This document shows, one piece after another, positions 1 to 64,000 of a stretch of 64,000 nucleotides of DNA. The notes below the pieces were generated by a model. It had not been told where the DNA came from and searched no databases. It saw only the letters and a program-made list of their open reading frames with translations. Position numbers and translations under genes: made by a program. Origin of the DNA: Candidatus Bathyarchaeia archaeon (GTDB lineage Archaea; Thermoproteota; Bathyarchaeia; Bathyarchaeales; Bathycorpusculaceae); the NCBI GenBank assembly GCA_041447175.1, contig CP166960.1:569365-633364 (forward strand). The letters run 5' to 3'. Numbering within the stretch: position 1 is the stretch's first letter; every line of letters begins with the position of its first letter.

Positions 1-483
1 TCCAAAAACCCAACCCCTTCCCAAAATCCATCTTTGAAAACGTAGCGTTTGGGCCAAAAATTCACAAAACCGCCAAAGGCGAAAAACTACGAGAAATCGT
101 CGAGCAAAGCCTTCGCGGATCTGCCCTTTGGGATGAAGTTAAAGACCGCCTAAACGACAGCGCTTTAAGCCTTTCTGGAGGGCAACAGCAGCGACTTTGC
201 ATCGCTCGCGCGTTGGCGGCTGAACCTGAATTGATTCTTTGGATGAACCTTGCAGTGCCCTTGACCCCGCCGCGACTGCTCGCATTGAATCGCTTGTGGT
301 TGAGCTAAAAAGAAATATACTGTCATAATTGTCACTCACAATTTGCAGCAAGCAACTCGCGTTTCTGGCTTCACAGCATTCATGTATGTTGGTAAGCTTG
401 TGGAGTTTGGGGAAACAAAACAGGTTTTTGAGCATCCTCAGACTGTGTTGACAGAAAGATACATCGGAGGAAAATTCGGATAG
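1..483 (+). pseudogene. pstB: Second phosphate ABC transporter ATPase (PstB-like), partial and frameshifted
   Basis: The window opens inside a PstB-like ATPase. Frame 3 encodes [17 protein letters not shown] (the Q-loop region) and then the ABC signature [15 protein letters not shown] near 175-215. Near base 240 the frame breaks inside the Walker B segment: one extra T in the run 238-240 would restore a [11 protein letters not shown]-type sequence. A second break lies in the A-run 307-311, where one extra A restores [14 protein letters not shown]. The restored C-terminus ends in YIGGKFG and TAG at 481-483, closely matching the intact PstB at 24599-25363 (ending YITGKFG). Both lesions are one-base losses in homopolymers, so this is either a decaying duplicate or a sequencing/assembly error. 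The 5' end lies outside the window. Confidence 0.85.
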
Positions 484-662
484 CACCTTTGCTTTTTTGT
501 GTTCCACGAAATGGGCAGCAATGTCTAAAACCTTTCTTTCTTTGGGTTGTGGTTATATGTTAGTGTGTGATGGTTGTATGGACAGAGGTTTGATGAGTCA
601 TTAGTCCCAAGAAACGCTCGCCCAGAAACGCCAAAAACAAGCGTTCCCTAAGCATAAGCGAT

Positions 663-845
663 TTGCCCGTGCAGGTAGATCAGGAATACGAGTTTGACAT
701 AATTCAAATGAGCCCCAATGGAGAAGGAATAGCCAAAGTCAAAGGTTACTCAGTTTTCATTAACGGCGCCAAAACCGGTGAGCATGTACGTGCACGAGTC
801 AAACGTGTGGACCTCCTTTGTGCAGACGCTGAACTCACCCGATAG
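663..845 (+). CDS. Small TRAM-domain protein
   Basis: A 60-residue protein read from TTG at 663. It is essentially one TRAM domain, a beta-barrel RNA-binding module: VDQEYEFDIIQMSPNGEGIAKV followed by VFINGAKTGEHVRARVKRV. Stand-alone TRAM proteins are typical of archaea and have been proposed as RNA chaperones. The reading frame stays open upstream to a stop at 594 and would add a basic segment (SPKKRSPRNAKNKRS) like the basic N-termini of other archaeal TRAM proteins. That extension has no ATG, GTG or TTG; the only near-cognate codon is ATT at 600. The start is therefore uncertain. A TATA-like GGTTATATG lies near 550. Confidence 0.75.
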   Translation: MPVQVDQEYEFDIIQMSPNGEGIAKVKGYSVFINGAKTGEHVRARVKRVDLLCADAELTR

Positions 846-856
846 AAGCGATTAGT

Positions 857-997
857 ATGCCGCTTTTTCAGTGTTTCAAGTGTAACCGAAAAGTGCGCAC
901 CCAATACGAGTTAAGCTGCACTGGTGATGTCAAACGGAACGTGGAGAAGGCACCTTGGTGCTGTGGTGAACCCATGACTGAAATCATGGATGACTAA
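857..997 (+). CDS. 46-residue zinc-ribbon protein
   Basis: A short ORF starting ATG at 857, 11 bases after the TRAM gene stop. It encodes MPLFQCFKCNRKV, a central stretch and APWCCGEPMTEIMDD, so it has a CxxC pair near the N-terminus and a CC(G) pair near the C-terminus, as in small archaeal zinc ribbons. The cysteines, start codon and spacing behind the TRAM gene support a real gene, perhaps co-transcribed. Its end overlaps the convergent phosphate permease stop by a few bases. Function unknown. Confidence 0.55.
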   Translation: MPLFQCFKCNRKVRTQYELSCTGDVKRNVEKAPWCCGEPMTEIMDD

Positions 998-1911
998 CCT
1001 AAAAGTAAGCCCACAAGAAAACTTAGCAGAGGCGCGGCAACCCACCCCAACAGTATAATCAAAAAGGGCTTAAGTGAAACAAACCTTGTTTTGTAGGCAA
1101 ATCCCGTTCCAAAAACTGCTGCGGTGGTTGTTTGTGTATTGGATAGGGGAATATTGAAAATTGTAGCTGCCTCCACTAAAATGGTGGATGCTATCAAGGT
1201 TGCTTCTGCGTTTGCGTACCGCATTGAAAAGAATTCCTCCGAGATTCTACTTATCGCGCCTTCGCCCAAAAGAAACGAACCTGCAAATATCCCTCCAACC
1301 GCCGCCAAAACCGTGAATGCATCAAAGCCTCCTGTGGCAACAATTAATCCAAGTGTGTTGGCGCCCAAGACGTAAGCCGAAGTAAACGACAGCACAATTA
1401 GCAGTACTTTGTATGCTTGTAGTCGACGCCAGAAATTTCTTGGCCAGCTGCGGGTCAGGCTTCGGATCAAGAAGTAGGCAAAAACGAATGCGGCTACTGG
1501 GGCAAAAACCCAAGTGAAAGACACCAGAAGCATATAGTTGCCGCTTAAGCCTGCATTGCCCGCGACTGAGAATCCAGCAAGCAGACCAACCAATGACATA
1601 TTCAACGACATCGGCACGCGCATTACTGATGCTACAACAAAAACTAAAATCGAAACAAGCAAAGCCTCCAGCCGCAAGACTGCCGAAGCTTCAGGAAACA
1701 ACACCCCCACTGATTGCGCCATAGCTGAACCTTGCGCCAAAAGCCCAACTGCAAACCCTGCTGCCCCCAGAAACATACCAAAGCGTTTGGTTATGATTCG
1801 GGAACCTACTGCTGGTCCTACGCATGCCGACAGGTTATTGCCTGAAACCAGCATAACCGCCAGAAAGGTTAATGCCACAAGGGCAATTGAGAGCAACATT
1901 TGAGTTCTCAC
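994..1911 (-). CDS. pit: PiT-family inorganic phosphate permease
   Basis: A 305-residue integral membrane protein of the PiT/PHO4 family, which imports phosphate (often as a metal-phosphate complex) with H+ or Na+. The N-terminal signature is seen as SGNNLSACVGPAVGS at about residues 23-37 and its inverted repeat as IPLSNTQTTTAAVFGTGFA in the C-terminal half. Multiple hydrophobic segments span the protein. The GTG start overlaps the stop of the upstream DUF47 gene (GTGA), a classic translationally coupled DUF47-PiT pair. This low-affinity system complements the Pst system at 20.5-26 kb. Confidence 0.9.
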   Translation of the reverse strand: MRTQMLLSIALVALTFLAVMLVSGNNLSACVGPAVGSRIITKRFGMFLGAAGFAVGLLAQGSAMAQSVGVLFPEASAVLRLEALLVSILVFVVASVMRVPMSLNMSLVGLLAGFSVAGNAGLSGNYMLLVSFTWVFAPVAAFVFAYFLIRSLTRSWPRNFWRRLQAYKVLLIVLSFTSAYVLGANTLGLIVATGGFDAFTVLAAVGGIFAGSFLLGEGAISRISEEFFSMRYANAEATLIASTILVEAATIFNIPLSNTQTTTAAVFGTGFAYKTRFVSLKPFLIILLGWVAAPLLSFLVGLLLG

Positions 1912-2582
1912 TTAAAGATTGAAGTAACAACTGAAATGATAAGGTCCGAGAGGTCTTCGCAGCAATCCAAGATATCATCTGTTTTATGCAGCAGTCCGCT
2001 GTAGTGGTAAAACTGCAGAAAATGCATCTTCGGAGCCGCCGCGTACAGTTCGTCAAAACTTGCGTCTTTGATGTCGTCGCCTTCCTCTTCTATTGCTTCA
2101 ACTTCTTTACCCAGACGCAAAATTTCTTCAATGTTATCCGTGGAGAGTGCCTGTTTGAGTTTGTTTAGCGATTGGTCGGCAAGTTCAAACAGTTTTTGGT
2201 AAACTGACGCCCACTCTGCTTGTGGCGACGTTTTATTGTCTTCCATTTTTGCTTTGGACATTCGTCCTAATTCTCGGCTTAGATAATAGTATAGGTCTAC
2301 TATGTCGTCGGCTACGTGGACGCTGCGTAGGAGGTTATCAATGAGGTTTGGGCTGATGGCTCCGCCTGTGATTTGCTCGCTTAGTTGAAAGGCGATTTCG
2401 TCAGCTTGCCTCTCCAAGTTCCGTACCGCCTGCATGTCAGCGTTAAGTTCTGGGTTGTTGTAGCCGGACTTGAACATTTTTTTGACAATGATGTTGGCTT
2501 TAGCTGCTGTGTCAACGATTTGGAAAAGTTTGTCAAAAATGCTTCTTTCGCCGATAACCAAGATTCTTTTAAGGTTTTTCAA
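1908..2582 (-). CDS. DUF47 / PhoU-like phosphate transport regulator
   Basis: A 224-residue all-helical protein of the DUF47 (TIGR00153, PhoU-related) family, paired with PiT transporters and thought to regulate them. Visible features are an N-terminal IFDKLFQIVDTAAKAN, the long helix NLERQADEIAFQLSEQ and a C-terminal HYSGLLHKTDDILDCCEDLSD, with acidic/histidine positions like the metal-binding EXXXD motifs of PhoU. TTG start at 2582. The gene is upstream of and overlaps the permease gene by 4 bases. The promoter region at about 2590-2640 contains AATAGAC on the minus strand, matching the half-site found at the phoU/pstS promoter (20444-20467). Confidence 0.85.
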   Translation of the reverse strand: MKNLKRILVIGERSIFDKLFQIVDTAAKANIIVKKMFKSGYNNPELNADMQAVRNLERQADEIAFQLSEQITGGAISPNLIDNLLRSVHVADDIVDLYYYLSRELGRMSKAKMEDNKTSPQAEWASVYQKLFELADQSLNKLKQALSTDNIEEILRLGKEVEAIEEEGDDIKDASFDELYAAAPKMHFLQFYHYSGLLHKTDDILDCCEDLSDLIISVVTSIFK

Positions 2583-2784
2583 AAGCAGAGTTCCCCTACA
2601 ATAGGTATTGCAAAGTTGTCTATTAAACTTCGAGGTTACCTACCTTCTTTGGGTGAGGGCGAAAACTAATTGCCCCCTTCTTGTTTTCTCCATGTTTATT
2701 ATGAAAAAGGGGTTGGGTTGTTTTGTACTTGGTCGAGAGGTGATTTTGACTTAATTTTTAGCAAGAAAAAGTGTAGATTTGTGT

Positions 2785-4227
2785 TTATCTGGTTAGCCAT
2801 TTGTTCTTTTTGAGGCTCAATACGGCTGGAAACAGTACCCATGGGAGTATAAGCGCGGAAATGAGGTTCATGACTGGCTTATATACCCAATGTTTTGCGG
2901 TGGGGTCTCTGAATTTGTAGTCCACTCCGTTGAATAAGCCGATAAGTAGTTGTGAGGCAACGAAGATGAAGGGGTACCAGTAAGAATGCAGAACCAACGG
3001 GCCGTAAATGAAGATTGATACGATAATCGCTGGGGCAATGAACGTGGACATAAATTCCAAGTAGAACAACATTGCCATTATAGGATTTTTACGCCAGAAG
3101 AATGCGCTAACAAAGAATGTTGAACGTAAGTAACCCTTCTTCCATCTTATCTGCTGCCTAATGTATTGACGAGGTTTTTCGGGTACATCCGTATGCACTA
3201 CAGCGGTGGGAACATACGCGGTTCTCCATGTCATCATCGCATGTGACGTTAATCCGCGGTCTTCAGCGTCATCATAACTAGCCATTGATATGAGCAGCTT
3301 CTTTCTAACGGGTGCCAACTGCCCTTTTGCCCACGGCGGTGCAATAGCATAGGTTGTTAAGTTTCTGTCATCACCGTATTGGGCTGAGTCGTTAGCCCAG
3401 AACGTTATGAATTGACTGATCGCTTCTCGTCTGTACGCAGCCAAACATCCGGAAAGGCAGAGAACAGTGCCAAAAACGCTTTCGCATGTTTTGCCGATAT
3501 TGAATGAGTAGTCATACCATACGTCTTGGCATTTGGTAAGCAGGTTTTTGCTGGCATTTAAGACTTTGCCGTTGCCGACTAATCCTCCGACTTTGGGGTT
3601 TGCCTGGAAGGTTTTCATGAATTCTTCGATTGCATACTTGTCCACTATGCTGTCTGAATCGATGAGAACTATGAAGTCTGCTTTAGACGCGTGAAATCCT
3701 GCTGCCACAGCGGTTCGTTTGCCCCCGTTCGGTTTATGGATAACTCTTAGGGAAGGGTTTTTTGCTGCCAGATTATCTAAGACTTCTGCGGTGTTGTCTT
3801 TGCTGCCATCGTTGACTGCTATTACCTCTAAATTTGTGTACGTGGAACCGTATATTGCGTTGATTACCTTCTCGATTAGGTTTTCTTGATTATAGATTGG
3901 AATTATTACCGAAACTAAATCATCGGGCGGTTCTTTTGATGGTTTATGCTTGTAAAACACCCAACCTATTACGAGCAGCAGTATCGCATGTATCGGCATA
4001 AGCGTCGAATACACAATGAGGGGGTCACCAATCGACAAAGCTATGTCCACATTGTAAATCATGAAGCCAACAAGACCCACAAGCATCAAACTGCGGATAA
4101 CCCATGCTCGGTTGCTAACCTGTATTCGCCCTGTTTTTGAGATACGTTGCTTGCTGTGACTAAACAAATCATCTTGCTCAACGTTTAACTCAAGTTCTAC
4201 CTGAGGCACTTCTTCGGTACATGTCAT
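2785..4227 (-). CDS. Hyaluronan-synthase/NodC-like processive glycosyltransferase (GT2)
   Basis: A 480-residue membrane GT2. After two N-terminal hydrophobic segments (about 40-100) comes a GT-A domain with SVIIPIYNQE, VNDGSKDNT (near 138), LIDSDS (near 188), GCLAAYRREAI, GDDRNLTTY (near 284) and QQIRWKKGYLRS (near 357), followed by C-terminal membrane helices. The GDDRxLT and QQxRW(K)xxxxR motifs are signatures of the class I hyaluronan synthase / NodC / chitin synthase group, which polymerise UDP-sugars and extrude the polymer. The gene begins 2 bases after the stop of the deacetylase-like gene and is third in an operon with a UDP-sugar dehydrogenase. A secreted, possibly uronic-acid-containing polysaccharide is inferred; the exact sugars cannot be read from sequence. 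Confidence 0.85.
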   Translation of the reverse strand: MTCTEEVPQVELELNVEQDDLFSHSKQRISKTGRIQVSNRAWVIRSLMLVGLVGFMIYNVDIALSIGDPLIVYSTLMPIHAILLLVIGWVFYKHKPSKEPPDDLVSVIIPIYNQENLIEKVINAIYGSTYTNLEVIAVNDGSKDNTAEVLDNLAAKNPSLRVIHKPNGGKRTAVAAGFHASKADFIVLIDSDSIVDKYAIEEFMKTFQANPKVGGLVGNGKVLNASKNLLTKCQDVWYDYSFNIGKTCESVFGTVLCLSGCLAAYRREAISQFITFWANDSAQYGDDRNLTTYAIAPPWAKGQLAPVRKKLLISMASYDDAEDRGLTSHAMMTWRTAYVPTAVVHTDVPEKPRQYIRQQIRWKKGYLRSTFFVSAFFWRKNPIMAMLFYLEFMSTFIAPAIIVSIFIYGPLVLHSYWYPFIFVASQLLIGLFNGVDYKFRDPTAKHWVYKPVMNLISALILPWVLFPAVLSLKKNKWLTR

Positions 4228-4229
4228 GC

Positions 4230-4961
4230 CTAAATGCCTCGTACAGTAAGAGCCAGTCCCGTCAGTTCAGAAGCATTCACAAATTCAAAATCGCCCGTAA
4301 CCAACGATTCGATATAGACAGCTATGTAGGTGGATGGGCAAGTGTCATCAAACTGGATTATTAGCGGCTGATTTGTTGAGGCTCGATTCAGAATTGTTTC
4401 TGGCTGAGAAGATTGGGCTTGAACGGTTGTGGCTTCAAATTTTATGAATTGGTCGTTTTGGTAGACGTTGTACTGGCTGTTATAGGAAAAGTCAGCGAGT
4501 ATGCCACTGCGGCTAAGCAGCGAGTAGATGTCTTCGTCGGTTGCTTGAGCTGGAGCTTGGAATGACTTCGAGTCAAGGTTGCCTGCTTGGTCAACTGCCT
4601 CTTTGCCCTTGGCAACTTCTTGCAGTTTAAGGGAGTAGTCATAGATGTTGGTTAGGTTGACGTTGCTGTATGTGAGGCTGCCAATGTCGACTTTGTCACC
4701 AAAGACTGCGACAGTCTGTGGGTTCTCTTCAGCTACCTGGCCAACAATGAACACTGTTGCCGACAGATTGTATTGGTCTAATATGGATGAGAGGTTTTTG
4801 CACCATTCCACACTGTTATCTGGGTGGGTTACGCTGAAGCTGAGCATAATCTCCTGTTTCCCATTGAAGCCTGCGGGGTGAAAATAGAGTGGGCTTATTA
4901 GTACAAAGCCCACCGCGATGACTATGGTTGTAACTAAAGTAGCTGCAAGTTTAATGTTCAA
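4230..4961 (-). CDS. NodB-fold polysaccharide deacetylase homologue lacking catalytic residues
   Basis: A 243-residue protein with an N-terminal signal anchor (LAATLVTTIVIAVGFVLI) and a carbohydrate esterase 4 (NodB)-like layout: the first strand is MLSFSVTHPD, then LDQYNLSATVFIVGQVAEENP, GDKVDIGSLTYSNVNLT, FQAPAQATDEDIYSLLSRSGI and a late QPLIIQFDD. The canonical motifs are absent. The first-strand D-D pair (TFDDG type) is SFSVTH, the HxxxH metal motif is LTYSNVNL, and the RxPxG motif is QAPAQA. It is probably a non-catalytic member. It sits between the UDP-sugar dehydrogenase (20 bases upstream) and the glycosyltransferase (2 bases downstream), so a role in polymer binding, export or modification is likely. 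Confidence 0.65.
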   Translation of the reverse strand: MNIKLAATLVTTIVIAVGFVLISPLYFHPAGFNGKQEIMLSFSVTHPDNSVEWCKNLSSILDQYNLSATVFIVGQVAEENPQTVAVFGDKVDIGSLTYSNVNLTNIYDYSLKLQEVAKGKEAVDQAGNLDSKSFQAPAQATDEDIYSLLSRSGILADFSYNSQYNVYQNDQFIKFEATTVQAQSSQPETILNRASTNQPLIIQFDDTCPSTYIAVYIESLVTGDFEFVNASELTGLALTVRGI

Positions 4962-4981
4962 AAGATTCCCCTTCTAAACAA

Positions 4982-5863
4982 TCAAGCGGTTGTGCGAGCC
5001 TCTATCCCAAGTGGCTCGTCGACTGCTACTGTAACCTGTTGGGTTTTTTTGCAGTGCTGTTCGTATGTTGAGTTTGATTGAATGGCGGCGTTGACTATGG
5101 AAGCGGGAAAAACCTGCCGTGAAAGCTCATAATACATGCGGGTGTCCTTCGGTAGGCAGTGTCCACCAATTCCTTGTTTTGCTTCCAAAATGTTTTCGTT
5201 CCACTTCGAGTTTACCGCAGCTCGGAGCTCCTCAAAAGCCAGTCCCTGCGAGTCACAGAACATTTTTAGCTCTTCCGCGAAGGCTATCTCGACAAATCGG
5301 TGGGTGTTTTCAATGACTTTTGTGAGCTCTGCAATTTCTGTAGACGATACCGTGTGGGTGGGTATGCCTAAGAATTCGTTGTAAAAAATTTGTGCTTCTC
5401 TGGTGCAGCAAAGGTTACATCCCGCCAAAACACGCAGCTGATTTACGCCATGCTCATCTTTTTCAGGACCATAATAACGGTGAGGAACATGAGCAACGTG
5501 AAGTCTATGACTTAGGATACTGCAAATTTTCTGGCTTATGCCCTTGGGTATGGTGCTCTCAATTGTCACTAACGCACCCTCTTTACCTTCTTGGGCTAAC
5601 CTCTGAGCAGTCCCCAAAATCCCATCAAAAAACGGCACAAACATGTTCCGAGGGTTATGAGTAGAAACACAAACCATATAGTAGTCATACCCCTCAAACG
5701 TGCCCGCTTTCTGGTCAATTATTCCATTATCAATTGCCCTTTGAGCAGTCGCCTGATTTATGTCATAACCATCAGCAAGTATGCCCTTCTGCGCCAAATA
5801 CTCCGCATTACTGTAACCGATTTCACCAAGTCCAATTATTAGTACTCTTAAGTCTTTTTTCAT
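4982..5863 (-). CDS. UDP-glucose/GDP-mannose dehydrogenase family protein, short form
   Basis: A 293-residue protein with an N-terminal Rossmann domain (VLIIGLGEIGYSNAEYLAQKG), central helices (EIAELTKVIENTHRFVEIAFAEEL) and GIGGHCLPKD, whose Cys (about residue 236) matches the catalytic cysteine of UDP-glucose dehydrogenases. These enzymes oxidise UDP-hexoses to UDP-uronic acids with two NAD+. Family members usually have about 430 residues; this one ends just after the central domain and lacks most of the C-terminal UDP-binding domain. Start chosen at ATG 5863 (MKKDLRVLIIGLG); the frame is open a little further upstream. It is the first gene of the polysaccharide operon. Confidence 0.8.
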   Translation of the reverse strand: MKKDLRVLIIGLGEIGYSNAEYLAQKGILADGYDINQATAQRAIDNGIIDQKAGTFEGYDYYMVCVSTHNPRNMFVPFFDGILGTAQRLAQEGKEGALVTIESTIPKGISQKICSILSHRLHVAHVPHRYYGPEKDEHGVNQLRVLAGCNLCCTREAQIFYNEFLGIPTHTVSSTEIAELTKVIENTHRFVEIAFAEELKMFCDSQGLAFEELRAAVNSKWNENILEAKQGIGGHCLPKDTRMYYELSRQVFPASIVNAAIQSNSTYEQHCKKTQQVTVAVDEPLGIEARTTA

Positions 5864-5993
5864 GAGAATCATCACAATTGGGGAGTGGTTCCGCTTGAAC
5901 AACCTATAAACTTTGTCGTATGCATGTTGGTCACAAATACACCTGGCAGCGTCTAATCTGGCAAAAGGTCTTTGGGTGCGAGAAAAATGTGGG

Positions 5994-8036
5994 TTACATG
6001 AATAAGCTTAGAACCCTGAATGCTAATCCGCCTACCAGCAGCGCTAGTGCAATGTCGATGGCTGCAATACCTAACGCTTTTTGCCATCCGAACTCTCTTT
6101 TGCAGGCTGCAATTGTTGCTAAGCATGGAATGTATATCATAACTACTAAGGCAAAGACAATCATTTGAACAGCACTAAGTGATGTGATTGCGAGTCCTAC
6201 TGAAGCTAATGTTGTTGATAGCAGAACCAGTGTGAGTTCTTTGCGCAGTATGCCAAACAGTAGTGGAATTGCTACGATTGCCGGAAGTCCCAGCCAGACG
6301 GTCATGATGGGGTCTGCGCCTGCCACAAAGTATGGCATCAACCCCGACAATGCAAAGGCTTCCACGATAAGGCTTCCAACTATGATTATCGGGAAGGCTA
6401 CGTAGACGAAGTCTTTGGTTCGGCTCCACGTTTTAAGAATTACCGTTTTAGCGGAGGGTTTCTTGTAGTTGGGCATTTCCATAATTAACCCGACGGGTTC
6501 TCCTGGTAGGACTTTGAAGGCGATTCGACCCATCCCAAACACCAGAATCAAATCAAACAGGTATATTCCAATAACTGCAGGTAACCCAACATATCTGCCA
6601 ACTAACCCCAAAATGACAACTGTGCGTGCAGCGCAGGGAATCAGCATGACTACAAATGCCGTGAGGAACCGTTCACGTTTGGTTTCCATAATTCGGCATC
6701 CGATGCATGCGGGAACCGTACATCCATAACCCAGTATCAAAGGTATGAACGCTTTGCCGTGCAAGCCAATTTTGTGCATGACATTATCCATTAAGAAGGC
6801 TGCACGAGGCAAGTAACCGCTATCTTCCAGCAGAGCCAAAATGATGTAGAACGGAACGATGTAGGGCAACGCGATGGTTATGCCTGCAGCGATGCCGCCT
6901 ATGACACCGTTAACAATTAAGTCTACCGCTTGCGGTGGCAAAACTGTGCTCAGCAGGTTGGAGGTGTTTTCGGATAACCAGCTAAGCCCAGTGTCAAGTA
7001 CGCCTGAAAGCAGGTTTCCCCCCTCAAAGATGACTGCGAAGATCGCCACAACAACACCCACCAAAATTAAGTATCCAAAAACTTTGTGGGTTGTTATAGT
7101 GGCGAGCTTTTGCTCTAAGCTGATGCGGGGCGAAGTCACAATGGTAACGATATCCTTGGCAATTTTGCTTGACAACGCGTATCTTTCAGCAGCCATAATT
7201 ACGGGTGGCGTTTCTCCATGCACAGTTTCCAATTCGGCGGTTATTTCATCAACCAACTTCAGCTGTTCTTGCCCTTCAGGGAGAGCAGCTACTTTCGCGA
7301 TTATGTCGGCGTCTTTCTCAAGCAACTTAATGGCGAGCCATCGGGATGGGTAAATGGAACTTAATTGGGGAAGTTTAGAAACAACAAGGTTTTCGACGGC
7401 TTGGATATGTTCCTCAATTTCTTTGCCGTAGCTGACTTCGTTTGGTACTGTTTTCTTTTCTTTGGTGGCTTGCTTTACCACGGTGTCCAGCAGTTCGCTG
7501 ATGCCCGAACCAGTAACCGCAACGGTTGGCACGACTTCAATGCCCAATGTTTCAGACAATTTTTTTGTATCAATATTTAATCCTTTTTTAGCTGCAAAAT
7601 CCACTTGATTGAGCGCCATCACCATGGGCAGATGGAGTTCGATAAGTTGAAGGGTTAGATACAAGTTCCGCTCTAACGCCGATGCATCAACAACGTTTAC
7701 TATAATGTCAGGTTTTTCCACCGCTAAATAATCTCGTGAAACTATTTCTTCCATGGAGTACGCTGACAGTGAGTATGTGCCCGGTAAATCAATTACGCGA
7801 ATGCTGTAACCTTCAAAAAAAAGGGTGCCTTCAGCGCGTTCCACGGTTTTGCCCGGCCAGTTTCCAGTGACTTGGTTCAAACCTGTGAGTTGGTTAAATA
7901 TCGCGCTTTTGCCGACGTTCGCGTTTCCCGCTAGGGCTATTCGAAGTTCTTTGGCTGTTTTTTTTGGATTAGCTTGTATATTGACGTCTCTGTTGGGGTG
8001 ACGCGAAGGCGTCTTTTTTGCGTAGCTTGGAGTCAA
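5994..8036 (-). CDS. feoB: Ferrous iron transporter FeoB
   Basis: A 680-residue FeoB. The cytoplasmic G-domain carries GNANVGKS (G1, about 37-44), the switch segment VTGNWPGKTVERAEG, DLPGTYSL (G3) and NQVD (G4). The membrane domain carries the Gate-type segments AALLEDSGYLPRAAFLMDN-like (about 410-430) and GYGCTVPACIGCR, which contain conserved cysteines. FeoB imports Fe2+ under anoxic conditions. Residues 1-30 form an unusual basic extension before the G-domain. The ATG overlaps the feoA stop by 4 bases and the whole set is transcribed from the dtxR promoter. Confidence 0.97.
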   Translation of the reverse strand: MTPSYAKKTPSRHPNRDVNIQANPKKTAKELRIALAGNANVGKSAIFNQLTGLNQVTGNWPGKTVERAEGTLFFEGYSIRVIDLPGTYSLSAYSMEEIVSRDYLAVEKPDIIVNVVDASALERNLYLTLQLIELHLPMVMALNQVDFAAKKGLNIDTKKLSETLGIEVVPTVAVTGSGISELLDTVVKQATKEKKTVPNEVSYGKEIEEHIQAVENLVVSKLPQLSSIYPSRWLAIKLLEKDADIIAKVAALPEGQEQLKLVDEITAELETVHGETPPVIMAAERYALSSKIAKDIVTIVTSPRISLEQKLATITTHKVFGYLILVGVVVAIFAVIFEGGNLLSGVLDTGLSWLSENTSNLLSTVLPPQAVDLIVNGVIGGIAAGITIALPYIVPFYIILALLEDSGYLPRAAFLMDNVMHKIGLHGKAFIPLILGYGCTVPACIGCRIMETKRERFLTAFVVMLIPCAARTVVILGLVGRYVGLPAVIGIYLFDLILVFGMGRIAFKVLPGEPVGLIMEMPNYKKPSAKTVILKTWSRTKDFVYVAFPIIIVGSLIVEAFALSGLMPYFVAGADPIMTVWLGLPAIVAIPLLFGILRKELTLVLLSTTLASVGLAITSLSAVQMIVFALVVMIYIPCLATIAACKREFGWQKALGIAAIDIALALLVGGLAFRVLSLFM

Positions 8037-8323
8037 TTAGGTTTGCCTTCTAAAGGCTGCACGAGAATCTGTGCGGACAAGCCATAGCCTAAGGCTAAAG
8101 CTACGCCTCTGACTTCGATTTCTATTGGTCCGCGGAAGCTGCATTTGCGTTTCAGAGTGATTTCGCATCCGGGGGTCAGTCCCATTTCGGAGAGTCTGCG
8201 CACCACTCCTAAACCTCCTGAAGTGTGAGTGACGACTGCTTTTGTACCTTCAGGTAAGCAAGTTAAAGGGACATATCCGTTATCGTTTCCCAAAGGCGTG
8301 TTACTTTTTCGTCTTAACCACAT
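8033..8323 (-). CDS. feoA: FeoA-domain protein
   Basis: A 96-residue protein whose C-terminal part is an SH3-like FeoA domain: VPLTCLPEGTKAVVTHTSGG, LSEMGLTPGCEITLKRK, then EIEVRGVALALGYGLSAQILVQ. FeoA is a small cytosolic partner needed for FeoB activity. A tail of about 20 residues before the domain (LRRKSNTPLGNDNGY) is extra. It overlaps the dtxR-like gene by 10 bases and feoB by 4 bases, so expression is translationally coupled. Confidence 0.93.
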   Translation of the reverse strand: MWLRRKSNTPLGNDNGYVPLTCLPEGTKAVVTHTSGGLGVVRRLSEMGLTPGCEITLKRKCSFRGPIEIEVRGVALALGYGLSAQILVQPLEGKPN

Positions 8324-9000
8324 CGGTAGTCCTCCTTATTTTTAATTAGCAAGACATTGGCTGCAAGTCTTCGGCTTAGGACACTTTTTTCTCCTTCCAC
8401 GCTTAGGACAATCTGTTCCGTGTTTTGTTCCATGACTTGCACTTGTGTTTTTGGCTTAATTTTCGCCTTAGCTAACTGCTGAAGATTCTTGTGTTCTTCA
8501 TCAATTATGCTGCAAACATAGTAACTCTCGCCCACATTTGCTTCTGTTAAAGCGACGCATGGGTGCTCTTTGACCTCGCCGTTTTCTGTTGGGATGGGGT
8601 TTCCGTGAGGGCAACATTTAGGGTAGCCTAGTTTCTTATCTACCAGGTTAGCTACGTTTTTGGTTAGGGCATGTTCAAGTTTACAGGCTTCTTCGTGGAC
8701 GTTGGTCCATTCCGCTTTCAAGACGTCGGTAAGCAAGCATTCAGCCAGTCTATGTCTCCGTATTACGTCCAAGGCAATTTTTTCGCCTTCACGAGTTAAC
8801 TTGACGCCTCGGTAAGGTTCATGCATTACTAATCCGTGGCTTTCCAAGTGTTCGATGGTGTTTGTTATGGAGCCTGGCACGACATGCATTGTTTGGGCTA
8901 ACTCTTTGGTTTTTGCTACTCCGTTTCTTTTTTGAAGTTTGTAGATTGTTTCGATGTAGTCTTCGGCTTCGGGGGAGAGTGCGGTTTCCATTTGTTGCAC
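8314..9000 (-). CDS. DtxR/MntR-family metal-dependent repressor
   Basis: A 228-residue regulator. It has an N-terminal winged helix (SPEAEDYIETIYKLQKRNG, then VVPGSITNTIEHLESHGLV), a dimerisation/metal domain with RRHRLAECLLTDVL, HEEACKLEHALT and CPHGNPIP, and a C-terminal FeoA-like SH3 domain (VGESYYVCSIIDEE to LAANVLLI). This is the three-domain DtxR/IdeR layout that binds DNA when loaded with Fe2+ or Mn2+. It heads the feo operon and probably autoregulates it through the palindrome at 9018-9036. The start is GTG at 9000 or ATG at 8991; sequence alone does not decide. Confidence 0.92.
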   Translation of the reverse strand: MQQMETALSPEAEDYIETIYKLQKRNGVAKTKELAQTMHVVPGSITNTIEHLESHGLVMHEPYRGVKLTREGEKIALDVIRRHRLAECLLTDVLKAEWTNVHEEACKLEHALTKNVANLVDKKLGYPKCCPHGNPIPTENGEVKEHPCVALTEANVGESYYVCSIIDEEHKNLQQLAKAKIKPKTQVQVMEQNTEQIVLSVEGEKSVLSRRLAANVLLIKNKEDYRCG

Positions 9001-9017
9001 CGTTGATGGTTGCGATT

Positions 9018-9067
9018 GCTCGTAACTTTTACGAGCACTCGTAAATTATGTGTTTTTGTGCTTATAA
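9018..9067 (-). promoter_or_regulatory. feo operon promoter with candidate DtxR-type operator
   Basis: A perfect inverted repeat GCTCGTAA-CTT-TTACGAGC occupies 9018-9036, and a third half-site CTCGTAA follows at 9038-9044. On the minus strand a TATA-like TTATAAG lies at about 9059-9067, so transcription would start around 9035, within the palindrome. A repressor bound there would block initiation, as expected of a metal-loaded DtxR protein encoded by the first gene. The palindrome is seen directly; the regulator assignment is inference. Confidence 0.6.
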
Positions 9068-9558
9068 GCATTATTCCAAAAAAGCTCCCAAATAATCAAA
9101 ACTTCCGCCCGAACCCTATATTGAGTTCTACGTCTAACTCTATAGAATATGGCGCATACACCTAAGTTCGGCCCAAGTTGAATATCCTTAGGTGAACTAA
9201 ATGTTGTCCCAAACCTGTGAATGCAAACAAAAACGGTGCTGCAAACATCCACCTCAAACAGCAAGAACTGAGACCAACTGTCCCCCTTACGAAACTGCCT
9301 TGGTTAATGGCAATTATTCGGTAACAGCCATAGACTTCTGCTTTCTACGCAGCTAATTTCTCACGATCTAACATATTTTTACCTTACAACCTCTGTTCCG
9401 CTTAAAACACGTTTTCTTTAGGAAATTAACGTTGATTTACGTCTACCCCAATGGAAAAAACTGTTTTTTAGGTAAAAGATATCGATACTATATAGTGTAC
9501 TGAGTTCTCAATATATTATCAGGAAACTGCACATAAGCATCTCTAACATAACCCTTTT
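9045..9558. other. Intergenic region without a convincing gene
   Basis: About 500 bases between the feo promoter and the small ORFs starting at 9559. I see no coding pattern with a ribosome-binding site and no strong RNA fold. A perfect palindrome ACTATATAGT at 9487-9496 is a likely TATA box for the genes at 9559/9693. Confidence 0.5.
9487..9496 (+). promoter_or_regulatory. Palindromic TATA box ACTATATAGT
   Basis: A perfect 10-base palindrome in an AT-rich stretch, about 70 bases upstream of ATG 9559. The same core recurs at 10100-10111 (AACTATATAGTT) and, as TCTATATAGT on the minus strand, at 11721-11730, each upstream of a small gene. Confidence 0.45.
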
Positions 9559-9705
9559 ATGGCGATTGTCATGGAACGAGAGTTAACAGAGGACGCCTCC
9601 ACACATGCAGGATCCAAGCGACAGAATGTGGATGACCTACTGAGTTTCGTTCGAACACAAGCAAATCTAAAAACTGAAAAGAGACGATTGATATGCAAGC
9701 ATTAG
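9559..9705 (+). CDS. Possible 48-residue leader ORF
   Basis: ATG at 9559 opens a frame ending TAG 9703-9705 that encodes a charged 48-residue peptide (MAIVMERELTEDAS to KTEKRRLICKH). It overlaps the start of the winged-helix gene at 9693 by 13 bases, an arrangement compatible with translational coupling. No homology is recognised; it may be only the leader of the next gene. Confidence 0.3.
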   Translation: MAIVMERELTEDASTHAGSKRQNVDDLLSFVRTQANLKTEKRRLICKH

Positions 9706-10019
9706 CGATAAAAAGGAACCGACTACAAGTTTTAACCGAAATCCTTCAGACCTGTAAATCCCCCCAGACAAAAAGCCGCATAATGCACAAAGCGAACTTG
9801 TCGCATGGTACTCTCCAAGACTGTCTAATGCAACTTCTTGACTTGAGCTTTGTTGAGCATCTGCCTGATTTGAACCGTTACGTGACGACCGAGAAAGGTA
9901 GGATTTTCCTAGGTAAGTGGGGGCAACTTCAAGAGCTTCTAAATCCGCGCGAGCAAGTGATGATTAAGCGGGAACAGAAGCTGGGACCGGTTTATACTCC
10001 ATTCTCAGCTAAACGCTGA
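9693..10019 (+). CDS. Archaeal winged-helix DNA-binding protein (HTH_45-like)
   Basis: A 108-residue basic protein matching the compact archaeal winged helix: RLQVLTEILQTCKSPQTKSRIMHKANLS (helices 1-2), HGTLQDCLMQLLDLSFVEHL (recognition helix) and YVTTEKGRIFLGKWGQLQELL (wing and last helix). Such proteins are single-domain transcription regulators. It lies downstream of the ACTATATAGT promoter. Its target is unknown; the repeated palindromic TATA boxes near the neighbouring genes are candidates. Confidence 0.75.
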   Translation: MQALAIKRNRLQVLTEILQTCKSPQTKSRIMHKANLSHGTLQDCLMQLLDLSFVEHLPDLNRYVTTEKGRIFLGKWGQLQELLNPREQVMIKREQKLGPVYTPFSAKR

Positions 10020-10099
10020 AAATTCGTTCAATATTTTTCGTTAACCAATTTTTGTTTTATTTTCTTCGTATGTGTTAACCTTTTTTGTTTGTTCTTCGG

Positions 10100-10111
10100 A
10101 ACTATATAGTT
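10100..10111 (+). promoter_or_regulatory. Palindromic TATA box AACTATATAGTT
   Basis: A perfect 12-base palindrome upstream of the zinc-ribbon gene at 10185. It shares its core with 9487-9496. The gene also has a GAAGG ribosome-binding site just before its ATG. Confidence 0.5.
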
Positions 10112-10184
10112 AACAGAAACTACGGGGGCATTTCTTAATTGGTACCACCTTCTATATGGTTGTGAGAAAGAAGGAAGTGAAGAA

Positions 10185-10400
10185 ATGGAAGCAACTATAG
10201 CTTTCAAATGTCCCGCATGTAAAAGCGACTTTGAGTTCGACCCCATAGGGGAAAACGAACTTGTCTCTTGCCCGATTTGTGGAAACGATTTCAAAACCGT
10301 CAAAAAAGGAAAACATCTTAGCCTTGAATACTTGAATTTTGAAACTGCCTCCAAAGGCAATTTGAAAATTCCATTTTTCCTCTTAAAATCGAACTGCTAA
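10185..10400 (+). CDS. 71-residue zinc-ribbon protein
   Basis: MEATIAFKCPACKSDFEFDP followed by ELVSCPICGNDFKTVKKGK: a single CxxC...CxxC zinc ribbon with a C-terminal tail of about 30 residues. Proteins of this size and motif in archaea are usually nucleic-acid or protein-binding accessory factors. The gene is preceded by GAAGGAAG and by the palindromic TATA box at 10100. The next gene (10424) encodes a similar zinc ribbon, so the pair probably arose by duplication or acts together. Confidence 0.7.
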   Translation: MEATIAFKCPACKSDFEFDPIGENELVSCPICGNDFKTVKKGKHLSLEYLNFETASKGNLKIPFFLLKSNC

Positions 10401-10423
10401 GGAGAAGTCGAAGTGAACAACGC

Positions 10424-10579
10424 ATGATTGTTGAATGCGTCGGATGTAAATGCAAATTCAACGTTCACCCTGAAAACTTTGAAAACTATGAAGTGGTTTT
10501 CTGTCCACGATGCGAGTTAAGCCACCAAATAACCAAAAAAGGCTACCTCGTGACGGTCAAAGCTCTCGTGAAAGCTTAA
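10424..10579 (+). CDS. 51-residue zinc-ribbon protein
   Basis: ATG 10424 to TAA 10577-10579. The product begins MIVECVGCKCKFNV and continues VVFCPRCELSHQITKKGYL, a CxxC...CxxC ribbon like its upstream neighbour. AAGGAGAAG at about 10400 lies 23 bases upstream behind the previous stop, so the exact ribosome-binding context is weak. Function unknown. Confidence 0.6.
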   Translation: MIVECVGCKCKFNVHPENFENYEVVFCPRCELSHQITKKGYLVTVKALVKA

Positions 10580-10659
10580 TCTCCGTTTTCTTTGTAAATA
10601 CCAAACCCATTTAGCTGGCAGGGCGATAACTTCTTTAAATCGGCTACCGTGAAGTGGTT

Positions 10660-11187
10660 ATGGACGAGATAGAAGCAAAAATTCTTGAAGTCGATCAAAA
10701 CCAAGTACGTTCAACTTTGGCTATGCTTGGAGCCAAAAAAGTTTTTGACGATGAAATGGAAACTCTTTTCTTCGACTTTGAAACAAACTCCATTGCTAAC
10801 GCAAAAAATGTGCTTCGTCTGCGCCGAGAGGGGCATCAAGTTGTCCTCACCTTCAAAAATGTCTTAAGTAATCAGGCCGCCAAAATTGCTCATGAATATT
10901 CTGTTGAGGTTTCCAGTTTAGATGATGCTCGTAAAATTCTTGAATGCCTTGGTTTACATGTGGTTGAGAGTATGCAGAAGCACCGTGTGAGTTACCAGCT
11001 GGGTGAGGTGCATTTTGATTTGGACTGCTACAAGGGTGATTATTCGTTTATTCCTGAATTTTTAGAAATTGAAGCCCCTAACATCGAGCTAATTCACAAG
11101 TATGCTCAGACGTTAGGCTTTTCCCCAAAAGACTGCTTGCCCTGGTCAACTTTAGATTTGATCAATCACTATTCTAAAGGGAAATAG
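10660..11187 (+). CDS. CYTH-domain protein (class IV adenylate cyclase / ThTPase-like)
   Basis: A 175-residue protein starting at ATG 10660. The CYTH signature ExExK is at the N-terminus (MDEIEAKILEVD), followed by the tunnel motifs NVLRLRREG, VVLTFKN, HEYSVEVSS, KHRVSYQLGEVHFDLDCY and EFLEIEAPN. CYTH enzymes act on triphosphates (adenylate cyclase, thiamine triphosphatase, tripolyphosphatase) with divalent metals. Given the polyphosphate genes just downstream, an inorganic triphosphatase role is a reasonable inference, not shown. A TTTAAA box at about 10633 places the transcript start near the ATG, so the mRNA may be leaderless. Confidence 0.85.
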   Translation: MDEIEAKILEVDQNQVRSTLAMLGAKKVFDDEMETLFFDFETNSIANAKNVLRLRREGHQVVLTFKNVLSNQAAKIAHEYSVEVSSLDDARKILECLGLHVVESMQKHRVSYQLGEVHFDLDCYKGDYSFIPEFLEIEAPNIELIHKYAQTLGFSPKDCLPWSTLDLINHYSKGK

Positions 11188-11206
11188 CTCCAGGCGGCGC
11201 AGGGAT

Positions 11207-11686
11207 TTATTTTGTGGCTTTTTTGACTGTGTGGGTTGTGCGGCGTTTGGTTGGTTTTGTTTTTGATGGCGTTGAGGCGGGTTTCTTTGTTGGTTCTTCC
11301 TCTGTTGCTTTTTTTGATACGTTCCATTCAGGGTATTTGCCGTGTTCTTTTTTGAAGTTTTCAAGGAGTTCTTGTTGTGTTGCTTTGGGTGTGTCGCTTG
11401 CTATCCATCCTACTGCAACCTTTTCTAGGTAGCCCTCGTTTAGTAGTTTTGTGTTGATTTTTGTGATGGTTTTTCCGCCGTATCCGGCTAAGTAGCCTCC
11501 GAAGATTCTTTTGGACAGTTTTTTTGTGCGTCCTATGTATAGAATGTCTGAGGCGTTTTTTTCCGAGGGTGTGTTTTCAATGATTGCTAGTACGTTCCCT
11601 TTATTGTTGGGGAGTTTGGACATTGAGAGTTCTTTTAGAAATAGGAATTCGGTGAAGCCTTTTTCTTTCAAAGTCGAAGAATTCAT
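11207..11686 (-). CDS. GIY-YIG-like domain protein with basic tail
   Basis: A 159-residue protein. The core resembles the GIY-YIG nuclease fold: DILYIGRTKKLSKRIFGGY, then KTITKINTKLL, VAVGWIA and a putative metal-binding Glu in QQELLENFKKEHGKYPEWN. The first GIY strand (NVLAIIEN) is divergent. The last 40 residues are a Lys/Thr/Pro-rich tail, typical of a nucleic-acid-binding extension. It may be a stand-alone nuclease or an inactive DNA-binding relative. The promoter on the minus strand has a 17-base perfect palindrome overlapping the predicted start site. Confidence 0.65.
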   Translation of the reverse strand: MNSSTLKEKGFTEFLFLKELSMSKLPNNKGNVLAIIENTPSEKNASDILYIGRTKKLSKRIFGGYLAGYGGKTITKINTKLLNEGYLEKVAVGWIASDTPKATQQELLENFKKEHGKYPEWNVSKKATEEEPTKKPASTPSKTKPTKRRTTHTVKKATK

Positions 11687-11701
11687 GAAGTTTAATAATT
11701 T

Positions 11702-11730
11702 GGTTTAAAATTTAAACCTTACTATATAGA
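11702..11730 (-). promoter_or_regulatory. Promoter and palindromic operator of the GIY-YIG gene
   Basis: GGTTTAAA-A-TTTAAACC (11702-11718) is a perfect 17-base palindrome. The minus-strand TATA box TCTATATAGT is at 11721-11730, so the palindrome overlaps the expected transcription start just before the gene start at 11686. The geometry fits a repressor site. Confidence 0.5.
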
Positions 11731-12042
11731 TTATAATCCACTATTTATTCTATTTTGGGAGGTTTTAAAACTCTCCCTAAAGCAGTCATTAAGGTAGCGA
11801 CAAGTATGAACAAGAAAGTCCCCCTTTTCGAATTCGAAACGTATTGTGTTCATAGACCAAAATCAGTTGAAGGCTCCGAGTTACCGAGGAAGCGAGACCG
11901 CTGAAAAATTCCTTCGCGAACATCGCCGCATGTTTTATAGATTTCTTAATAAACCTCACTAACCTATTTTATACACAATTCAACTCATCCCTCTCACAAC
12001 GAAGGCTAAACGTAGCCAAACGCCTCCTAGGGGAAAAAACAA
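11731..12042. other. Intergenic region upstream of ppk1
   Basis: About 310 bases. It holds a near-palindrome at 11757-11777 (GGGAG, AT-rich centre GTTTTAAAAC, CTCCC) and possible ppk1 TATA boxes TTTTATAGA near 11933 and CTATTTTATAC near 11964. A 32-codon frame at 11806-11904 (MNKKVPLFEFETY...) has no clear ribosome-binding site and I do not call it. Confidence 0.45.
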
Positions 12043-14196
12043 TTGTTAAACCGCAGTAAAATTGATTCTCAAGCCACAAACAATGTTCCGAACCAGAAAA
12101 AGAACCTTGATGACCCAACTTACTTCATTAACCGTGAACTCAGCTGGGTACGCTTCAATGTCCGTGTGTTAGAAGAAGCACACGACATCTGGCATCCTCT
12201 GCTGGAGAGAGTCAAATTCCTCGCCATCTGCGGAAGCAATCTCGACGAATTCTTCATGACCCGCATCCCGCGGCTACTTAAAAAAATTAACAGAGGCTCC
12301 CGCGAGAAATCCATTGACGGCATGAACCCAATGGAGCAAGTGGAGGCTACCCGACGAGAAATTCTGCCCCTCATCGTCAACCACGCCAATTGTTGGAGCG
12401 ACGAAATAATACCAGCGCTCGCAAAAGAAGACATCTGCATAAAAAACTTCAACACACTACCCGATAAGCAAAAGGGTCTGCTGCGAAAATGGTTCACCAA
12501 AGTCGTTTTGCCTTCTATGAAAAAACCCATGGAAGGATTTGACGGCAACTCCATTGAAAATCTCCACATAAACCTTTTCATACCCAACGGTTTTCCAGAA
12601 AAAGACTCCTGCTACGTTATTGATGTTCCCACAGAAAAGTACGGACGCCTAATTACAATTCCAAAAAACGAACATGAACTTGATGACTCCGCCCCCGTGG
12701 ACCGGGTCGTTTATGAGTACGTTTTCTTGGAAGATTTAGTTGCAAACAACTTGGATTTGCTGTTTCCAAACGAACAAAACTTGACTTCTTACCCTTTTAG
12801 ATTAACCCGTAACGGCGAAATAGCGCTTTTAATGGATGAATCCGCGGATTTCCTCAACATCGTCAAAAAAAGCCTAAAGAAACGAAAAGCTGGTTTTCCC
12901 AGCAGACTTGAATTTGACAAGCGAACCCCCATGTTTCTGCGGGAAGCCATGGCCACTGCTTTAGGTTTACCTGACTACCTGATTTACGAGTTTGATGGTC
13001 CGTTGGGGCTTGTGGACCTTTGGCAACTGAACAAAATAAACCGTCCTGACCTTAAGGATAAAGCATTTTTGCCTTCCATTTCTCCATTGCTAACTATGGA
13101 TAAAAATATTTTTGAAACCATATCCAAACGGGATTTTGTTCTATATCACCCCTATGATGGCTTTGAAGTAATTGTTGACCTTCTCAAAGAAGCTGCTCAA
13201 GACGAAAACGTCACGGAAATCTGCATAACCATGTACCGTATGGACCACAAATCGCCCGTCGTTGATGCGTTAATGGCGGCTGCAAAGAACGGCAAAAAAG
13301 TCGTCGCCGTTATCGAGTTAAAAGCCAAATTTGACGAAGAAAACAACATCCTTCTGGTAGCAAAGCTAAGAGAGGCAGGCGTAAACACAGTTTACAATTT
13401 TCCCCAATTCAAAGTCCACGCAAAACTCTGCCTGATTCTTAGGAAAGAAAAAAATGGCTTGGTTCGCTACAGTCATCTGGGTTCTGGTAACTACAATTCG
13501 GTGACCGCAAAAATTTATGGCGACATCGGCTACCTTACGGCTAAGCCTGAGGTCGGCAGGGAACTTGGGGAACTTTTTAATGTGCTCATAAATGGGCTGC
13601 CCGAGCAGGAAAAAGCCTTCAAGCATCTGCTTGTGGCTCCCAAGACTTTGAAAAACGAAATCCTCAAGCGGATCGATAAAGAAATCGCGTTTCATCAACA
13701 AACCGGAAAAGGATACTTAGCCTTTAAACTTAACAATCTTGAAGAAAAAGACGTTATCCAAGCTTTATACCGTGCCTCCATGGCGGGAATTAAAATTGAC
13801 CTCAATGTAAGAGGGCTCTGCTGCTTAAAACCCCAAATACCCGGCGTTAGCGAAAACATAACCGTCATATCCATTGTTGGGCGTTTTCTAGAGCATGCCC
13901 GAATTTACTACTTCCAGGATGGGGATGGAGGAGAAATGTTGTTGGGCAGTTCAGATTTGATGTTTAGGAACCTAAACGAACGTGTCGAGGTACTTTTCTC
14001 TGTGCCCGACGCGAAAATTCGGCGGTCAATTCTAGATAACATGCTGAAAATTCATCTTCGTGATAACGTCAAAGCTAGAAAACTTCTCAGCGACGGGACT
14101 TACCAACGGGTTACTCCTAAAGAGAACGAAGAAATCATCAATTCTCAATCCTGGCTTATTCAACATCGAGGCATTTGGCATGAATGCATCCGCTGA
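12043..14196 (+). CDS. ppk1: Polyphosphate kinase 1
   Basis: A 717-residue PPK1, which reversibly transfers the ATP gamma-phosphate to polyphosphate. The N domain begins YFINRELSWVRFNVRVLEEA and the H domain SNLDEFFMTRI. The catalytic domains contain ITMYRMDHKSPVVDAL, the autophosphorylated His in FPQFKVHAK (about residue 459) and the second conserved His in FLEHARIYYF (about 618), plus ERVEVLF near the end. TTG start at 12043. It is the first of three consecutive genes that form a polyphosphate operon; the next gene starts 17 bases before its stop. Confidence 0.96.
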   Translation: MLNRSKIDSQATNNVPNQKKNLDDPTYFINRELSWVRFNVRVLEEAHDIWHPLLERVKFLAICGSNLDEFFMTRIPRLLKKINRGSREKSIDGMNPMEQVEATRREILPLIVNHANCWSDEIIPALAKEDICIKNFNTLPDKQKGLLRKWFTKVVLPSMKKPMEGFDGNSIENLHINLFIPNGFPEKDSCYVIDVPTEKYGRLITIPKNEHELDDSAPVDRVVYEYVFLEDLVANNLDLLFPNEQNLTSYPFRLTRNGEIALLMDESADFLNIVKKSLKKRKAGFPSRLEFDKRTPMFLREAMATALGLPDYLIYEFDGPLGLVDLWQLNKINRPDLKDKAFLPSISPLLTMDKNIFETISKRDFVLYHPYDGFEVIVDLLKEAAQDENVTEICITMYRMDHKSPVVDALMAAAKNGKKVVAVIELKAKFDEENNILLVAKLREAGVNTVYNFPQFKVHAKLCLILRKEKNGLVRYSHLGSGNYNSVTAKIYGDIGYLTAKPEVGRELGELFNVLINGLPEQEKAFKHLLVAPKTLKNEILKRIDKEIAFHQQTGKGYLAFKLNNLEEKDVIQALYRASMAGIKIDLNVRGLCCLKPQIPGVSENITVISIVGRFLEHARIYYFQDGDGGEMLLGSSDLMFRNLNERVEVLFSVPDAKIRRSILDNMLKIHLRDNVKARKLLSDGTYQRVTPKENEEIINSQSWLIQHRGIWHECIR

Positions 14197-16504
14197 GCCC
14201 CAGCCGAAAAACCCCAGTTTCTGCAAATTTGGCGCTCAAACTGTGCTTAGTCTTATGCAAACTCTTGAAGCTCAAATCGGCGGCGTGGTTGAAAGCCAGG
14301 ACATTGAATATATTCATAAAATGAGGGTTACCTCTCGTCGAATCCGCGCGGCTATGCCTCTTTTCAAGACTTGTTTTCCTAAGAAAAAATTCAAAAAGTG
14401 GCTTGGTGAAGTAAAAAAAGTAACTTCTCTGCTTGGTGACGCCAGAGACCTTGATGTTCAAATTGAATTCATAAAGCAGTACATAGAGAAGCTGGGTGCT
14501 TCTTCTCGGGACCGAACGGGTATGTTGCTTTTGCTAAAAAATCATCAAGTTCACCGCGGTGACGTTCAGGCTCCGGTGGTGGCTGGGCTTGAAGAATTGA
14601 AGCAGGCCTCTGTTTTGCCTGACTTGACCCGTTTTTGTAATCAAATCATTGAAGAGTTGCCTCAAACCCCTTTTGATGCTTCTTTGGTTTTGGAAAAAGC
14701 TTTCTGGGATATATCAACGGGAATAGACGCTTTTTTGGCTCTGGAAGAGTATGTTCACCAAGAAAACGAAGTTCTGGCTCATCATAAGCTGAGAATTCAA
14801 GCTAAACATCTGCGATACACGATGGAAGCTTTCGCGCCGCTCTACCCAACCCAACTATCAGACGAAATAAAAACCATGAAAGCTATCCAAGATACTCTGG
14901 GCGAAATGCATGATTGCGATGTTTGGATCGAAAAAATCCCCGATTTTATCGCTAAAACAAAAACTGTTCACTCAACCAAAAGCAGGGCAACCTCCAAAAA
15001 TGAGGCGTCATTGCTGAACTTTCTTGATTACATAAAGAATCAACGGAAAAGCCACTACAACAATTTCGTTCAACTTTGGGATAGCAGTAGAGCGGAAAAC
15101 TTTTTTGAGAACCTCAGAAAAACTGCAAACGCAGATTTAGTTTTCGACCAAACAAAAGTCAATGGGGTTCTTGTAGGTGGGGCAAAAATTGCCGTTTTTG
15201 CTGATGTTCATGCTAACCTGCACGCTTTAAAGGCGGTTATGCAAGATGCCCAAGCCCGGGGGGCAGTTGCATTTCTGAATGCGGGGGACTCAGTGGGTTT
15301 TGGTGCTTTTCCTAATGAGGCTCTTAGACTTTTGCATTCTCACAAGGTAGCCAGCATCTTGGGTAACTACGACTTGGAAGTCGTTGAGAAACGTGTCAAA
15401 GGAAATGGCGCAAAGAAAACTGCCTTGCTTTTTGCACAGAAAGAATTGGAGCCGTCTTGCGTGTCGTATTTGCTTTCTTTTCCTAAGGAACTCCGTTTAG
15501 AGTTAGGCGGCAAACGGATTCTTGTGGTGCATGGAAGTCCCGACTCCATTGAAGAACACCTTTACCCTAAAACTCCTGCGAAACGGCTTAGGTCACTAGC
15601 CAAAAAGGCAAACGCCGACTTGGTGATTGTGGGGCACTCTCATGAACAGTTTCAAACGCAGGTTAACCAAACCTTGTTTGTTAACCCGGGTAGTGTTGGG
15701 CGACCTGGTGACGGTAACTCTCAAGCAGCATACGCTCTTTTGAGTTTTGACCCCTTTAAAGTTGAGTTGATTCGGTTAGACTATAACGTTGCCGCCGCCG
15801 CCAATGCTTTACGGAGAAAGGGTCTTCCTGAAAGCTTGGCTCAAATGCTCATTAGAGGCGTATCCTTGGATGCGGTTCTTCAAAAAGACCAACGCCAAAA
15901 GGAGGCGTTACTTGAGCATCCAGAAAAAGTGGCGCAACACTCTAAACGCGTCGCCAAGACGTACCTGAGGAACAATAAGCATGGAGAGCAGGTTAAAAAC
16001 CTCGCTTTAAGCTTCTTTGACGGCTTAAGTAGTTTGCATAAGCTTGGTCCGCGAGAACGGTGCTGGCTTGAATGCGCTGCCCTTTTGCATGATGTCGGCT
16101 TGGCACGTGGCGCAACAGCACACAACAAAACCTCGCTAAAGCTGATTCTTAACGATTCAAGTTTACCGTTTTCCTCTGAAGACCGCATGATAATCGCAAG
16201 TATAGCTCGTTATCACCGTAGAGGCTTTCCTAAACAAAAACACTACAATCTGGCATCTTTAAGCCAAGTGAATGTGCGAAAAGTGGCTGTTTTATCAAGC
16301 TTCTTGCGGGTGGCGGACGGGTTAGACTACACCCATGAGTCCAACGTTAAAAGCCTGAGCTTCAATGTTGGCTCCAAACGAGTTACTGTTGAATGTTTAG
16401 CTTCCTCAAATCTCGCTTTAGAGGAGCAGGCTTTTAATAAAAAGAAGGACTTGTTTGAAGAGGTCTTTAAGAAAAAACTGGTGTTACTATGGAAGCAACC
16501 ATGA
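14180..16504 (+). CDS. CHAD - metallophosphoesterase - HD three-domain fusion
   Basis: A 774-residue protein with three modules. Residues ~15-310 form a CHAD domain (HKMRVTSRRIRAAM; LRIQAKHLRYTMEAFAPLY), a helical module that binds polyphosphate. Residues ~335-545 are a calcineurin-like phosphoesterase with all metal motifs: FADVHANLHAL, GDSVGFG, GNYD, VVHGSP and VGHSH. Residues ~590-774 are an HD-type domain (LLHDVGLARG; ARYHRRGFP; LRVADGLDYTH) that resembles the C-terminal HD domain of the Ppx encoded next. Start taken at ATG 14180, overlapping ppk1 by 17 bases; its TGA overlaps the ppx ATG. Placement between ppk1 and ppx implies a polyphosphate-linked phosphatase or regulator. The substrate is unknown. 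Confidence 0.88.
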   Translation: MNASAEPQPKNPSFCKFGAQTVLSLMQTLEAQIGGVVESQDIEYIHKMRVTSRRIRAAMPLFKTCFPKKKFKKWLGEVKKVTSLLGDARDLDVQIEFIKQYIEKLGASSRDRTGMLLLLKNHQVHRGDVQAPVVAGLEELKQASVLPDLTRFCNQIIEELPQTPFDASLVLEKAFWDISTGIDAFLALEEYVHQENEVLAHHKLRIQAKHLRYTMEAFAPLYPTQLSDEIKTMKAIQDTLGEMHDCDVWIEKIPDFIAKTKTVHSTKSRATSKNEASLLNFLDYIKNQRKSHYNNFVQLWDSSRAENFFENLRKTANADLVFDQTKVNGVLVGGAKIAVFADVHANLHALKAVMQDAQARGAVAFLNAGDSVGFGAFPNEALRLLHSHKVASILGNYDLEVVEKRVKGNGAKKTALLFAQKELEPSCVSYLLSFPKELRLELGGKRILVVHGSPDSIEEHLYPKTPAKRLRSLAKKANADLVIVGHSHEQFQTQVNQTLFVNPGSVGRPGDGNSQAAYALLSFDPFKVELIRLDYNVAAAANALRRKGLPESLAQMLIRGVSLDAVLQKDQRQKEALLEHPEKVAQHSKRVAKTYLRNNKHGEQVKNLALSFFDGLSSLHKLGPRERCWLECAALLHDVGLARGATAHNKTSLKLILNDSSLPFSSEDRMIIASIARYHRRGFPKQKHYNLASLSQVNVRKVAVLSSFLRVADGLDYTHESNVKSLSFNVGSKRVTVECLASSNLALEEQAFNKKKDLFEEVFKKKLVLLWKQP

Positions 16505-18069
16505 AAACAGACGAACATGTTGTTGCATTCGTAGATATAGGAACCAACTCTGTGCGTCTTTTAGTGGTTAGGATAAACCCCAACTTTTCCTACACCACCA
16601 TATGCCAAGAAAAAGAAGTGGTTCGTCTGGGTGAACAAGAATTCAAAGACCATCTTCTCAAGCCAGACGCAATGGACCGAACCGTGTTGGTATGCCAAAG
16701 ATTTGCTGAGTTGGCTAAAACTTACGGCGCCACCAAAATCATCTCGATGGGTACATCGGCAATTCGTGAAGCACAAAACCAAGCCGAATTTCTCCAACGA
16801 TTATATAGAGAAACGGGGCTTGAAGTTCGCGTCATTTCTGGAATCGAAGAAGCGCGGCTTATCTGCTTAGGCGTTTCCGACGGCGCTGACTTAGGAGACG
16901 AGCGTGCCATCTTCATCGACTTGGGTGGGGGCAGTACGGAAATCTCTATTGGAAACCAGCAAGGTTGCTTTTACGCTCACAGCTTGCGGCTGGGGGCGAT
17001 TCGTCTGACCACGCGGTTTATAGGCGAAGGCTGGACGGGACACATTCCCACGAGCGTTTACAAACAGATGAAAAAGTACGTCAGCAGCCAAATTGGCATC
17101 GTTAAATCCGAAATCAAGGAGTGCGGCGCAAGGAAAGCGTGGGGTTCCTCAGGTACCGTCATAAATTTGGCGGAAATCACGAATCGCCTGTTTAAAAAGA
17201 ACGGTGACCGAAGCAGCATGGTTTTAACGCGTAAGAGCCTCAAAAAGCTGGAGCCGATCCTTTGCTCCTCGACGCTTGAGGAACGTCGAAAAATTCCCGG
17301 CATCAACCCTCCCCGCGCCGACATAATTGTTGCAGGAGCCGCCATAATTGAATCCATAATGGATGAGTTTGGTTTAGAAGAACTGAACGTAAGCCGAAAA
17401 GAACTCCGAGATGGCATGTTGGTTGATTACCTTTCCAATTTTGCTGGTTTTCGAGAGCTTAAGAGAACTCCTTTGCGGAATAGAAGTGTGCTTAATTTGT
17501 GTCGTTCCTGTAATTTTGATGAAAGCCATTCTCAAACCGTAATTTTCTTAGCTCTGCAGCTTTTTGACAGCGCTAAACAGGTTGGGCTGCACAATTTAGG
17601 TGACCAAGAACGGGAACTGCTACGGTATGCTGCGACTTTACATGATGTGGGCGATTTCTTGTCGTTTAATGACCATCATCTTCATTCGCATTACATTATT
17701 AGTAACGCGGGGCTGCTTGGTTTTGAGAAAAATGAAATCACCATAATGGCCACCGTTGCGCGTTTTCACCGCAAAAAGCTGCCTTCAAAAAAAGCCTTAA
17801 AAGCCACCGGTTTGGATGAGCAGTCGAAAAACGTTGTTGCTGTTCTTTCAACGTTTTTGCGTTTTGCCGAAAAGCTTGACCGGAGTCATAGTGGACTGAT
17901 TAGGAACGCTGAGTTCAGTCGTTTGGGGAAAGACCAGGTTTTGCTTACCTTCTATTCTGACTCAGACTGTAGTTTAGAGCAGTGGAGCATTCTTCAAAAT
18001 CGAAAAGCTTTCTTCGATGTGTTTGCTATGCAGCTAACGGTGAAGTGCATCGTTACGCCTGCATCTTAA
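16501..18069 (+). CDS. ppx: Exopolyphosphatase / GppA phosphatase
   Basis: A 522-residue Ppx/GppA family protein with an actin-like fold: FVDIGTNSVRLLVV (phosphate 1), ISMGTSAIREAQN, SGIEEARL, FIDLGGGSTEISI (phosphate 2) and AWGSSGTVINLAEI. The C-terminal half (~330-520) is an HD-type domain with AATLHDVGDFLSFNDHHLHS and FLRFAEKLDRSHSG. Ppx removes terminal phosphate from polyphosphate; related enzymes hydrolyse pppGpp. Start chosen at ATG 16501, which overlaps the previous TGA as ATGA; a start 12 bases earlier is also open. It is the third gene of the ppk1 operon. Confidence 0.93.
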   Translation: MKTDEHVVAFVDIGTNSVRLLVVRINPNFSYTTICQEKEVVRLGEQEFKDHLLKPDAMDRTVLVCQRFAELAKTYGATKIISMGTSAIREAQNQAEFLQRLYRETGLEVRVISGIEEARLICLGVSDGADLGDERAIFIDLGGGSTEISIGNQQGCFYAHSLRLGAIRLTTRFIGEGWTGHIPTSVYKQMKKYVSSQIGIVKSEIKECGARKAWGSSGTVINLAEITNRLFKKNGDRSSMVLTRKSLKKLEPILCSSTLEERRKIPGINPPRADIIVAGAAIIESIMDEFGLEELNVSRKELRDGMLVDYLSNFAGFRELKRTPLRNRSVLNLCRSCNFDESHSQTVIFLALQLFDSAKQVGLHNLGDQERELLRYAATLHDVGDFLSFNDHHLHSHYIISNAGLLGFEKNEITIMATVARFHRKKLPSKKALKATGLDEQSKNVVAVLSTFLRFAEKLDRSHSGLIRNAEFSRLGKDQVLLTFYSDSDCSLEQWSILQNRKAFFDVFAMQLTVKCIVTPAS

Positions 18070-18095
18070 TTGAAGCGTAGTAACACTTTTTGTGG

Positions 18096-18194
18096 TTATA
18101 TGTGGCTAAAATATACGATTTCTTCTTTGTTTCCGCTGTTATCCTTCAAAGAGCCCTCTTTAAGCTCTATCGTTATGGCTTCCTTTAGTTCCAT
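18096..18194 (-). CDS. Possible 32-residue small protein
   Basis: Minus-strand ATG 18194 to TAA 18096. The predicted peptide starts MELKEAITIELKEGS and ends VYFSHI. It is preceded by a GGTGAT ribosome-binding-like element and, about 50 bases upstream on the minus strand, by TATATATT near 18245-18253, so a promoter and start signal exist. No family is recognised. It lies convergent to ppx and upstream of nothing else on that strand. Confidence 0.3.
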   Translation of the reverse strand: MELKEAITIELKEGSLKDNSGNKEEIVYFSHI

Positions 18195-18320
18195 CCTTAT
18201 CACCTGTAGTGAGACACGTGAATCTATTAATTTACGATTCCCCAATAATATATAGAGTCAAACTTAGAGTATTGAGCTAAAAAAGTGCTCCAATTTCCTA
18301 AATTAGGCGTTTTCTTGTTG

Positions 18321-19226
18321 TTATTCTTCTTTAAGCTCTGTTTCCGCCTTTTCTAAGGCTTCCTGCTGGTCTTTGCTGAGTTTCGGGTATTCTAAGCCTA
18401 ACTTCTTCATCTGTGCCACCATAATCCCTGAAATAGATGCATGTGTAACCCATTTCTTGTCGGCTGGAATAACATACCACGGCGCCCATTCAGTGCTGGT
18501 TGCGTTAAGCATGTCTTCATACACTTCCATGTACTCTTTCCACTTTGACCTCTCAGAAAGATCTGTCAACGAAAATTTCCAATGCTTATCTGCGTCTTCA
18601 AGCCGTTCAAGCAGCCGTTTTTTCTGCTCCTCCTTGGATACATTCAAGAAAAACTTCAATACTACTGTGCCACTTCGGACCAAATGCTGCTCAAAAGAGT
18701 TTATGTCTTCGTACCTTAAGCTCCAAAAGTCTTTCTTGATGGCTTCAGGCGGCAGTTTTTGTTTTGCGAGAATTTCTGGGTGCACCCGGACAACGAGCAC
18801 ATCCTCATAGTATGAACGGTTAAAGATACCGATGCGTCCTCTTTCAGGAAGCGCCTTTGAATGCCGCCACAAAAAATCGTGGTCTAACTCTTCTGCTGAA
18901 GGCGTTTTAAAACTGGTGACTTGGCATCCCTGTGGGTTAACTCCCGACATAACGTGCCTAATTAAACTGTCTTTGCCGGCTGCATCCATTCCCTGCAGAA
19001 TAATCAGCATCGAATAGGTGTCGCTTGCCCAGAATAACTCCTGCATGTCAACAAGTTTCTTTCTGTTTTCCTGCAGAATCAAAAGCGCTTTCTCTTTTAC
19101 TGCTTTTTTTCCTTTTTTGTTTTCTTCTTTTTGTGCCCACTTAGGAATCCAGCATGGGTCATAATTTTTTAATTCAATTTTTTTGTTAGGCGGCACTTTG
19201 AAGTCGTCTGTTTCCCCCATTTGCAA
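18321..19226 (-). CDS. ppk2: Polyphosphate kinase 2
   Basis: A 301-residue PPK2 of the single-domain type, which uses polyphosphate to phosphorylate nucleotides. Walker A is seen as QGMDAAGKDS (about 78-87), the lid/Walker B region as GRIGIFNRSYYEDVLVVRVHP, and the C-terminal signature as HWKFSLTDLSERSKWKEY. PPK2 is unrelated to PPK1, so this genome has both routes. TTG at 19226 is preceded at 9 bases by GAGGT; ATG 19220 is the alternative. It lies 116 bases downstream of the AbrB-PhoU gene on the same strand. Confidence 0.95.
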   Translation of the reverse strand: MQMGETDDFKVPPNKKIELKNYDPCWIPKWAQKEENKKGKKAVKEKALLILQENRKKLVDMQELFWASDTYSMLIILQGMDAAGKDSLIRHVMSGVNPQGCQVTSFKTPSAEELDHDFLWRHSKALPERGRIGIFNRSYYEDVLVVRVHPEILAKQKLPPEAIKKDFWSLRYEDINSFEQHLVRSGTVVLKFFLNVSKEEQKKRLLERLEDADKHWKFSLTDLSERSKWKEYMEVYEDMLNATSTEWAPWYVIPADKKWVTHASISGIMVAQMKKLGLEYPKLSKDQQEALEKAETELKEE

Positions 19227-19294
19227 AATGTAGCAACCTCATCAGGTAAATTGTGTGCTGCCTAATAACCCCTCTCACTTCCTTCTCACTTAAG

Positions 19295-19309
19295 GTGTCC
19301 TAAAGACAC
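19295..19309 (-). terminator. Short hairpin between the AbrB-PhoU gene and ppk2
   Basis: GTGTC-CTAAA-GACAC forms a 5-bp stem in the 116-base gap between two genes read on the minus strand. It may mark a processing or attenuation point. The stem is short and no T-tract follows directly on the minus strand. Confidence 0.2.
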
Positions 19310-19342
19310 GTTTTGGGAGAGATTTGAGTTTGCTGGTTATGG

Positions 19343-20425
19343 TTATCCTATGACGGATTCCACGTTCATGTTTAACACAACTTCAGAGATGTCGCTTGCG
19401 TATTCAGCTGTTCTTCGCACGCTTTCGATGGCAAGGCGTAGGTTAGCAACTTCTTCAATGTTGGCGCCCTTAGACAAAAGTATAACTTCTCTTTCCAGCT
19501 TGTATACCTGCGTGATTTTTTCAATTATGCTTTCAGCCAAATTGTAATCGCGTTTAAACAGTGCCTCAACCGAGCTTTCAAACATTGAAATCGCTAAATT
19601 GCTTAATTCTTCGATTTTCTCAAGGGGTTCTTCACTTACAGGTGTTTTGAGCAAAATCACTTTTTCGGCGATTTTTGTGGCGTGGTCGGCGCTTCTCTCG
19701 ACGGCTTTGGCGATTAGTCTGTAGCCGATGCATGTTCTTGGGTTGTCTAAACCGATTTCTCTTACCATCCGTGAGTTGAGCACTGCCATCTTCAGTAGCC
19801 GCACGATGTAGAGCCCAAACCGGTTCACTTCGCGGTCGGTTTCTATGACGCTTTTTGCCATTGAGTAATCCAGTTTTCGAAGTGCGTTCATGGCTTCCCT
19901 GTGCATGGAGGCTGCGATAATGGCCATTCTGCTTAGGGCGCTTTGTACTGTGAGTTCAGGGTAATTTAGCAGAACTTGGAGGGTTAGCTCGTTTGGTGTA
20001 TCGATCACAATTTCTGTGCCGACTAAGTAGTTTCGGGCAAAATCTTTAAGATGATTTCGTGTTTTTGACGATAATGGATGTTTGTTTTGGGATTTTATGT
20101 GGAGGATGTTGTAGCCTATTAAGTATGCGGAGATGGCTTTTCGCATTACTGCGTAGGGATTATCGTTTGGTGTGACTTTGATGAATGCGTCGTCTTTTTT
20201 TTCGGTTTTTTCCATCTTTGGCGGTAGTACGGATAGTGAGCCGTCTTCTTCTTCGCGGATCATCATTGCGCTTCCTTTTTTGAGTTGGTTTTTTGTGACC
20301 CAATCTTTTGGCAGTGAAAGTATGTATGTTGATCCGCCTGTAATTTGGAGTTTTCTTTGTTCTTCGTTTTCGGTTTTTGTTATGTTAGTCAATTTCGGCA
20401 CCGTTTTCTGTTTTTCTATATTCAC
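19343..20425 (-). CDS. AbrB-PhoU fusion, archaeal phosphate regulator
   Basis: A 360-residue protein. Residues ~25-70 form an AbrB/SpoVT-like swapped-hairpin DNA-binding domain (LQITGGSTYILSLPKDWV, LKKGSAMMIREEEDGSL). Two PhoU helical repeats follow (RMAIIAASMHREAMNAL; AKAVERSADHATKIAEKV; SVRRTAEYASDISEVV). In archaea this architecture is thought to replace PhoB-type control by binding DNA directly. It is divergent from pstSCAB-phoU across about 98 bases that contain nested palindromes (20444-20467), a natural target for self- and pst regulation. Confidence 0.9.
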   Translation of the reverse strand: MNIEKQKTVPKLTNITKTENEEQRKLQITGGSTYILSLPKDWVTKNQLKKGSAMMIREEEDGSLSVLPPKMEKTEKKDDAFIKVTPNDNPYAVMRKAISAYLIGYNILHIKSQNKHPLSSKTRNHLKDFARNYLVGTEIVIDTPNELTLQVLLNYPELTVQSALSRMAIIAASMHREAMNALRKLDYSMAKSVIETDREVNRFGLYIVRLLKMAVLNSRMVREIGLDNPRTCIGYRLIAKAVERSADHATKIAEKVILLKTPVSEEPLEKIEELSNLAISMFESSVEALFKRDYNLAESIIEKITQVYKLEREVILLSKGANIEEVANLRLAIESVRRTAEYASDISEVVLNMNVESVIG

Positions 20426-20443
20426 TAGCTATATACAAATTAT

Positions 20444-20467
20444 GTCTATATAGACTATAAAGTCTAT
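20444..20467. promoter_or_regulatory. Nested palindromes in the shared AbrB-PhoU / pstS promoter
   Basis: GTCTATATAGAC (20444-20455) is a perfect 12-base palindrome. It is followed by a third half-site GTCTAT (20462-20467), which with ATAGACT (20450-20456) makes a second inverted repeat spaced by four bases. The elements overlap TATA-like sequence between two divergent genes. The symmetry is seen directly; binding by the AbrB-PhoU protein is inference. A single GTCTAT also lies upstream of the DUF47-PiT operon (2618-2623). Confidence 0.55.
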
Positions 20468-20523
20468 GTGGGGCACTCATATAACAAGGAGCCTGATATG
20501 TAGATTTTTCAGAGGAAACAAAA

Positions 20524-22731
20524 ATGAAAACAATGTACCTTGTAGCAGCAATCGTTGCAATTGTAATCATCATAGGCGGCGTTGTCGCTTACACCTACAC
20601 ATCAAGCCCTGCTGCTTCCCCCAGCCCCTCAGCAACTCCAACAGAAACACCAACAAATAATCCCTCCCCCACGTCACCCTCATCAGGAGCCATGCTAACT
20701 GGTTCAGGCGCAACTTTCCCTCAGCCGTTCCTTAACGCTACTATCGTCCAATACACCTCAATGAACCCCAACGTTCAAATTAACTATCAAGGTGGCGGTA
20801 GTGGTAAAGGTGTGACTGACTTTACTGGTAAACTTGTTGATTTTGCCTGTACTGATGCGCCCTTGTCTGCTTCTGAAAGAGAAGCCGCACCAAATGCACT
20901 CCACATTCCCGAGACCATTGGCGCAATCACAATTGCCTATAACCTTCCTGGAATTACTTCTGGTCTAAAACTTGACGGAACAACTCTTGCAAATATTTAC
21001 TTGGGCACTATCACCAACTGGAATGACCCTGCCATTGTTGCTCTCAATCCTGATTTAACTCTCCCCAACCATGTTATTTCTACCGTTCACCGTTCTGACA
21101 GTTCTGGCACTACAAACTGGTTCACCAAGTATCTGGCGTTGGTTAGTCCGACTTGGGAGGAAACTGTTGGCAGTGGCAAATCCGTTCAATGGCCCGGAAC
21201 AAATACTCTAGGCGCTAGCGGAAACTCCAATGTTGCAGCAACCGTTACGCAAACTGAGTACTCAATTGGTTACATTGAGTTGGCTTACGCTCTTGAAAAC
21301 GATGTTCCAGTCGTTGCACTCAAAAATCCTGCAGGCAACTTCATTTCACCTTCACTTGAAACTACAACCGCAGCCGCAGAATCTCTACCATCAAGCGGTT
21401 TGCCCTCTGGAAGCGAGAGTTGGGAAAACGTAATCATTCTTAACGCTCCTGGAGCGCAGGCATACCCGATTGTTACCCCAACATACATGCTGGTTTACCA
21501 AGAACTCAACGTTATACCCAGCATGACTCTACAAAAAGCAACAGTCGTTATGGAGTACATCTGGTACGTAGTCCATGATGGTCAATCACTTGCACCCGCC
21601 CTTGAATACGCGTCACTCCCCTCAAACATTGTGCAAATTGACGAAATGAGCATCTACTCCGTCACATACAACGGTCAACACTTGATTTCTGCCCCAGCCG
21701 CAGCAGCAACACCCGGTCCAGCACAACTAACTGGTTCAGGCGCAACCTTCCCACAACCATTCCTTAACGCCACCATAGTCGAATACACCACAAACATCCG
21801 CCCCAACCTCCAAATTAACTATCAAGGCGGAGGCAGCGGCAAAGGTGTAACTGACTTCACGGGCAAACTAGTTAGTTTCGCATGCACCGATGCGCCCTTG
21901 TCTGCTTCTGAAAGAGAAGCCGCACCAAATGCACTCCACATTCCCGAGACCATTGGCGCAATCACCGTAGCCTATAACCTTCCTGGAATTACTTCTGGTC
22001 TAAAACTTGACGGTGAAACCATAGCTAACATTTACTTGGGCACTATTACCAACTGGAATGACCCTGCAATAACCGCTTTGAACCCTGACCTCACTCTCCC
22101 CGACCACGCCATCTCCACTGTTCACCGCTCCGATAGTTCTGGCACTACAAACTGGTTTACAAAATACCTTGCTATAGTCAGCCCGACTTGGGAGGAAACT
22201 GTTGGCAGTGGCAAATCTGTTCAATGGCCCGGAACAAATACTCTAGGCGCTTCGGGTAACTCTAACGTCGCTGCAACAGTCACACAAACCGAGTACTCAA
22301 TTGGTTACATTGAGTTGGCTTACGCTCTTGAAAACGATGTTCCAGTCGTCGCCATCAAGAACCCCGCAGGTAACTTCATATCCCCAACCCTCGAGTCAAC
22401 CACCGCCGCAGCTGAATCTTTGCCCTCAAGCGGTTTGCCTTCAGGCAGTGAAAGCTGGGAAAACGTAGTCATCCTCAACGCCCCAGGCGAGCAAGCCTAC
22501 CCAATAGTAACGCCAACCTACATGCTGCTGTACAAAGACCTCGGTGTCATCTCTGGCATGGACATGAACAAAGCAACACAACTGGTACAATACATCTGGT
22601 TTGTGGTCCACGACGGTCAATCTCTTGCCCCACCTTTAGAGTATGCAGCACTGCCCTCGAACATCGTGCAAATCAACGAAGCTTCGCTGAACTCAATAAC
22701 TTTCAACGGGCAATCAATTCCAACCCACTGA
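20524..22731 (+). CDS. pstS: Phosphate-binding protein PstS with two tandem PstS domains
   Basis: A 735-residue surface protein. An N-terminal membrane anchor (VAAIVAIVIIIGGVVAY) and a Ser/Thr/Pro-rich linker are followed by two complete PstS domains (~58-390 and ~400-735). Each begins LTGSGATFPQPFLNATIV and has NYQGGGSGKGVTDFTGK, FACTDAPLSASE, AYNLPGITSGLKLDG, VHRSDSSGTTNWFTKYL and SIGYIELAYALENDVPVV. PstS normally has one such domain of 300-350 residues. The domains bind phosphate outside the cell and deliver it to PstCA. First gene of the pst operon; a hairpin plus T-tract follows its stop. The fusion could give two binding sites per carrier. Confidence 0.93.
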   Translation: MKTMYLVAAIVAIVIIIGGVVAYTYTSSPAASPSPSATPTETPTNNPSPTSPSSGAMLTGSGATFPQPFLNATIVQYTSMNPNVQINYQGGGSGKGVTDFTGKLVDFACTDAPLSASEREAAPNALHIPETIGAITIAYNLPGITSGLKLDGTTLANIYLGTITNWNDPAIVALNPDLTLPNHVISTVHRSDSSGTTNWFTKYLALVSPTWEETVGSGKSVQWPGTNTLGASGNSNVAATVTQTEYSIGYIELAYALENDVPVVALKNPAGNFISPSLETTTAAAESLPSSGLPSGSESWENVIILNAPGAQAYPIVTPTYMLVYQELNVIPSMTLQKATVVMEYIWYVVHDGQSLAPALEYASLPSNIVQIDEMSIYSVTYNGQHLISAPAAAATPGPAQLTGSGATFPQPFLNATIVEYTTNIRPNLQINYQGGGSGKGVTDFTGKLVSFACTDAPLSASEREAAPNALHIPETIGAITVAYNLPGITSGLKLDGETIANIYLGTITNWNDPAITALNPDLTLPDHAISTVHRSDSSGTTNWFTKYLAIVSPTWEETVGSGKSVQWPGTNTLGASGNSNVAATVTQTEYSIGYIELAYALENDVPVVAIKNPAGNFISPTLESTTAAAESLPSSGLPSGSESWENVVILNAPGEQAYPIVTPTYMLLYKDLGVISGMDMNKATQLVQYIWFVVHDGQSLAPPLEYAALPSNIVQINEASLNSITFNGQSIPTH
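20695..22731 (+). repeat. Two tandem copies of the pstS domain sequence
   Basis: Copy 1 starts at about 20695 and copy 2 at about 21727, a period of 1032 bases (1035 after a one-codon insertion). Divergence is patchy. Blocks such as 20854-20930 versus 21889-21965 (77 bases) are identical, while adjacent blocks such as the first ~90 bases differ at many synonymous positions. This pattern indicates gene conversion between the copies after duplication. Confidence 0.85.
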
Positions 22732-22732
22732 G

Positions 22733-22772
22733 AGTGCTGTAAAATAGCACTTTCCTACCACAACTTTTTTTT
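22733..22772 (+). terminator. Hairpin and T-tract between pstS and pstC
   Basis: AGTGCT (22733-22738) pairs with AGCACT (22746-22751) across a 7-base loop directly after the pstS stop. A run of eight T follows at about 22765-22772. T-tracts terminate archaeal transcription, so this is likely a partial terminator that leaves pstS mRNA more abundant than pstCAB. GATATACCTTAAAA just downstream could be a TATA box for pstC. Confidence 0.5.
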
Positions 22773-22804
22773 GTTGATATACCTTAAAATGCGAGCAGAT
22801 CTGC

Positions 22805-23746
22805 ATGACTAAGAAACTGACGGGCGACAACATATTCAAGGTCTTAGCTGCAGTTATTGCGGCTTCCGCCGCCGTGATTTTGCTTCTAAACGCTTATATT
22901 CTCATCACAGGCTCCACAACTGTCCTAAGCGTATTCAAATTAGATTTTGTAACGGGCATGAATTGGAATCCCGTCGTAGGTCGAGAATCATTTGGAGTGC
23001 TCCCCTACATATTGGGCACACTCATCACCTCTAGCATTGCACTCTTAATCGGCGTTCCCCTCAGTTTGGGCATCGCCATTTTCCTTGTTGAGATGGCTCC
23101 TAAAGCCGTCAAAGTCGCCATATCCTATCTGGTGGAGTTACTAGCCGCGGTGCCCAGCGTAATTTTCGGGCTCTGGGGCTTGTTTGTTCTCCGCTTCTGG
23201 GTTTTAGAATACATCGAAAAACCCCTAAACACCTACCTAGGGTGGATTCCAATCTTCAGCGGAACACCCTTCGGCCTTGACTTTCTGACAGCAGGCATTA
23301 TTTTGGCAATCATGATTATCCCAACTGTGGCTTCAGTCTCCAAAGAAGTCATAAGTGCCGTGCCCGACTCGATCCGAGAGGGCGCTTATGGCATTGGAGC
23401 GACCAAATGGGAAGTCATCCGCCACTGGGTCCTCAGCTATGGGCGTTCAGGCATTTTCGGTGCAGTCATACTGGGTTTAGGACGTGCTGTCGGCGAAACC
23501 ATGGCCGTCACTATGGTCATTGGTAACGCAACTGGGCCAACTGCCATGCCTCGCACTCTTTTCCAGCCCGGTCAAACCTTGCCCTCTCTTATTGCTAACG
23601 GCTTCTTGGAGGCACCAACACCGCTGGAGAAATCCGCCTATGTCGGGGCAGGGTTAGTTCTGCTTGCGATAAGTCTCATCATTAATATTGTGGCGCATGT
23701 GATGGTGACGCGTGTTCTGAAAGTTAAAGGAGGCGCCGTCGAGTAA
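22805..23746 (+). CDS. pstC: Phosphate ABC transporter permease PstC
   Basis: A 313-residue inner-membrane permease with multiple hydrophobic segments. The ABC-coupling EAA loop is REGAYGIGATKWEVIRHWVL, followed by GRAVGETMAVTMVIGNA, typical of PstC. It forms the channel with PstA. Its stop overlaps the pstA ATG by one base. Confidence 0.96.
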   Translation: MTKKLTGDNIFKVLAAVIAASAAVILLLNAYILITGSTTVLSVFKLDFVTGMNWNPVVGRESFGVLPYILGTLITSSIALLIGVPLSLGIAIFLVEMAPKAVKVAISYLVELLAAVPSVIFGLWGLFVLRFWVLEYIEKPLNTYLGWIPIFSGTPFGLDFLTAGIILAIMIIPTVASVSKEVISAVPDSIREGAYGIGATKWEVIRHWVLSYGRSGIFGAVILGLGRAVGETMAVTMVIGNATGPTAMPRTLFQPGQTLPSLIANGFLEAPTPLEKSAYVGAGLVLLAISLIINIVAHVMVTRVLKVKGGAVE

Positions 23747-24588
23747 TGCTCAGGAATAAGTGGCACAGTTACAAGTTTAGGCGCTTTAAGAACCGGTTCT
23801 TCTACGTGTTGTGCCTAATATGTGCCGTTATAGCTGTTGTGCCCCTAGCCAGCATACTCTTTGAAGTCGTCGTTCGAGGCGCCCCCGTGATAAATCTTGA
23901 ATTCTTAACCTCTAACGGGCTAAAAGGAGGTATCGGACCAGCAATACAAGGAACGGTTATCTTGATTGCGCTGACCAGCGCCATAGGTATCCCTCTTGGC
24001 GTGTTGTCCGGAGTCTACCTCTCAGAATTTGGCAACAACAAATACGCAACTTGGATGCGCTCTATAAACGACATACTAACAGAAGTCCCCTCAATAGTTA
24101 TTGGCATCACCGCCTACACACTAATCGTCATCGGCTTAATTGGCACCTTTTCGCCAGTCGCTGGCGCCGTAGCCCTAACATTCATGCTAGTTCCAATCGT
24201 AGCACGAACCACCGAAGAGTCCCTAAAGCTTGTGCCCAACAGCGTACGAGAAGCTTCTTTAGCCTTAGGCGCACACAGATGGCGCACCATTCTAAGCGTG
24301 GTTGTGCCCACAGCGAAAAGCGGCTTAATCACGGGTGTCCTTCTTGCAGTAGCCCGAATCGCAGGTGAAACAGCCCCAATTCTGCTAACAATTCTGGGCA
24401 ACAGCTACTTCTTCCAAGGCTTAGATGCCCCGATGGACGCGTTACCTTTGAGGATATTTCTTAACTCCAGAATGCCCCAACCTGAATTGCAGGCTCAAGC
24501 TTGGGGAGCTGCTTTGGTGCTGATTTTGATGGTTTTAGCCCTCAACATCGGCGTCAGACTTGCAAGTAGAGGAAAATTACGTAGGTGA
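23746..24588 (+). CDS. pstA: Phosphate ABC transporter permease PstA
   Basis: A 280-residue permease with about six membrane segments. Family motifs are [10 protein letters not shown] near the N-terminus, the EAA loop [21 protein letters not shown] and [13 protein letters not shown]. It pairs with PstC and contacts PstB. The pstB start lies 10 bases after its stop. Confidence 0.96.
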
Positions 24589-24598
24589 ACAAGCAAAG

Positions 24599-25363
24599 AT
24601 GAGCACAAATGAGAAAATGAAAACCGTCAGCTTAAATGCGTGGTTCGGAGCAAAACATGCTCTGAAAGAAATAAACGCCTCCTTCAAAACCAACGCAGTA
24701 ACAGCCATAATTGGACCCTCTGGATGCGGAAAATCCACCCTTCTGCGGACCCTCAACAGGATGCATGAGCTGGTTCCCGGCGCCAAAATAACCGGGGATA
24801 TTCTTCTTGACGGCGAAAACATATACGCAGCCGAAACCGACCCCGTCATGATTCGGCGACGCGTTGGCATGGTTTTCCAAAAACCAAACCCTTTCCCAAC
24901 GATGAGCATATATGATAATGTGGCTGCTGGACTGCGTTTGACGGGAACCAAAAAGGGCAAAAACCTTGATCAGGTCGTTGAGAAAAGTCTTAGACAGGCG
25001 TCGTTGTGGGATGAAGTCAAGGATGACCTTAAAAAGCCTGGGACAAGCATTTCTGGAGGGCAACAGCAGCGGCTTTGCATTGCCCGTGCGATTGCGTTGG
25101 CGCCTGAAGTTATCTTGATGGATGAGCCTTGCTCCGCCTTGGATCCCATTGCTACAGCGAAGGTTGAAGAGTTGATTGTTGAGCTTAAACACCAATACAC
25201 TGTGGTTATTGTGACGCACAACATGCAGCAGGCGGCTCGGGTTTCGGATTTCACGATTTTCATGTATCTGGGTCAACTCATCGAGTATGGGGACACAACA
25301 TCAGTGTTTGAGAACCCCCGTAGTGAGTTAACCGAAAAATACATAACAGGAAAGTTTGGATAG
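24599..25363 (+). CDS. pstB: Phosphate ABC transporter ATPase PstB
   Basis: A 254-residue ABC ATPase that powers phosphate import. It has Walker [10 protein letters not shown], the Q-loop [10 protein letters not shown], signature [13 protein letters not shown], Walker [14 protein letters not shown] and switch His in IVTHNMQQA. Start chosen at ATG 24599, which follows GTAGGTGAAC; an in-frame TTG at 24560 would overlap pstA by 29 bases and is less likely. A second, broken copy lies at 1-483. Confidence 0.97.
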
Positions 25364-25371
25364 GTGAACTT

Positions 25372-26016
25372 ATGCAAAGACTGTTAGACAAGGGCTTAGA
25401 ACAATTAACCACAGTAGTTTTTCGTATGGGTGAAATCGCCCAAAAAGCATTATCCCTTTCAGTCAGCGGGTATATTCAGGGTAAAGATGTTTCTGAACAT
25501 GTCCATGAGCTTTCCGAAATTTTAGTCATGATGACTGCTGAGGTGGAAGAGAAGTCCTTCAGCTTAATCGCAAAGTACCAGCCCGTGGCTTCAGATTTGC
25601 GGATAATCAACAGCTACATGAAGATTGCGTACGATTTTGAGCGGTACGGCAGGTATGCTTGGGACATCGCTTTTCTTAACCCCAATATGGGCTTATTAGG
25701 TGGCTGTGAGGGGTGGATGCAGCAGTTTATCCAAGACATGAGTGAAAAAGTCCTCTTGATGGTAAAGATAAGCGTTGACTCGCTAAAGTGCCTCGACACC
25801 GAGCTTGCTAAGACTGTGACTAAAAGTGAGCAGGAAGTTGACGAGATGTATATGCAGTGTTTGAGTAGGCTTGTGAAGGAGGCTGGGGTGATGAACAACT
25901 GCACAATTTCCAGTGTGCTTGCCGTAAGGTATCTTGAGCGTATAGCTGACCACGCTACATACGTTGCTGAATCAGTGGTTTACGTGTCGACGGGAGAAAA
26001 AGTTTCCCTTCGATAA
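25372..26016 (+). CDS. phoU: Phosphate transport regulator PhoU
   Basis: A 214-residue PhoU with two three-helix repeats: EVEEKSFSLIAKYQPVASDLRIINSYMKIAYDFERYGRYAWDIA (about 57-101) and ILAVRYLERIADHATYVAES-type sequence near the end. PhoU inhibits Pst uptake when phosphate is plentiful. It lies 8 bases after pstB and ends the pst operon. Confidence 0.93.
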   Translation: MQRLLDKGLEQLTTVVFRMGEIAQKALSLSVSGYIQGKDVSEHVHELSEILVMMTAEVEEKSFSLIAKYQPVASDLRIINSYMKIAYDFERYGRYAWDIAFLNPNMGLLGGCEGWMQQFIQDMSEKVLLMVKISVDSLKCLDTELAKTVTKSEQEVDEMYMQCLSRLVKEAGVMNNCTISSVLAVRYLERIADHATYVAESVVYVSTGEKVSLR

Positions 26017-26020
26017 GCCT

Positions 26021-26365
26021 CTACGACCGTACCATGATAAGCATCATTTTGAACCGTGTCAGCGCCTTAAGAGCGTGCGGTTCGCCTACAGGTAACATTG
26101 TTACCTCCCCTGCTTTCAGCTTTATTGGTTTGCCTGACACTGTTGCTTCTGCTTCTCCGTCAACTGCATAAATTAATGCGTCAAATGGTGCCGTATGCTC
26201 GCTTAAGCCTTGGGCAGCGTCAAACGCAAATAATGTGACTGTGCCCGCCGTTTTATCGATGAGTGTTCGGCTCACTACGGCACCTTCCTGATAATCTATT
26301 AACTCCGCCAAGGTTTTGGCTTGTGCAGTAAGCTTGGAGTTTTCAAGTTTTCTGTTTTGGTCCAA
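26021..26365 (-). CDS. Small cupin-domain protein
   Basis: A 114-residue single-domain cupin: AFDAAQGLSEHTAPFDALIYAVDGEAEATV (motif 1, with one His retained), KLKAGEVTMLPVGEPHAL (motif 2). Metal ligands are only partly preserved, so enzymatic activity is uncertain. Start chosen at TTG 26365 because GGAGG at 26375-26379 lies 9 bases upstream; a longer frame to 26401 begins with a hydrophobic stretch that does not fit a cupin. Convergent with phoU. Confidence 0.8.
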   Translation of the reverse strand: MDQNRKLENSKLTAQAKTLAELIDYQEGAVVSRTLIDKTAGTVTLFAFDAAQGLSEHTAPFDALIYAVDGEAEATVSGKPIKLKAGEVTMLPVGEPHALKALTRFKMMLIMVRS

Positions 26366-26550
26366 ATTTCTTCGCCTCCACCCAAATATCAATACAATCA
26401 ATAAATAAGCCTATTGCAAACATGCCTAAACTTGCTTAATTTGCGTTTTTGGAACTTTCTTGTTCTCTATTAGTAGGGTTCTTTTATGTTTTTAGATAAT
26501 TCTTTTATTTGATACATAACATCTTTGTTGTTAATGGAGAGAGATTACTT

Positions 26551-28683
26551 TTGGATGCGGCGGCTTCAAGTTCTTTCCGAAAGTTCGGACTTGACTTAGT
26601 TGGCGACGTTCCGTGGGGAACCCATCTCTGCCAACTCTATCAAAACAAACACGACATTTTGGATGTACTATGCCCCTACTTCATGGCTGGTTTACGCGAT
26701 AATGAATACTGCTTGTGGCTGGTCTCATCCCCCTTCACAGTAAAAGCCGCAGCGAGGCATCTAAAAAAGACCCTCCCCGACTTCACACGTTACTCCAAGC
26801 AGGGACAACTAACTGTTTATCCTTCCACAGAATGGTATTGTTCTGAAGATAAAATCGGCAAAGAAGCAATTATGCAAAAATGGGTTGAAAAAGAAGAGAA
26901 AGTGCTTTCTGAAGGATTTGTCGGGCTGCGTATCTTTTGTAATTTACCCTCAGAAAGCCGTTTTTTGCCAAGCCACTGGGTACACATGATTGATTACGAA
27001 AACTACGTCACCTCCGTTTTTAGCCAACACAAGATACTGGCTATTTGTGCCTACCCTTTGAAGAACTGCACCGGCGCAAATGTATTGGATATTGCGCATA
27101 GTCATGTTGGAACGCTAACTAAACGCGGCAAAGAGTGGGTTTTAGTTGAGGATGCTGGTAAACGCAAAGAAAACGAGTTCAAATACCAAAGCATCGTGCA
27201 GACCTCTCTTGATGCTTTTTGGATTGTTGATTTAAACGGCAATTTTTTGGAGGTCAATGGTACGTTCTGTGACTTGACAGGTTATTCTCGAAGCGATTTG
27301 CTTTGCATGAACCTACACGACTTGGAAGGAGCTGAAGCCACCAGAGGTGTTATGCAGCGTATAGAAAAAGTGGTCTTGCGTGGTCACGACCGTTATGAAA
27401 CCCGTTTGTTACGGAAAGACAACTCTCTTATTGATGTTGAGGTTAGCGCCCAGTACATTGCTACACAAAATGGTGGACAAATTTTTGTTTTTGCGCATAA
27501 CGTGACTATGCGTAAACGAAACGAACAAGCCATCAAACATAACGAAACGCTGTACCGAGAGTTAGCGGACAGTATCACTGACTGTTTTGTTGCTCTGGAC
27601 AAAGACCTTAGGTATGTTTATTGGAATAAAAAGAGCGAAAAAATAACCGGGCTTAAAGCTAAAGATGCCATCGGTAAACCTTTCTTTGAGGTTTTCCAAA
27701 AGGATGAAGGAACTGTACGCGTAGCAGAAGCGTACCAAAAAGTGCTAGACACTAGAAAACCGCTGGTTTTTGTTGACGAATTGACAATGAACAATCGAAG
27801 GGTTGTTGTGGAAAATCGCATTTATCCCTCGAAAATAGGTGTCTCCATATTTACCAAAGACATAACGCAGCATAGAGAACTGCAGAATAAACTCTCCGAA
27901 TACACCCAACGGCTAGAAGATTTAGTCAGAAAACGGACTGAGAAATTAAAAGCCGCTGAACGTCTGGCTGCTATAGGGGAAACTGCAGGCATGGTGGGAC
28001 ACGACATCCGCAATCCTCTGCAGACCATAAGTGGCGAGCTGTATTTAGCCAAAGGCGATTTGATGTCGTTGCCCGACACTGCCGCCAAGAAAAGCCTCTC
28101 TGACAGTATCCAAATAATTGGGGAACAAATGTCCTACATTGGTAAAATTGTTGCTGACCTGCAGGATTATGCTCGGACATCCCTGCCCTGTTTGGAGGAT
28201 GTTGACCTTAAAAAAATGGTTAACGACATTCTTTCCACTATGATTGTTCCTCCAGATGTGGTTTTTGTGGTCTCGGTGAAAAAGAGTTTTCCAAAACTGC
28301 GGTCAGACGCGGGCTACTTGAAGCGGATTCTGATTAACCTCATAATTAACGCTGTGCAGGCTATGCCCCGTGGTGGAAAACTTGTTTTGAAGGCAACCTG
28401 CAACGAAAATACTGTGTTTATTCAAATAAAAGATACTGGCGAAGGTATTTCGGACGAGGTTAAAGCTAAAATCTTTAAGCCCTTGTTCACTACTAAACCT
28501 AAAGGTCAGGGGTTAGGGCTGGCTGTTGTAAAAAAGTTGACAACTGCGTTAGGCGGCAACATCTACTTTGAAAGTAAACTGGGAAAAGGCACCTGTTTCA
28601 CTGTTGAACTTCCTTTGAGCCTAACAACCGAGACTTCGCTGTTGAACACCGAATCCGTTGATTCGGCGGCTAGTTCCTTTTAA
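26551..28683 (+). CDS. MEDS-PAS-PAS sensor histidine kinase
   Basis: A 710-residue soluble kinase. Residues ~10-200 form a MEDS domain (VPWGTHLCQLYQNKHDILDV; GLRIFCNLP), a sensor typical of methanogens and methylotrophs. Two PAS domains follow (~210-330, ~330-450), then a coiled coil and a kinase core with phospho-acceptor His in GMVGHDIRNPL (about 484), N box INLIINAVQAMP, G1 DTGEGIS, F box FKPLFTTKPKGQGLGLAVVK and G2 GKGTCFTVELP. No membrane segments. Start chosen at TTG 26551, with GGAGAG 9 bases upstream; a TTG 42 bases earlier is open. The receiver protein 105 bases downstream may be its partner. It is related to the kinase at 47828. Confidence 0.88.
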   Translation: MDAAASSSFRKFGLDLVGDVPWGTHLCQLYQNKHDILDVLCPYFMAGLRDNEYCLWLVSSPFTVKAAARHLKKTLPDFTRYSKQGQLTVYPSTEWYCSEDKIGKEAIMQKWVEKEEKVLSEGFVGLRIFCNLPSESRFLPSHWVHMIDYENYVTSVFSQHKILAICAYPLKNCTGANVLDIAHSHVGTLTKRGKEWVLVEDAGKRKENEFKYQSIVQTSLDAFWIVDLNGNFLEVNGTFCDLTGYSRSDLLCMNLHDLEGAEATRGVMQRIEKVVLRGHDRYETRLLRKDNSLIDVEVSAQYIATQNGGQIFVFAHNVTMRKRNEQAIKHNETLYRELADSITDCFVALDKDLRYVYWNKKSEKITGLKAKDAIGKPFFEVFQKDEGTVRVAEAYQKVLDTRKPLVFVDELTMNNRRVVVENRIYPSKIGVSIFTKDITQHRELQNKLSEYTQRLEDLVRKRTEKLKAAERLAAIGETAGMVGHDIRNPLQTISGELYLAKGDLMSLPDTAAKKSLSDSIQIIGEQMSYIGKIVADLQDYARTSLPCLEDVDLKKMVNDILSTMIVPPDVVFVVSVKKSFPKLRSDAGYLKRILINLIINAVQAMPRGGKLVLKATCNENTVFIQIKDTGEGISDEVKAKIFKPLFTTKPKGQGLGLAVVKKLTTALGGNIYFESKLGKGTCFTVELPLSLTTETSLLNTESVDSAASSF

Positions 28684-28788
28684 ATTTTTGTGACTGTGAC
28701 TGGGTAACAACAAATCTATAAACCCTTTTTCGGTGGATAGCTAAAAAAGCTGCTACTACAGCTGCCTCTATATTCCGACTGGTGGTGT

Positions 28789-29211
28789 TTGAGTGTGTGT
28801 GTCCCCCAAAAATCAATCCTAATCGTTGATGACGACAAAGCGATTCTTAGAGTTTTAACAAAACTTTTGGCGAAACGAGGTTTCACGGTTACGGCTGTGG
28901 AGACGGGTTTTGCAGCTTTAATTCAGATTGAGAAGACCTGTTTTGATGTTGCTTTGCTTGATGTTCGTTTGCCTGATATGCTGGGGACGGACCTTTTGCC
29001 TGTGTTAAGAAAAGTTTCTCCCAAAACGGTGCGAATTATTTTCACGGGGTCACCTAGTATTGAAAAAGGTGACCGTGACCATGAAGATATGGATGTTTTC
29101 CTAGTTAAACCTGTTAGCCCCGAAGTCCTTTTGAATGTTTTAAACGAAAAACTTTCCCTCAATAACTCCTCATCAAAAACGGGACAACACCTGCCTGAAC
29201 CATTAGTGTAA
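28789..29211 (+). CDS. Single-domain response regulator
   Basis: A 140-residue CheY-like receiver: SILIVDDDKAILRVL (acidic pocket), phospho-acceptor Asp in VALLDVRLPDM (about residue 57), IIFTGS (conserved Thr) and VFLVKPVSPEVLL (conserved Lys). There is no output domain, so it probably acts by protein contact or phosphorelay. TTG start. It lies downstream of the MEDS-PAS kinase. Confidence 0.88.
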   Translation: MSVCVPQKSILIVDDDKAILRVLTKLLAKRGFTVTAVETGFAALIQIEKTCFDVALLDVRLPDMLGTDLLPVLRKVSPKTVRIIFTGSPSIEKGDRDHEDMDVFLVKPVSPEVLLNVLNEKLSLNNSSSKTGQHLPEPLV

Positions 29212-29448
29212 ATGCTTCAAAACGTTCCTACCATTGCCCCGCGTGTGTAGGCAAAAATGTGTGTCATACTCAGCAAAACCAAACTCGTGTTACCCAAAAG
29301 AAACCGTTTTCTGTTTTTTGTAGTTGTATTCTTTGCGGGAGATAAGAAATGCTTAACTGTCGAGACAGCATAATAACATACGTTATCAAGAAAAAATTTG
29401 CTTAATCTTGAAGTAGCTTTCAAGCCTGGAAAAGAGGAGGAACAATAA

Positions 29449-29856
29449 ACGCAAGACCAAGAAAACCCTGAGAACAACCAAGCCCAAACTGAGCAAGCAG
29501 GCTCAACCCAAACGGAAACTGAAAGCGCTGAACCCCAAGGCTCACCAGCACACCCAAAACTGACCTCTACAACCTACCTCAAAGCTATGCCCCTGCGTGA
29601 CTTAGCTGACCTTGAAAACGTCAAAACTGAAGTCAGCAACGGCAATATCCTCATCCTCAAAATTACTCCCTTGGCAAACAAGAACATTCTTGATGTTTCT
29701 CGGGCTGTGAATGAACTTTACACTTTTACAGAAGAGATTGGCGGCGACATTGCACGTCTCGGTGAAGAACGCATTGTTATTTGTCCCCCAAAAATAAGGA
29801 TTTGGCGGGAGAAAAAACCCGCGCAGAACCAGAAACCGCTGCCTACAGCAGCCTAA
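29449..29856 (+). CDS. sepF: Cell-division protein SepF, apparent ACG start
   Basis: The C-terminal ~95 residues form a complete archaeal SepF (DUF552) domain: STTYLKAMPLRDLADLENV, NGNILILKITPLANKN, VDELYTF-type helix, then GGDIARLGEERIVICPPKIRIW. SepF anchors FtsZ to the membrane in most archaea. The first ATG (29587) would cut into the domain. The frame is open back to a stop at 29446. GAGGAGG at 29434-29440 sits 8 bases before ACG 29449, pointing to ACG as start and giving 135 residues with a Gln/Glu-rich N-terminal region. The amphipathic membrane-targeting helix usual at the N-terminus is not evident. A C-to-T sequencing error (ATG) is an alternative. Confidence 0.8.
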   Translation, partial: TQDQENPENNQAQTEQAGSTQTETESAEPQGSPAHPKLTSTTYLKAMPLRDLADLENVKTEVSNGNILILKITPLANKNILDVSRAVNELYTFTEEIGGDIARLGEERIVICPPKIRIWREKKPAQNQKPLPTAA

Positions 29857-31765
29857 ACGTTTCCATCACTGCAGGCACAATTGTGTTTATGCCTGACTTG
29901 TTACCCACGTAGTTAGCCAAGTTCAATATTTTTGACCGTTCTCCGTGGCAAAGGAAAATCCGTTCTGGTTTTGGAGACAAATTCGTCAGGTAACCCACCA
30001 GTTGTCTGCGGTCGCTGTGACCCGAAAAGCCTTCAATTGATTCTACTTGCAGTTTGCATTGAACAACCGCCATTTTGCCTTCGTTGTCCATCATGGTGAC
30101 TTCGTTGATGCCTTTTTGTACGCGTCGCCCCATGGTGCCTTCAATTTGGTATGATACGAAGATTATGGTGTTGCGGTCATCGTCAGCCCAGTTCTTGAAG
30201 TATTCAATGACTGGTCCGCCTTCAAGCATACCTGAAGTAGCCAGCACAATGCAGGGTTCGCCGTCGATTATGCTTTGGCGTACGCTGGGGTGTTCTACGA
30301 TGGTGAAGTAGTCGCTTTGGAACGGGTTAACTTCCTCGTGTAGGATGCTGTGACGCACTTCCCTGCCCAAATATTCAGGGTATGCGGTGTGGATGGCTGT
30401 AGCTTCGCTAATCATGCCTTCGATGAAGACGGGTGCTTCTTTCATCATGCCGCGTTTCATGTAGCCGTCGATGATGAGCATGATTTCTTGGGCTCTTCCC
30501 ACAGCAGGAACTGGAATCAGCACCTTGCCTTTACGCTCCAACGTTGAGTTAATCACTTGCGTTAGGCGTTCTTCAGCTTCGACGCGTGTAGGCATCACAT
30601 CGTCAACTCCGCCGTAAGTGCTTTCACTTATGATGGTTTCTACACGGGGAAACTCGTTTGCGGCTGCCTCAAGCAGCATGGTCCGTGCGAACTTGTAGTC
30701 GCCTGTGTAAACGATGTTATGTAAGCCTTCACCGATGTGCAGGTGCGCCATTGAAGAACCCAATATGTGGCCGCTGTTGTGCAAGGTTAACCGAATGTCT
30801 GGGGCGATATCGGTGACGACACCGTACCGCAGTGGGATGGTGTGCAAAACGCATTCACGCACGTCTTTTTGGTCATAGTATGGCGTGATGCCCTGTTTCC
30901 CAGCTACATCCAAATAGTCCAACTGCAGCATAGTCATCAAATTTGATGTGGGTGCAGAGCAGTAGACTGGTCCATCGTAGCCGTACTTGTACAGAAACGG
31001 TACCAGTCCACAGTGGTCCAAGTGTGCATGAGTTATTACCACCGCGTCAAGTGAGTCAATTTGAAATTCTGGCGAGTCAAACCGTGGAAAAGACTCAAAC
31101 GGCCTTTGAGAACCAGGGTTAATGCCGCAGTCTAACAGTACACTGCTTTCGCGGGTTTTAAGCAAAAAGGCGCTGCGTCCTACTTCTTGAGCTCCACCCA
31201 GCACAGTTAGACGCACGTCGCCTACGTCGTAGGTTTTGGGGCGGAATATTCGTTCGCCTATCGTGCGCAGGATACGTTCACGTTCTTGGCTTTCAGAATG
31301 CAGGTAATGCCGCATGTTGGTTACGATTTTGGATTTTAGTGGTGGACTGCGTAGAACGTGGGGTCGCCATTTGGTTTTTTTGATGATTTCTTGAAGGACA
31401 ATGCCGTTTCTGCCGATGACTAAGCCTGGTTTTTTGGTTTCTATGATGATTTCGCCAAGGCTGGGGTCAAAGTTTATGTCGGTGATTTCGGCTTCTTTGG
31501 CGATGAGTTCGCGGGTGATTTTTTCTGCTTCAACCTCTTGTAGCCGCACTGAAGGGTCTGGACGAACGACAATGCGTTTGCGGATGACGCCGACGATTTC
31601 TGCAATGACACTGCTTTGTTCGACTAGAATTTCGGGTTTTTTGGTGTATATGCTGAGCATGGGGCCTTCATATTCGATGCGGGTTACTTCCGCTTCTTTG
31701 GGCACATGCTTGAGAATGTATTGGGTTATTTCGACTTTATCTTTGTCTTGTTGAGTTCGAGCCAC
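29843..31765 (-). CDS. fttA: KH-metallo-beta-lactamase-beta-CASP ribonuclease (aCPSF1/FttA)
   Basis: A 640-residue nuclease. Two N-terminal KH modules (to ~145; LVIGRNGIVLQEIIKKT) precede a metallo-beta-lactamase/beta-CASP core with VVITHAHLDHCG (HxHxDH, near 245), SGHILGSS, YTGDYKF and SGHSDRRQL. This archaeal CPSF73 relative cuts RNA downstream of genes at U-rich sites and terminates transcription (FttA). It starts 4 bases after the proteasome beta subunit stop, an apparent operon. It overlaps the convergent sepF end by 14 bases. Confidence 0.95.
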   Translation of the reverse strand: MARTQQDKDKVEITQYILKHVPKEAEVTRIEYEGPMLSIYTKKPEILVEQSSVIAEIVGVIRKRIVVRPDPSVRLQEVEAEKITRELIAKEAEITDINFDPSLGEIIIETKKPGLVIGRNGIVLQEIIKKTKWRPHVLRSPPLKSKIVTNMRHYLHSESQERERILRTIGERIFRPKTYDVGDVRLTVLGGAQEVGRSAFLLKTRESSVLLDCGINPGSQRPFESFPRFDSPEFQIDSLDAVVITHAHLDHCGLVPFLYKYGYDGPVYCSAPTSNLMTMLQLDYLDVAGKQGITPYYDQKDVRECVLHTIPLRYGVVTDIAPDIRLTLHNSGHILGSSMAHLHIGEGLHNIVYTGDYKFARTMLLEAAANEFPRVETIISESTYGGVDDVMPTRVEAEERLTQVINSTLERKGKVLIPVPAVGRAQEIMLIIDGYMKRGMMKEAPVFIEGMISEATAIHTAYPEYLGREVRHSILHEEVNPFQSDYFTIVEHPSVRQSIIDGEPCIVLATSGMLEGGPVIEYFKNWADDDRNTIIFVSYQIEGTMGRRVQKGINEVTMMDNEGKMAVVQCKLQVESIEGFSGHSDRRQLVGYLTNLSPKPERIFLCHGERSKILNLANYVGNKSGINTIVPAVMETFRLL

Positions 31766-31769
31766 AGTT

Positions 31770-32408
31770 TTAACTTCCCTTTTTGAGGAGCTCCTGTTTT
31801 TCGGAGTCAGTGAGCTCTCGGTATCCTTGTCCGTTTATGACGATGATGTTGTAGTTGTTGCCGCTTGCTACGTCACGTTTCATTGCCGCGTTGACTGCGC
31901 GTGCGATGACTGGCAGGGCTTCTTCTACAGTCATGTCCGTTTTGAATTTGTCCTCTAAAACTCCGATTGCCAGCGGGGAGCCTGAACCTGTGCTGGTGAC
32001 TGTTTCTTCGGTTACGCTGCCGTAAGGGTCTAAATTGTACAGGTGTGGTCCGGTGCTGTCCACGCCGCCAACTAGAATTTGCGCCATCAAGCCTCTTGCG
32101 GAGAAGAGCAGGTTGCTTGTCATGCGGGCTGCGGCGTTAATGGGCATGGGTCGGTTGAGGTTTATGCGGTAGAGTTGGGCGTTGGCAGTTATTATGTCAA
32201 TGACTTTTTGGGCGTCGGCGACGCTGCCAGCGATGGTCATGCCGATGTGGTCGTCGATTTTGTAGACTTTTTTGCCCTGTTTATGTGCAACGTAGTAGCC
32301 CATTGTTACTCTTGTGTCGGAGGCTAAGATTACGCCGTCTTTGCAGACGACTCCAGTGGTTGTTGTCCCCTTAACTATTAACTGGTTAACTGCATTATTG
32401 CTTGCCAT
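31770..32408 (-). CDS. psmB: 20S proteasome beta subunit
   Basis: A 212-residue N-terminal nucleophile hydrolase. A 14-residue propeptide ends in VKG, before Thr1 of GTTTTGVVCKDGVILASDTR. Catalytic Asp (ASDTR) and Lys (GKKVYKI) are present, and TGSGSPLAIGVLED is the family signature near the C-terminal half. It assembles with alpha subunits (not in the window) into the archaeal proteasome. Upstream of fttA by 4 bases. Confidence 0.96.
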   Translation of the reverse strand: MASNNAVNQLIVKGTTTTGVVCKDGVILASDTRVTMGYYVAHKQGKKVYKIDDHIGMTIAGSVADAQKVIDIITANAQLYRINLNRPMPINAAARMTSNLLFSARGLMAQILVGGVDSTGPHLYNLDPYGSVTEETVTSTGSGSPLAIGVLEDKFKTDMTVEEALPVIARAVNAAMKRDVASGNNYNIIVINGQGYRELTDSEKQELLKKGS

Positions 32409-32648
32409 TTTAGTTTTGTCTCCCTAAAACTGAACTTGGGAATTCGCGTTGCGGAACGGAATTCCATCTGTAGGAAGTAGCATCATGTTATCTCTCCATG
32501 GGATTTATTAACATTACGGTAAGATGCATTGAATGAATAGACGCTTTTTTTGAGGTTTCAGTTGCGATTTTTTCGCCATAATCCCTTCATTTTTCGAAAA
32601 ATGTCTGTTCTCCAGTGCTCTTTAGGCTGTGCCTTTAGATGTTTAGCC

Positions 32649-33245
32649 TTAAACTATGTATTTGCCAGTTGATTGCTCGAAATTGCGGACAATTTGCATA
32701 ACCCGTTTAGGCGCTGCTGCTGCTTCCAGAGGCAAGTTTTTAAGCAGAATCCACGGCGATTTGCGCGCTAAAACCGTTGCTGCATGCTCCTCGCCAAAAC
32801 ACTTAGCTGCAACAACCACGACTTGGCGGCGCACTTCAACCTCCGACAACTCGCCTAACGCATGCAGGTACTCGTGAAGCAGCAGGTTGTAGGCTAAGGC
32901 GTTCATGGTTTGCTTGTCGCTCAGGGTGGCTTCCACAATTTCCACCAGGCGCCTATTCAAGACGATGTTGTTGGTGCCAACGGGGTAGTAAGCGCCCAGC
33001 TGTAATGGCAGATCATCCAAGAAGAGCATCATGCCGCCGCGGCGTTTCCTAAACGTGAAGTCCACGGTGTCTTTGACGGTTTGCCAGACTTCAGCGTAGC
33101 TAACTGCGTTTTCCAGCTGCTTAGCAAAGTTGGGTTCAGCGTTGGGTTGACTCAAAAACGTTCCACAAAGAAATCTGCACGGGGTAACCTTAAAACGTTC
33201 AGGTTTAAAAAAAGGAAACTGCCACACTTGGAGCGGAGTAGTCAT
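32649..33245 (-). CDS. HExxH-motif protein, putative zinc metallopeptidase
   Basis: A 198-residue protein with YNLLLHEYLHALGELSEVEVRRQVV, a gluzincin/metzincin-like HExxH helix followed by an acidic stretch that could supply the third ligand. The rest (LPLQLGAYYPVGTNNIVLNRRLVE) resembles the substrate strand before the zinc helix. No signal peptide, so probably cytosolic. I do not recognise a named family. It is divergent from the toxin-antitoxin pair at 33290 across about 45 bases. Confidence 0.65.
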   Translation of the reverse strand: MTTPLQVWQFPFFKPERFKVTPCRFLCGTFLSQPNAEPNFAKQLENAVSYAEVWQTVKDTVDFTFRKRRGGMMLFLDDLPLQLGAYYPVGTNNIVLNRRLVEIVEATLSDKQTMNALAYNLLLHEYLHALGELSEVEVRRQVVVVAAKCFGEEHAATVLARKSPWILLKNLPLEAAAAPKRVMQIVRNFEQSTGKYIV

Positions 33246-33289
33246 ATTTTATTAGTTGGAACGCTCTTCTGTTGCTTGAGGCGTGCCAG

Positions 33290-33535
33290 ATGAAAACTGA
33301 ATCAGAACTCTTGGAGCGGATTGTTGTGGACCCTAAAGTTATGAGTGGAAGACCCGTGGTGAAGGGTACGCGAATCACCGTGGAGCAGGTGTTAAAGCTG
33401 CTTGCCCAGAGTCTGTCGCCTAAAGAAATCCTCAAAGACTATCCTCACTTAACAAAAGATGACATATCTGCAGTGCTGCTTTACGCTGCTAAAGTTGCTG
33501 CCGAAGAAGAAGTCTTCCCAGTAACCATCCCGTGA
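33290..33535 (+). CDS. DUF433 antitoxin-like protein
   Basis: An 81-residue DUF433 protein: RIVVDPKVMSGRPVVKGTRI, VEQVLKLLAQSLSPKEILKDYP and LTKDDISAVLLYAAKVAAEE. DUF433 proteins have a winged-helix-like DNA-binding fold and act as antitoxins for PIN-like toxins. Start chosen at ATG 33290. The partner gene follows 10 bases later. Confidence 0.88.
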   Translation: MKTESELLERIVVDPKVMSGRPVVKGTRITVEQVLKLLAQSLSPKEILKDYPHLTKDDISAVLLYAAKVAAEEEVFPVTIP

Positions 33536-33545
33536 GCTGGCTTTT

Positions 33546-33908
33546 TTGAAGTTTTTGGTTGACGAATGTACGGGCGTTTGGGTGTCTAAGAAGCTTGAAC
33601 AGATGGGGTTTGATTCAGTATCCGTCCTTGAATGTATGAAAGGCGCTTCAGATGAAGACATAATTCAAAGAGCCATTAAAGAAAATCGAGTGCTAATCAC
33701 TAACGATAAGTACTTTGGTCGGCTCGCAGAATTTCACAAACTACCTGGCATTATATTGTTAAGGTTGAAAGATGAAAGCATAGAAAACAAAGTCAAACTG
33801 GTTTCTTTCGCGGTTGCCGTTCATGGAAAAGCAGTTTTAGGAAATGTTATGGTTGTATCGGAGGAGAAGATAAGGGTACGGCGGATAAAGAAAAGCAAAA
33901 AAGCATAA
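33546..33908 (+). CDS. DUF5615 PIN-like toxin
   Basis: A 120-residue PIN-like protein of the Mut7-C/DUF5615 group: MKFLVDECTGVWVSKKLEQMG (first Asp-Glu), GASDEDIIQRAIKENRVLITNDKYFGRLA (second and third acidic positions) and GIILLRLKD. PIN-like toxins are metal-dependent RNases. TTG start. With the DUF433 gene it forms a compact toxin-antitoxin unit. The C-terminus is strongly basic (RVRRIKKSKKA). Confidence 0.85.
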   Translation: MKFLVDECTGVWVSKKLEQMGFDSVSVLECMKGASDEDIIQRAIKENRVLITNDKYFGRLAEFHKLPGIILLRLKDESIENKVKLVSFAVAVHGKAVLGNVMVVSEEKIRVRRIKKSKKA

Positions 33909-34035
33909 TCCAGCAAAAATCGCCGTTCGCCGTCACCTCGATTTGGATGTAAAATATCCTGTTCTTTTCAGAGAACAGACTGTTCCGCGGGGAGAGCTAA
34001 CAGCGCCTTTTCTCTTTACTTTCACGGGGTCCTGC

Positions 34036-35469
34036 ATGAATAAGCACATCGCAGTTATCTTCATCCTCGCCAACCTCATTACCTCATTAACGTTCACAGT
34101 TTATCCCGCAAAAGCAAGTCCCCAAACCATAATTGTACCCGACGATTATCCAAGCATTGCGGATGCAGTTGGCAACGCCACAGACGGCGCCACAATTTTC
34201 GTTAGGAAAGGAACCTATCAAGAACACTCAATTGAGATAAACAAAACGTTATCGCTTATAGGCGAAGCCCCCAATACCACCATAATAGAGGACATAGACC
34301 CTCAAGTGCTCGTACTTCCCACCCAACTTCTACCAGAAAACAGCGCACCAATCAAAATTGCCGCCGATAACATCAAAATCTCAGGCTTCACCCTCACCAA
34401 CGGCGGCAACGGCATCTCAGGAACAGGCAGCCAGACACAAATAACCGACAACCTCATAACAGCACCATATGGCTGCATAAACCTCAAAGGCTCAAACATA
34501 ACCATCACACAAAACATCATAGAAAATAACGCTAACGGTGGCCTCAGTGGTTATGGCATCAAATGCAATGGATACTACAACACAATTGCTTCAAACAGAA
34601 TTACTGGACCAAACAACTATGCAATTACCATAGAACACGAAAGCTCCTTAAACGTAGTATGTAACAACACCATAGTAGATGCGGGCAGTATACACGTATA
34701 CGGCAACAGAAACGTAGTTGCCAAAAATAGCCTAACTCATGGCGGCATCTCAATAGACGGAACATCTAACACTGTCTATTCAAACAGAATCGAAGGGTCT
34801 GGTTTTGGTCTTGTTGGCTATAACAATACTTTCTATGCGAACTACTTGACATACGCTGTAAACGTTGGAAGCAACGTAGAAGATGCAGCAAATAATATTT
34901 TTTACGATAATAACTTTGTCGGCAGTACACAAGTTGGGGGCTGGATCGGCGTACGTGGACCTAACTTTTGGGATAATGGTGTTGAGGGTAACTTTTGGAG
35001 CGATTATAACGGTACAGACAGCAACAACGACGGGATAGGCGATTTTCCATACACAATTGACGCTAACAATCAAGACAACTACCCACTTATGGCACCATAT
35101 AACATAGACAGTGTAATCGCAGAACTGCCCGAATGGGCAAACACCTCGCCGCCAACACCGCCTTTTCCGACACCCACACCAAATTCGCCTCCAAACACCT
35201 CAACCTCAACAGCAACACCAAACCCAACCCAAATCACCCCAACTCTATCCACAATCGCAACACCCACGACTACACCAGCATTAACGAATTCAACTGAAGC
35301 ATCTTCTTCGCCGTCCGTAACGCAGCAACCTTCCCCATCTACCTCCACACCGGCGGCAAGCGGCGGCGTAGGTTCGCCGGTGGATGGGTTGTGGATTGGG
35401 GTAGCAGTTGCCGTTGTTGTAGGCGTGGTGGTTGGGGTTTTGTTTAGACGAAAACGTTTGGGTGCCTAG
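34036..35469 (+). CDS. Surface-anchored parallel beta-helix (NosD-like) protein
   Basis: A 477-residue secreted protein. Signal peptide HIAVIFILANLITSLTFTVYPAKAS, then IIVPDDYPSIADAVGNATDGATIFVRKGTYQE, the usual start of periplasmic-copper-binding (NosD)/pectate-lyase-like right-handed beta-helices, with repeated N-x-I-x-N/xGNxNxVxxN turns. GNFWSDYNGTDSNNDGIGD contains a Ca-binding-like DxNxDGxGD loop. A Thr/Pro/Ser linker and a C-terminal membrane helix (WIGVAVAVVVGVVVGVLF) with RRKR tether it to the cell surface. Probably glycan-binding or part of the cell envelope; substrate unknown. Start ATG 34036. Confidence 0.85.
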   Translation: MNKHIAVIFILANLITSLTFTVYPAKASPQTIIVPDDYPSIADAVGNATDGATIFVRKGTYQEHSIEINKTLSLIGEAPNTTIIEDIDPQVLVLPTQLLPENSAPIKIAADNIKISGFTLTNGGNGISGTGSQTQITDNLITAPYGCINLKGSNITITQNIIENNANGGLSGYGIKCNGYYNTIASNRITGPNNYAITIEHESSLNVVCNNTIVDAGSIHVYGNRNVVAKNSLTHGGISIDGTSNTVYSNRIEGSGFGLVGYNNTFYANYLTYAVNVGSNVEDAANNIFYDNNFVGSTQVGGWIGVRGPNFWDNGVEGNFWSDYNGTDSNNDGIGDFPYTIDANNQDNYPLMAPYNIDSVIAELPEWANTSPPTPPFPTPTPNSPPNTSTSTATPNPTQITPTLSTIATPTTTPALTNSTEASSSPSVTQQPSPSTSTPAASGGVGSPVDGLWIGVAVAVVVGVVVGVLFRRKRLGA

Positions 35470-35476
35470 TTTTTTT

Positions 35477-35822
35477 GGCGCCAGACTGCGCCGTTTCCCG
35501 CCTTTCTGTGCCTTTCCAAGCCGTTTCTTACCGCAACAAGAACCCAAATCGCGTGCTGAACTGAAAAAGCAGCCCAAAATGGGCTCCACAGAAAACATAG
35601 GGGAGGGGTAGTTGTTGAGCTACCGAAAGTCTCGGGAATCGTGTGCCTCCCTCTCGCGGGGTTCTTTGTTTAAAGGTGTGTTTAGCCAAACGGTTCTTCA
35701 TCAAGTTCTAGTGTAGCCATGGCTGAAACGTGGAGAAGCAACAATAAAACCGCTAAAACGCTGACAACGCAAAATAGATAAATGACACCCGCGTCTGTCA
35801 TAGACAAAAGGAGTAATCTGAA
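35477..35822. other. Hairpin-rich intergenic region before the CBS gene
   Basis: Three hairpins are visible: GGCGC/GCGCC (about 35478-35493), just after the T-run following the beta-helix gene; AGCCCA-AAA-TGGGCT (35571-35585); and a larger element where GGGAGG (35601-35606) pairs with CCTCCC (35646-35651), enclosing GGTAG (35607-35611) paired with CTACC (35620-35624). The first is probably terminator-associated. The last could be a small RNA or leader. Evidence is base pairing only. Confidence 0.35.
35682..35801 (-). CDS. Possible 39-residue single-helix membrane peptide
   Basis: Minus-strand ATG 35801 opens MTDAGVIYLFCVVSVLAVLLLLLHV and a short acidic tail ending EEPFG. The hydrophobic profile is that of one membrane helix. 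No ribosome-binding site is evident, and the region overlaps the promoter of the divergent CBS gene, so this may be fortuitous. Confidence 0.25.
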   Translation of the reverse strand: MTDAGVIYLFCVVSVLAVLLLLLHVSAMATLELDEEPFG

Positions 35823-36260
35823 TTGGCAAGCAATGTCGTAGTAAAAGACATTATGACAAAGAATGTTCCCGTAGTCCACAACGAAAACTCAATGCAGGAA
35901 GTTATCGACATGATGGTCAAAGACGACTTAAGCTACATGATGGTTGAAATGCAGGGCAAACCAACCGGCATCATGACTGAACATGACATCCTTGTCCGCC
36001 TTGTAAGCCAAGGGCTATCACCTAAATCAGTCATAGCCCGCATGGTCTACACCAACCCCATCTTCACCATCGACGAAGACGCCTCAATCGACGAAGCAGT
36101 TCAAATGATGAACCACTGGGGAGTCAAACACCTACCAGTCACTGGAAAACAAGGCGAACTCGTGGGCGTACTCACCGCAGACAACGTCATCCTCGAAGTT
36201 CCCTCAAAAATTCCTGAACTAACCGAACTCTGCCGCCCCGGCTACAAACGCGTAAGATAA
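35823..36260 (+). CDS. CBS-domain pair protein
   Basis: A 145-residue Bateman module made of two CBS domains: VKDIMTKNVPVVHNENSMQEV to GIMTEHDILVRLVSQG, then VIARMVYTNPIFTIDEDASIDEAVQMM to VGVLTADNVILEV. CBS pairs bind adenine nucleotides and act as energy sensors. TTG start with AAAGGAG at about 35807-35813. A short C-terminal tail with CRPGYKRVR follows. The partner is not identified. Confidence 0.9.
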   Translation: MASNVVVKDIMTKNVPVVHNENSMQEVIDMMVKDDLSYMMVEMQGKPTGIMTEHDILVRLVSQGLSPKSVIARMVYTNPIFTIDEDASIDEAVQMMNHWGVKHLPVTGKQGELVGVLTADNVILEVPSKIPELTELCRPGYKRVR

Positions 36261-36303
36261 ACACTTCATCCTAACTGACCGACGTGAAAGCTTAGGCTCA
36301 CAA

Positions 36304-37932
36304 TTAAGAAAAAGTGGGCTTTGCCTCACCATTTTTTTTGCTCAAACACGCTGTGATAAACCCGTAGTATTCGGGTGAGGGTCGACCTGGGCGACTTTTG
36401 AATTCGCCATGAAACTGCGAAGCAAAGTAGAAGTATCGGTCAGGTAACTCAAGGGTTTCCATGCGTCTGCCGTCGGCGCTTTTGCCGGAGTAAACCATGC
36501 CGTTCTTGCTTAACACTTCCAAATAGTCCAAGTTCACTTCGAATCGGTGGCGGTGACGCTCATATGCCTCATCAGTCTTGTACAGGTTATATGCCATGGT
36601 GCCTTTCTCCAACTTTATTTTGTGTGCTCCCAAACGCATGGTGGCGCCTTTAGCTTCGATGCCGCGCTGTTCAGGCATCAAATCAATCACGGGGTGCGGT
36701 GTGTCGGGGTCAATTTCGGTGCTGTTGGCGCCTTTTAAGCCGCACACGTTGCGGGCAAACTCAATTGTGGCAATTTGGAAGCCGTAACAAATGCCCAAGA
36801 AGGGGATGTCGTTTTCTCGGGCAAATTTTGCCGCTGCCATTTTCCCTTCCGTTCCTCTGGGGCCAAACCCGTAGGGCACAAATATGCCGTCGAAGTTTTT
36901 GAGTTCGTTAACGCAGCCGGGGTTCTGCTCAAATTTTTCGGCTTCCATGTACGTTATGCAGACTTTGGCTTTGTTCGCAGCTCCACCGTGCCGCAGAGCC
37001 TCACTCATGCTCACGTAGCTGTCGGTTAACCCTGCATACTTGCCAATCAAGGCAATGTTTACTTCGTGTTCAGGCTTCACTGCGGCGTCAACAAACTTTT
37101 TCCAGGGCGCGAAGTCTGGTTTAGCACAGGTGTAGTTGAAGCGTTGGCAGATGAAGTCACCCATGCCTTGCCGGTCCAAGATAAGAGGCACTTGATAGAC
37201 CGATTCTGCGTTGTAGCTGCAGAACACCGCGTTTTCGGGGATGGTGCCAAACAAGGCGATTTTGCGCAGGGCTTCTGCGTCAATCATCTTTTGGCTGCGG
37301 GCAACAATAATGTCAGGTTGAATACCGATGCGGCGCAACTCGTTAACGCTGTGCTGCAACGGCTTGGTCTTCATTTCCTGAGTCACATCTAAAATGGGAA
37401 CCAACGCCACATGCACATAAAGCGTGTTTTCTGGGCCTTCTTCCAGACGCATTTGGCGGATAGCTTCCAGAAACGGTAGCCCCTCGATGTCGCCGACGGT
37501 TCCGCCTACTTCGGTGAGGACAACTTCAGCGTTGGATGTTTTGGCGATTTTGCGGAAGTGGTTTTTGATTTCGTTGGTTACGTGGGGGATGATTTGGACG
37601 CATCTGCCCAGAAAGTCGCCTTTGCGTTCTTTTTCTATGACTGCTTTGTAGATTGACCCTGTGGTTATGTTGTTTTCTTGTTTTAGACTCAAGTCCAAAA
37701 ACCGCTCATACCATCCTAAGTCGAGGTCGGTTTCGCCGCCGTCGTCAGTGACAAAAACTTCCCCATGCATGTAGGGGTTCATGGTTCCTGCGTCAACGTT
37801 GACGTAGGGGTCAATTTTTATAACTGTGACTTTTACGCCGCGGCTTTGGAGCATTTTGCCAATTGAGCTGGTTAAGATTCCTTTGCCAACTGAGCTCAAC
37901 ACTCCTCCAGTAACAAAAAGGTACTTCACCAT
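36304..37932 (-). CDS. pyrG: CTP synthase
   Basis: A 542-residue CTP synthase, which makes CTP from UTP, ATP and glutamine. The N-terminal synthetase domain starts [17 protein letters not shown] and contains [13 protein letters not shown] and GGTVGDIEG. The C-terminal glutamine amidotransferase has [14 protein letters not shown], the nucleophile Cys in GICYGFQIA, and the terminal catalytic His/Glu segment [15 protein letters not shown]. Length is normal. Confidence 0.98.
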
Positions 37933-38067
37933 CCAGATTTCCCCGTTAATAGAGTACTCCTTTCGAGGAGAGTTAATTTAACTTTTTTGTGTGAACAGCT
38001 GAACAATTGTGCAGAAAACCCTCCCACTCAAAAACTGGGGCTTCCTGCAACAAACGCTTGTTCTTGG

Positions 38068-38406
38068 TTAAAGCCGTTGATGTCTGCGCCTTATACGGAA
38101 TGCAACAATTATCAGCCACAATCCCAGCAACATAATAATTCCAGCCCACAAAGCGCCCCAGTTCACTGCCGCCTCGTAGTATATTGAGAAAAACAACGTC
38201 AAGCCGACAATGACAATCAGGATGCCCGCAAAAATGGTGCCCAAACCGCTTCGCTTCACGTAGTGTTCATGGTCGTAGTATTTTCTGTGCCAATTTGCGC
38301 CCCACTCTTCTTGCACAACGGCGGTATGCTGAAGGGGTGCAGCGCATTTGATGCAGACAACGGCGTCGTCAGGGTTTAGAGTTCCGCATTTTGTGCAGTA
38401 AACCAT
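38068..38406 (-). CDS. Zinc-ribbon membrane protein
   Basis: A 112-residue protein with an N-terminal zinc ribbon (MVYCTKCGTLNPDDAVVCIKCAAPL), a linker, and two hydrophobic segments (IFAGILIVIVGLTLFFSIYY; ALWAGIIMLLGLWLIIVAF) ending in RIRRRHQRL. This zinc_ribbon_2 plus two-helix layout is common in archaea; function unknown. Divergent from the flippase-like gene at 38563. Confidence 0.75.
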   Translation of the reverse strand: MVYCTKCGTLNPDDAVVCIKCAAPLQHTAVVQEEWGANWHRKYYDHEHYVKRSGLGTIFAGILIVIVGLTLFFSIYYEAAVNWGALWAGIIMLLGLWLIIVAFRIRRRHQRL

Positions 38407-38562
38407 CTTTTCCGCGTCCTCTGTTATTCACGTAGAAGCAATCTGTTCATAAGATTTGTGGTGAACCTGAAGCATGCACGGGGCAATGTGGCTTGAATTT
38501 GGATAAAGCATATAATTGTTGTATACCATCCCATCAGCATTTATACAGTTGAGGTACGAAAA

Positions 38563-39639
38563 TTGGGCGCTGCTAAACCTAAGATAACACGCAAAACAGT
38601 TCTGTTGCCCATCGTAGGTTTAGCCGCGTTTTTCCTCTACATCCTGATTTTCAATGTGGACTTCCTTGAAATTATAAACACTGCAAAAACCGCCAACCCC
38701 ATTATTTACATCGCCGCCATAGCCGTTAGCCTTGTTGAAGTGTTCTTTTACGCCGTCTCTTGGCAACGCATACTCAAATACTTAAAAGTCAAGCTTTCCA
38801 TTCTCAAGAGCTACCTGTTTGTGTGGTATGGCAACTTCATCGACATAATTATCCCCGCTGAATCCATAAGCGGCGAAGTCTGCCGAGTTTACCTCGTGAA
38901 CCGCGAACAAGAAGGAACAAGCGGCAAAGTGGTCGCCTCTGTTGTCATCCAACGCTTGTTAGGCATGGGAATGAACGTTGTTTTCCTCATAGCCGGTATA
39001 GTTCTGCTGTACTTGGAGGCACAGGTAAAACCCCTGATTTTTAACCTCATCTTGTTCTTCGCAGCCGCAATCGTTGCAATTATGGTGTTGCTGCTGCTGA
39101 TAAGCGTCAAGGAATCTTGGAGCAAAAAAATCATCAATGCACTAGTTCGCGTCGGCGAATTCATTACCCGTGGAAGATGGAAAAAACTGCGCCAAATCGA
39201 AGAGGAAGCGCTTAGAAACACTGCACTTTTCCATGACTCGGTTAAAGAATTCATACGCAAACCCCAAGCTCTTATCCTTCCAACATTGGCCATGGCGGTT
39301 AACTGGCTTTGCAGTCTTAGCGTGTCTTATCTTGTGTTTTTGTCGTTAGGCTTTGAGATTCCGTGGAGTGTAATCTTCATCACTGGATCCATTGTTGTAG
39401 CCGTAAAATCAATACCCATAGGCATACCCTTTGAAGTTGGGCTTCCCGAGATAACCATGACCACCCTCTACACCTCCATGCTGGGCATGCAGTACGCTCC
39501 GATATGTGCAACCGCCACAATTCTTAGCCGAATAATAACCCTCTGGCTCCGCTTTGCAATAGGGTTTGCTTCGCAGCAGTGGATAGAACTTCGCTCAACG
39601 TGGAACCACCAGAAAAATCCCCCGTTAGAAAAAACCTAA
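38563..39639 (+). CDS. Flippase-like membrane protein (LPG-synthase TM / UPF0104 family)
   Basis: A 358-residue polytopic protein matching the lysylphosphatidylglycerol-synthase transmembrane domain family. Family-like segments are SWQRILKYLKVKLS, IDIIIPAESISGEVCRVYLV (the conserved P-E-x-x-G-E motif), VVASVVIQRLLGM and IPIGIPFEVGLPEITMTTLY. In archaea members include AglD-type proteins linked to lipid or glycan transport. TTG start at 38563, with a TATATAA box near 38510. RimI follows 33 bases later. Confidence 0.82.
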   Translation: MGAAKPKITRKTVLLPIVGLAAFFLYILIFNVDFLEIINTAKTANPIIYIAAIAVSLVEVFFYAVSWQRILKYLKVKLSILKSYLFVWYGNFIDIIIPAESISGEVCRVYLVNREQEGTSGKVVASVVIQRLLGMGMNVVFLIAGIVLLYLEAQVKPLIFNLILFFAAAIVAIMVLLLLISVKESWSKKIINALVRVGEFITRGRWKKLRQIEEEALRNTALFHDSVKEFIRKPQALILPTLAMAVNWLCSLSVSYLVFLSLGFEIPWSVIFITGSIVVAVKSIPIGIPFEVGLPEITMTTLYTSMLGMQYAPICATATILSRIITLWLRFAIGFASQQWIELRSTWNHQKNPPLEKT

Positions 39640-39672
39640 ATTTTTCCTCAGTCTATTTGTGCCTGCTGCAAA

Positions 39673-40155
39673 ATGACTTTACAAATAGAAACCGCGTCTG
39701 TTGCGCTTCTGGATGCCCTCTATGAGGTAGAAAAACAGTGTTTTAAAGCGGAAGCCTTCTCTAAACAGCAAATACGCTACCTTCTTTTGGACTACAACGC
39801 CTTCAGTCTTGTCGCAAAAGTTGATGGTCAAGTTGCAGGGTTTGTTATTGGGCGGCTTGATTGGGTTCAAAATCAACCTGTAGGGCACATAATGACTCTT
39901 GATGTCTTGCCTTGTTACCGGCGGGCAGGGGTCGCTGAGCGGTTGATGGTTAAGCTTGAAGAACTTTTTCGATTAGGTGGCGCATTGGAATGCCGCTTGG
40001 AAGTGCGTGTCGATAATGTTGCTGCGTTGAATCTTTACTTTAAGTTGGGGTACCGCATGATTGGGGTTCTTGAAAACTATTATGAGTCAGCGCATGGGTT
40101 TTACCTTAAAAAGAACCTGAAGAGAGTAGATTCTGAAAATTCAACTGAAAAGTGA
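39673..40155 (+). CDS. rimI: GNAT N-acetyltransferase (RimI-like)
   Basis: A 160-residue GNAT protein. Seen are LYEVEKQCFKAEAFSKQQIRYLL, VDGQVAGFVIGRLD, GHIMTLDVLPCYRRAGVAERLM (acetyl-CoA pyrophosphate loop, R-R-A-G-V-A), VRVDNVAALNLYFKLGYRM and YYESAHGFYLKK, all typical of RimI/NatA N-terminal acetyltransferases. Archaeal relatives acetylate protein N-termini. ATG start. Confidence 0.9.
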   Translation: MTLQIETASVALLDALYEVEKQCFKAEAFSKQQIRYLLLDYNAFSLVAKVDGQVAGFVIGRLDWVQNQPVGHIMTLDVLPCYRRAGVAERLMVKLEELFRLGGALECRLEVRVDNVAALNLYFKLGYRMIGVLENYYESAHGFYLKKNLKRVDSENSTEK

Positions 40156-40224
40156 ACGGAAAAGTATTAAATACAAACCCTTAAAAAATAGTTAAACATT
40201 TACATACTGGGGGCAAATGGAGAT

Positions 40225-40479
40225 TTGTCCAAGCGACAGACCAACGAGCAAGCACTTGTGAGGACGATAGTAGTTTTAATTCGGAATACAACGTGGCGTT
40301 GCGGCAAACTCGAACGCTCCATCGTCAAACACCTCCACAAGCGTCATGAGAACTTTGGAAACTCCGAAATGTCAGTCAATGATATGATGTGTAACTTGAA
40401 TCTGGCAGGAGAGAAAAGAAACGAGTTTCTGGATGCTCTTAGACGTTTAGAAAAACGCAACATAGTAAAGCTGCTATAA
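40225..40479 (+). CDS. 84-residue hypothetical, possibly winged helix
   Basis: A small basic protein of unrecognised family from TTG 40225. The helical segments QALVRTIVVLIRNTTW, KLERSIVKHLHKRHE, VNDMMCNLNLAGEKRNEFLDALRRLEKRNIVKLL end like a winged-helix recognition helix and wing. A TTAAATA box lies at about 40165. It may be a small DNA-binding regulator. Confidence 0.55.
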   Translation: MSKRQTNEQALVRTIVVLIRNTTWRCGKLERSIVKHLHKRHENFGNSEMSVNDMMCNLNLAGEKRNEFLDALRRLEKRNIVKLL

Positions 40480-40520
40480 AAACAGAAACAGAAAAAAGCT
40501 TGTCCTCAACAAGCCCCTTT

Positions 40521-41207
40521 TTATTTTACCTGCTTCTTAGCACATCCAATCCACATTTTTACTATTTTAGGAGAAACCCCAAGTTTTTCCGACAAAACCT
40601 CCGCATCTGCAGCAGCCAACTCTTGCAAGTTATTTATGCCGTTAGCTTTGAGTTGTTCAGCCCTTTTTGCGCTGATGCCTCGTATCTGACCAAACCCTGT
40701 GTCTTCTGCTGGTGAAGCTGCATTTTGAGCAGACGCGGCATCCGCTGGAACTGGGGTGGGACACACATCTTCTTGTTCCTGTTCGGTTTCAGGAGCCTGA
40801 ATAGTAGCTGCTGTAACCAGTGTCTCAGGCTCTACTTTTGGTTCCTCAATGATGACCTTTGGTTCTTCAACTTGGGTCTTTTCATCTTCGGGGGTGCTTT
40901 GTGGGTCTGAAGCTTCCACCGTCGGAGTGGTCATTGGCGGTTCTTCAATTGGGGTTTCGACTGCGGGGGCAGGTGTTTGTTGAGTGACTGGTGTGGGTGG
41001 TTCAGGGTTGACGACTGGAGTCTGCATCACTTGGGCAACATCGTTTCTTGGTTTTAACGCATAGCCTCCGACAAGGGCGATTGCTCCAACAATTGCCGTC
41101 ACTGCACCGTACAGTAAATCTTCTGGAGTAATCACGAAGGTGATTGCCGTTAACGCAAATAATACTATTGCTAAACCGTATAAAGCGTAATCTAAGCGCA
41201 TAGTCAT
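40521..41207 (-). CDS. Membrane-anchored helix-hairpin-helix protein
   Basis: A 228-residue protein with two N-terminal membrane helices (LYGLAIVLFALTAITFVI; AVTAIVGAIALVGGYAL), a Pro/Glu/Thr-rich linker of about 100 residues, and a C-terminal tandem helix-hairpin-helix domain like DUF4332/Rad51 N-terminal domains (GFGQIRGISAKRAEQLKANG; NNLQELAAADAEVLSEKLGV). It could tether DNA or protein to the membrane. Function unknown. Confidence 0.7.
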   Translation of the reverse strand: MTMRLDYALYGLAIVLFALTAITFVITPEDLLYGAVTAIVGAIALVGGYALKPRNDVAQVMQTPVVNPEPPTPVTQQTPAPAVETPIEEPPMTTPTVEASDPQSTPEDEKTQVEEPKVIIEEPKVEPETLVTAATIQAPETEQEQEDVCPTPVPADAASAQNAASPAEDTGFGQIRGISAKRAEQLKANGINNLQELAAADAEVLSEKLGVSPKIVKMWIGCAKKQVK

Positions 41208-41275
41208 TTTCCCCAGCCCATGTATCTTATGAATTACTTAAATAATTTTCTCCTAAACCTCGCCGACCCCTTTGT

Positions 41276-42655
41276 TTACTCCTTAAGGAGTTGCTCCTCG
41301 CTTGGCGGCTGCTTAATCAAGCCCTGCTTCATCAGCAACTGGGTGGATTCTCGGGCGTTGCGAATAATGGCGCTTGCACGCTCGTACAGTTCCTGTCTGC
41401 TGGGTTTAACCCTTGCAACACCCTGCTCAATAGACTTCAACGCGCAAGCAACGGCTTCCCGCGGAAACACTTCCCACTCCTCCATACGCGGCAAAATATC
41501 CTTTTCCGTTATGCCTCGCTCCTCAGCAAAATTCGCCAACTCCTGCGCCGCAGCAATACACATGTCATCCGTGATGGTTTTGGCTTTAACATCAAGCACT
41601 CCACGAAAGATGGCGGGGAACCCAAGGCTGTTGTTGACTTGGTTGGGGAAGTCGTTTCTGCCCGTGGCAACAATGCGGGCGCCCGCTTCTTCTGCTTCCC
41701 AAGGCCAAATTTCAGGAATCGGGTTAGCGCACGCGAAAACAACTGCGTTGTCTGCCATGGTTTTTATCCATTCAGGTTTGATGGTGCCTGGTCCAGGTTT
41801 GGAAGCAGCAACCACCGCATCTGCCCCTTTGAAGGCTTCGGCGATGTCGCCGGTTCTGCCTTCTGCGTTGGTTTTCTGGGTTAGTTCAAACTTCCATGGG
41901 TCGTCTTCTTTGGTTATGTCGGTTCTGCCTCGGTGAACGATGCCTTTGGTGTCGACAAGCATAATGTTGCCTGCCTTTACGCCCCACCTTATCAACACGT
42001 ATGCAGTGCGGATGTTGGCTGCCCCTGAACCAACCAACGTAATTAGTGCGTCCTGCGGTTTTTTGCCGACAAGCTTGAAGCTGTTCATCAAGCCCGCCAA
42101 AATCACCGTTGCCGTTCCCTGCTGGTCATCATGCCAAACAGGAATCTGTAGCCTGTCGCGAGCTTTTTCTAAGGCGTAGAAACATTTGGGTTTCTCAATG
42201 TCCTCCAAGTTTATGCCGCCAAAAGACGGCTCCAGCAACTCGCAGGTTCGGATAATCTCGTCGGGGTCTTTAGTTTTTAGGCATATGGCAACAGCGTCTA
42301 CTCCGCCTAAAAACTTGAACAGCATCGCTTTGCCCTCCATGACAGGCATCGCTGCTTCAGGCCCAATGTTGCCCAGTCCCAGCACTCGGGTTCCGTCTGA
42401 GACGATGGCGACGCTATTCCAGCGGTTGGTTAACTCAAACGATTTCTCAGGGTCCGCCTGAATTATCCTGCAAGGCGCTGCGACGCCCGGAGTGTACCAG
42501 ATGGCGAAGTCGTCAGGGCTGGTTATGGCGCATCGAGGCATGACCTGCATTTTGCCTTCGTAGAAACGGTGCATTGCAGGGGCAAGCTGCGCGGGTTTTT
42601 TGGCTTTCGCCAGTAATTCTTCAACAGTCGGTTTAGGTGTTTCTTGGTTAACCAT
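41276..42655 (-). CDS. Malic enzyme (decarboxylating malate dehydrogenase)
   Basis: A 459-residue enzyme that converts malate to pyruvate and CO2 with NAD(P)+. Motifs: YTPGVAAPCRII, VSDGTRVLGLGNIGPEAAMPVMEGKA-type segment (about 84-109), LEDIEKP, IPVWHDDQQGTA (metal/catalytic), VGSGAANIRTAYVL (Rossmann) and VFACANPIPEIWP. Compared with bacterial MaeB it lacks the phosphotransacetylase domain. It can feed pyruvate to the Por complex encoded at 54-57 kb. Confidence 0.93.
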   Translation of the reverse strand: MVNQETPKPTVEELLAKAKKPAQLAPAMHRFYEGKMQVMPRCAITSPDDFAIWYTPGVAAPCRIIQADPEKSFELTNRWNSVAIVSDGTRVLGLGNIGPEAAMPVMEGKAMLFKFLGGVDAVAICLKTKDPDEIIRTCELLEPSFGGINLEDIEKPKCFYALEKARDRLQIPVWHDDQQGTATVILAGLMNSFKLVGKKPQDALITLVGSGAANIRTAYVLIRWGVKAGNIMLVDTKGIVHRGRTDITKEDDPWKFELTQKTNAEGRTGDIAEAFKGADAVVAASKPGPGTIKPEWIKTMADNAVVFACANPIPEIWPWEAEEAGARIVATGRNDFPNQVNNSLGFPAIFRGVLDVKAKTITDDMCIAAAQELANFAEERGITEKDILPRMEEWEVFPREAVACALKSIEQGVARVKPSRQELYERASAIIRNARESTQLLMKQGLIKQPPSEEQLLKE

Positions 42656-42738
42656 GAAATAACGCCTTGTTCACGGAATGAAAACCTGCGTGCAGTTAAA
42701 AGTTTTCCTACAATGCCCTGAAAAAGGCAAGCTGCATT

Positions 42739-43581
42739 TTATTTTGTCTCTTGTTTCTCGGCTTCAAGCAAACTGCCCGAACGATACCCCTCTAAATCCG
42801 CTGTAACATACCTAAAGCCCAACTGCTTCAGCTTGCAGACGATTTGGTCAAAAGCCTCAACATCACAGAGCATGGCTCTTTCGTCTTTACCTACCTCTAT
42901 GCGTGCAAGTCCGTTGTGGTCTCGGACACGAAGCTGCTCAACATGCACGATTTGCTTGATTGCCTGCTCCGCCGCTGCGATTCGGTCCAGTTTCTCTTTA
43001 GTTATCCTTTCATGGTATGGGATTCTGGAGGCTAAGCAGGGCTGCGGACGTTTGTCATGAACCGAAAGCCCCATCGCCTTCGCTAAAGCCCGTATTTCGC
43101 TCTTAACATATCCGCTTTCAACCCATGGACTGTACACTTTTTCCAGTTCTTGTACCGCTTGGAACCCGGGTCGGTGGTCTGTGAGGTCGCTGAAGTTTGT
43201 GCCCTCAAAAACCACATCTAAACCAAGTTTTTCAGCCGTGCAAAGTAGTTTTTTAAGGAGTTCTTTTTTGCAGAAGTAACATCGGTTCTCGGGGTTTAGG
43301 CAGAACTCCTCATTTGTCAATTCGTCTGTTTCAACAGTGACTTGTTTGATGCCTATTTCCCGTGCTACCTCTTGCGCTTCCGCCAGTTCCTTGGCGGTGT
43401 ATGTGGAGGATTTCGCCGTGACCGCAACCGCCCTATCACCCAGCAACCTGTGGCACACCGCCGCCAACGTTGCGCTGTCCACTCCACCAGAAAAGGCAAT
43501 AACCGCGCCGTTTTCTCCTTTGTCCTTAATGAAACGTTCTATCGCCTCATACTTTGCTTCTGCATCTTTCATTGGGGTCAC
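42739..43581 (-). CDS. larE: LarE, sulfur transferase for nickel-pincer cofactor
   Basis: A 280-residue ATP pyrophosphatase: AFSGGVDSATLAAV (PP-loop, about 30-43), VTVETDEL, NRCYFCKKELL, VFEGTNFSDLTDHRPG and PCLASRIPYHERIT. LarE adenylates the cofactor precursor and inserts sulfur. The Cys in PCLASR matches the sacrificial-Cys position; with the CxxC of CYFC this three-cysteine pattern is the one reported for Fe-S-dependent LarE proteins, so this copy may use a cluster rather than sacrifice a Cys. The ATG overlaps the larC stop by 4 bases. Confidence 0.93.
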   Translation of the reverse strand: MTPMKDAEAKYEAIERFIKDKGENGAVIAFSGGVDSATLAAVCHRLLGDRAVAVTAKSSTYTAKELAEAQEVAREIGIKQVTVETDELTNEEFCLNPENRCYFCKKELLKKLLCTAEKLGLDVVFEGTNFSDLTDHRPGFQAVQELEKVYSPWVESGYVKSEIRALAKAMGLSVHDKRPQPCLASRIPYHERITKEKLDRIAAAEQAIKQIVHVEQLRVRDHNGLARIEVGKDERAMLCDVEAFDQIVCKLKQLGFRYVTADLEGYRSGSLLEAEKQETK

Positions 43582-44846
43582 TTTGTTTGGAAGGTTTCTC
43601 GAGCTTTTGCCATGACTATTTCTGAAATTTCCCTTAAGGGCGTGTTGGTGGCGTTTGCTATCCGCTTGATGTCCTCGTACTCGGGTTTAACATGAAATGC
43701 TCTGCCCTGGCTGTCTTTTGTGACTTTCACGTTCACTCGCTCCTGCATCCCCTTCAGAAACATATCCATCTGATGCACTTCACGATTTAGGATGTGCCGC
43801 TCACAAAACGTAACCCTCACCCCCAAGGTGCCCGTTTCCGCCATCAACACGCGTGATAGGCGTCCGCTGTCTTTTTTGTCGGCAATCACTTTGAGGATTT
43901 GCCCGGGACGGTTCTTTTTGGTGAACATGGGTGTTATGCTTACGTCTTTGGCGCCTTCCCCCAGAAGCTTCTCCAACGTGTAGCCTAAGGTTTCTCCTGT
44001 CACGTCGTCAACATTGGTTTCTAAAACGGCGATTTCGTCTTTCAAAAGGTCTTCCTCAAACGCTTCGCCAACCGTTATCCGTAGAACATTAGCCATTTCG
44101 GGGAACTCTTTGGTTCCTGCGCCGTAACCTACCTTTAAAGGAGTCATGGCGGGGTAGAAGCGGCTAACCTCATCCACCACGTTCACTAAGATTGCGGCTC
44201 CTGTGGGCGTAGCCAATTCTGACTCTATGGGTCCGCCTTTGAGGGGAAATCCGTTTGACTGGAGGATAGCTAACGCGGCTGGGGCAGGGGAAGGGACGAT
44301 GCCGTGAGAGAACCTGTTTGTGCCGCCTCCAACGGCTACGGGTGTGCAGTAAATTTTTGCGTCAAACAATCCAAGGTCATCCATTGCAACTGCCGAACCG
44401 ACAATTTCTGCGGGCGTGTCCACCAAGCCGATTTCGTGCAGGTGTGTTTCCGCCGCGAAAGTGAGCCCGTGGATGCTTGCTTCGGTGTTGACCAATGTGC
44501 GGATTGTTTTGGAGGCGAATTGGTTTGCTTTCTTCGACAAGCAAAGGTTTGCCGCGCTTTTTTCCACGATGTCGATGAGGTTTTGCCCGTTTGATTTTGG
44601 GGTGACTTTAGCGGTGGTGTCGATTTGTGTGGCTTTGAATCCCCGACGCATAACCTTTTTTGCTTCCACTTGGATGCCTTCATAGCCGTAAGCGGGGTTT
44701 TCGAGGGTTTTTATGGCGGAAACAACTTTGCCTGTGTCTGCTCCAAGGTCAACTAAGGTTCCTAAAAACATGTCCCCTGCGACGCCTGCCGTTTGGCAGT
44801 CAATAACAACCACTTTGTTAGAGTTGACTTTTTGGTTGACACACAT
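43578..44846 (-). CDS. larC: LarC, nickel insertion into the pincer cofactor
   Basis: A 422-residue LarC (DUF111). Signature segments: DCQTAGVAGDMFLGTLVDLGAD, HLHEIGLVDTPAEIVGSAVA, GTNRFSHGIVPSPAPAAL, ATPTGAAILVN and ETNVDDVTGETLGYTLEKLL, then RPGQILKVIADK and GVRVTFCERHILNRE. LarC is a CTP-dependent nickel chelatase that completes the pyridinium nickel-pincer nucleotide. In some bacteria larC is split by a programmed frameshift; here it is one continuous frame. Divergent from larB. Confidence 0.93.
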   Translation of the reverse strand: MCVNQKVNSNKVVVIDCQTAGVAGDMFLGTLVDLGADTGKVVSAIKTLENPAYGYEGIQVEAKKVMRRGFKATQIDTTAKVTPKSNGQNLIDIVEKSAANLCLSKKANQFASKTIRTLVNTEASIHGLTFAAETHLHEIGLVDTPAEIVGSAVAMDDLGLFDAKIYCTPVAVGGGTNRFSHGIVPSPAPAALAILQSNGFPLKGGPIESELATPTGAAILVNVVDEVSRFYPAMTPLKVGYGAGTKEFPEMANVLRITVGEAFEEDLLKDEIAVLETNVDDVTGETLGYTLEKLLGEGAKDVSITPMFTKKNRPGQILKVIADKKDSGRLSRVLMAETGTLGVRVTFCERHILNREVHQMDMFLKGMQERVNVKVTKDSQGRAFHVKPEYEDIKRIANATNTPLREISEIVMAKARETFQTK

Positions 44847-44918
44847 GGAGTTTCCTCTTCAGAAGGTAACCATATAAATAATATATGACTTGTGTGTCTG
44901 AAAAAGTGTCCGTTGCGT
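44847..44918. promoter_or_regulatory. Compact divergent larC/larB promoter
   Basis: Only 72 bases separate the two starts. CATATAAATAATATATG at about 44870-44886 holds symmetrical TATA-like sequence usable on both strands, so larB and larCE are probably co-regulated. No larger operator is obvious. Confidence 0.45.
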
Positions 44919-45719
44919 ATGCTTATGTTGACTCTAAAAGAAGTGCTTGAGAAGGTCGAGAAAAATGAACTCTCCGTTGATGAAGCGGAGCGGTTGCTGC
45001 GTTTTCTTGCCATCCACGAAGTTGGGACATTGGCAAAAATTGATGCCAACAGGGAATTGCGTAACGGGATGCCTGAAATCATCCTCGGAGAAGGAAAAAC
45101 CACCATCGACATCCAAAAAATCGCTTTAAAAATGCTCAATCAATCGGGCAGGGCAATCGTTAGTCGTTGTTCCCCCGAGCAAATACAGGCATTACGCCAA
45201 GCTGCCCCCCAAGAGGCGAACTTGCAGGTCTGTGAAAAACCCCGAATGGTCATCCTTAAAGCGAAAGATTTCGCGGTCAAAAAAACTGGCGGAAAAATCG
45301 GCATCATAACGGCAGGAACCTCCGACATAGCCGTAGCGGAAGAAGCCAAAATCATCGCTGAAGAAATGGGAGGCGAAGTCTTCACCATTTACGATGTGGG
45401 TGTGGCTGGTATCCACAGGTTGCTTGAGCCGCTTAGGGATTTGATGCTTAAAGATGTGGATTGTATTGTGGTCGTTGCAGGTAGAGAGGGTGCTTTAGCT
45501 TCGGTGGTTGCAGGTTTGGTCGATGTGCCTGTGATTGCAGTTCCAACCTCCAACAGCTATGGGTTTGGCGAGAAAGGCGTCAGCACCTTGATGGCTATGC
45601 TTCAGTCTTGCTCTCTGGGCTTAGCTGTCGTTAACATTGATGCGGGTGTGTCTGCGGGTGCTGTGGCTATGTTAATTGCTAATCGGGCAGCTAAATTCCG
45701 AAAATCCTCTGAACCCTGA
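44919..45719 (+). CDS. larB: LarB, first enzyme of nickel-pincer cofactor synthesis
   Basis: A 266-residue LarB, which carboxylates and hydrolyses nicotinic acid adenine dinucleotide to the biscarboxylated pyridinium mononucleotide. The N-terminal region contains RNGMPEIILGEGKT and SRCSPEQI. The C-terminal PurE-like domain has IGIITAGTSDIAVAEEAKI, DVGVAGIHRLLEPLR, CIVVVAGREGALASVVAGLV and GYGFGEKG-like PTSNSYGFGEKGVST. Starts at 44919 and 44925 are both ATG. No larA homologue lies in the window. Confidence 0.93.
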   Translation: MLMLTLKEVLEKVEKNELSVDEAERLLRFLAIHEVGTLAKIDANRELRNGMPEIILGEGKTTIDIQKIALKMLNQSGRAIVSRCSPEQIQALRQAAPQEANLQVCEKPRMVILKAKDFAVKKTGGKIGIITAGTSDIAVAEEAKIIAEEMGGEVFTIYDVGVAGIHRLLEPLRDLMLKDVDCIVVVAGREGALASVVAGLVDVPVIAVPTSNSYGFGEKGVSTLMAMLQSCSLGLAVVNIDAGVSAGAVAMLIANRAAKFRKSSEP

Positions 45720-45791
45720 TTTTGGAAAGATAAAAGGTAAAAACAGGTTGAATTGAAGAAAGAAAGCATAAAAAATTATGCTTTATTGGTT

Positions 45792-46337
45792 TTAGTATCT
45801 GCGGTCTCTGTAGCCGCCGCCACCACCACGTCGGTCACGTCCACCGTAACCTCCGCCGCCGCGTCGGTCGCCTCCATAGCCGCCACCGCCGCCGAAACCT
45901 CTACCTCCGCCGCTTCTGCCTCGGTAAGGTCTACGTTCTTGTTCGTATGTTTTGCTGGACACGTTGTTTTCCGTGTTCACTTCTGCGGTGATGGGTTCGG
46001 GTGCGTTTTCGAGTTGACCATATTTGCCTATGTTTAGGCGCATGTTGCCCTTGAAGAGTGTAACGTAACCGTTTTCAACGCGGATGGTTTCTTCCTCGTT
46101 GACTTTGGTGATGTTGTCGTCCCATAGGGTAAGGTAAATTACGCCTGTTTCGTCTCCAACTAATGCATCGCAGACTCTGTGAGCAGAGCCATCTCTGCCT
46201 ATTGGAATGTCACGTATTTCACTTTTGGAAACAACTTTGGCTGTGACGTTTACCGCCTTTGATTGTGGGGTCAGTTCGCCGACTTTGGCTTCAACTGGTT
46301 GTGGTCGCTTGTTTTCGAAAAATCCTTCTACTGCCAA
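45792..46337 (-). CDS. OB-fold single-stranded nucleic-acid-binding protein with RGG tail
   Basis: A 181-residue protein. Residues ~15-110 form an RPA/SOSS-B-like OB fold: KVGELTPQSKAVNVTAKVVSKS, CDALVGDETGVIYLTLWDDNI and NGYVTLFKGNMRLNIGKYG. The last ~45 residues are Gly/Arg/Tyr-rich (GGGRGF, GGYGGDRR, GGRDRR repeats), resembling eukaryotic RGG/RG RNA-binding tails. It likely binds ssDNA or RNA and could self-associate through the tail. The gene is monocistronic and convergent with larB. Confidence 0.82.
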   Translation of the reverse strand: MAVEGFFENKRPQPVEAKVGELTPQSKAVNVTAKVVSKSEIRDIPIGRDGSAHRVCDALVGDETGVIYLTLWDDNITKVNEEETIRVENGYVTLFKGNMRLNIGKYGQLENAPEPITAEVNTENNVSSKTYEQERRPYRGRSGGGRGFGGGGGYGGDRRGGGGYGGRDRRGGGGGYRDRRY

Positions 46338-46569
46338 TCTGATTCAACACCTTGTAGTTTGTAGGACAGACAAAAGTAGCTTGGCGGCTATTCTTAAGGT
46401 TTGCGGTAAAACGGTGCCTACAACGAAAAAACTCTTCTGAATAGCGGACAAATATGTATAATGTGACGTTCACCACGTGTAATCTTTGAATCAGCATTGC
46501 ATTGAACGGGTAGAATTAAGAACGGTGCCAAGCCGTTTTGCCTATTAATGAGGACTGCCTAAAAGAGTT

Positions 46570-47382
46570 ATGGCAAAAAAACCCTTCGCTACTTCCCTTT
46601 TGCTTGTCGCCCTGATTCTCCTACTTTGCATAAGCCTCATCATGGTTTCCCTAAACCAAGGCAACCCAAACGACACTTCAGCATCGAAAACTTTGGACTA
46701 CTCCATCCTCAACACTTATCCCCATGACCACAACGCCTTTACCGAAGGACTAATCTACAGCGATGGGTTTTTGTATGAAAGCACGGGTTTAAACGGCTTC
46801 TCCACGCTGCGACAAGTTGACCTACAGTCGGGGGAGATTCAGCGAAACATTTCGCTCCCTGACCAGTTTTTCGGCGAAGGGCTTACAATCGTGGATGAAA
46901 ACCTAATCCAACTTACCTACCGCTCGCACATGGGTTTTGTTTACGATAAGACCTCTTTTGCTTTGCTGCGAAATTTCACTTATCCAACGCAGGGTTGGGG
47001 GCTCACCTATGACGGTACATTTTTAATAATGAGCGACGGGTCCAGCACCCTCCATTTTCTTAACTCAACAACGTTTGAAGAAGTCGCGCAGGTTCATGTC
47101 CAAGACGGGAACACCGCCATTTCCAAACTTAATGAGCTTGAATACGTTAATGGCGAAGTGTATGCAAACATTTTTGAGCAGTCCACAATCGCCGTAATCA
47201 ACCCCGAAACGGGTCAAGTTAAAGCTTGGATAGATTTGACGGAGCTACAGAAAGCTAACCGCTCAAAAGGGGAAGACGTATTAAACGGCATCGCCTACGA
47301 CGCGGCAAATGACCGGTTGTTTGTTACTGGCAAATTTTGGTCGCGACTTTACGAAGTTAAGCTGGTTTGGGAAAATAACTGA
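46570..47382 (+). CDS. Glutaminyl-peptide cyclotransferase (plant-type beta-propeller)
   Basis: A 270-residue protein with an N-terminal signal anchor (SLLLVALILLLCISLIMV) and the plant/bacterial-type glutamine cyclotransferase domain (PF05096): YPHDHNAFTEGLIYSDGFLYESTG, FGEGLTIVDENLIQLTY, TYPTQGWGLTYDGTFLIMSDG, LNELEYVNGEVYANIFE and DVLNGIAYDAANDRLFVTGKFW. It converts N-terminal Gln of exported proteins to pyroglutamate outside the cell. Complete and well conserved. Confidence 0.92.
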   Translation: MAKKPFATSLLLVALILLLCISLIMVSLNQGNPNDTSASKTLDYSILNTYPHDHNAFTEGLIYSDGFLYESTGLNGFSTLRQVDLQSGEIQRNISLPDQFFGEGLTIVDENLIQLTYRSHMGFVYDKTSFALLRNFTYPTQGWGLTYDGTFLIMSDGSSTLHFLNSTTFEEVAQVHVQDGNTAISKLNELEYVNGEVYANIFEQSTIAVINPETGQVKAWIDLTELQKANRSKGEDVLNGIAYDAANDRLFVTGKFWSRLYEVKLVWENN

Positions 47383-47827
47383 TTTTCCTGTTTCGCTGGC
47401 GATTTGGTGATTGCGGTTTAGGCTGGTTCTGATTCAAACACCTACCTGTACATTTGAGGTGCTTTCCTGCCACAAAATCTGTGGACAAACATCTTAAGAA
47501 ACCCACTAAGAATTGGCTGGTTTAGCTTTGGAAATCTGCATGGAACACAACGGTATCGCCTGCAGCATCAAAGTCAATTGAAAAATTCGTTTTGGTTCTT
47601 GGCGATTAATTTCAATGTGTGTTTGCCTTTTTGGGCTGCTTTGTGTGTTCCTCATTTGTTTTCTTTTTTGTTCTTGATTTCAATTTTTCAGAATCGATGA
47701 CGCGATAACCAAAAACGCTATTACCAATAGATGTGTAATATTATGCAGCGTCACCTTCTAGGAGAGGTGGAAACTGTACAAGTTCGGCTGCCTAGCTGGC
47801 TTACATTTTGTTTCTCGAAAACTTATC
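47383..47827. other. Intergenic region without a recognised gene
   Basis: About 445 bases. T-rich stretches around 47625-47690 could hold a terminator. A short hairpin CACCT/AGGTG lies at about 47752-47769, before the next gene. The AT-rich TGTAATATTATG near 47736 is a possible TATA box for the kinase gene. No convincing ORF. Confidence 0.45.
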
Positions 47828-49792
47828 ATGCAGAGCAAGGAGACTCTGCAGAAGAGAGGTAAATCTGTTTCCCGTAAAAGAAGGTCTTCTGCCGTTTTTC
47901 CCTACCGAACCCTAAATAGTCCTGATACTTTGCTTGATGTTTTGGAGGGAACCAAAGATAGCGTAATGGCTCTGGACCATAAATGGGCAATCATCTATGT
48001 TAACACTCATCAAGCAAAAGCTATGGGTTACAAGCCCTCTGACATGATTGGCAAAAACCTTTGGCGGCTTTTACCTGTTCTTCTCGGAACTGAAGTTGAG
48101 AAATGCTTTCGTGAAGTGATGGTGAAACGTGAACCTGTCCACTTTGAATTGGAGGGCTTCTATAAAACGGGGTTTTTTGAACTCAACATATCCCCAATAA
48201 ACCGTGGAATAGTGGTCTACACTCGTGACATGACTGAAAGCAAAAAAATTGAAGCGGCTATGCGTCAAAGTGAGGAGCGGTTTGCTAAGACTTTTCATTT
48301 TAGTCCTGCGGCGTTGTTTATTTCTCGGCTTGTGGATGGTTTTTTGATTGATGTTAACGATAGTTTTCTTAAAATTATGGGTTTCAAATATGATGAAGTT
48401 GTCGGACACTCCGCTTTTGACCTTAATGTTTACCCTGACTCAGAGACCCGTAGGGAAGCAGTTCGTATTTTACACTCAAAGCAAAGTCTACACGACTTTG
48501 AGATAACGGTGCGAACGAAAACTGGGCAGCCAATCACGGTTCTTGCTTCAATTGACAAAATTGACCTTGATGGGCAAGAATACGTCTTGGGCGCCTTCAT
48601 CGACATAACTACTCGTCAAAAAGCTGAAGAAGCCCTGCGTCAAAGTGAGGAGCGGTTAAGGATGGCGCAACGTATGGCGCGGATGGGCAGTTGGGAATTT
48701 CTTGCAAAAGAGAACAAGGCGTTTTGGTCGGCTGAATTGTTTCGAATTTTCAATTTACCCATTTCAACTTATGGCCCAACAATTGAAGAATATCGAAAAT
48801 TTATCTACCCCGAAGACCGCGAATCCATGACAAAAATCATTCGCGCTTTCTACTCACAAAACCGCCACGTTAATGACACTATCAATTTTGATTATCGTGT
48901 TGTTTTGGGTAACGGTTTAGTGCGTGTTTTGCATACGGAGCGCCTGATTAAAGAGGTTGACGAAAATGGGACGCCGACCCTAATATTGGGTATTGAACAG
49001 GATATAACTTCGCGGAAAAGAATTGAGCTTCAACTTGAGCAGTACAGTAAACATTTGGAGCAGCTTGTTGAGGAACGCACAAAACAGCTTAAGGATGCCG
49101 AGCGTCTGGCGACTATAGGCGCAACAGCTGGTATGGTTGGGCATGATATTCGGAATCCGTTACAGGCAATAATTAACGAGTTATATCTCACAAGAGCTGC
49201 CATCGCGAGTTCCGTGGATGTGCCAAGTAAACCCGCGGCGTTAGAGAGTGTAGGTTTTATTCAAGAACAGGTTGATTACATAAACAAAATTGTTTCTGAC
49301 CTTCAGGATTACGCTCGACCCATTAAGCCCGTGATAAGTGAAGTTGCAGTGGAGGCTTTGCTTGCGGATTCATTGTCAACCCTTGCTGTGCCCGACGATG
49401 TTGAAGTGGTGATGTGTATCGGAAAATCTTCCTTGAAAATTGAAACGGACCCCATGCTTTTAAAACGTATTATTGTGAACTTGGCTACAAATGCGGTTCA
49501 GGCGATGCCTAACGGGGGAAAGTTGACGGTGAGTGCGAACATTGATGAGCGGAGGCAAAAAGTCGTTTTAAGTGTTGAGGATACCGGTGTGGGTATTCCG
49601 CTGGAGGCGCAGGGGAAGCTTTTCACGCCGCTTTTCACCACCAAATCTAAGGGTCAAGGCTTTGGTTTAGCGGTCGTGAAGCGTTTGACCGATGCTCTTT
49701 GTGGAGAAATTCGTTTTGAAACCCTTGAAGGAAAAGGTACAAAGTTTACTGTCGAGTTTCCTGCAACGCAGTCTCTATTTTTCGAAAATTGA
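47828..49792 (+). CDS. Triple-PAS soluble histidine kinase
   Basis: A 654-residue cytosolic sensor kinase. Three PAS domains occupy ~35-145, ~150-270 and ~275-410 (each linked by the repeat RQSEERL-type PAC/PAS boundary), then a coiled coil and a kinase core with His in GMVGHDIRNPL (about 439), LATNAVQAMP (N box), EDTGVGIP, TPLFTTKSKGQGFGLAVVK and GKGTKFTVEFP. The core is very like that of the MEDS kinase at 26551, indicating recent paralogues with swapped sensors. No membrane segment, so the signal is internal, perhaps redox or a ligand. Confidence 0.9.
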   Translation: MQSKETLQKRGKSVSRKRRSSAVFPYRTLNSPDTLLDVLEGTKDSVMALDHKWAIIYVNTHQAKAMGYKPSDMIGKNLWRLLPVLLGTEVEKCFREVMVKREPVHFELEGFYKTGFFELNISPINRGIVVYTRDMTESKKIEAAMRQSEERFAKTFHFSPAALFISRLVDGFLIDVNDSFLKIMGFKYDEVVGHSAFDLNVYPDSETRREAVRILHSKQSLHDFEITVRTKTGQPITVLASIDKIDLDGQEYVLGAFIDITTRQKAEEALRQSEERLRMAQRMARMGSWEFLAKENKAFWSAELFRIFNLPISTYGPTIEEYRKFIYPEDRESMTKIIRAFYSQNRHVNDTINFDYRVVLGNGLVRVLHTERLIKEVDENGTPTLILGIEQDITSRKRIELQLEQYSKHLEQLVEERTKQLKDAERLATIGATAGMVGHDIRNPLQAIINELYLTRAAIASSVDVPSKPAALESVGFIQEQVDYINKIVSDLQDYARPIKPVISEVAVEALLADSLSTLAVPDDVEVVMCIGKSSLKIETDPMLLKRIIVNLATNAVQAMPNGGKLTVSANIDERRQKVVLSVEDTGVGIPLEAQGKLFTPLFTTKSKGQGFGLAVVKRLTDALCGEIRFETLEGKGTKFTVEFPATQSLFFEN

Positions 49793-49966
49793 TGACCGTT
49801 TGCTGCATGTGGCGCGTTCTATCTTCTTTTTTGTTTTGTTGTGAAACATATTTGCAGTATTGAAGTTGAAATCATAACTTATATTAGATGTTACCTGATG
49901 AGTGTGGATGTATGTGCAGTGTTCACGGTAAATATTGCGCAAACAACTAATTCGGCGTGATAGGCA

Positions 49967-51115
49967 ATGGTGGGAGTTCCTGTTGACTTAAACGACAAAA
50001 TTCGTGTCTTACATGTGGATGACGACCCCTTCATCCTGGAGGTTTCAAAACAAATCCTTGAATACGAAGGCAATTTTCAAGTTGAAACTGCTTCCTCAGT
50101 TGACCAAGCCTTAAAAAAACTGAACTCTCAATCTTTTGACGCAATAGTTTCCGACTACGAAATGCCCCAAAAAACTGGGCTTCAATTTCTCGAGCAAATT
50201 CGCGCCCAAAAAAACGAAATAGCTTTTGTGATGTTCACGGGACGCGGGCGTGAAGAGGTTGCTGTGAAGGCGTTAAATTTAGGGGCTGACCGTTACATCA
50301 ACAAAAACGGCGACCCGGAGGCGGTTTACTGTGAACTACGTTACGCGATAACTAAAATTGTGGAGCGTAAAAAAGCAAGGCGCATGCTAATCAATGACGC
50401 CAAGAAAATCAATGAGCTTAACGAAAAACTGCGTGTTGTGGGGAGCTTATCCCGGCATGATGTCCGCAATAAACTTGCTTTCTTAAATGGGCATGTGTTT
50501 CTGCTAAAGAACAAACTCAAACAAGACCCTGAAGCCAATAAGCATCTGTGTGCCATTGAACTTGCTTCAAAACAGATTGTAGAGTTACTCGAGTTTGCGC
50601 ATCTTTACGAACGGCTAGGCGTTGAAGAGTTAACGTATTTGGATGCCGAGAAATGTGCCGACGCTGCTTGGGTCCTTTTTTCGGACCTGAAAGGGGTGTA
50701 TTTAAAAAATGAGTTGCAGGGGTTAGTTGTTTTGGCGGATTCTTTGCTTAGGCAACTGTTTTACAATTTGATTGACAACACCATTAAGCATGGGGGTAAA
50801 GCCACACAGATACGCCTTCGATATGAGGATGATGGTTCAGTGGTGCGGTTGTTTTACGAGGATGACGGCGTAGGGATTTCAGAGGATTTGAAGGGGCGTT
50901 TGTTTGAAGAGAAAAGTATCCGAGAGCTTAATCATGGGTTGTATATGGTGCGTAGGCTTTGTGACGCGTACGGTTGGACAGTTAATGAAACAGGTGTTTC
51001 TGGTCGGGGCGTGCAGTTTGTGGTTTGCCTACCGCGGGGTTTAGTGAAGTGTGTTTGTAGTTCGCCTGAGGTGCTGCCTGTTTCTTCATGTTCTCCTGAT
51101 GCGGTTATGTTTTAA
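49967..51115 (+). CDS. Receiver-histidine kinase hybrid
   Basis: A 382-residue protein with reversed hybrid order: a receiver domain first (VLHVDDDPFILEV; phospho-acceptor Asp in IVSDYEMP, about 63; VMFTGRG; INKNGD), then a kinase core with His in GSLSRHDVRNKLAFL (about 164), NLIDNTIKHGG (N box), YEDDGVGIS (G1) and a divergent end GRGVQFVVCLP. It may take phosphate from the triple-PAS kinase upstream (175 bases away) and relay it. A C-terminal Cys/Ser-rich tail of 20 residues is unusual. Confidence 0.88.
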   Translation: MVGVPVDLNDKIRVLHVDDDPFILEVSKQILEYEGNFQVETASSVDQALKKLNSQSFDAIVSDYEMPQKTGLQFLEQIRAQKNEIAFVMFTGRGREEVAVKALNLGADRYINKNGDPEAVYCELRYAITKIVERKKARRMLINDAKKINELNEKLRVVGSLSRHDVRNKLAFLNGHVFLLKNKLKQDPEANKHLCAIELASKQIVELLEFAHLYERLGVEELTYLDAEKCADAAWVLFSDLKGVYLKNELQGLVVLADSLLRQLFYNLIDNTIKHGGKATQIRLRYEDDGSVVRLFYEDDGVGISEDLKGRLFEEKSIRELNHGLYMVRRLCDAYGWTVNETGVSGRGVQFVVCLPRGLVKCVCSSPEVLPVSSCSPDAVMF

Positions 51116-51185
51116 CGTGGGGAAACGTCGTGTGTTTTGTACGAGGCGTGTTTTGTTGGTGTTTTTGGCAAAAGTTGCTGTGTTC

Positions 51186-51278
51186 ATGTAAAATTGCGTG
51201 GTTTATGTAAAAACTGTGTTCTGCTTCATTTTATCCTCGGAGCCAGTTACCTCACGCGGCAGCCATTTATGTAAAAAA
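51186..51278 (+). repeat. Three ATGTAAAA direct repeats
   Basis: ATGTAAAA recurs at 51186-51193, 51205-51213 and 51269-51278, with growing A-runs, in the non-coding stretch before the structured RNA. Possible regulator sites for the RNA promoter; could be chance in AT-rich DNA. Confidence 0.3.
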
Positions 51279-51334
51279 CAGACCATAACACAAAAAAACA
51301 CCCCTTTGATTGACGAATTTTTGTTCAATACAAG

Positions 51335-51340
51335 TTAAAT
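51335..51340 (+). promoter_or_regulatory. TATA box for the structured RNA
   Basis: TTAAAT at 51335-51340 lies 24-29 bases before 51364, the first paired base of the RNA, which is the normal archaeal TATA-to-start distance. Its match to consensus is moderate. Confidence 0.4.
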
Positions 51341-51363
51341 CCAAGTATGACCATATGTATATT

Positions 51364-51589
51364 TGCAGGTCAAGGAGCACGCTTTAACTGCGATGCATTG
51401 AAGCAAAGAGCGCATCGGTTCAAACAGCGAAAAACCGATACGCGACCAAGACTGTGCTTCAATGGGCTGGACAAGCTATGTTGCATTGAGACAATGAGCG
51501 TCATGACCAAAACGGTGAAAGGTCATGTTGCGACAAAAACAATGCCTCAGTGGACCGCGAACATAACTAAGGCTTAGGCTTGGCCTGCA
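51364..51589 (+). ncRNA. Structured RNA of unknown class with two tandem copies of one fold
   Basis: A closing helix pairs 51364-51374 with 51579-51589 (11 bp, one G-U). Inside are two copies of the same domain. Copy A (51396-51464): 10-bp outer stem, 4 x 11 internal loop (AAGA / GACCAAGACTG), GCG/CGC, a 1x1 mismatch, a 7-bp stem and a 12-base loop CAAACAGCGAAA. Copy B (51484-51552): CATTGAGACA/TGCCTCAGTG outer stem, ATGA / GACAAAAACAA, GCG/TGC, a mismatch, a 7-bp stem and loop AAAACGGTGAAA. Loops match at 9 of 12 bases while six of the seven pairs in the apical stem differ by compensatory changes. A TATA box precedes it and T-tracts follow. It lacks the RNase P CR-I and SRP helix-8 motifs. 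Class and role unknown. Confidence 0.75.
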
Positions 51590-51619
51590 CTACTTCTTCA
51601 AGCATCATTTGGCTCTGTA

Positions 51620-51633
51620 TTTTTGATTTTTTT
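51620..51633 (+). terminator. T-tract terminator after the structured RNA
   Basis: TTTTT (51620-51624) and TTTTTTT (51627-51633) follow 30 bases after the closing helix. U-rich tracts terminate archaeal transcription, which supports an RNA gene independent of the Elf1-like gene at 51755. Confidence 0.55.
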
Positions 51634-51754
51634 CCTTTCTGTTGCTGAGGCTTCTTTGGGCGTCAGAAGTGTTGTTTGCTGGAGAAGAGTATATCTCTAA
51701 GCTGTCGCCAACTAATACACTGCAAATGTGCATGTAGTTGTATAGGTTACCAGT

Positions 51755-52081
51755 ATGTGCCCAGTGAACAAGTCTTACCGAACTCCCCACAACCGCATTA
51801 AAATCCTCGTTAAAGAAGCCAAGCAAATGGTTAACGGACCATATTACTGTCCCCAATGCAAAAAAGAACTCCTGCAAATCTTAGCTGACCCAAACAAAAA
51901 AGAAGTTTTCGCCGTTTGTAAATGTGGCATCGAAGAAAAAATGACGTACGCCCCAGTTTTCCAACCCATAGATTACTACAGCAAATTCATGGACCTCTAC
52001 AAGAAACGTCTCTTCATGCTAAGACAGCAACAGTACAAGGACCAACAAGCTCAACAAGCCAACAAGACCAAAACGCCCTAG
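51755..52081 (+). CDS. Elf1-like transcription elongation factor zinc ribbon
   Basis: A 108-residue protein with a basic N-terminus (RTPHNRIKILVKEAKQ), a CxxC...CxC zinc ribbon (YYCPQCKKELLQI; AVCKCGIEEKM) and then PVFQPIDYYSKFMDLYKK, which matches the Elf1 signature of a Cys pair followed by an acidic/aromatic L-x-E-P-I-D-V-Y-x-x-W/F-I-D helix. Elf1 binds RNA polymerase near the downstream DNA channel and occurs in TACK archaea. The tail is Gln/Lys-rich. The assignment rests on motif order. It overlaps the convergent DUF429 gene by 4 bases. Confidence 0.75.
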   Translation: MCPVNKSYRTPHNRIKILVKEAKQMVNGPYYCPQCKKELLQILADPNKKEVFAVCKCGIEEKMTYAPVFQPIDYYSKFMDLYKKRLFMLRQQQYKDQQAQQANKTKTP

Positions 52082-52686
52082 TTTTTCTTTTCCCGTTTGT
52101 CTCCTTTTGGCATAATAATCGCATCATCAATTGGTCCATAAGGCACACTTTTGCCCTCTAAAAACTGTTTTCCAACGTATGCACAAGTCACCGCGTCCAA
52201 TTCGTGGTCGCTCAAGCCTCGCTTTAAGCCGCCAATCCCAAGTGCCTCAAGCCCAACCTGTAACTTGTCCAATCCCTGCTTTTTTCTGGGAATCCCCAAC
52301 ACGTCCTGCGCCCCTCCTGGATAAGCTTCAATGACTTTGAAACCGCTGCTTTCCAAAATGTTCCTCAACGCGATGCCTCGGGCGGTTAGTTTCCGCATGG
52401 GTCCAAGGGTTAAGGGAAAGAATCGTATGCCCCGTCTCTGGAGTTCTTTGTCGCTCTCCCGCAGGTGGGGTCCTGTTCTTTCTTCCAAGGTTTTGCGTCC
52501 AGGCGGCAAACTGAGCGGTGCATCGATGGCTACCACTTGGGGGTTTGCTTGGATTATTTTTGCCAGGGTCTCTTGGTCTTTGTAAGTATGTGTTGTTTCT
52601 GCATAAAGCCCCGTGAGTATGCAAAAGCCTGTAGGTCGGGTTTCTGCCCCCGCTAAATCCAAGCCGACAACAGTCAATGGCTTCAT
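52078..52686 (-). CDS. DUF429 predicted RNase H-like nuclease
   Basis: A 202-residue DUF429 protein: VVGLDLAGAETRPTGFCIL (first strand with catalytic-type Asp), VVAIDAPLSLPPGRKTLEERTG (second Asp), RGIRFFPLTLGPMRKLTARG, VIEAYPGGAQDVLG and HELDAVTCAYVGKQFL (late Asp). The fold is RNase H-like. Start chosen at ATG 52686 so that the first strand begins at the N-terminus; the frame is open 14 codons more. Role unknown. Confidence 0.88.
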   Translation of the reverse strand: MKPLTVVGLDLAGAETRPTGFCILTGLYAETTHTYKDQETLAKIIQANPQVVAIDAPLSLPPGRKTLEERTGPHLRESDKELQRRGIRFFPLTLGPMRKLTARGIALRNILESSGFKVIEAYPGGAQDVLGIPRKKQGLDKLQVGLEALGIGGLKRGLSDHELDAVTCAYVGKQFLEGKSVPYGPIDDAIIMPKGDKREKKN

Positions 52687-52785
52687 CGATGCAAAAACGT
52701 GTTGCACATATATTTTAGTTGCCTCCAACTAAACTGCACGTCGGGTTCTCAAGGTTTTTTAGAGCCGCCGCAGACTCTTGCAGCC

Positions 52786-54027
52786 ATGCATGAAAGTCTG
52801 GTCTGGCAAAGGCGCCTGCTCCAAAACGGCGTTCGACTGCTTCTTTACCCCAAGCCCTCTGCTTTGACAGCGCAGTTTTCCGTTGCCGTGCAGTACGGCT
52901 CAAACGACGACACCGACGAGCAGGCAGGGGCGGCGCATTTTTTGGAGCACATGCTGGCGGGTGGTTCTCCCCGAAGGATTGATTTATCTCGCGAAGTTGA
53001 GCGCCTTGGTGGTTCAGCGGATTTCTCCACTAACCATGAATACACTTTATGTTCAGCCGATGTCATGCCCAGCAAACTATCCGCGGCTACACGCGTTTCC
53101 TCTGAGTTGTTTTCTGACCTTTGCTTTTGTGAGGAACAGTTCAATTCAGAGCGGGAAATAATTCTGCATGAACTTGCGGAATTGGAAGATGACCCCCGCG
53201 AAAAGGTCAGCGAAATGCTTGTAGAATGCCTGTTCAAAACGCATCCTGTAAGGCGTCCTGTTGGTGGCTACACAAAAACAGTTCGGCAGCTTTCTTTAGA
53301 TGCTCTGTCGGATGTTTTTCGGCAACGTTATGTTCCGCAGAATTTAATTCTAATTTTAACTGGAAACTTTTCCGAAAAAGATGTTGCCGTTGCCGAGGAG
53401 GATTTTTGCTGCCTGCCACAGTTTCCGGCATCCGCAAAATTAACGCAGGACTCCGAATGGGGTGCCCCAGAAAAGTTAGCGGCTAAAACCAAAGCGGGAC
53501 TTTCCCAAACTTACCTTAGCATTGGTGCCCGAACAACTTGTATGGCGCATCCGGATGTTCCCGCGTTGGATTTGCTTAATGTGGTGCTTGGGGCGGGTGC
53601 AAGTTCACGTTTGTTCATTGAGCTGCGGGAAAAACGGGGGCTCACCTACGATGTGGGAACCTCGCAGGTTGAAGGCTCCGATTTTGGCTACCTATGCATC
53701 AACTGTGCCGTCAAGCAGAGCCGCGTTGACGATGCCCAACGGCTTATTCGAGTTGAACTCTCGCGGCTAAGAAACGAAAACGTGCCTGAAGAGGAGTTGA
53801 ATAAGGCGAAAGACATGATTTTAGGCGACATATTTCGCGGGGTGGACAACGCGCAAAGCTGTCCCGAAATTTTGACACTTATGGAGATTCAGTTTGGCGA
53901 CGAACACGCGTTGTTGGATTATGTTAATCAAGTTAGAGTAGTTACCGCCATTGAAGTGCGGGATGTGGCTAACAAGTACCTGCAAGAAGACCAGCTTGCA
54001 ACAGCTGTTTTGACGTCCAAAAACTAA
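52786..54027 (+). CDS. M16-family zinc peptidase
   Basis: A 413-residue pitrilysin/insulinase-family peptidase. The inverted zinc motif is seen as AAHFLEHMLAGG (HxxEH, about residue 50), with the third Glu in NSEREIILHELAELEDDP. The C-terminal inactive half has GAGASSRLFIELREKRGLTYDVG, the R-Y pair region of the substrate-binding lobe. It resembles processing-peptidase-like M16B proteins of bacteria and some archaea, which work as dimers. Start chosen at ATG 52786; an upstream extension lacks homology. Confidence 0.92.
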   Translation: MHESLVWQRRLLQNGVRLLLYPKPSALTAQFSVAVQYGSNDDTDEQAGAAHFLEHMLAGGSPRRIDLSREVERLGGSADFSTNHEYTLCSADVMPSKLSAATRVSSELFSDLCFCEEQFNSEREIILHELAELEDDPREKVSEMLVECLFKTHPVRRPVGGYTKTVRQLSLDALSDVFRQRYVPQNLILILTGNFSEKDVAVAEEDFCCLPQFPASAKLTQDSEWGAPEKLAAKTKAGLSQTYLSIGARTTCMAHPDVPALDLLNVVLGAGASSRLFIELREKRGLTYDVGTSQVEGSDFGYLCINCAVKQSRVDDAQRLIRVELSRLRNENVPEEELNKAKDMILGDIFRGVDNAQSCPEILTLMEIQFGDEHALLDYVNQVRVVTAIEVRDVANKYLQEDQLATAVLTSKN

Positions 54028-54179
54028 ACACAAAAAATACAGCTACTTTCTCTTCTTCAAACTCAAATGGGAAACGGTAGAGGAGAAGGGGTCTATCGGA
54101 AACGTAGCTTTTCTACCCTTAGAAAAAAGCTAAAACAACAAACTTTTCCTGCACGAAAAACAAAAGAAGAAAAAAGGGT

Positions 54180-55148
54180 TTATGCGTTTTGCTCAGCTTT
54201 TTTGAGCAGTATTGTCCAGCGTTCATCTGTCCAGCGCTGAATTTCATCCAGCACATATTTGTTCTTTGGGTTGAACAGGTGACGATATCTGCCTTGCCCT
54301 TTGAGGTAGTCAGTGACGGGACGCTTTTTCTGTGGCGCCAAAGAAATCAGTTTGCTCGGTGTGGACAGCGTGTATTGACCGTTCACGACCTCGTAGAGAG
54401 GGAAGACACAGGATTCAACTGCCAATTTTTCGTATTCGATGGATTTTGCGGATTCGCTTCTCCAGCCTCTGGGGCACGGAGCAAACACGTGTAGGAATGC
54501 TGGGCCTTCAACTTCGAGGCCTTTGCGGACTTTTTGCAGCATATCCTTCCAGTAGTATGGCGTAGCGGATGCAACGTATTCCATGTTGTGTGCGACCATG
54601 ATGTCGGCGATGGGTTTTTTGTGTTGAAGCTTGCCAGGCATTACTGAACCTGCGGGGGTGGTTGTGGTTGCTGCCCCCATGGGGGTTCCTCCGCTGCGTT
54701 GAATGCCTGTGTTCATGTAGCCTTCGTTGTCGTAGAGTACGAAAAGGAAGTCGTGTCCGCGTTCTACGGCGCCTGAAAGTGCCTGTAATCCAATGTCAAA
54801 GGTTCCGCCGTCTCCTGCAATGGCGATGACATCAACGTGTTCTTGCAGTTTGCCCTTCTGTTTGAGTATCCGAAGGGCTGCATCGATGCCTGAGGCGTTT
54901 GCTGCGGAAGTTTCAAAGGCGGTGTGTAGCCATGGAACTGCCCAAGACGTGTATGGGTAAATTGAGCTTACAACTTCCATGCAGCCTGTTGCTTCAGTAA
55001 CGATGGTTGGTCCCCTTGTCGCCTTCATGATCATGCGAAGTGCGTTTGCTGGTCCGCAGCCGGCACATGCGCGATGTCCAGGAAGGAAAAGGTCTGGTTT
55101 TTCGGCGATTTCTTTTGCGGTGAATTTCCATTCTTGAGTTGTTGCCAT
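54180..55148 (-). CDS. porB: Pyruvate:ferredoxin oxidoreductase beta subunit
   Basis: A 322-residue TPP-binding subunit: HRACAGCGPANALRMI (Cys ligands of a [4Fe-4S] cluster), ATGCMEVVSSIYPYTSW, AGDGGTFDIGLQALSGA and YDNEGYMNTGIQRSGGTP (TPP/Mg2+ site), PCPRGW. Start chosen at ATG 55148, because GGAGG at 55157-55161 lies 8 bases upstream; an ATG at 55163 overlaps the porA stop but has no such site. Last gene of porGDAB, which oxidises pyruvate to acetyl-CoA and reduces ferredoxin. Confidence 0.96.
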   Translation of the reverse strand: MATTQEWKFTAKEIAEKPDLFLPGHRACAGCGPANALRMIMKATRGPTIVTEATGCMEVVSSIYPYTSWAVPWLHTAFETSAANASGIDAALRILKQKGKLQEHVDVIAIAGDGGTFDIGLQALSGAVERGHDFLFVLYDNEGYMNTGIQRSGGTPMGAATTTTPAGSVMPGKLQHKKPIADIMVAHNMEYVASATPYYWKDMLQKVRKGLEVEGPAFLHVFAPCPRGWRSESAKSIEYEKLAVESCVFPLYEVVNGQYTLSTPSKLISLAPQKKRPVTDYLKGQGRYRHLFNPKNKYVLDEIQRWTDERWTILLKKAEQNA

Positions 55149-55162
55149 TTTCTTTTCCTCCA

Positions 55163-56395
55163 TTACTCCCTTAATCCTATGTAACTAACCAGTTTCTCCA
55201 CACGTTTGCTGCGGGCTATCTGGTGTAGTTCATGGAAGATTTTCTTGAACTCTTTGGGGTTAGTGTCTCTGCCGCCTAAACCGTAGACGTAATCCACAAT
55301 CAGCGGGTGTGCTGCGTTGTCATAAAGTGCGTGGCGAACTTCGTGGAAGACTGCGCCGCCGTTTCCGCCAAAGCTCATACTTTTGTCAAACACGGCAACT
55401 AAGCTAACTTCGGCTAACGCTTTTTGGATTTCTTGCACTGGGAAGGGTCTAAATGTTCGCAGTTTTAGCAGACCAACTTTTATGCCTTCAGCGCGTATTT
55501 CATCCACGACGGTTTTTAGGGTTCCAGCAGTGGAGCCAACACAGACAACTGCAAATTCGGCATCGTCAAGCTGGTACTTCTCGATGAGGCCATTGCCGTA
55601 GCTTCGACCTGTTAATTCAGCGTATTCAGCGTGCACTTTTTCGATGACTGAAAGCGCGTTTTTCATGCCTTCCTCTTGTTGGCGTTTGAATTCAAAATAG
55701 TAATTCTGCAACGCGATTGGACCCATAGTCATGGGGTTTTTGGGGTCAAGTTTGAATGGTGCGCTTTTGCCTTCGTGTGTCTGGACCAGAGGTAATTCGC
55801 GTTCACCCACGAATTCTTTGGCTACATCGTCGACAAGGGTTGTTACGTTTTCTAAGGTGTGGCTTAAGGTGAAGCCGTCTAAGCCCACAAGAATTGGCAG
55901 CGAAACATTTTTACTTTCAGCAATACGAAACGCCTGAATTATCGAGTCATAGGCTTCTTGCGCGTTTTCAACAAAAATCTGAATCCATCCGCTGTCTCGT
56001 TCTGCCATGGCGTCGGAATGGTCGCCGTGGATGTTTAGCGGTGCTGACAAGGCACGGTTTGCAACAGCCATAACGACGGGTACGCGGCAGCCTGACGCCA
56101 CGAAAAGCATTTCATGCATCAAAGCCAGCCCTGCTGAGGCAGTTGCCGTGAATGCGCGGACACCGGTTGCAGACGCCGCAATTGACGCTGCCATGGCGCT
56201 GTGTTCAGATTCAGTGCAGACAAACTGGGTGGGGACTTCGCCGTTGGCGACGTATTCGCTGAATTTCTCCACGATGATGGTTTGGGGGGTGATGGGGTAA
56301 GCAGCCACAACGTCTACATTTGACTGCTTTACGGCGTACGCAACGGCTTCGTCGCCGTTCATAGCCATGATTTGTTGTTTAGCGTCGGTTTTCAT
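55163..56395 (-). CDS. porA: Pyruvate:ferredoxin oxidoreductase alpha subunit
   Basis: A 410-residue subunit: GDEAVAYAVKQSNVDVVAAYPITPQT, TESEHSAMAASIAAS, RAFTATASAGLALMHEML, and a transketolase C-terminal domain with VGSTAGTLKTVVDE, RTFRPFPVQEI and FDKSMSFGGNGGAVF. The start at ATG 56395 lies 2 bases after the porD stop; the frame is open upstream but would overlap porD. Third gene of the operon. Confidence 0.96.
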   Translation of the reverse strand: MKTDAKQQIMAMNGDEAVAYAVKQSNVDVVAAYPITPQTIIVEKFSEYVANGEVPTQFVCTESEHSAMAASIAASATGVRAFTATASAGLALMHEMLFVASGCRVPVVMAVANRALSAPLNIHGDHSDAMAERDSGWIQIFVENAQEAYDSIIQAFRIAESKNVSLPILVGLDGFTLSHTLENVTTLVDDVAKEFVGERELPLVQTHEGKSAPFKLDPKNPMTMGPIALQNYYFEFKRQQEEGMKNALSVIEKVHAEYAELTGRSYGNGLIEKYQLDDAEFAVVCVGSTAGTLKTVVDEIRAEGIKVGLLKLRTFRPFPVQEIQKALAEVSLVAVFDKSMSFGGNGGAVFHEVRHALYDNAAHPLIVDYVYGLGGRDTNPKEFKKIFHELHQIARSKRVEKLVSYIGLRE

Positions 56396-56397
56396 TT

Positions 56398-56688
56398 TTA
56401 CTCCTCCTTCTCCGGTAGCTTCATGGTTATTGCTTTGGTGGGGCACTCGTTGGCGCATATGCCGCAGCCTTTGCAGAAGCTTAGGTCAATCTCGATTTTA
56501 CCCATCTCTGGACGCCAACGAATACATCCTTCGGGACAGTAAAGCACGCACATCATGCAGGTGGTGCATTTTTCTAAGTCCCGAACAGGCATGTATGTTT
56601 TCCAGTCACCAGTCATGAAGCCGACGCTGGATTTTGGGGTGACGCCTGCGGGTGCTATTTCTTTCCAGCCTTTGTCTTTGCTGCTCAT
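56398..56688 (-). CDS. porD: Pyruvate:ferredoxin oxidoreductase delta (ferredoxin) subunit
   Basis: A 96-residue subunit with two [4Fe-4S] motifs: KCTTCMMCVLYCPEGC and CKGCGICANECP. It carries electrons from the TPP site to soluble ferredoxin. Overlaps porG by 4 bases. Confidence 0.96.
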   Translation of the reverse strand: MSSKDKGWKEIAPAGVTPKSSVGFMTGDWKTYMPVRDLEKCTTCMMCVLYCPEGCIRWRPEMGKIEIDLSFCKGCGICANECPTKAITMKLPEKEE

Positions 56689-57239
56689 TCAGATTTTGCC
56701 TCCTCATATGCTTGTTTAATGACTGCAAAATTTTTCTCTGCAATTTCTGGCTTAAAACGCCCTTTGACGGTTTTCTCAATGCCCTCCAAAGTGACCACTT
56801 GAGTGGATTTAGCAACCACACCCAACAGAGCAGTGTTGGTTATGGGTGCCCCCAGAAACTTGAGCGCAATTTCGGTCGCGGGGACAGTCCAAACAGTGCC
56901 TTTGCTCACTTTGAGGTTTTGGCGAACTTTTGCGGGGTCCTCCGCGGAGTTGATGATGATTATGTCTTCGTCTCGGTTGATTCCAGAGGTCACAGGCACC
57001 GTCTTAAGAAGTGTGTTGTCCAAAACCACTACGACGTCGGGGTCATAAATTGAGCAGTGAAGCCGAATGGGTTCGGTACTTATGCGAGTGAACGCAGTCA
57101 CAGGTGCACCCATCCTTTCCGGACCAAATTCTGGAAAAGACTGGATGTACTTGCCTTCATTTAGTGCGGTTCTTGCGAGGAGTTCGCTGGCGGTCCAAGC
57201 GCCCTGCCCTCCTCTGCCGTGCCATCTAAATTCTAACAT
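56685..57239 (-). CDS. porG: Pyruvate:ferredoxin oxidoreductase gamma subunit
   Basis: A 184-residue subunit: FRWHGRGGQGAWTASELLA, YIQSFPEFGPERMGAPVTAFTR and DPDVVVVLDNTLLKTV, the usual gamma motifs. ATG 57239 is taken as start; a TTG three codons upstream (57248) is the alternative. First gene of the por operon. Its promoter faces the radical SAM gene at 57528 across a region rich in inverted repeats. Confidence 0.94.
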   Translation of the reverse strand: MLEFRWHGRGGQGAWTASELLARTALNEGKYIQSFPEFGPERMGAPVTAFTRISTEPIRLHCSIYDPDVVVVLDNTLLKTVPVTSGINRDEDIIIINSAEDPAKVRQNLKVSKGTVWTVPATEIALKFLGAPITNTALLGVVAKSTQVVTLEGIEKTVKGRFKPEIAEKNFAVIKQAYEEAKSE

Positions 57240-57284
57240 TTTTTTCAAGGTTTACCCTTAACTCCCCATTTGTTTTGCTTTCTA

Positions 57285-57304
57285 ATATCAAAATCCCTTG
57301 ATAT
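57285..57304. promoter_or_regulatory. Inverted repeat in the por promoter
   Basis: ATATCAA-AATCCC-TTGATAT forms 7-base arms about 46 bases upstream of porG. The 11-mer ATATCAAAATC also occurs at the padR/radical SAM promoter (60273-60283), so both may bind the same regulator, for example one of the PadR proteins. Confidence 0.4.
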
Positions 57305-57385
57305 ACATTGTTCCGAAAAGCCAGAACACGCCCATTACGATTGGCAAGATGTGGCTTTCCAAGGGATATATTCACGTTGGCTTTC

Positions 57386-57471
57386 TTGTAAAAAAGCCGT
57401 CCGATAAATATAAGTTTTACACAGGCTACCAAACGAACCATCGTTTTTACTACTGTAAACGTTGTTTTACA
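57386..57471. promoter_or_regulatory. Cluster of GTTTTACA half-sites upstream of the first radical SAM gene
   Basis: Half-sites related to GTTTTACA occur at 57386-57393 (TTGTAAAA), 57414-57421, 57443-57450 (GTTTTTAC), 57454-57460 (TGTAAAC) and 57464-57471. The last two form an inverted repeat, just upstream of the TATA-like TTATATTAG (57478-57486). Confidence 0.45.
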
Positions 57472-57527
57472 ATAAAGTTATATTAGACAGAAGTTTTCAC
57501 TTAAAAGCATCATCGGGGAGAGAACCT

Positions 57528-59021
57528 GTGACGAAGATAGTTTTAACAAGCGACAGAACCTTGATGAGTAACTACCACAACAACGAATTCTTAGGGTTCG
57601 GCACCTGTGCACCCCCAAACTTTGTTCCCGAATGGCTCTACAGCAGCCTGTTTTTCCCCCATATAAAAGCCAAACAGGGCTTCCCCGAATCCGCACCCTA
57701 CGGTCTACGCAAAGTCGAAGCTCAACTACTCAAAGACGGCTTTGACGTAGCAACAGTCAGCCCCCAGCACATCAACGGGTTCCTAAGCGACGCGCAAGCG
57801 TTAGGCATCTACGTAATGGACCCCTTCGGGCTGGGACCCGCGTCAACCACCCTCGCGTTTCTCTTCAAAAAAGAACCCTACCTCGCAAAACACTTCAAAG
57901 CCCTGCTTCAACAACCTGAAATATTGGAAGCAAAAAAACGAGGCGTAAAAATCATCGTTGGCGGACCCGGAGTGTGGCAATTCCAGTACCGACCTGAATT
58001 TGCCCAGCAAAACGGTATCGACTGCCTCGTGGAAGGTGAAGCGGAGAATGCTCTAAGCAAAATCTTCACCTCAGTCTTGAACGGGGAGCAACTACCTAAG
58101 CATTACGAGGTGTCCGTCAAAGACGCCCCTAAACTTGAGGAAATCCCAGACATCGTTGCGCCTTCTGTGAACGGCTTAGTAGAGATTGGTAGAGGCTGCT
58201 GTAGGGGATGTGAATTCTGTAACGTCACCTTGCGGCCTTTACGTTGGTATCCGCTGGAGAAAATCGCGCATGAAATCGACGTGAACAACTCAACAGGTAA
58301 AAACCCTGGTTGTTGCCTTCACGGTGAGGACGTGATGCTTTACGGCAGCAACAACGTTACGCCTAACGAGGAAAAGCTGCTTAGTCTCCACAAGATGGTT
58401 ATGGATAAAGTTGAAGGGATTGCGTGGAGTCATTGTTCGCTGGCGGCAGTTGCCTCTAAACCGAAACTGTTTAAGGAAATTAGCGAAATTATCCTTGCCA
58501 AGCAGGCATGGTGGGGCGCAGAAATCGGCATCGAAACAGGCTCCCCCGAGTTAGCAAAGAAAATCATGCCCTCCAAAGCGTTGCCTTTTAAGCCTGAGCA
58601 GTGGACCGAAGTGGTAACGCAGGGCATGGGAATTATGCACGATAACCTGCTGGTTCCTGCGGGCACGCTTATTGTGGGGCTTCCAGAAGAGCGGGAGGAA
58701 GACCTGCTTAAGACGATGGAGATGATGGATGACCTTAAAGACTGCCGCAGCCTCATTGTGCCCCTCTTCTTTGTCCCGCTAGGACGCTTGGCTAGTGAGG
58801 ACTGGTTCAAAGAAACCGCCCTTACCGAGCTGCACAAGCAACTTCTCATCAAATGCGCGGAACACGACTTCTACTGGGTGGATGACCTCATGAATATGTC
58901 GTTTGGCGGCAAATGGTACAGTCCCTTCTTGAAGGGCGGCTACAAGATGTTTGCGTGGGTAGCGAAACGTAAAACAAAACAGCATGTCAAGGGCTTCCAC
59001 GAAATAACTAAACTTAAATAG
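57528..59021 (+). CDS. Radical SAM protein with N-terminal B12-binding-like domain, copy 1
   Basis: A 497-residue protein. The N-terminal half has a Rossmann-like region (LLKDGFDVATVSP; GIYVMDPFGLGPAST; IIVGGPGVWQ; CLVEGEAENAL) like B12-binding radical SAM enzymes, but no DxHxxG cobalamin motif is seen. The radical SAM core has EIGRGCCRGCEFC (Cys 224, 228, 231), LHGEDVML, IETGSPELAKK and TLIVGLPEEREEDL. GTG start at 57528, with GGGGAG 7 bases upstream and the N-terminus aligned to its paralogue at 60700 (both begin with KxVLTxDRTLMS). Possibly of the archaeal Ta0216-type group. Substrate unknown. Confidence 0.85.
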   Translation: MTKIVLTSDRTLMSNYHNNEFLGFGTCAPPNFVPEWLYSSLFFPHIKAKQGFPESAPYGLRKVEAQLLKDGFDVATVSPQHINGFLSDAQALGIYVMDPFGLGPASTTLAFLFKKEPYLAKHFKALLQQPEILEAKKRGVKIIVGGPGVWQFQYRPEFAQQNGIDCLVEGEAENALSKIFTSVLNGEQLPKHYEVSVKDAPKLEEIPDIVAPSVNGLVEIGRGCCRGCEFCNVTLRPLRWYPLEKIAHEIDVNNSTGKNPGCCLHGEDVMLYGSNNVTPNEEKLLSLHKMVMDKVEGIAWSHCSLAAVASKPKLFKEISEIILAKQAWWGAEIGIETGSPELAKKIMPSKALPFKPEQWTEVVTQGMGIMHDNLLVPAGTLIVGLPEEREEDLLKTMEMMDDLKDCRSLIVPLFFVPLGRLASEDWFKETALTELHKQLLIKCAEHDFYWVDDLMNMSFGGKWYSPFLKGGYKMFAWVAKRKTKQHVKGFHEITKLK

Positions 59022-59057
59022 TCTATTTTGGACTGAGTGTTGATAAGTGCATGATGT

Positions 59058-59134
59058 GCCGCCGTGGCTCAGCCCGGTAGAGCGGCTGGCTGTTAACCAG
59101 TCGGTCAAAGGTCCGAATCCTTTCGGCGGCGCCA
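59058..59134 (+). tRNA. tRNA-Asn (GTT)
   Basis: Acceptor GCCGCCG pairs with CGGCGGC, the D arm begins GGCTCAGCC, the anticodon loop is CTGTTAA with anticodon GTT, the T arm is AAAGG-TCCGAAT-CCTTT, discriminator G and encoded CCA. No intron. A TATA-like CTTAAATAG at about 59009 overlaps the end of the radical SAM gene. Confidence 0.95.
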
Positions 59135-59161
59135 CTTCCACTACCCTTTTCACCAAGCACG

Positions 59162-59806
59162 TTAAAAGGCGCCGTCTGTTATGAGGGTCTTCTCGCCGTG
59201 TTCAAAAAGAAAAACTGCCCCCATAAACTGCAGTTCGCCTTCCTCGTAAACGACTGCTGCCCTCTGGGGAATCGCATAAACTTTCTCCTCCATCGAAAGC
59301 TGCCTCAGTAAATGGTCCTTAAACGACTTGTAGTGGACTTTTACGCTAAAATCCACCAGCCCCAACCCCTCCACCACTTTGGGTGAGCCGCTGCATCGGT
59401 TTGTGACCAAGCATTTTCTGCCTAAAACCAACGCGCCCGCGCTTCTACCCACAATCACGCCCTCGAAGCGGCGTAGAAGCTGGTCTGCTCCTGCCTTTTG
59501 CAGTCGGCTAAGCAGCGTGCTCACTTGCCCGCCTGTGAGGTAAATCAGGTCTGCGTGTTCGGTTTTGGCGGCTAACTCAGTGGGCGTTTCGGAGAAGTCT
59601 GCGTAACTGACGTCTTTTGCTCCCATGCTTCGGAAATAGTTGGTGAGTCTTTGGCGTCGTTTGTATTGCTGGTCAAATGAGGGGCGTGCCCACGGAAAAA
59701 CCAGAACCTGCGGCATTCCGCCCGCGTCCTCAAACGCGGCGACATTGATGTTTTTTGCGTCCTGTTTGGCGACGTTTTCTCCGCCCAGAAAATACAGTTT
59801 CACCAT
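59162..59806 (-). CDS. Peptidase S51-like protein (dipeptidase E / cyanophycinase family)
   Basis: A 214-residue protein: VKLYFLGGENV, VFPWARPSF, ADLIYLTGGQVSTLL and the nucleophile elbow VIVGRSAGALVLG, followed by HYKSFKDHLLRQL and the late Gly/acidic strand. The Ser-containing GxSAG and TGG motifs define family S51, which includes aspartyl dipeptidases and cyanophycinases. The start at ATG 59806 places the first strand at the N-terminus. Substrate unknown. Convergent to tRNA-Asn. Confidence 0.85.
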   Translation of the reverse strand: MVKLYFLGGENVAKQDAKNINVAAFEDAGGMPQVLVFPWARPSFDQQYKRRQRLTNYFRSMGAKDVSYADFSETPTELAAKTEHADLIYLTGGQVSTLLSRLQKAGADQLLRRFEGVIVGRSAGALVLGRKCLVTNRCSGSPKVVEGLGLVDFSVKVHYKSFKDHLLRQLSMEEKVYAIPQRAAVVYEEGELQFMGAVFLFEHGEKTLITDGAF

Positions 59807-59842
59807 GAAAAAACACATGTTTTGTGCTTTAAAGGTGTGCGG

Positions 59843-60196
59843 TTATTCTTTTTGGGTTACGTTTTTTTCTTCAATGAGGTCTTCGAGGGCTTCTTTTATG
59901 GGCAGGTTGAAGACTTCGCGTAGGTGGTTGAGTAGTTTTTCTCCATTTTTTGTTATCTGATAATGTTTGATGCGGAGGCGTCCTTTTTGTTTCCATTCGC
60001 CTTGAACAGCGCCGTTTTTTTCCAACTCATAAAGCAGAGGATAAATGTTTCCTTGGTGAAATTTCTGACCGGTGAGGCGCTCCATTTCCTTGATGACTCG
60101 GTAGCCTGACATAGGTTCAGTGCTGATTAACCACAGGATGATGGCACGGTTGACTCCTCGTAAGGTGGCTTTTACGATGTCTCTTTCTGCTTCCAC
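59843..60196 (-). CDS. PadR-family transcription regulator 1
   Basis: A 117-residue winged-helix protein: RAIILWLISTEPMSGYRVIKEMERLTG, FHQGNIYPLLYELEKNGAV, then RLRIKHYQITKNGEKLL and a C-terminal dimerisation helix. It is divergent from a second PadR gene at 60307. The pair shares a short promoter with the palindrome TTGATATATCAA. Confidence 0.92.
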   Translation of the reverse strand: MEAERDIVKATLRGVNRAIILWLISTEPMSGYRVIKEMERLTGQKFHQGNIYPLLYELEKNGAVQGEWKQKGRLRIKHYQITKNGEKLLNHLREVFNLPIKEALEDLIEEKNVTQKE

Positions 60197-60267
60197 CCGA
60201 ACAAGCCTTCACGGGAATGGTGTAGCGGGCTTTTATTAACGCTTCTAAGTTTGACGGAATAGAAAAG

Positions 60268-60279
60268 TTGATATATCAA
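60268..60279. promoter_or_regulatory. Palindrome TTGATATATCAA in the divergent padR promoter
   Basis: A perfect 12-base palindrome containing a TATA element, 28 bases before the ATG of PadR 2. The overlapping ATATCAAAATC is shared with the por promoter repeat (57285-57304). It fits the dyad operators used by PadR proteins; which protein binds is inferred only. Confidence 0.5.
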
Positions 60280-60306
60280 AATCTAAACTATTTCTTGGTG
60301 AGCTTT

Positions 60307-60672
60307 ATGGTCGACGTGGTTACCTCTTTCCTTCAAGGCTTGGACAGGCCCCTTATTCTGTGGCTCCTTGAGCAGAAACCCAAACACGGCTATGAACTTA
60401 TGACTGAAATAAAGCGGCTAACGGGGCGAAAGCTTAAACCCAGCACGCTTTATCCGTTGCTGTACTGGCTGGAGGGCGAAGGGTTTGTTGTTGGCGAATG
60501 GATCAAGAAGGGCAAACGCAATCTGCGTTGCTATACCCTAACAAACAAGGGCAGACTGCTTCTTGAAAAACTTTCCCACCTGCTTAACAAGTCCATCAGG
60601 AGGGTGCTTGATGACTTGCTTAGTGAAAAAACTAAAGAAAGACTGGCGGGCCTTGACGACCTAAGTTCTTAA
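60307..60672 (+). CDS. PadR-family transcription regulator 2
   Basis: A 121-residue winged-helix protein: RPLILWLLEQKPKHGYELMTEIKRLTG, LKPSTLYPLLYWLEGEGFV, GKRNLRCYTLTNKGRLLLEKL and a C-terminal helix. Start at ATG 60307. It lies 27 bases upstream of the second radical SAM gene and probably regulates that operon. It is a clear paralogue of PadR 1. Confidence 0.92.
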   Translation: MVDVVTSFLQGLDRPLILWLLEQKPKHGYELMTEIKRLTGRKLKPSTLYPLLYWLEGEGFVVGEWIKKGKRNLRCYTLTNKGRLLLEKLSHLLNKSIRRVLDDLLSEKTKERLAGLDDLSS

Positions 60673-60699
60673 AAATCTTTAACAGTGGGGAGAAAAACT

Positions 60700-62322
60700 A
60701 TGGAGACAAAACAGGGTGGATACAAAGTTGTTTTAACCGCTGACCGCACATTAATGAGTGAATACGCAGGGGGTATCTTTTTGGGTTTCAGTGCTTGCAT
60801 CCCGCGGGGGCTGCTGCCTGACAAGTTCTATTTTTCGCTGTTTTGCCCTTCTGTCCCCGTGAACGAGGATGGAGCATCAAAGTATGCTCCTTGCGGCATA
60901 AGAAAAACCGAAGCGAAACTACTAACCGATGGCTTTAGACGAGAGGATGTTATTGTTGCCCACCCTGACTACCTTGACAAAGTGGTGGGCGAAAACACAA
61001 AGGTCTTGGGCATTAACGAAACTGACCCATTAGGCATTGGACCAGCAACCAGCACGTTCACTCAACTATTCGGCTTACCCGAAGCCTACATGTCCAACAA
61101 ATTCAAGGAAATCCTAAACAACCCCGCCGTCCAACGCTACAAACCCACAATAATTGTAGGCGGACCAGGCGCGTGGCAGCTGGAAGACGACAACGCACGC
61201 CGAAGTCTAGGCGTGAACTGTGTTGTGGTTGGGGAAGGCGAAAAAGTCGTAAACACCCTCTTTGGCAACGCTTCCAGAGGCGTTGCAATTCCAGAGGTGG
61301 TTCATGGACCCGTTGTTGAAGAACCCGAAATCCCCATAATCCAAGGCGGCACCATAGATGGCATCATTGAAATTGCACGTGGCTGCGGGAGGGGCTGCGC
61401 CTTTTGTGTGCCCACACTTCAGCGGTATAGGTGCCTCTCCATTGAACATATCCTCAAAGAGGTTGAGGTTAATCTTCAGGTGGGCAGGCGTCCTTTGCTG
61501 CACGCGGAAGATGTGTTGCGTTACAAGGCAAACGGTTTTGAAATCAACGAGGATGCCGTGAAGGAGCTCTTCAACGCTGTCTACCATTACCCTGGCGTGA
61601 CGTCGGTTGGGATAAGCCATTTTGCGCTTTCCAGCGTGGTTAGCGCTCCAAAGTTGATTCCTGATTTGTCAGAAATTCTTGATGTGAAAAAGGACGGCGA
61701 CTGGTTTAGTGGACAGTGTGGCATAGAAACGGGCAGTCCCCGGTTGATTGGGGAGCTCATGGCGGGGAAAGCTAAACCGTTTACGCCCCAGCAGTGGCCA
61801 CAGGTGGTTGAGGATGCGTTCAAGATTCTTAACGACTGCAACTGGGTGCCCTGTGCTACCCTAATCATTGGGCTTCCAGGCGAGAACGAGGAGGATATCC
61901 AGCTTACCCTCGATTTGGTGGCGCGTCTGCGCGGGTTTAAGAGTTTGCTGGTTCCGTTGTTTATGGTCAGCGAAGGCGGCTTAAAAGACCGTGTGGAATC
62001 CTTCAAAATCGAAAACATCACACATAAGCAGTCCGAGCTTTTCCTCAACTGTTGGCAGCATAACTTGGACTGGGCAGAGACTTTCCTCAACGAGTACTTC
62101 GTGACAAAGGCGCATTTTGGCAAAGGCTTTGTTATGAAACGTGTCCTCTCCTACGGCGTAAAACAAGCCTGCAGCTTGCTTGAAACGTGCGAACAGAAAT
62201 ACGACTACAACCTGCCCGCCATGATAAAAGACGCGCGAGAAGGCAAATATCCCATGTCAAAACCCATCCGTGCCATCACAAAAATACTGTCTGTAAGAGG
62301 AATAAAAGCCTTGAGCGCATAG
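60700..62322 (+). CDS. Radical SAM protein with N-terminal B12-binding-like domain, copy 2
   Basis: A 540-residue paralogue of the protein at 57528, with the same domain order. It contains YKVVLTADRTLMSEYAGG, VLGINETDPLGIGPATST, IIVGGPGAWQ, the cluster ARGCGRGCAFC (Cys 229, 233, 236), LHAEDVLRYK, IETGSPRLI and TLIIGLPGENEEDIQ, plus a 40-residue longer C-terminus. ATG at 60700, with GTGGGGAG 7 bases upstream. It follows the PadR 2 gene in an apparent operon. It probably modifies a substrate related to that of copy 1; identity unknown. Confidence 0.85.
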   Translation: METKQGGYKVVLTADRTLMSEYAGGIFLGFSACIPRGLLPDKFYFSLFCPSVPVNEDGASKYAPCGIRKTEAKLLTDGFRREDVIVAHPDYLDKVVGENTKVLGINETDPLGIGPATSTFTQLFGLPEAYMSNKFKEILNNPAVQRYKPTIIVGGPGAWQLEDDNARRSLGVNCVVVGEGEKVVNTLFGNASRGVAIPEVVHGPVVEEPEIPIIQGGTIDGIIEIARGCGRGCAFCVPTLQRYRCLSIEHILKEVEVNLQVGRRPLLHAEDVLRYKANGFEINEDAVKELFNAVYHYPGVTSVGISHFALSSVVSAPKLIPDLSEILDVKKDGDWFSGQCGIETGSPRLIGELMAGKAKPFTPQQWPQVVEDAFKILNDCNWVPCATLIIGLPGENEEDIQLTLDLVARLRGFKSLLVPLFMVSEGGLKDRVESFKIENITHKQSELFLNCWQHNLDWAETFLNEYFVTKAHFGKGFVMKRVLSYGVKQACSLLETCEQKYDYNLPAMIKDAREGKYPMSKPIRAITKILSVRGIKALSA

Positions 62323-62640
62323 TCCCTTTCCTTTTTTTGTTTTTCTTTCCTTTTTGATGTGGAACTGCGTTGACTAAGATTCTGCATGGACTTGCTAAAT
62401 GCCTTTTGCTCCATTAACCAAGCATACCCTCCAACATATTCTCAGCAGACCTGTCAACTCCCAAGCGCCATGCGGCTAAGCCCTTGCTTTTGCTCTCACT
62501 TTAAGGGCTGCATCTGGTAGAAGACTTCACGCTGCTTGGTTCTAAAAGAACAACTTTTTCTTTGCTACCCCCAAGAGGGGTTGACCGCCTCTGCTAAAAA
62601 CGGGCGTTGCTGTTTTGTTTTTCGGTGAGGGTATGGTTGG
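62323..62640. other. Intergenic region, hairpin only
   Basis: About 320 bases. After the radical SAM stop a T-rich run (about 62325-62355) may terminate transcription. AGCCCTT (62479-62485) can pair with AAGGGCT (62503-62509), and a short ACCCC/GGGGT hairpin lies near 62567-62581. No gene seen. Confidence 0.4.
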
Positions 62641-62745
62641 TTATTTGATGCGTCTTCTTTTTGAGAAGATGTACTCGATGAAGGCTATGCCAATGGAGCC
62701 TGCACCCAACGAAACCCACATCATAGTTGAAGCTATGTCAAACAT
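62641..62745 (-). CDS. 34-residue single-helix membrane protein
   Basis: Minus-strand ATG 62745 to TAA 62641. The product runs MFDIASTMMWVSLGAGSIGI, then AFIEYIFS and a basic KRRRIK end: one membrane helix with a positive cytosolic tail. AGGTGA lies 5 bases upstream of the ATG. The topology and ribosome-binding site support a real small protein. Function unknown. Confidence 0.5.
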   Translation of the reverse strand: MFDIASTMMWVSLGAGSIGIAFIEYIFSKRRRIK

Positions 62746-62829
62746 TTAGGTCACCTTGATTTTGCTGGTGATGTAAACGGCGTGATTTAAGTTTTTAGCT
62801 TCAACAAGGGGGTTTTGCATGTTTGATGC

Positions 62830-62928
62830 TTATTCGGTGTCGGTTTTTTTGTCCAAATCTAAACTCATTACGCAGGCAAATGTTTGCTTTTGTTTCTGAG
62901 TTTTGGCTGGTTGTTTATGTGTTCCCAT
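62830..62928 (-). CDS. 32-residue small charged protein
   Basis: Minus-strand ATG 62928 to TAA 62830, beginning MGTHKQPAKTQKQKQTFACV and ending LDKKTDTE. AAGGAG lies 8 bases upstream, one of the better ribosome-binding sites in the window. It is 84 bases upstream of the 34-residue membrane ORF on the same strand, so the two may be co-transcribed. No family recognised. Confidence 0.4.
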   Translation of the reverse strand: MGTHKQPAKTQKQKQTFACVMSLDLDKKTDTE

Positions 62929-63073
62929 TTCTCTGTCTCCTTCAGCAGAGTATGTGTGGAGGAAGCGGTTGGCTTTATGTGTGTAGCTTTTTGTTTTGAC
63001 AAACCCAAAGCGGCTTGTCGCAAGCGAAACCTCTATATTGTTAAATGGAAATTCTTTTCGAACAAACATTTGT

Positions 63074-63151
63074 GGGCCCGTGGCTCAGTCAGGCTAGAGC
63101 GGAGGACTCTTAATCCTTAGGTCGCGGGTTCAACTCCCGTCGGGCCCGCCA
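63074..63151 (+). tRNA. tRNA-Lys (CTT)
   Basis: Acceptor GGGCCCG pairs with CGGGCCC, the D arm contains GGCTCAGTCAGGC, the anticodon loop CTCTTAA carries CTT, the T arm is GCGGG-TTCAACT-CCCGT, discriminator G and encoded CCA. No intron. CTCTATATT at about 63028 is a possible TATA box. Confidence 0.95.
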
Positions 63152-63194
63152 CACACGCCAAACTTATCCCGTTTCTGCCTATTTTTCCAGCCAG

Positions 63195-63270
63195 CGTAGC
63201 CCAGTCAGATTAAGCTCCGACTGAGTGAATCCCGAACTTTCAGGTCAGGTTTTCTAAGTCGAAGTTGAAG
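63195..63270 (+). other. tRNA-like fragment
   Basis: GCCAGCGTAGCCCAGTCAG resembles the acceptor, T8 and D-arm of a tRNA (compare GCCGCCGTGGCTCAGCC in tRNA-Asn). The following bases do not give a clear anticodon arm, T arm or matching 3' acceptor. It may be a tRNA relic or chance. Located 44 bases after tRNA-Lys. Confidence 0.2.
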
Positions 63271-63490
63271 AGGCTGCCTGCCCAGATGAGTTGAAAGGGC
63301 TACTATTCTTTAACTGTTATTTGATGCGGTTGCTCTTGGGATGTTACCTAAAGACGTGGCTGTAAAATTGACTGAATTCCATGTTTCCAAGCATAAGGTT
63401 AGCCCGGTTGTTGAGCGGCGTGGGTGGTGCTGGGCCATGACAGGCTTCGGTGTAGACGCTTACAACGCATCAGAGAAAGATTTTCTCGTT

Positions 63491-64000
63491 CTAAGAGTGC
63501 CATTTTTTGAATTTCCAACTTATCAGAATAACCACTGCAATAATTGCCAGTAGTATCAGAACGGGCAAGTTGTATCCTGCAATTAATTCTCCAATGTAAG
63601 CGTAGAGCAGGCACCTTGGCACCGCACCGATAAATGTAATCACAGCGAACTTGGCAACTTTAGTCTTAGCCAAACCGGACAGATACGAGACTGCATCAAA
63701 GGGCACTAAGGGAATAATTCTGCCAAACAATATTGCCCAAGAACCCCACTTGTTAAACCATTGGTTCATAGATGTTAAAGTGCTCTCTTTAACAAAGCGC
63801 TTCACTAAAGGCTGTCCACCCAATCGTGCGATATAGAAGCAGATTACTGCACCCACCGTTGACCCTAACGACCCAAAGAAAGCTACACTAAGCGGGCTCA
63901 TAGTCATTCCAGCGAACGCTAAGAAAACCTCATTTGGAATTGGCGACAGCACTGAAGAAATAATCATTGCAGTAACTAATCCGATTGGTCCATAAACTGC
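63491..64000 (-). CDS. VTT (SNARE-associated/DedA-like) membrane protein, 5' end beyond window
   Basis: The frame is open to base 64000, so the gene is cut by the window edge; the internal ATG at 63967 is probably not the start. Seen are SSVLSPIPNEVFLAFAGMTM, GSTVGAVICFYIARLGG, FGRIIPLVPFDAVSYLSGL (the re-entrant-loop signature) and FIGAVPRCLLYAYIGEL, followed by a last helix. VTT proteins are lipid scramblase or undecaprenyl/polyprenyl-phosphate transporter candidates. The C-terminus is short and basic (KFKKWHS). Confidence 0.88.
   Translation of the reverse strand, partial: AVYGPIGLVTAMIISSVLSPIPNEVFLAFAGMTMSPLSVAFFGSLGSTVGAVICFYIARLGGQPLVKRFVKESTLTSMNQWFNKWGSWAILFGRIIPLVPFDAVSYLSGLAKTKVAKFAVITFIGAVPRCLLYAYIGELIAGYNLPVLILLAIIAVVILISWKFKKWHS

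Follow-up and report, generated by a model that had tools for sequence, protein, structure and literature searches.

Between ppk1 and ppx, a Candidatus Bathyarchaeia archaeon encodes a single protein that joins a CHAD domain, a metallophosphoesterase (MPE) domain and an HD domain, in this order. The best-supported reading of this fusion is that of a hydrolase acting on polyphosphate (polyP), an activity that we infer, and we lean slightly toward a polyP-anchored, metal-dependent phosphoanhydride hydrolase, i.e., a candidate polyphosphatase. We favor this reading because the polyP-binding residues of the CHAD domain, the metal ligands of the MPE domain and the ligands of the HD domain were all kept while the sequences diverged. 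All of the components are known already, and it is their combination that appears to be undescribed within the literature searched. In that literature, mostly titles and abstracts, which do not prove priority, we found no description of CHAD fused to MPE and/or HD; the titles and abstracts that surfaced for CHAD together with polyphosphate and metallophosphoesterase dealt only with CYTH/TTM enzymes, and CHAD goes unmentioned in a survey that covered the polyP genes of archaea.

A three-domain gene in the ppk1-ppx operon

The window (the whole 64,000-nucleotide stretch that was analyzed) belongs to a genome consisting of one 2.73 Mb contig. It contains the following features.

10654 to 11187, +, CYTH (triphosphate tunnel) protein, upstream of ppk1 (PF01928, 5.3e-15)
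12043 to 14196, +, ppk1, polyphosphate kinase 1 (TIGR03705, 695 bits, above the cut-off)
14180 to 16504, +, CHAD-MPE-HD fusion gene, 774 aa (open reading frame with three Pfam domains; orthologue N termini align at ATG 14180)
14210 to 15139, +, CHAD domain of the fusion, aa 11 to 320 (PF05235, 2.1e-43; 6qva, Z 25.4)
15179 to 15868, +, MPE domain of the fusion, YfcE/SapH type, aa ~333 to 563 (PF12850, 7.5e-25; TIGR00040, above the cut-off; 3rqz, Z 30.6)
15890 to 16501, +, HD domain of the fusion, Ppx/GppA domain III family, aa ~571 to 774 (PF21447, 1.3e-15; 8jgt, Z 21.6)
16489 to 18069, +, ppx, Ppx/GppA catalytic plus HD domain (PF02541, 1e-58; PF21447, 2.2e-29)
18321 to 19226, -, ppk2, PPK2-family polyphosphate kinase (PF03976, 1.1e-63; TIGR03709, above the cut-off)

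In the open reading frame listing, the fusion frame can be extended upstream to a GTG at 14060, giving 814 aa, and it was in this longer frame that Pfam matched CHAD, Metallophos_2 (PF12850), Ppx-GppA_III (PF21447) and, at 7.7e-6, HD (PF01966). The GTG is an unlikely start, as the N termini of orthologues match ATG 14180 (alignment A1). The first-pass annotation had chosen this ATG, and its open reading frame and coordinates are correct; it had also described a three-domain, polyP-linked protein in a ppk1-ppx operon, which the Pfam domains and the two neighboring genes bear out. The CHAD-MPE-HD arrangement is thus confirmed. Chance read-through or a fusion made by the assembly is ruled out by many independent full-length orthologues at 43 to 57% identity.

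The ppk1 and fusion frames overlap by 17 nt and the fusion and ppx frames by 16 nt, and the fusion is probably cotranslated with PPK1 and Ppx. Both active-site His motifs, KVHAKL and EHARI, are present in the ppk1 product. The CYTH gene is kept as a neighbor in several relatives (L040, L047, and L052 to L054). Beyond ppk2, the wider locus contains a PhoU-type protein gene at 19343 and a pst phosphate transport cluster from 20524.

Some neighbors have features of their own. The PhoU-domain protein (19343 to 20425), which adjoins ppk2 and pst and is kept in relatives, has an N-terminal MazE/AbrB-type domain (PF04014). The PstS gene (20524 to 22731, 735 aa) encodes the phosphate-binding protein twice in tandem, with 88% identity between the copies, and the PstS of the relative L040 is one copy of 396 aa. 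Upstream of ppk1 and convergent with the CYTH gene lies a gene for a small GIY-YIG-like protein (11207 to 11686; a weak PF01541 match); such a gene stands beside the operon in most of the Bathyarchaeia seen.

Predicted folds and conserved residues

Structure prediction, a check named in the first-pass annotation, recovered all three domains. The AlphaFold2 model of the fusion (24 sequences; pLDDT 88, pTM 0.63) is confident within the domains, which we interpret one by one and not in their relative placement. In structural comparisons (VIA-align 2), the CHAD model matched 6qva, a complex with polyP (rmsd 3.2, 294 aligned residues), the MPE model matched 3rqz (rmsd 2.2, 217 aligned), followed by PH1004 (Z 30.3) and SapH (3qfm, Z 27.9), and the HD model matched 8jgt, the Ppx of Deinococcus radiodurans (rmsd 2.0, 162 aligned). 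In PDB titles, SapH appears both as an asymmetric Ap4A hydrolase and as a phosphodiesterase. Fold likeness alone reveals no function.

The CHAD domain combines the profile match with the double four-helix bundle fold. In CtCHAD, polyP is bound by the residues H253, R256, R260, R296, R418 and Y419; mutating them together cuts the affinity ~80- to 150-fold (PMC6537752). These residues and K441 align with H46, R49, R53, R89, R212, Y213 and K234 of the fusion, so that every polyP-binding basic residue of CtCHAD has an equivalent. All seven are invariant in 24 orthologues, as are R205 and K209. From these residues we predict that the CHAD domain of the fusion binds polyP. The calculated charge at pH 7 is +3.6 for CHAD, +7.5 for the MPE and +14.5 for the HD domain, which makes all three basic.

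The MPE domain matches the NCBIfam model of the YfcE subfamily, TIGR00040, with 60.7 bits (cut-off, 56.25) and has the full DxH-GD-GN-H-GHxH ligand set of class III/YfcE-type enzymes, namely, D342, H344, D370, N396, H451, H486 and H488. All seven ligands are found in 44 of 48 module MPEs in the ligand census; one of the remaining four is a cut sequence, and two, a paralogue at L044 and L127, have lost several ligands. The metal motifs had been described at first as all intact. This holds for the seven metal ligands, but the motif set is atypical: motif IV reads GNYD instead of GNHD, and a Tyr takes the place of the phosphate-binding/general-acid His. No module MPE among 47 has a His following the Asn of motif IV, whereas 19 of 20 stand-alone MPEs from the same phylum do; this position is Tyr or Phe in every triple fusion examined and can be Ala, Ile, Leu or Ser in split forms. 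In a tree of MPE domains, the triple fusions form one group (support 94) apart from the stand-alone MPEs. YfcE, which has a GNCD motif, is an Mn2+-dependent phosphodiesterase that is inactive on phosphomonoesters and cyclic nucleotides (PMC4320098). Judged from sequence, the replacement of the GNHD His points to a YfcE-like diester or anhydride chemistry rather than to that of a monoesterase.

The HD domain (pI 9.8) carries the H...HD...D set of its superfamily as H601, H637-D638 and D713, together with H648 and H679, all of them invariant in alignment A2. Asp occupies the D713 position in 62 of 63 module HDs, whereas all 57 archaeal Ppx HDs compared have Glu or Asn there. Of the Ppx/GppA architecture, only domain III (PF21447) was matched. 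Because the fusion lacks the Ppx catalytic domain (PF02541) it is not a Ppx, although it may act in the manner of a polyphosphatase. The HD domain had been likened to the C terminus of the neighboring Ppx, and the two indeed belong to the same family. A recent local copy is ruled out by the HD tree, a short-search tree with some long branches, in which a branch with an SH-aLRT support of 99 separates all 47 Ppx HDs from all HDs of CHAD-MPE-HD proteins, of CHAD-HD proteins and of the HD genes adjoining CHAD-MPE. The solitary, distant HD protein of L037 lies between both sides on a long branch, closer to the Ppx side. The tree thus points to the module HD being an old, separate lineage.

Fused and split forms of the module

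Triple fusions occur in many Bathyarchaeia, in two family-level groups, and in three Candidatus Methanolliviera; the named relatives that share the arrangement include Candidatus Bathyarchaeota and Candidatus Bathycorpusculum. The three-part layout reported at the outset therefore exists, but it is not the sole form, because CHAD-HD, CHAD-MPE and MPE-HD proteins are found as well. In Methanomicrobia, CHAD-HD proteins without an MPE are encoded at 30 of the 30 loci fetched for that query, most of them between ppk1 and ppx; the others are at contig ends, next to a broken ppx or in loci where ppx is absent. Other Methanomicrobia have CHAD-MPE proteins of ~550 to 800 aa, followed at many loci by a separate gene for an HD protein of ~200 aa and/or by ppx, and other Halobacteriota have MPE-HD proteins of ~470 to 505 aa. 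The gene row is ppk1, CHAD and MPE-HD at L174 and ppk1, CHAD-like, ParA/MinD-like ATPase, MPE-HD and ppx at L170 and L172. CHAD alone follows ppk1 at L135 and L136, the planctomycete locus L056 has a CHAD gene directly followed by an HD gene, and the order at L047 is ppk1, fusion and ppk2. The forms of the module (CHAD-MPE plus HD, CHAD-HD, CHAD plus MPE-HD, and the single protein) mostly adjoin ppk1 and/or ppx. Finding the same parts both fused and split at one locus is a classical sign of joint function. We consider CHAD, MPE and HD functionally linked because such combinations recur at the same locus.

Several loci show further variations. The ATPase genes between CHAD-like and MPE-HD (L170, 2343 to 3125; L172, 8365 to 9114) are called ParA/MinD-like by their GVGKT-type N terminus only, and their products possibly position polyP granules. 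Several methanogens have two tandem ppk1 genes ahead of the CHAD-MPE gene (L123, L124 and L137). Peatland Bathyarchaeota (L041, L044 and L046) have two CHAD-MPE-HD genes, the second of which lies a few kilobases away and encodes a C-terminal extension; it is this second copy at L044 whose MPE lacks several metal ligands. Viral carriage of the fusion has no support, as no relatives of it were found among the viral contigs searched.

Co-occurrence with ppk1 and presence of Ppx

Among 251 genomes of the class Bathyarchaeia, ppk1 was found in 23, the fusion in 21 and both in 20 (Fisher P = 2e-25, a test that ignores kinship); in the lone fusion genome without a ppk1 match, the fusion is at a contig end. 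In 149 Methanomicrobia, the class of L055, ppk1 was present in 86 of 86 genomes that the CHAD-HD query matched versus 9 of the 63 others (Fisher P = 1e-31, likewise ignoring kinship).

The Ppx/GppA catalytic domain was not found in three Methanolliviera and three bathyarchaeal g204 metagenome-assembled genomes (MAGs) that bear the fusion, all of them incomplete (74 to 82% complete where known), nor in G501 and G510, which are perhaps the same assemblies as two of the six. Of 14 control genomes, 10 were positive in the same search, Sulfolobus and Methanosarcina among them. In the Methanolliviera loci, ppk1 adjoins the fusion, and the same holds for two g204 MAGs; in the third g204 MAG, the fusion is at a contig end. 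A plain replacement of Ppx by the fusion is not general: all nine bearers tested in one bathyarchaeal family (f1) also have Ppx, and the fusion does not look like such a replacement because most bathyarchaeal bearers have Ppx next door. Nor is the loss of Ppx specific to MPE bearers, since at least 3 of ~33 genomes with CHAD-HD and no MPE also lack it.

Discussion

How would such a polyP hydrolase work? We hypothesize that the CHAD domain holds on to polyP, either a long chain or a granule, a step that rests on conserved binding residues defined experimentally in homologues. The MPE domain, with a di-metal site probably of the Mn2+/Co2+ type, would then hydrolyze phosphoanhydride bonds of the CHAD-bound chain. 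Its intact ligands, its nearest characterized relatives and the genetic context point to this step, and SapH, the nearest characterized MPE structure, cuts a phosphoanhydride bond in Ap4A. Since the MPE resembles YfcE in lacking the GNHD His of monoesterase and cyclic-nucleotide chemistry, it would most likely attack bonds inside the chain or short products. The basic HD domain, with its full H-HD-D set, could be a second phosphohydrolase site or a chain-guiding or dimerizing surface; this is the weakest step of the proposed mechanism.

What counts against a hydrolase is the CHAD-HD form, since many methanogens keep it without an MPE at the same locus and the MPE is thus dispensable to the core role. 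These proteins, common between ppk1 and ppx, speak for a fusion that is mainly a phosin, i.e., a polyP granule scaffold or a regulator of PPK1 and Ppx; CHAD and HD would bind polyP and partner enzymes, with the HD domain pairing with that of Ppx, and the MPE would be auxiliary. In line with such a role, the module tracks ppk1 rather than ppx, its three domains are all basic, the MPE ligands have degenerated in a few members, and CHAD proteins attach to polyP granules, CHAD itself being thought to have no enzymatic activity (PMC6537752). However, metal ligands conserved in both MPE and HD across 43 to 57% identity would be needless for a pure scaffold, and some archaea encode MPE-HD as a protein of its own, with CHAD not fused. 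We regard the phosin role as rather unlikely.

Ppx/GppA relatives include pppGpp hydrolases, and the PPK1 and PPK2 reactions handle nucleotides. Both facts, together with the Ap4A hydrolase SapH being the closest characterized structural relative of the MPE, would fit a nucleotide hydrolase (of Ap4A/ApnN, of pppGpp-like compounds or of NTP/NDP side products of PPK) gated by CHAD-bound polyP. SapH is only ~26% identical to the MPE over the domain, though, no nucleotide-binding feature was identified in the fusion, and the association is with ppk1 and a polyP locus, so we consider this function improbable. It is very improbable that the fusion is an ordinary CHAD family member whose additional domains are incidental and confined to one lineage. 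PolyP operons and CYTH-CHAD fusions are well known for this family (PMC6537752), but MPE and HD turn up again, differently partitioned, in distantly related archaea, and both carry residues specific to the module; this recurrence already contradicts the idea.

Returning to the polyP hydrolase, we tentatively extend it to the other forms: CHAD, MPE and HD, carried by one to three proteins with PPK1, might constitute an unrecognized archaeal polyP-degrading module, which would supply the missing polyphosphatase where Ppx is absent and would probably be an endopolyphosphatase that has two hydrolytic sites. Descriptions of prokaryotic polyP metabolism are usually limited to Ppx and PPK; if active, the fusion would add a polyphosphatase of the metallophosphoesterase type. 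The breakdown of polyP in archaea is poorly understood, and the module is a concrete, conserved candidate for Bathyarchaeia and Methanolliviera that lack Ppx. Many archaea have no known polyP-degrading genes, and a 2026 study found in Haloferax volcanii, which has ppk1 and no Ppx, an Mn2+/Co2+-dependent polyP-degrading activity of unidentified source (PMC13318637). The module does not itself explain that activity, because H. volcanii, a member of our control set, gave no CHAD match. The split proteins of methanogens are a natural set for telling binding from catalysis.

Each part of the fusion has counterparts in known systems. Yeast Ppn1 and Ppn2 are eukaryotic, polyP-cutting enzymes with a calcineurin-like MPE fold and, to our knowledge, without CHAD or HD; the likeness to the fusion drawn here is one of fold. 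They are classed as endopolyphosphatases (PMC13318637). CYTH-CHAD (TTM-CHAD) proteins such as E. coli YgiF likewise join CHAD to a phosphohydrolase and are polyP linked. Their partner, however, has the CYTH/TTM fold, whereas here MPE and HD follow C-terminally of CHAD and CYTH is encoded by a separate gene upstream. The phosins PptA (of the Streptomyces ppk-pptA-nudix operon), CtCHAD and SsCHAD share the polyP-binding CHAD residues and the ppk operon but, unlike the fusion, have no fused MPE or HD. Mutants of PptA led to the proposal that it assists polyP degradation (PMC8003754). Ppx/GppA exopolyphosphatases, whose gene adjoins that of the fusion, have an HD domain of the same family; they contain PF02541 and have Glu or Asn as the last HD ligand, whereas the fusion lacks PF02541 and keeps the Asp. 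Finally, YfcE, MJ0936 and SapH have the fold and the seven metal ligands in common with the MPE of the fusion, which passes the cut-off of their TIGR00040 model. YfcE also lacks the His in motif IV, where the fusions have Tyr or Phe and neither Cys nor His. What sets the MPE of the module apart from all three is its association, by fusion or as a neighboring gene, with polyP-binding and HD domains.
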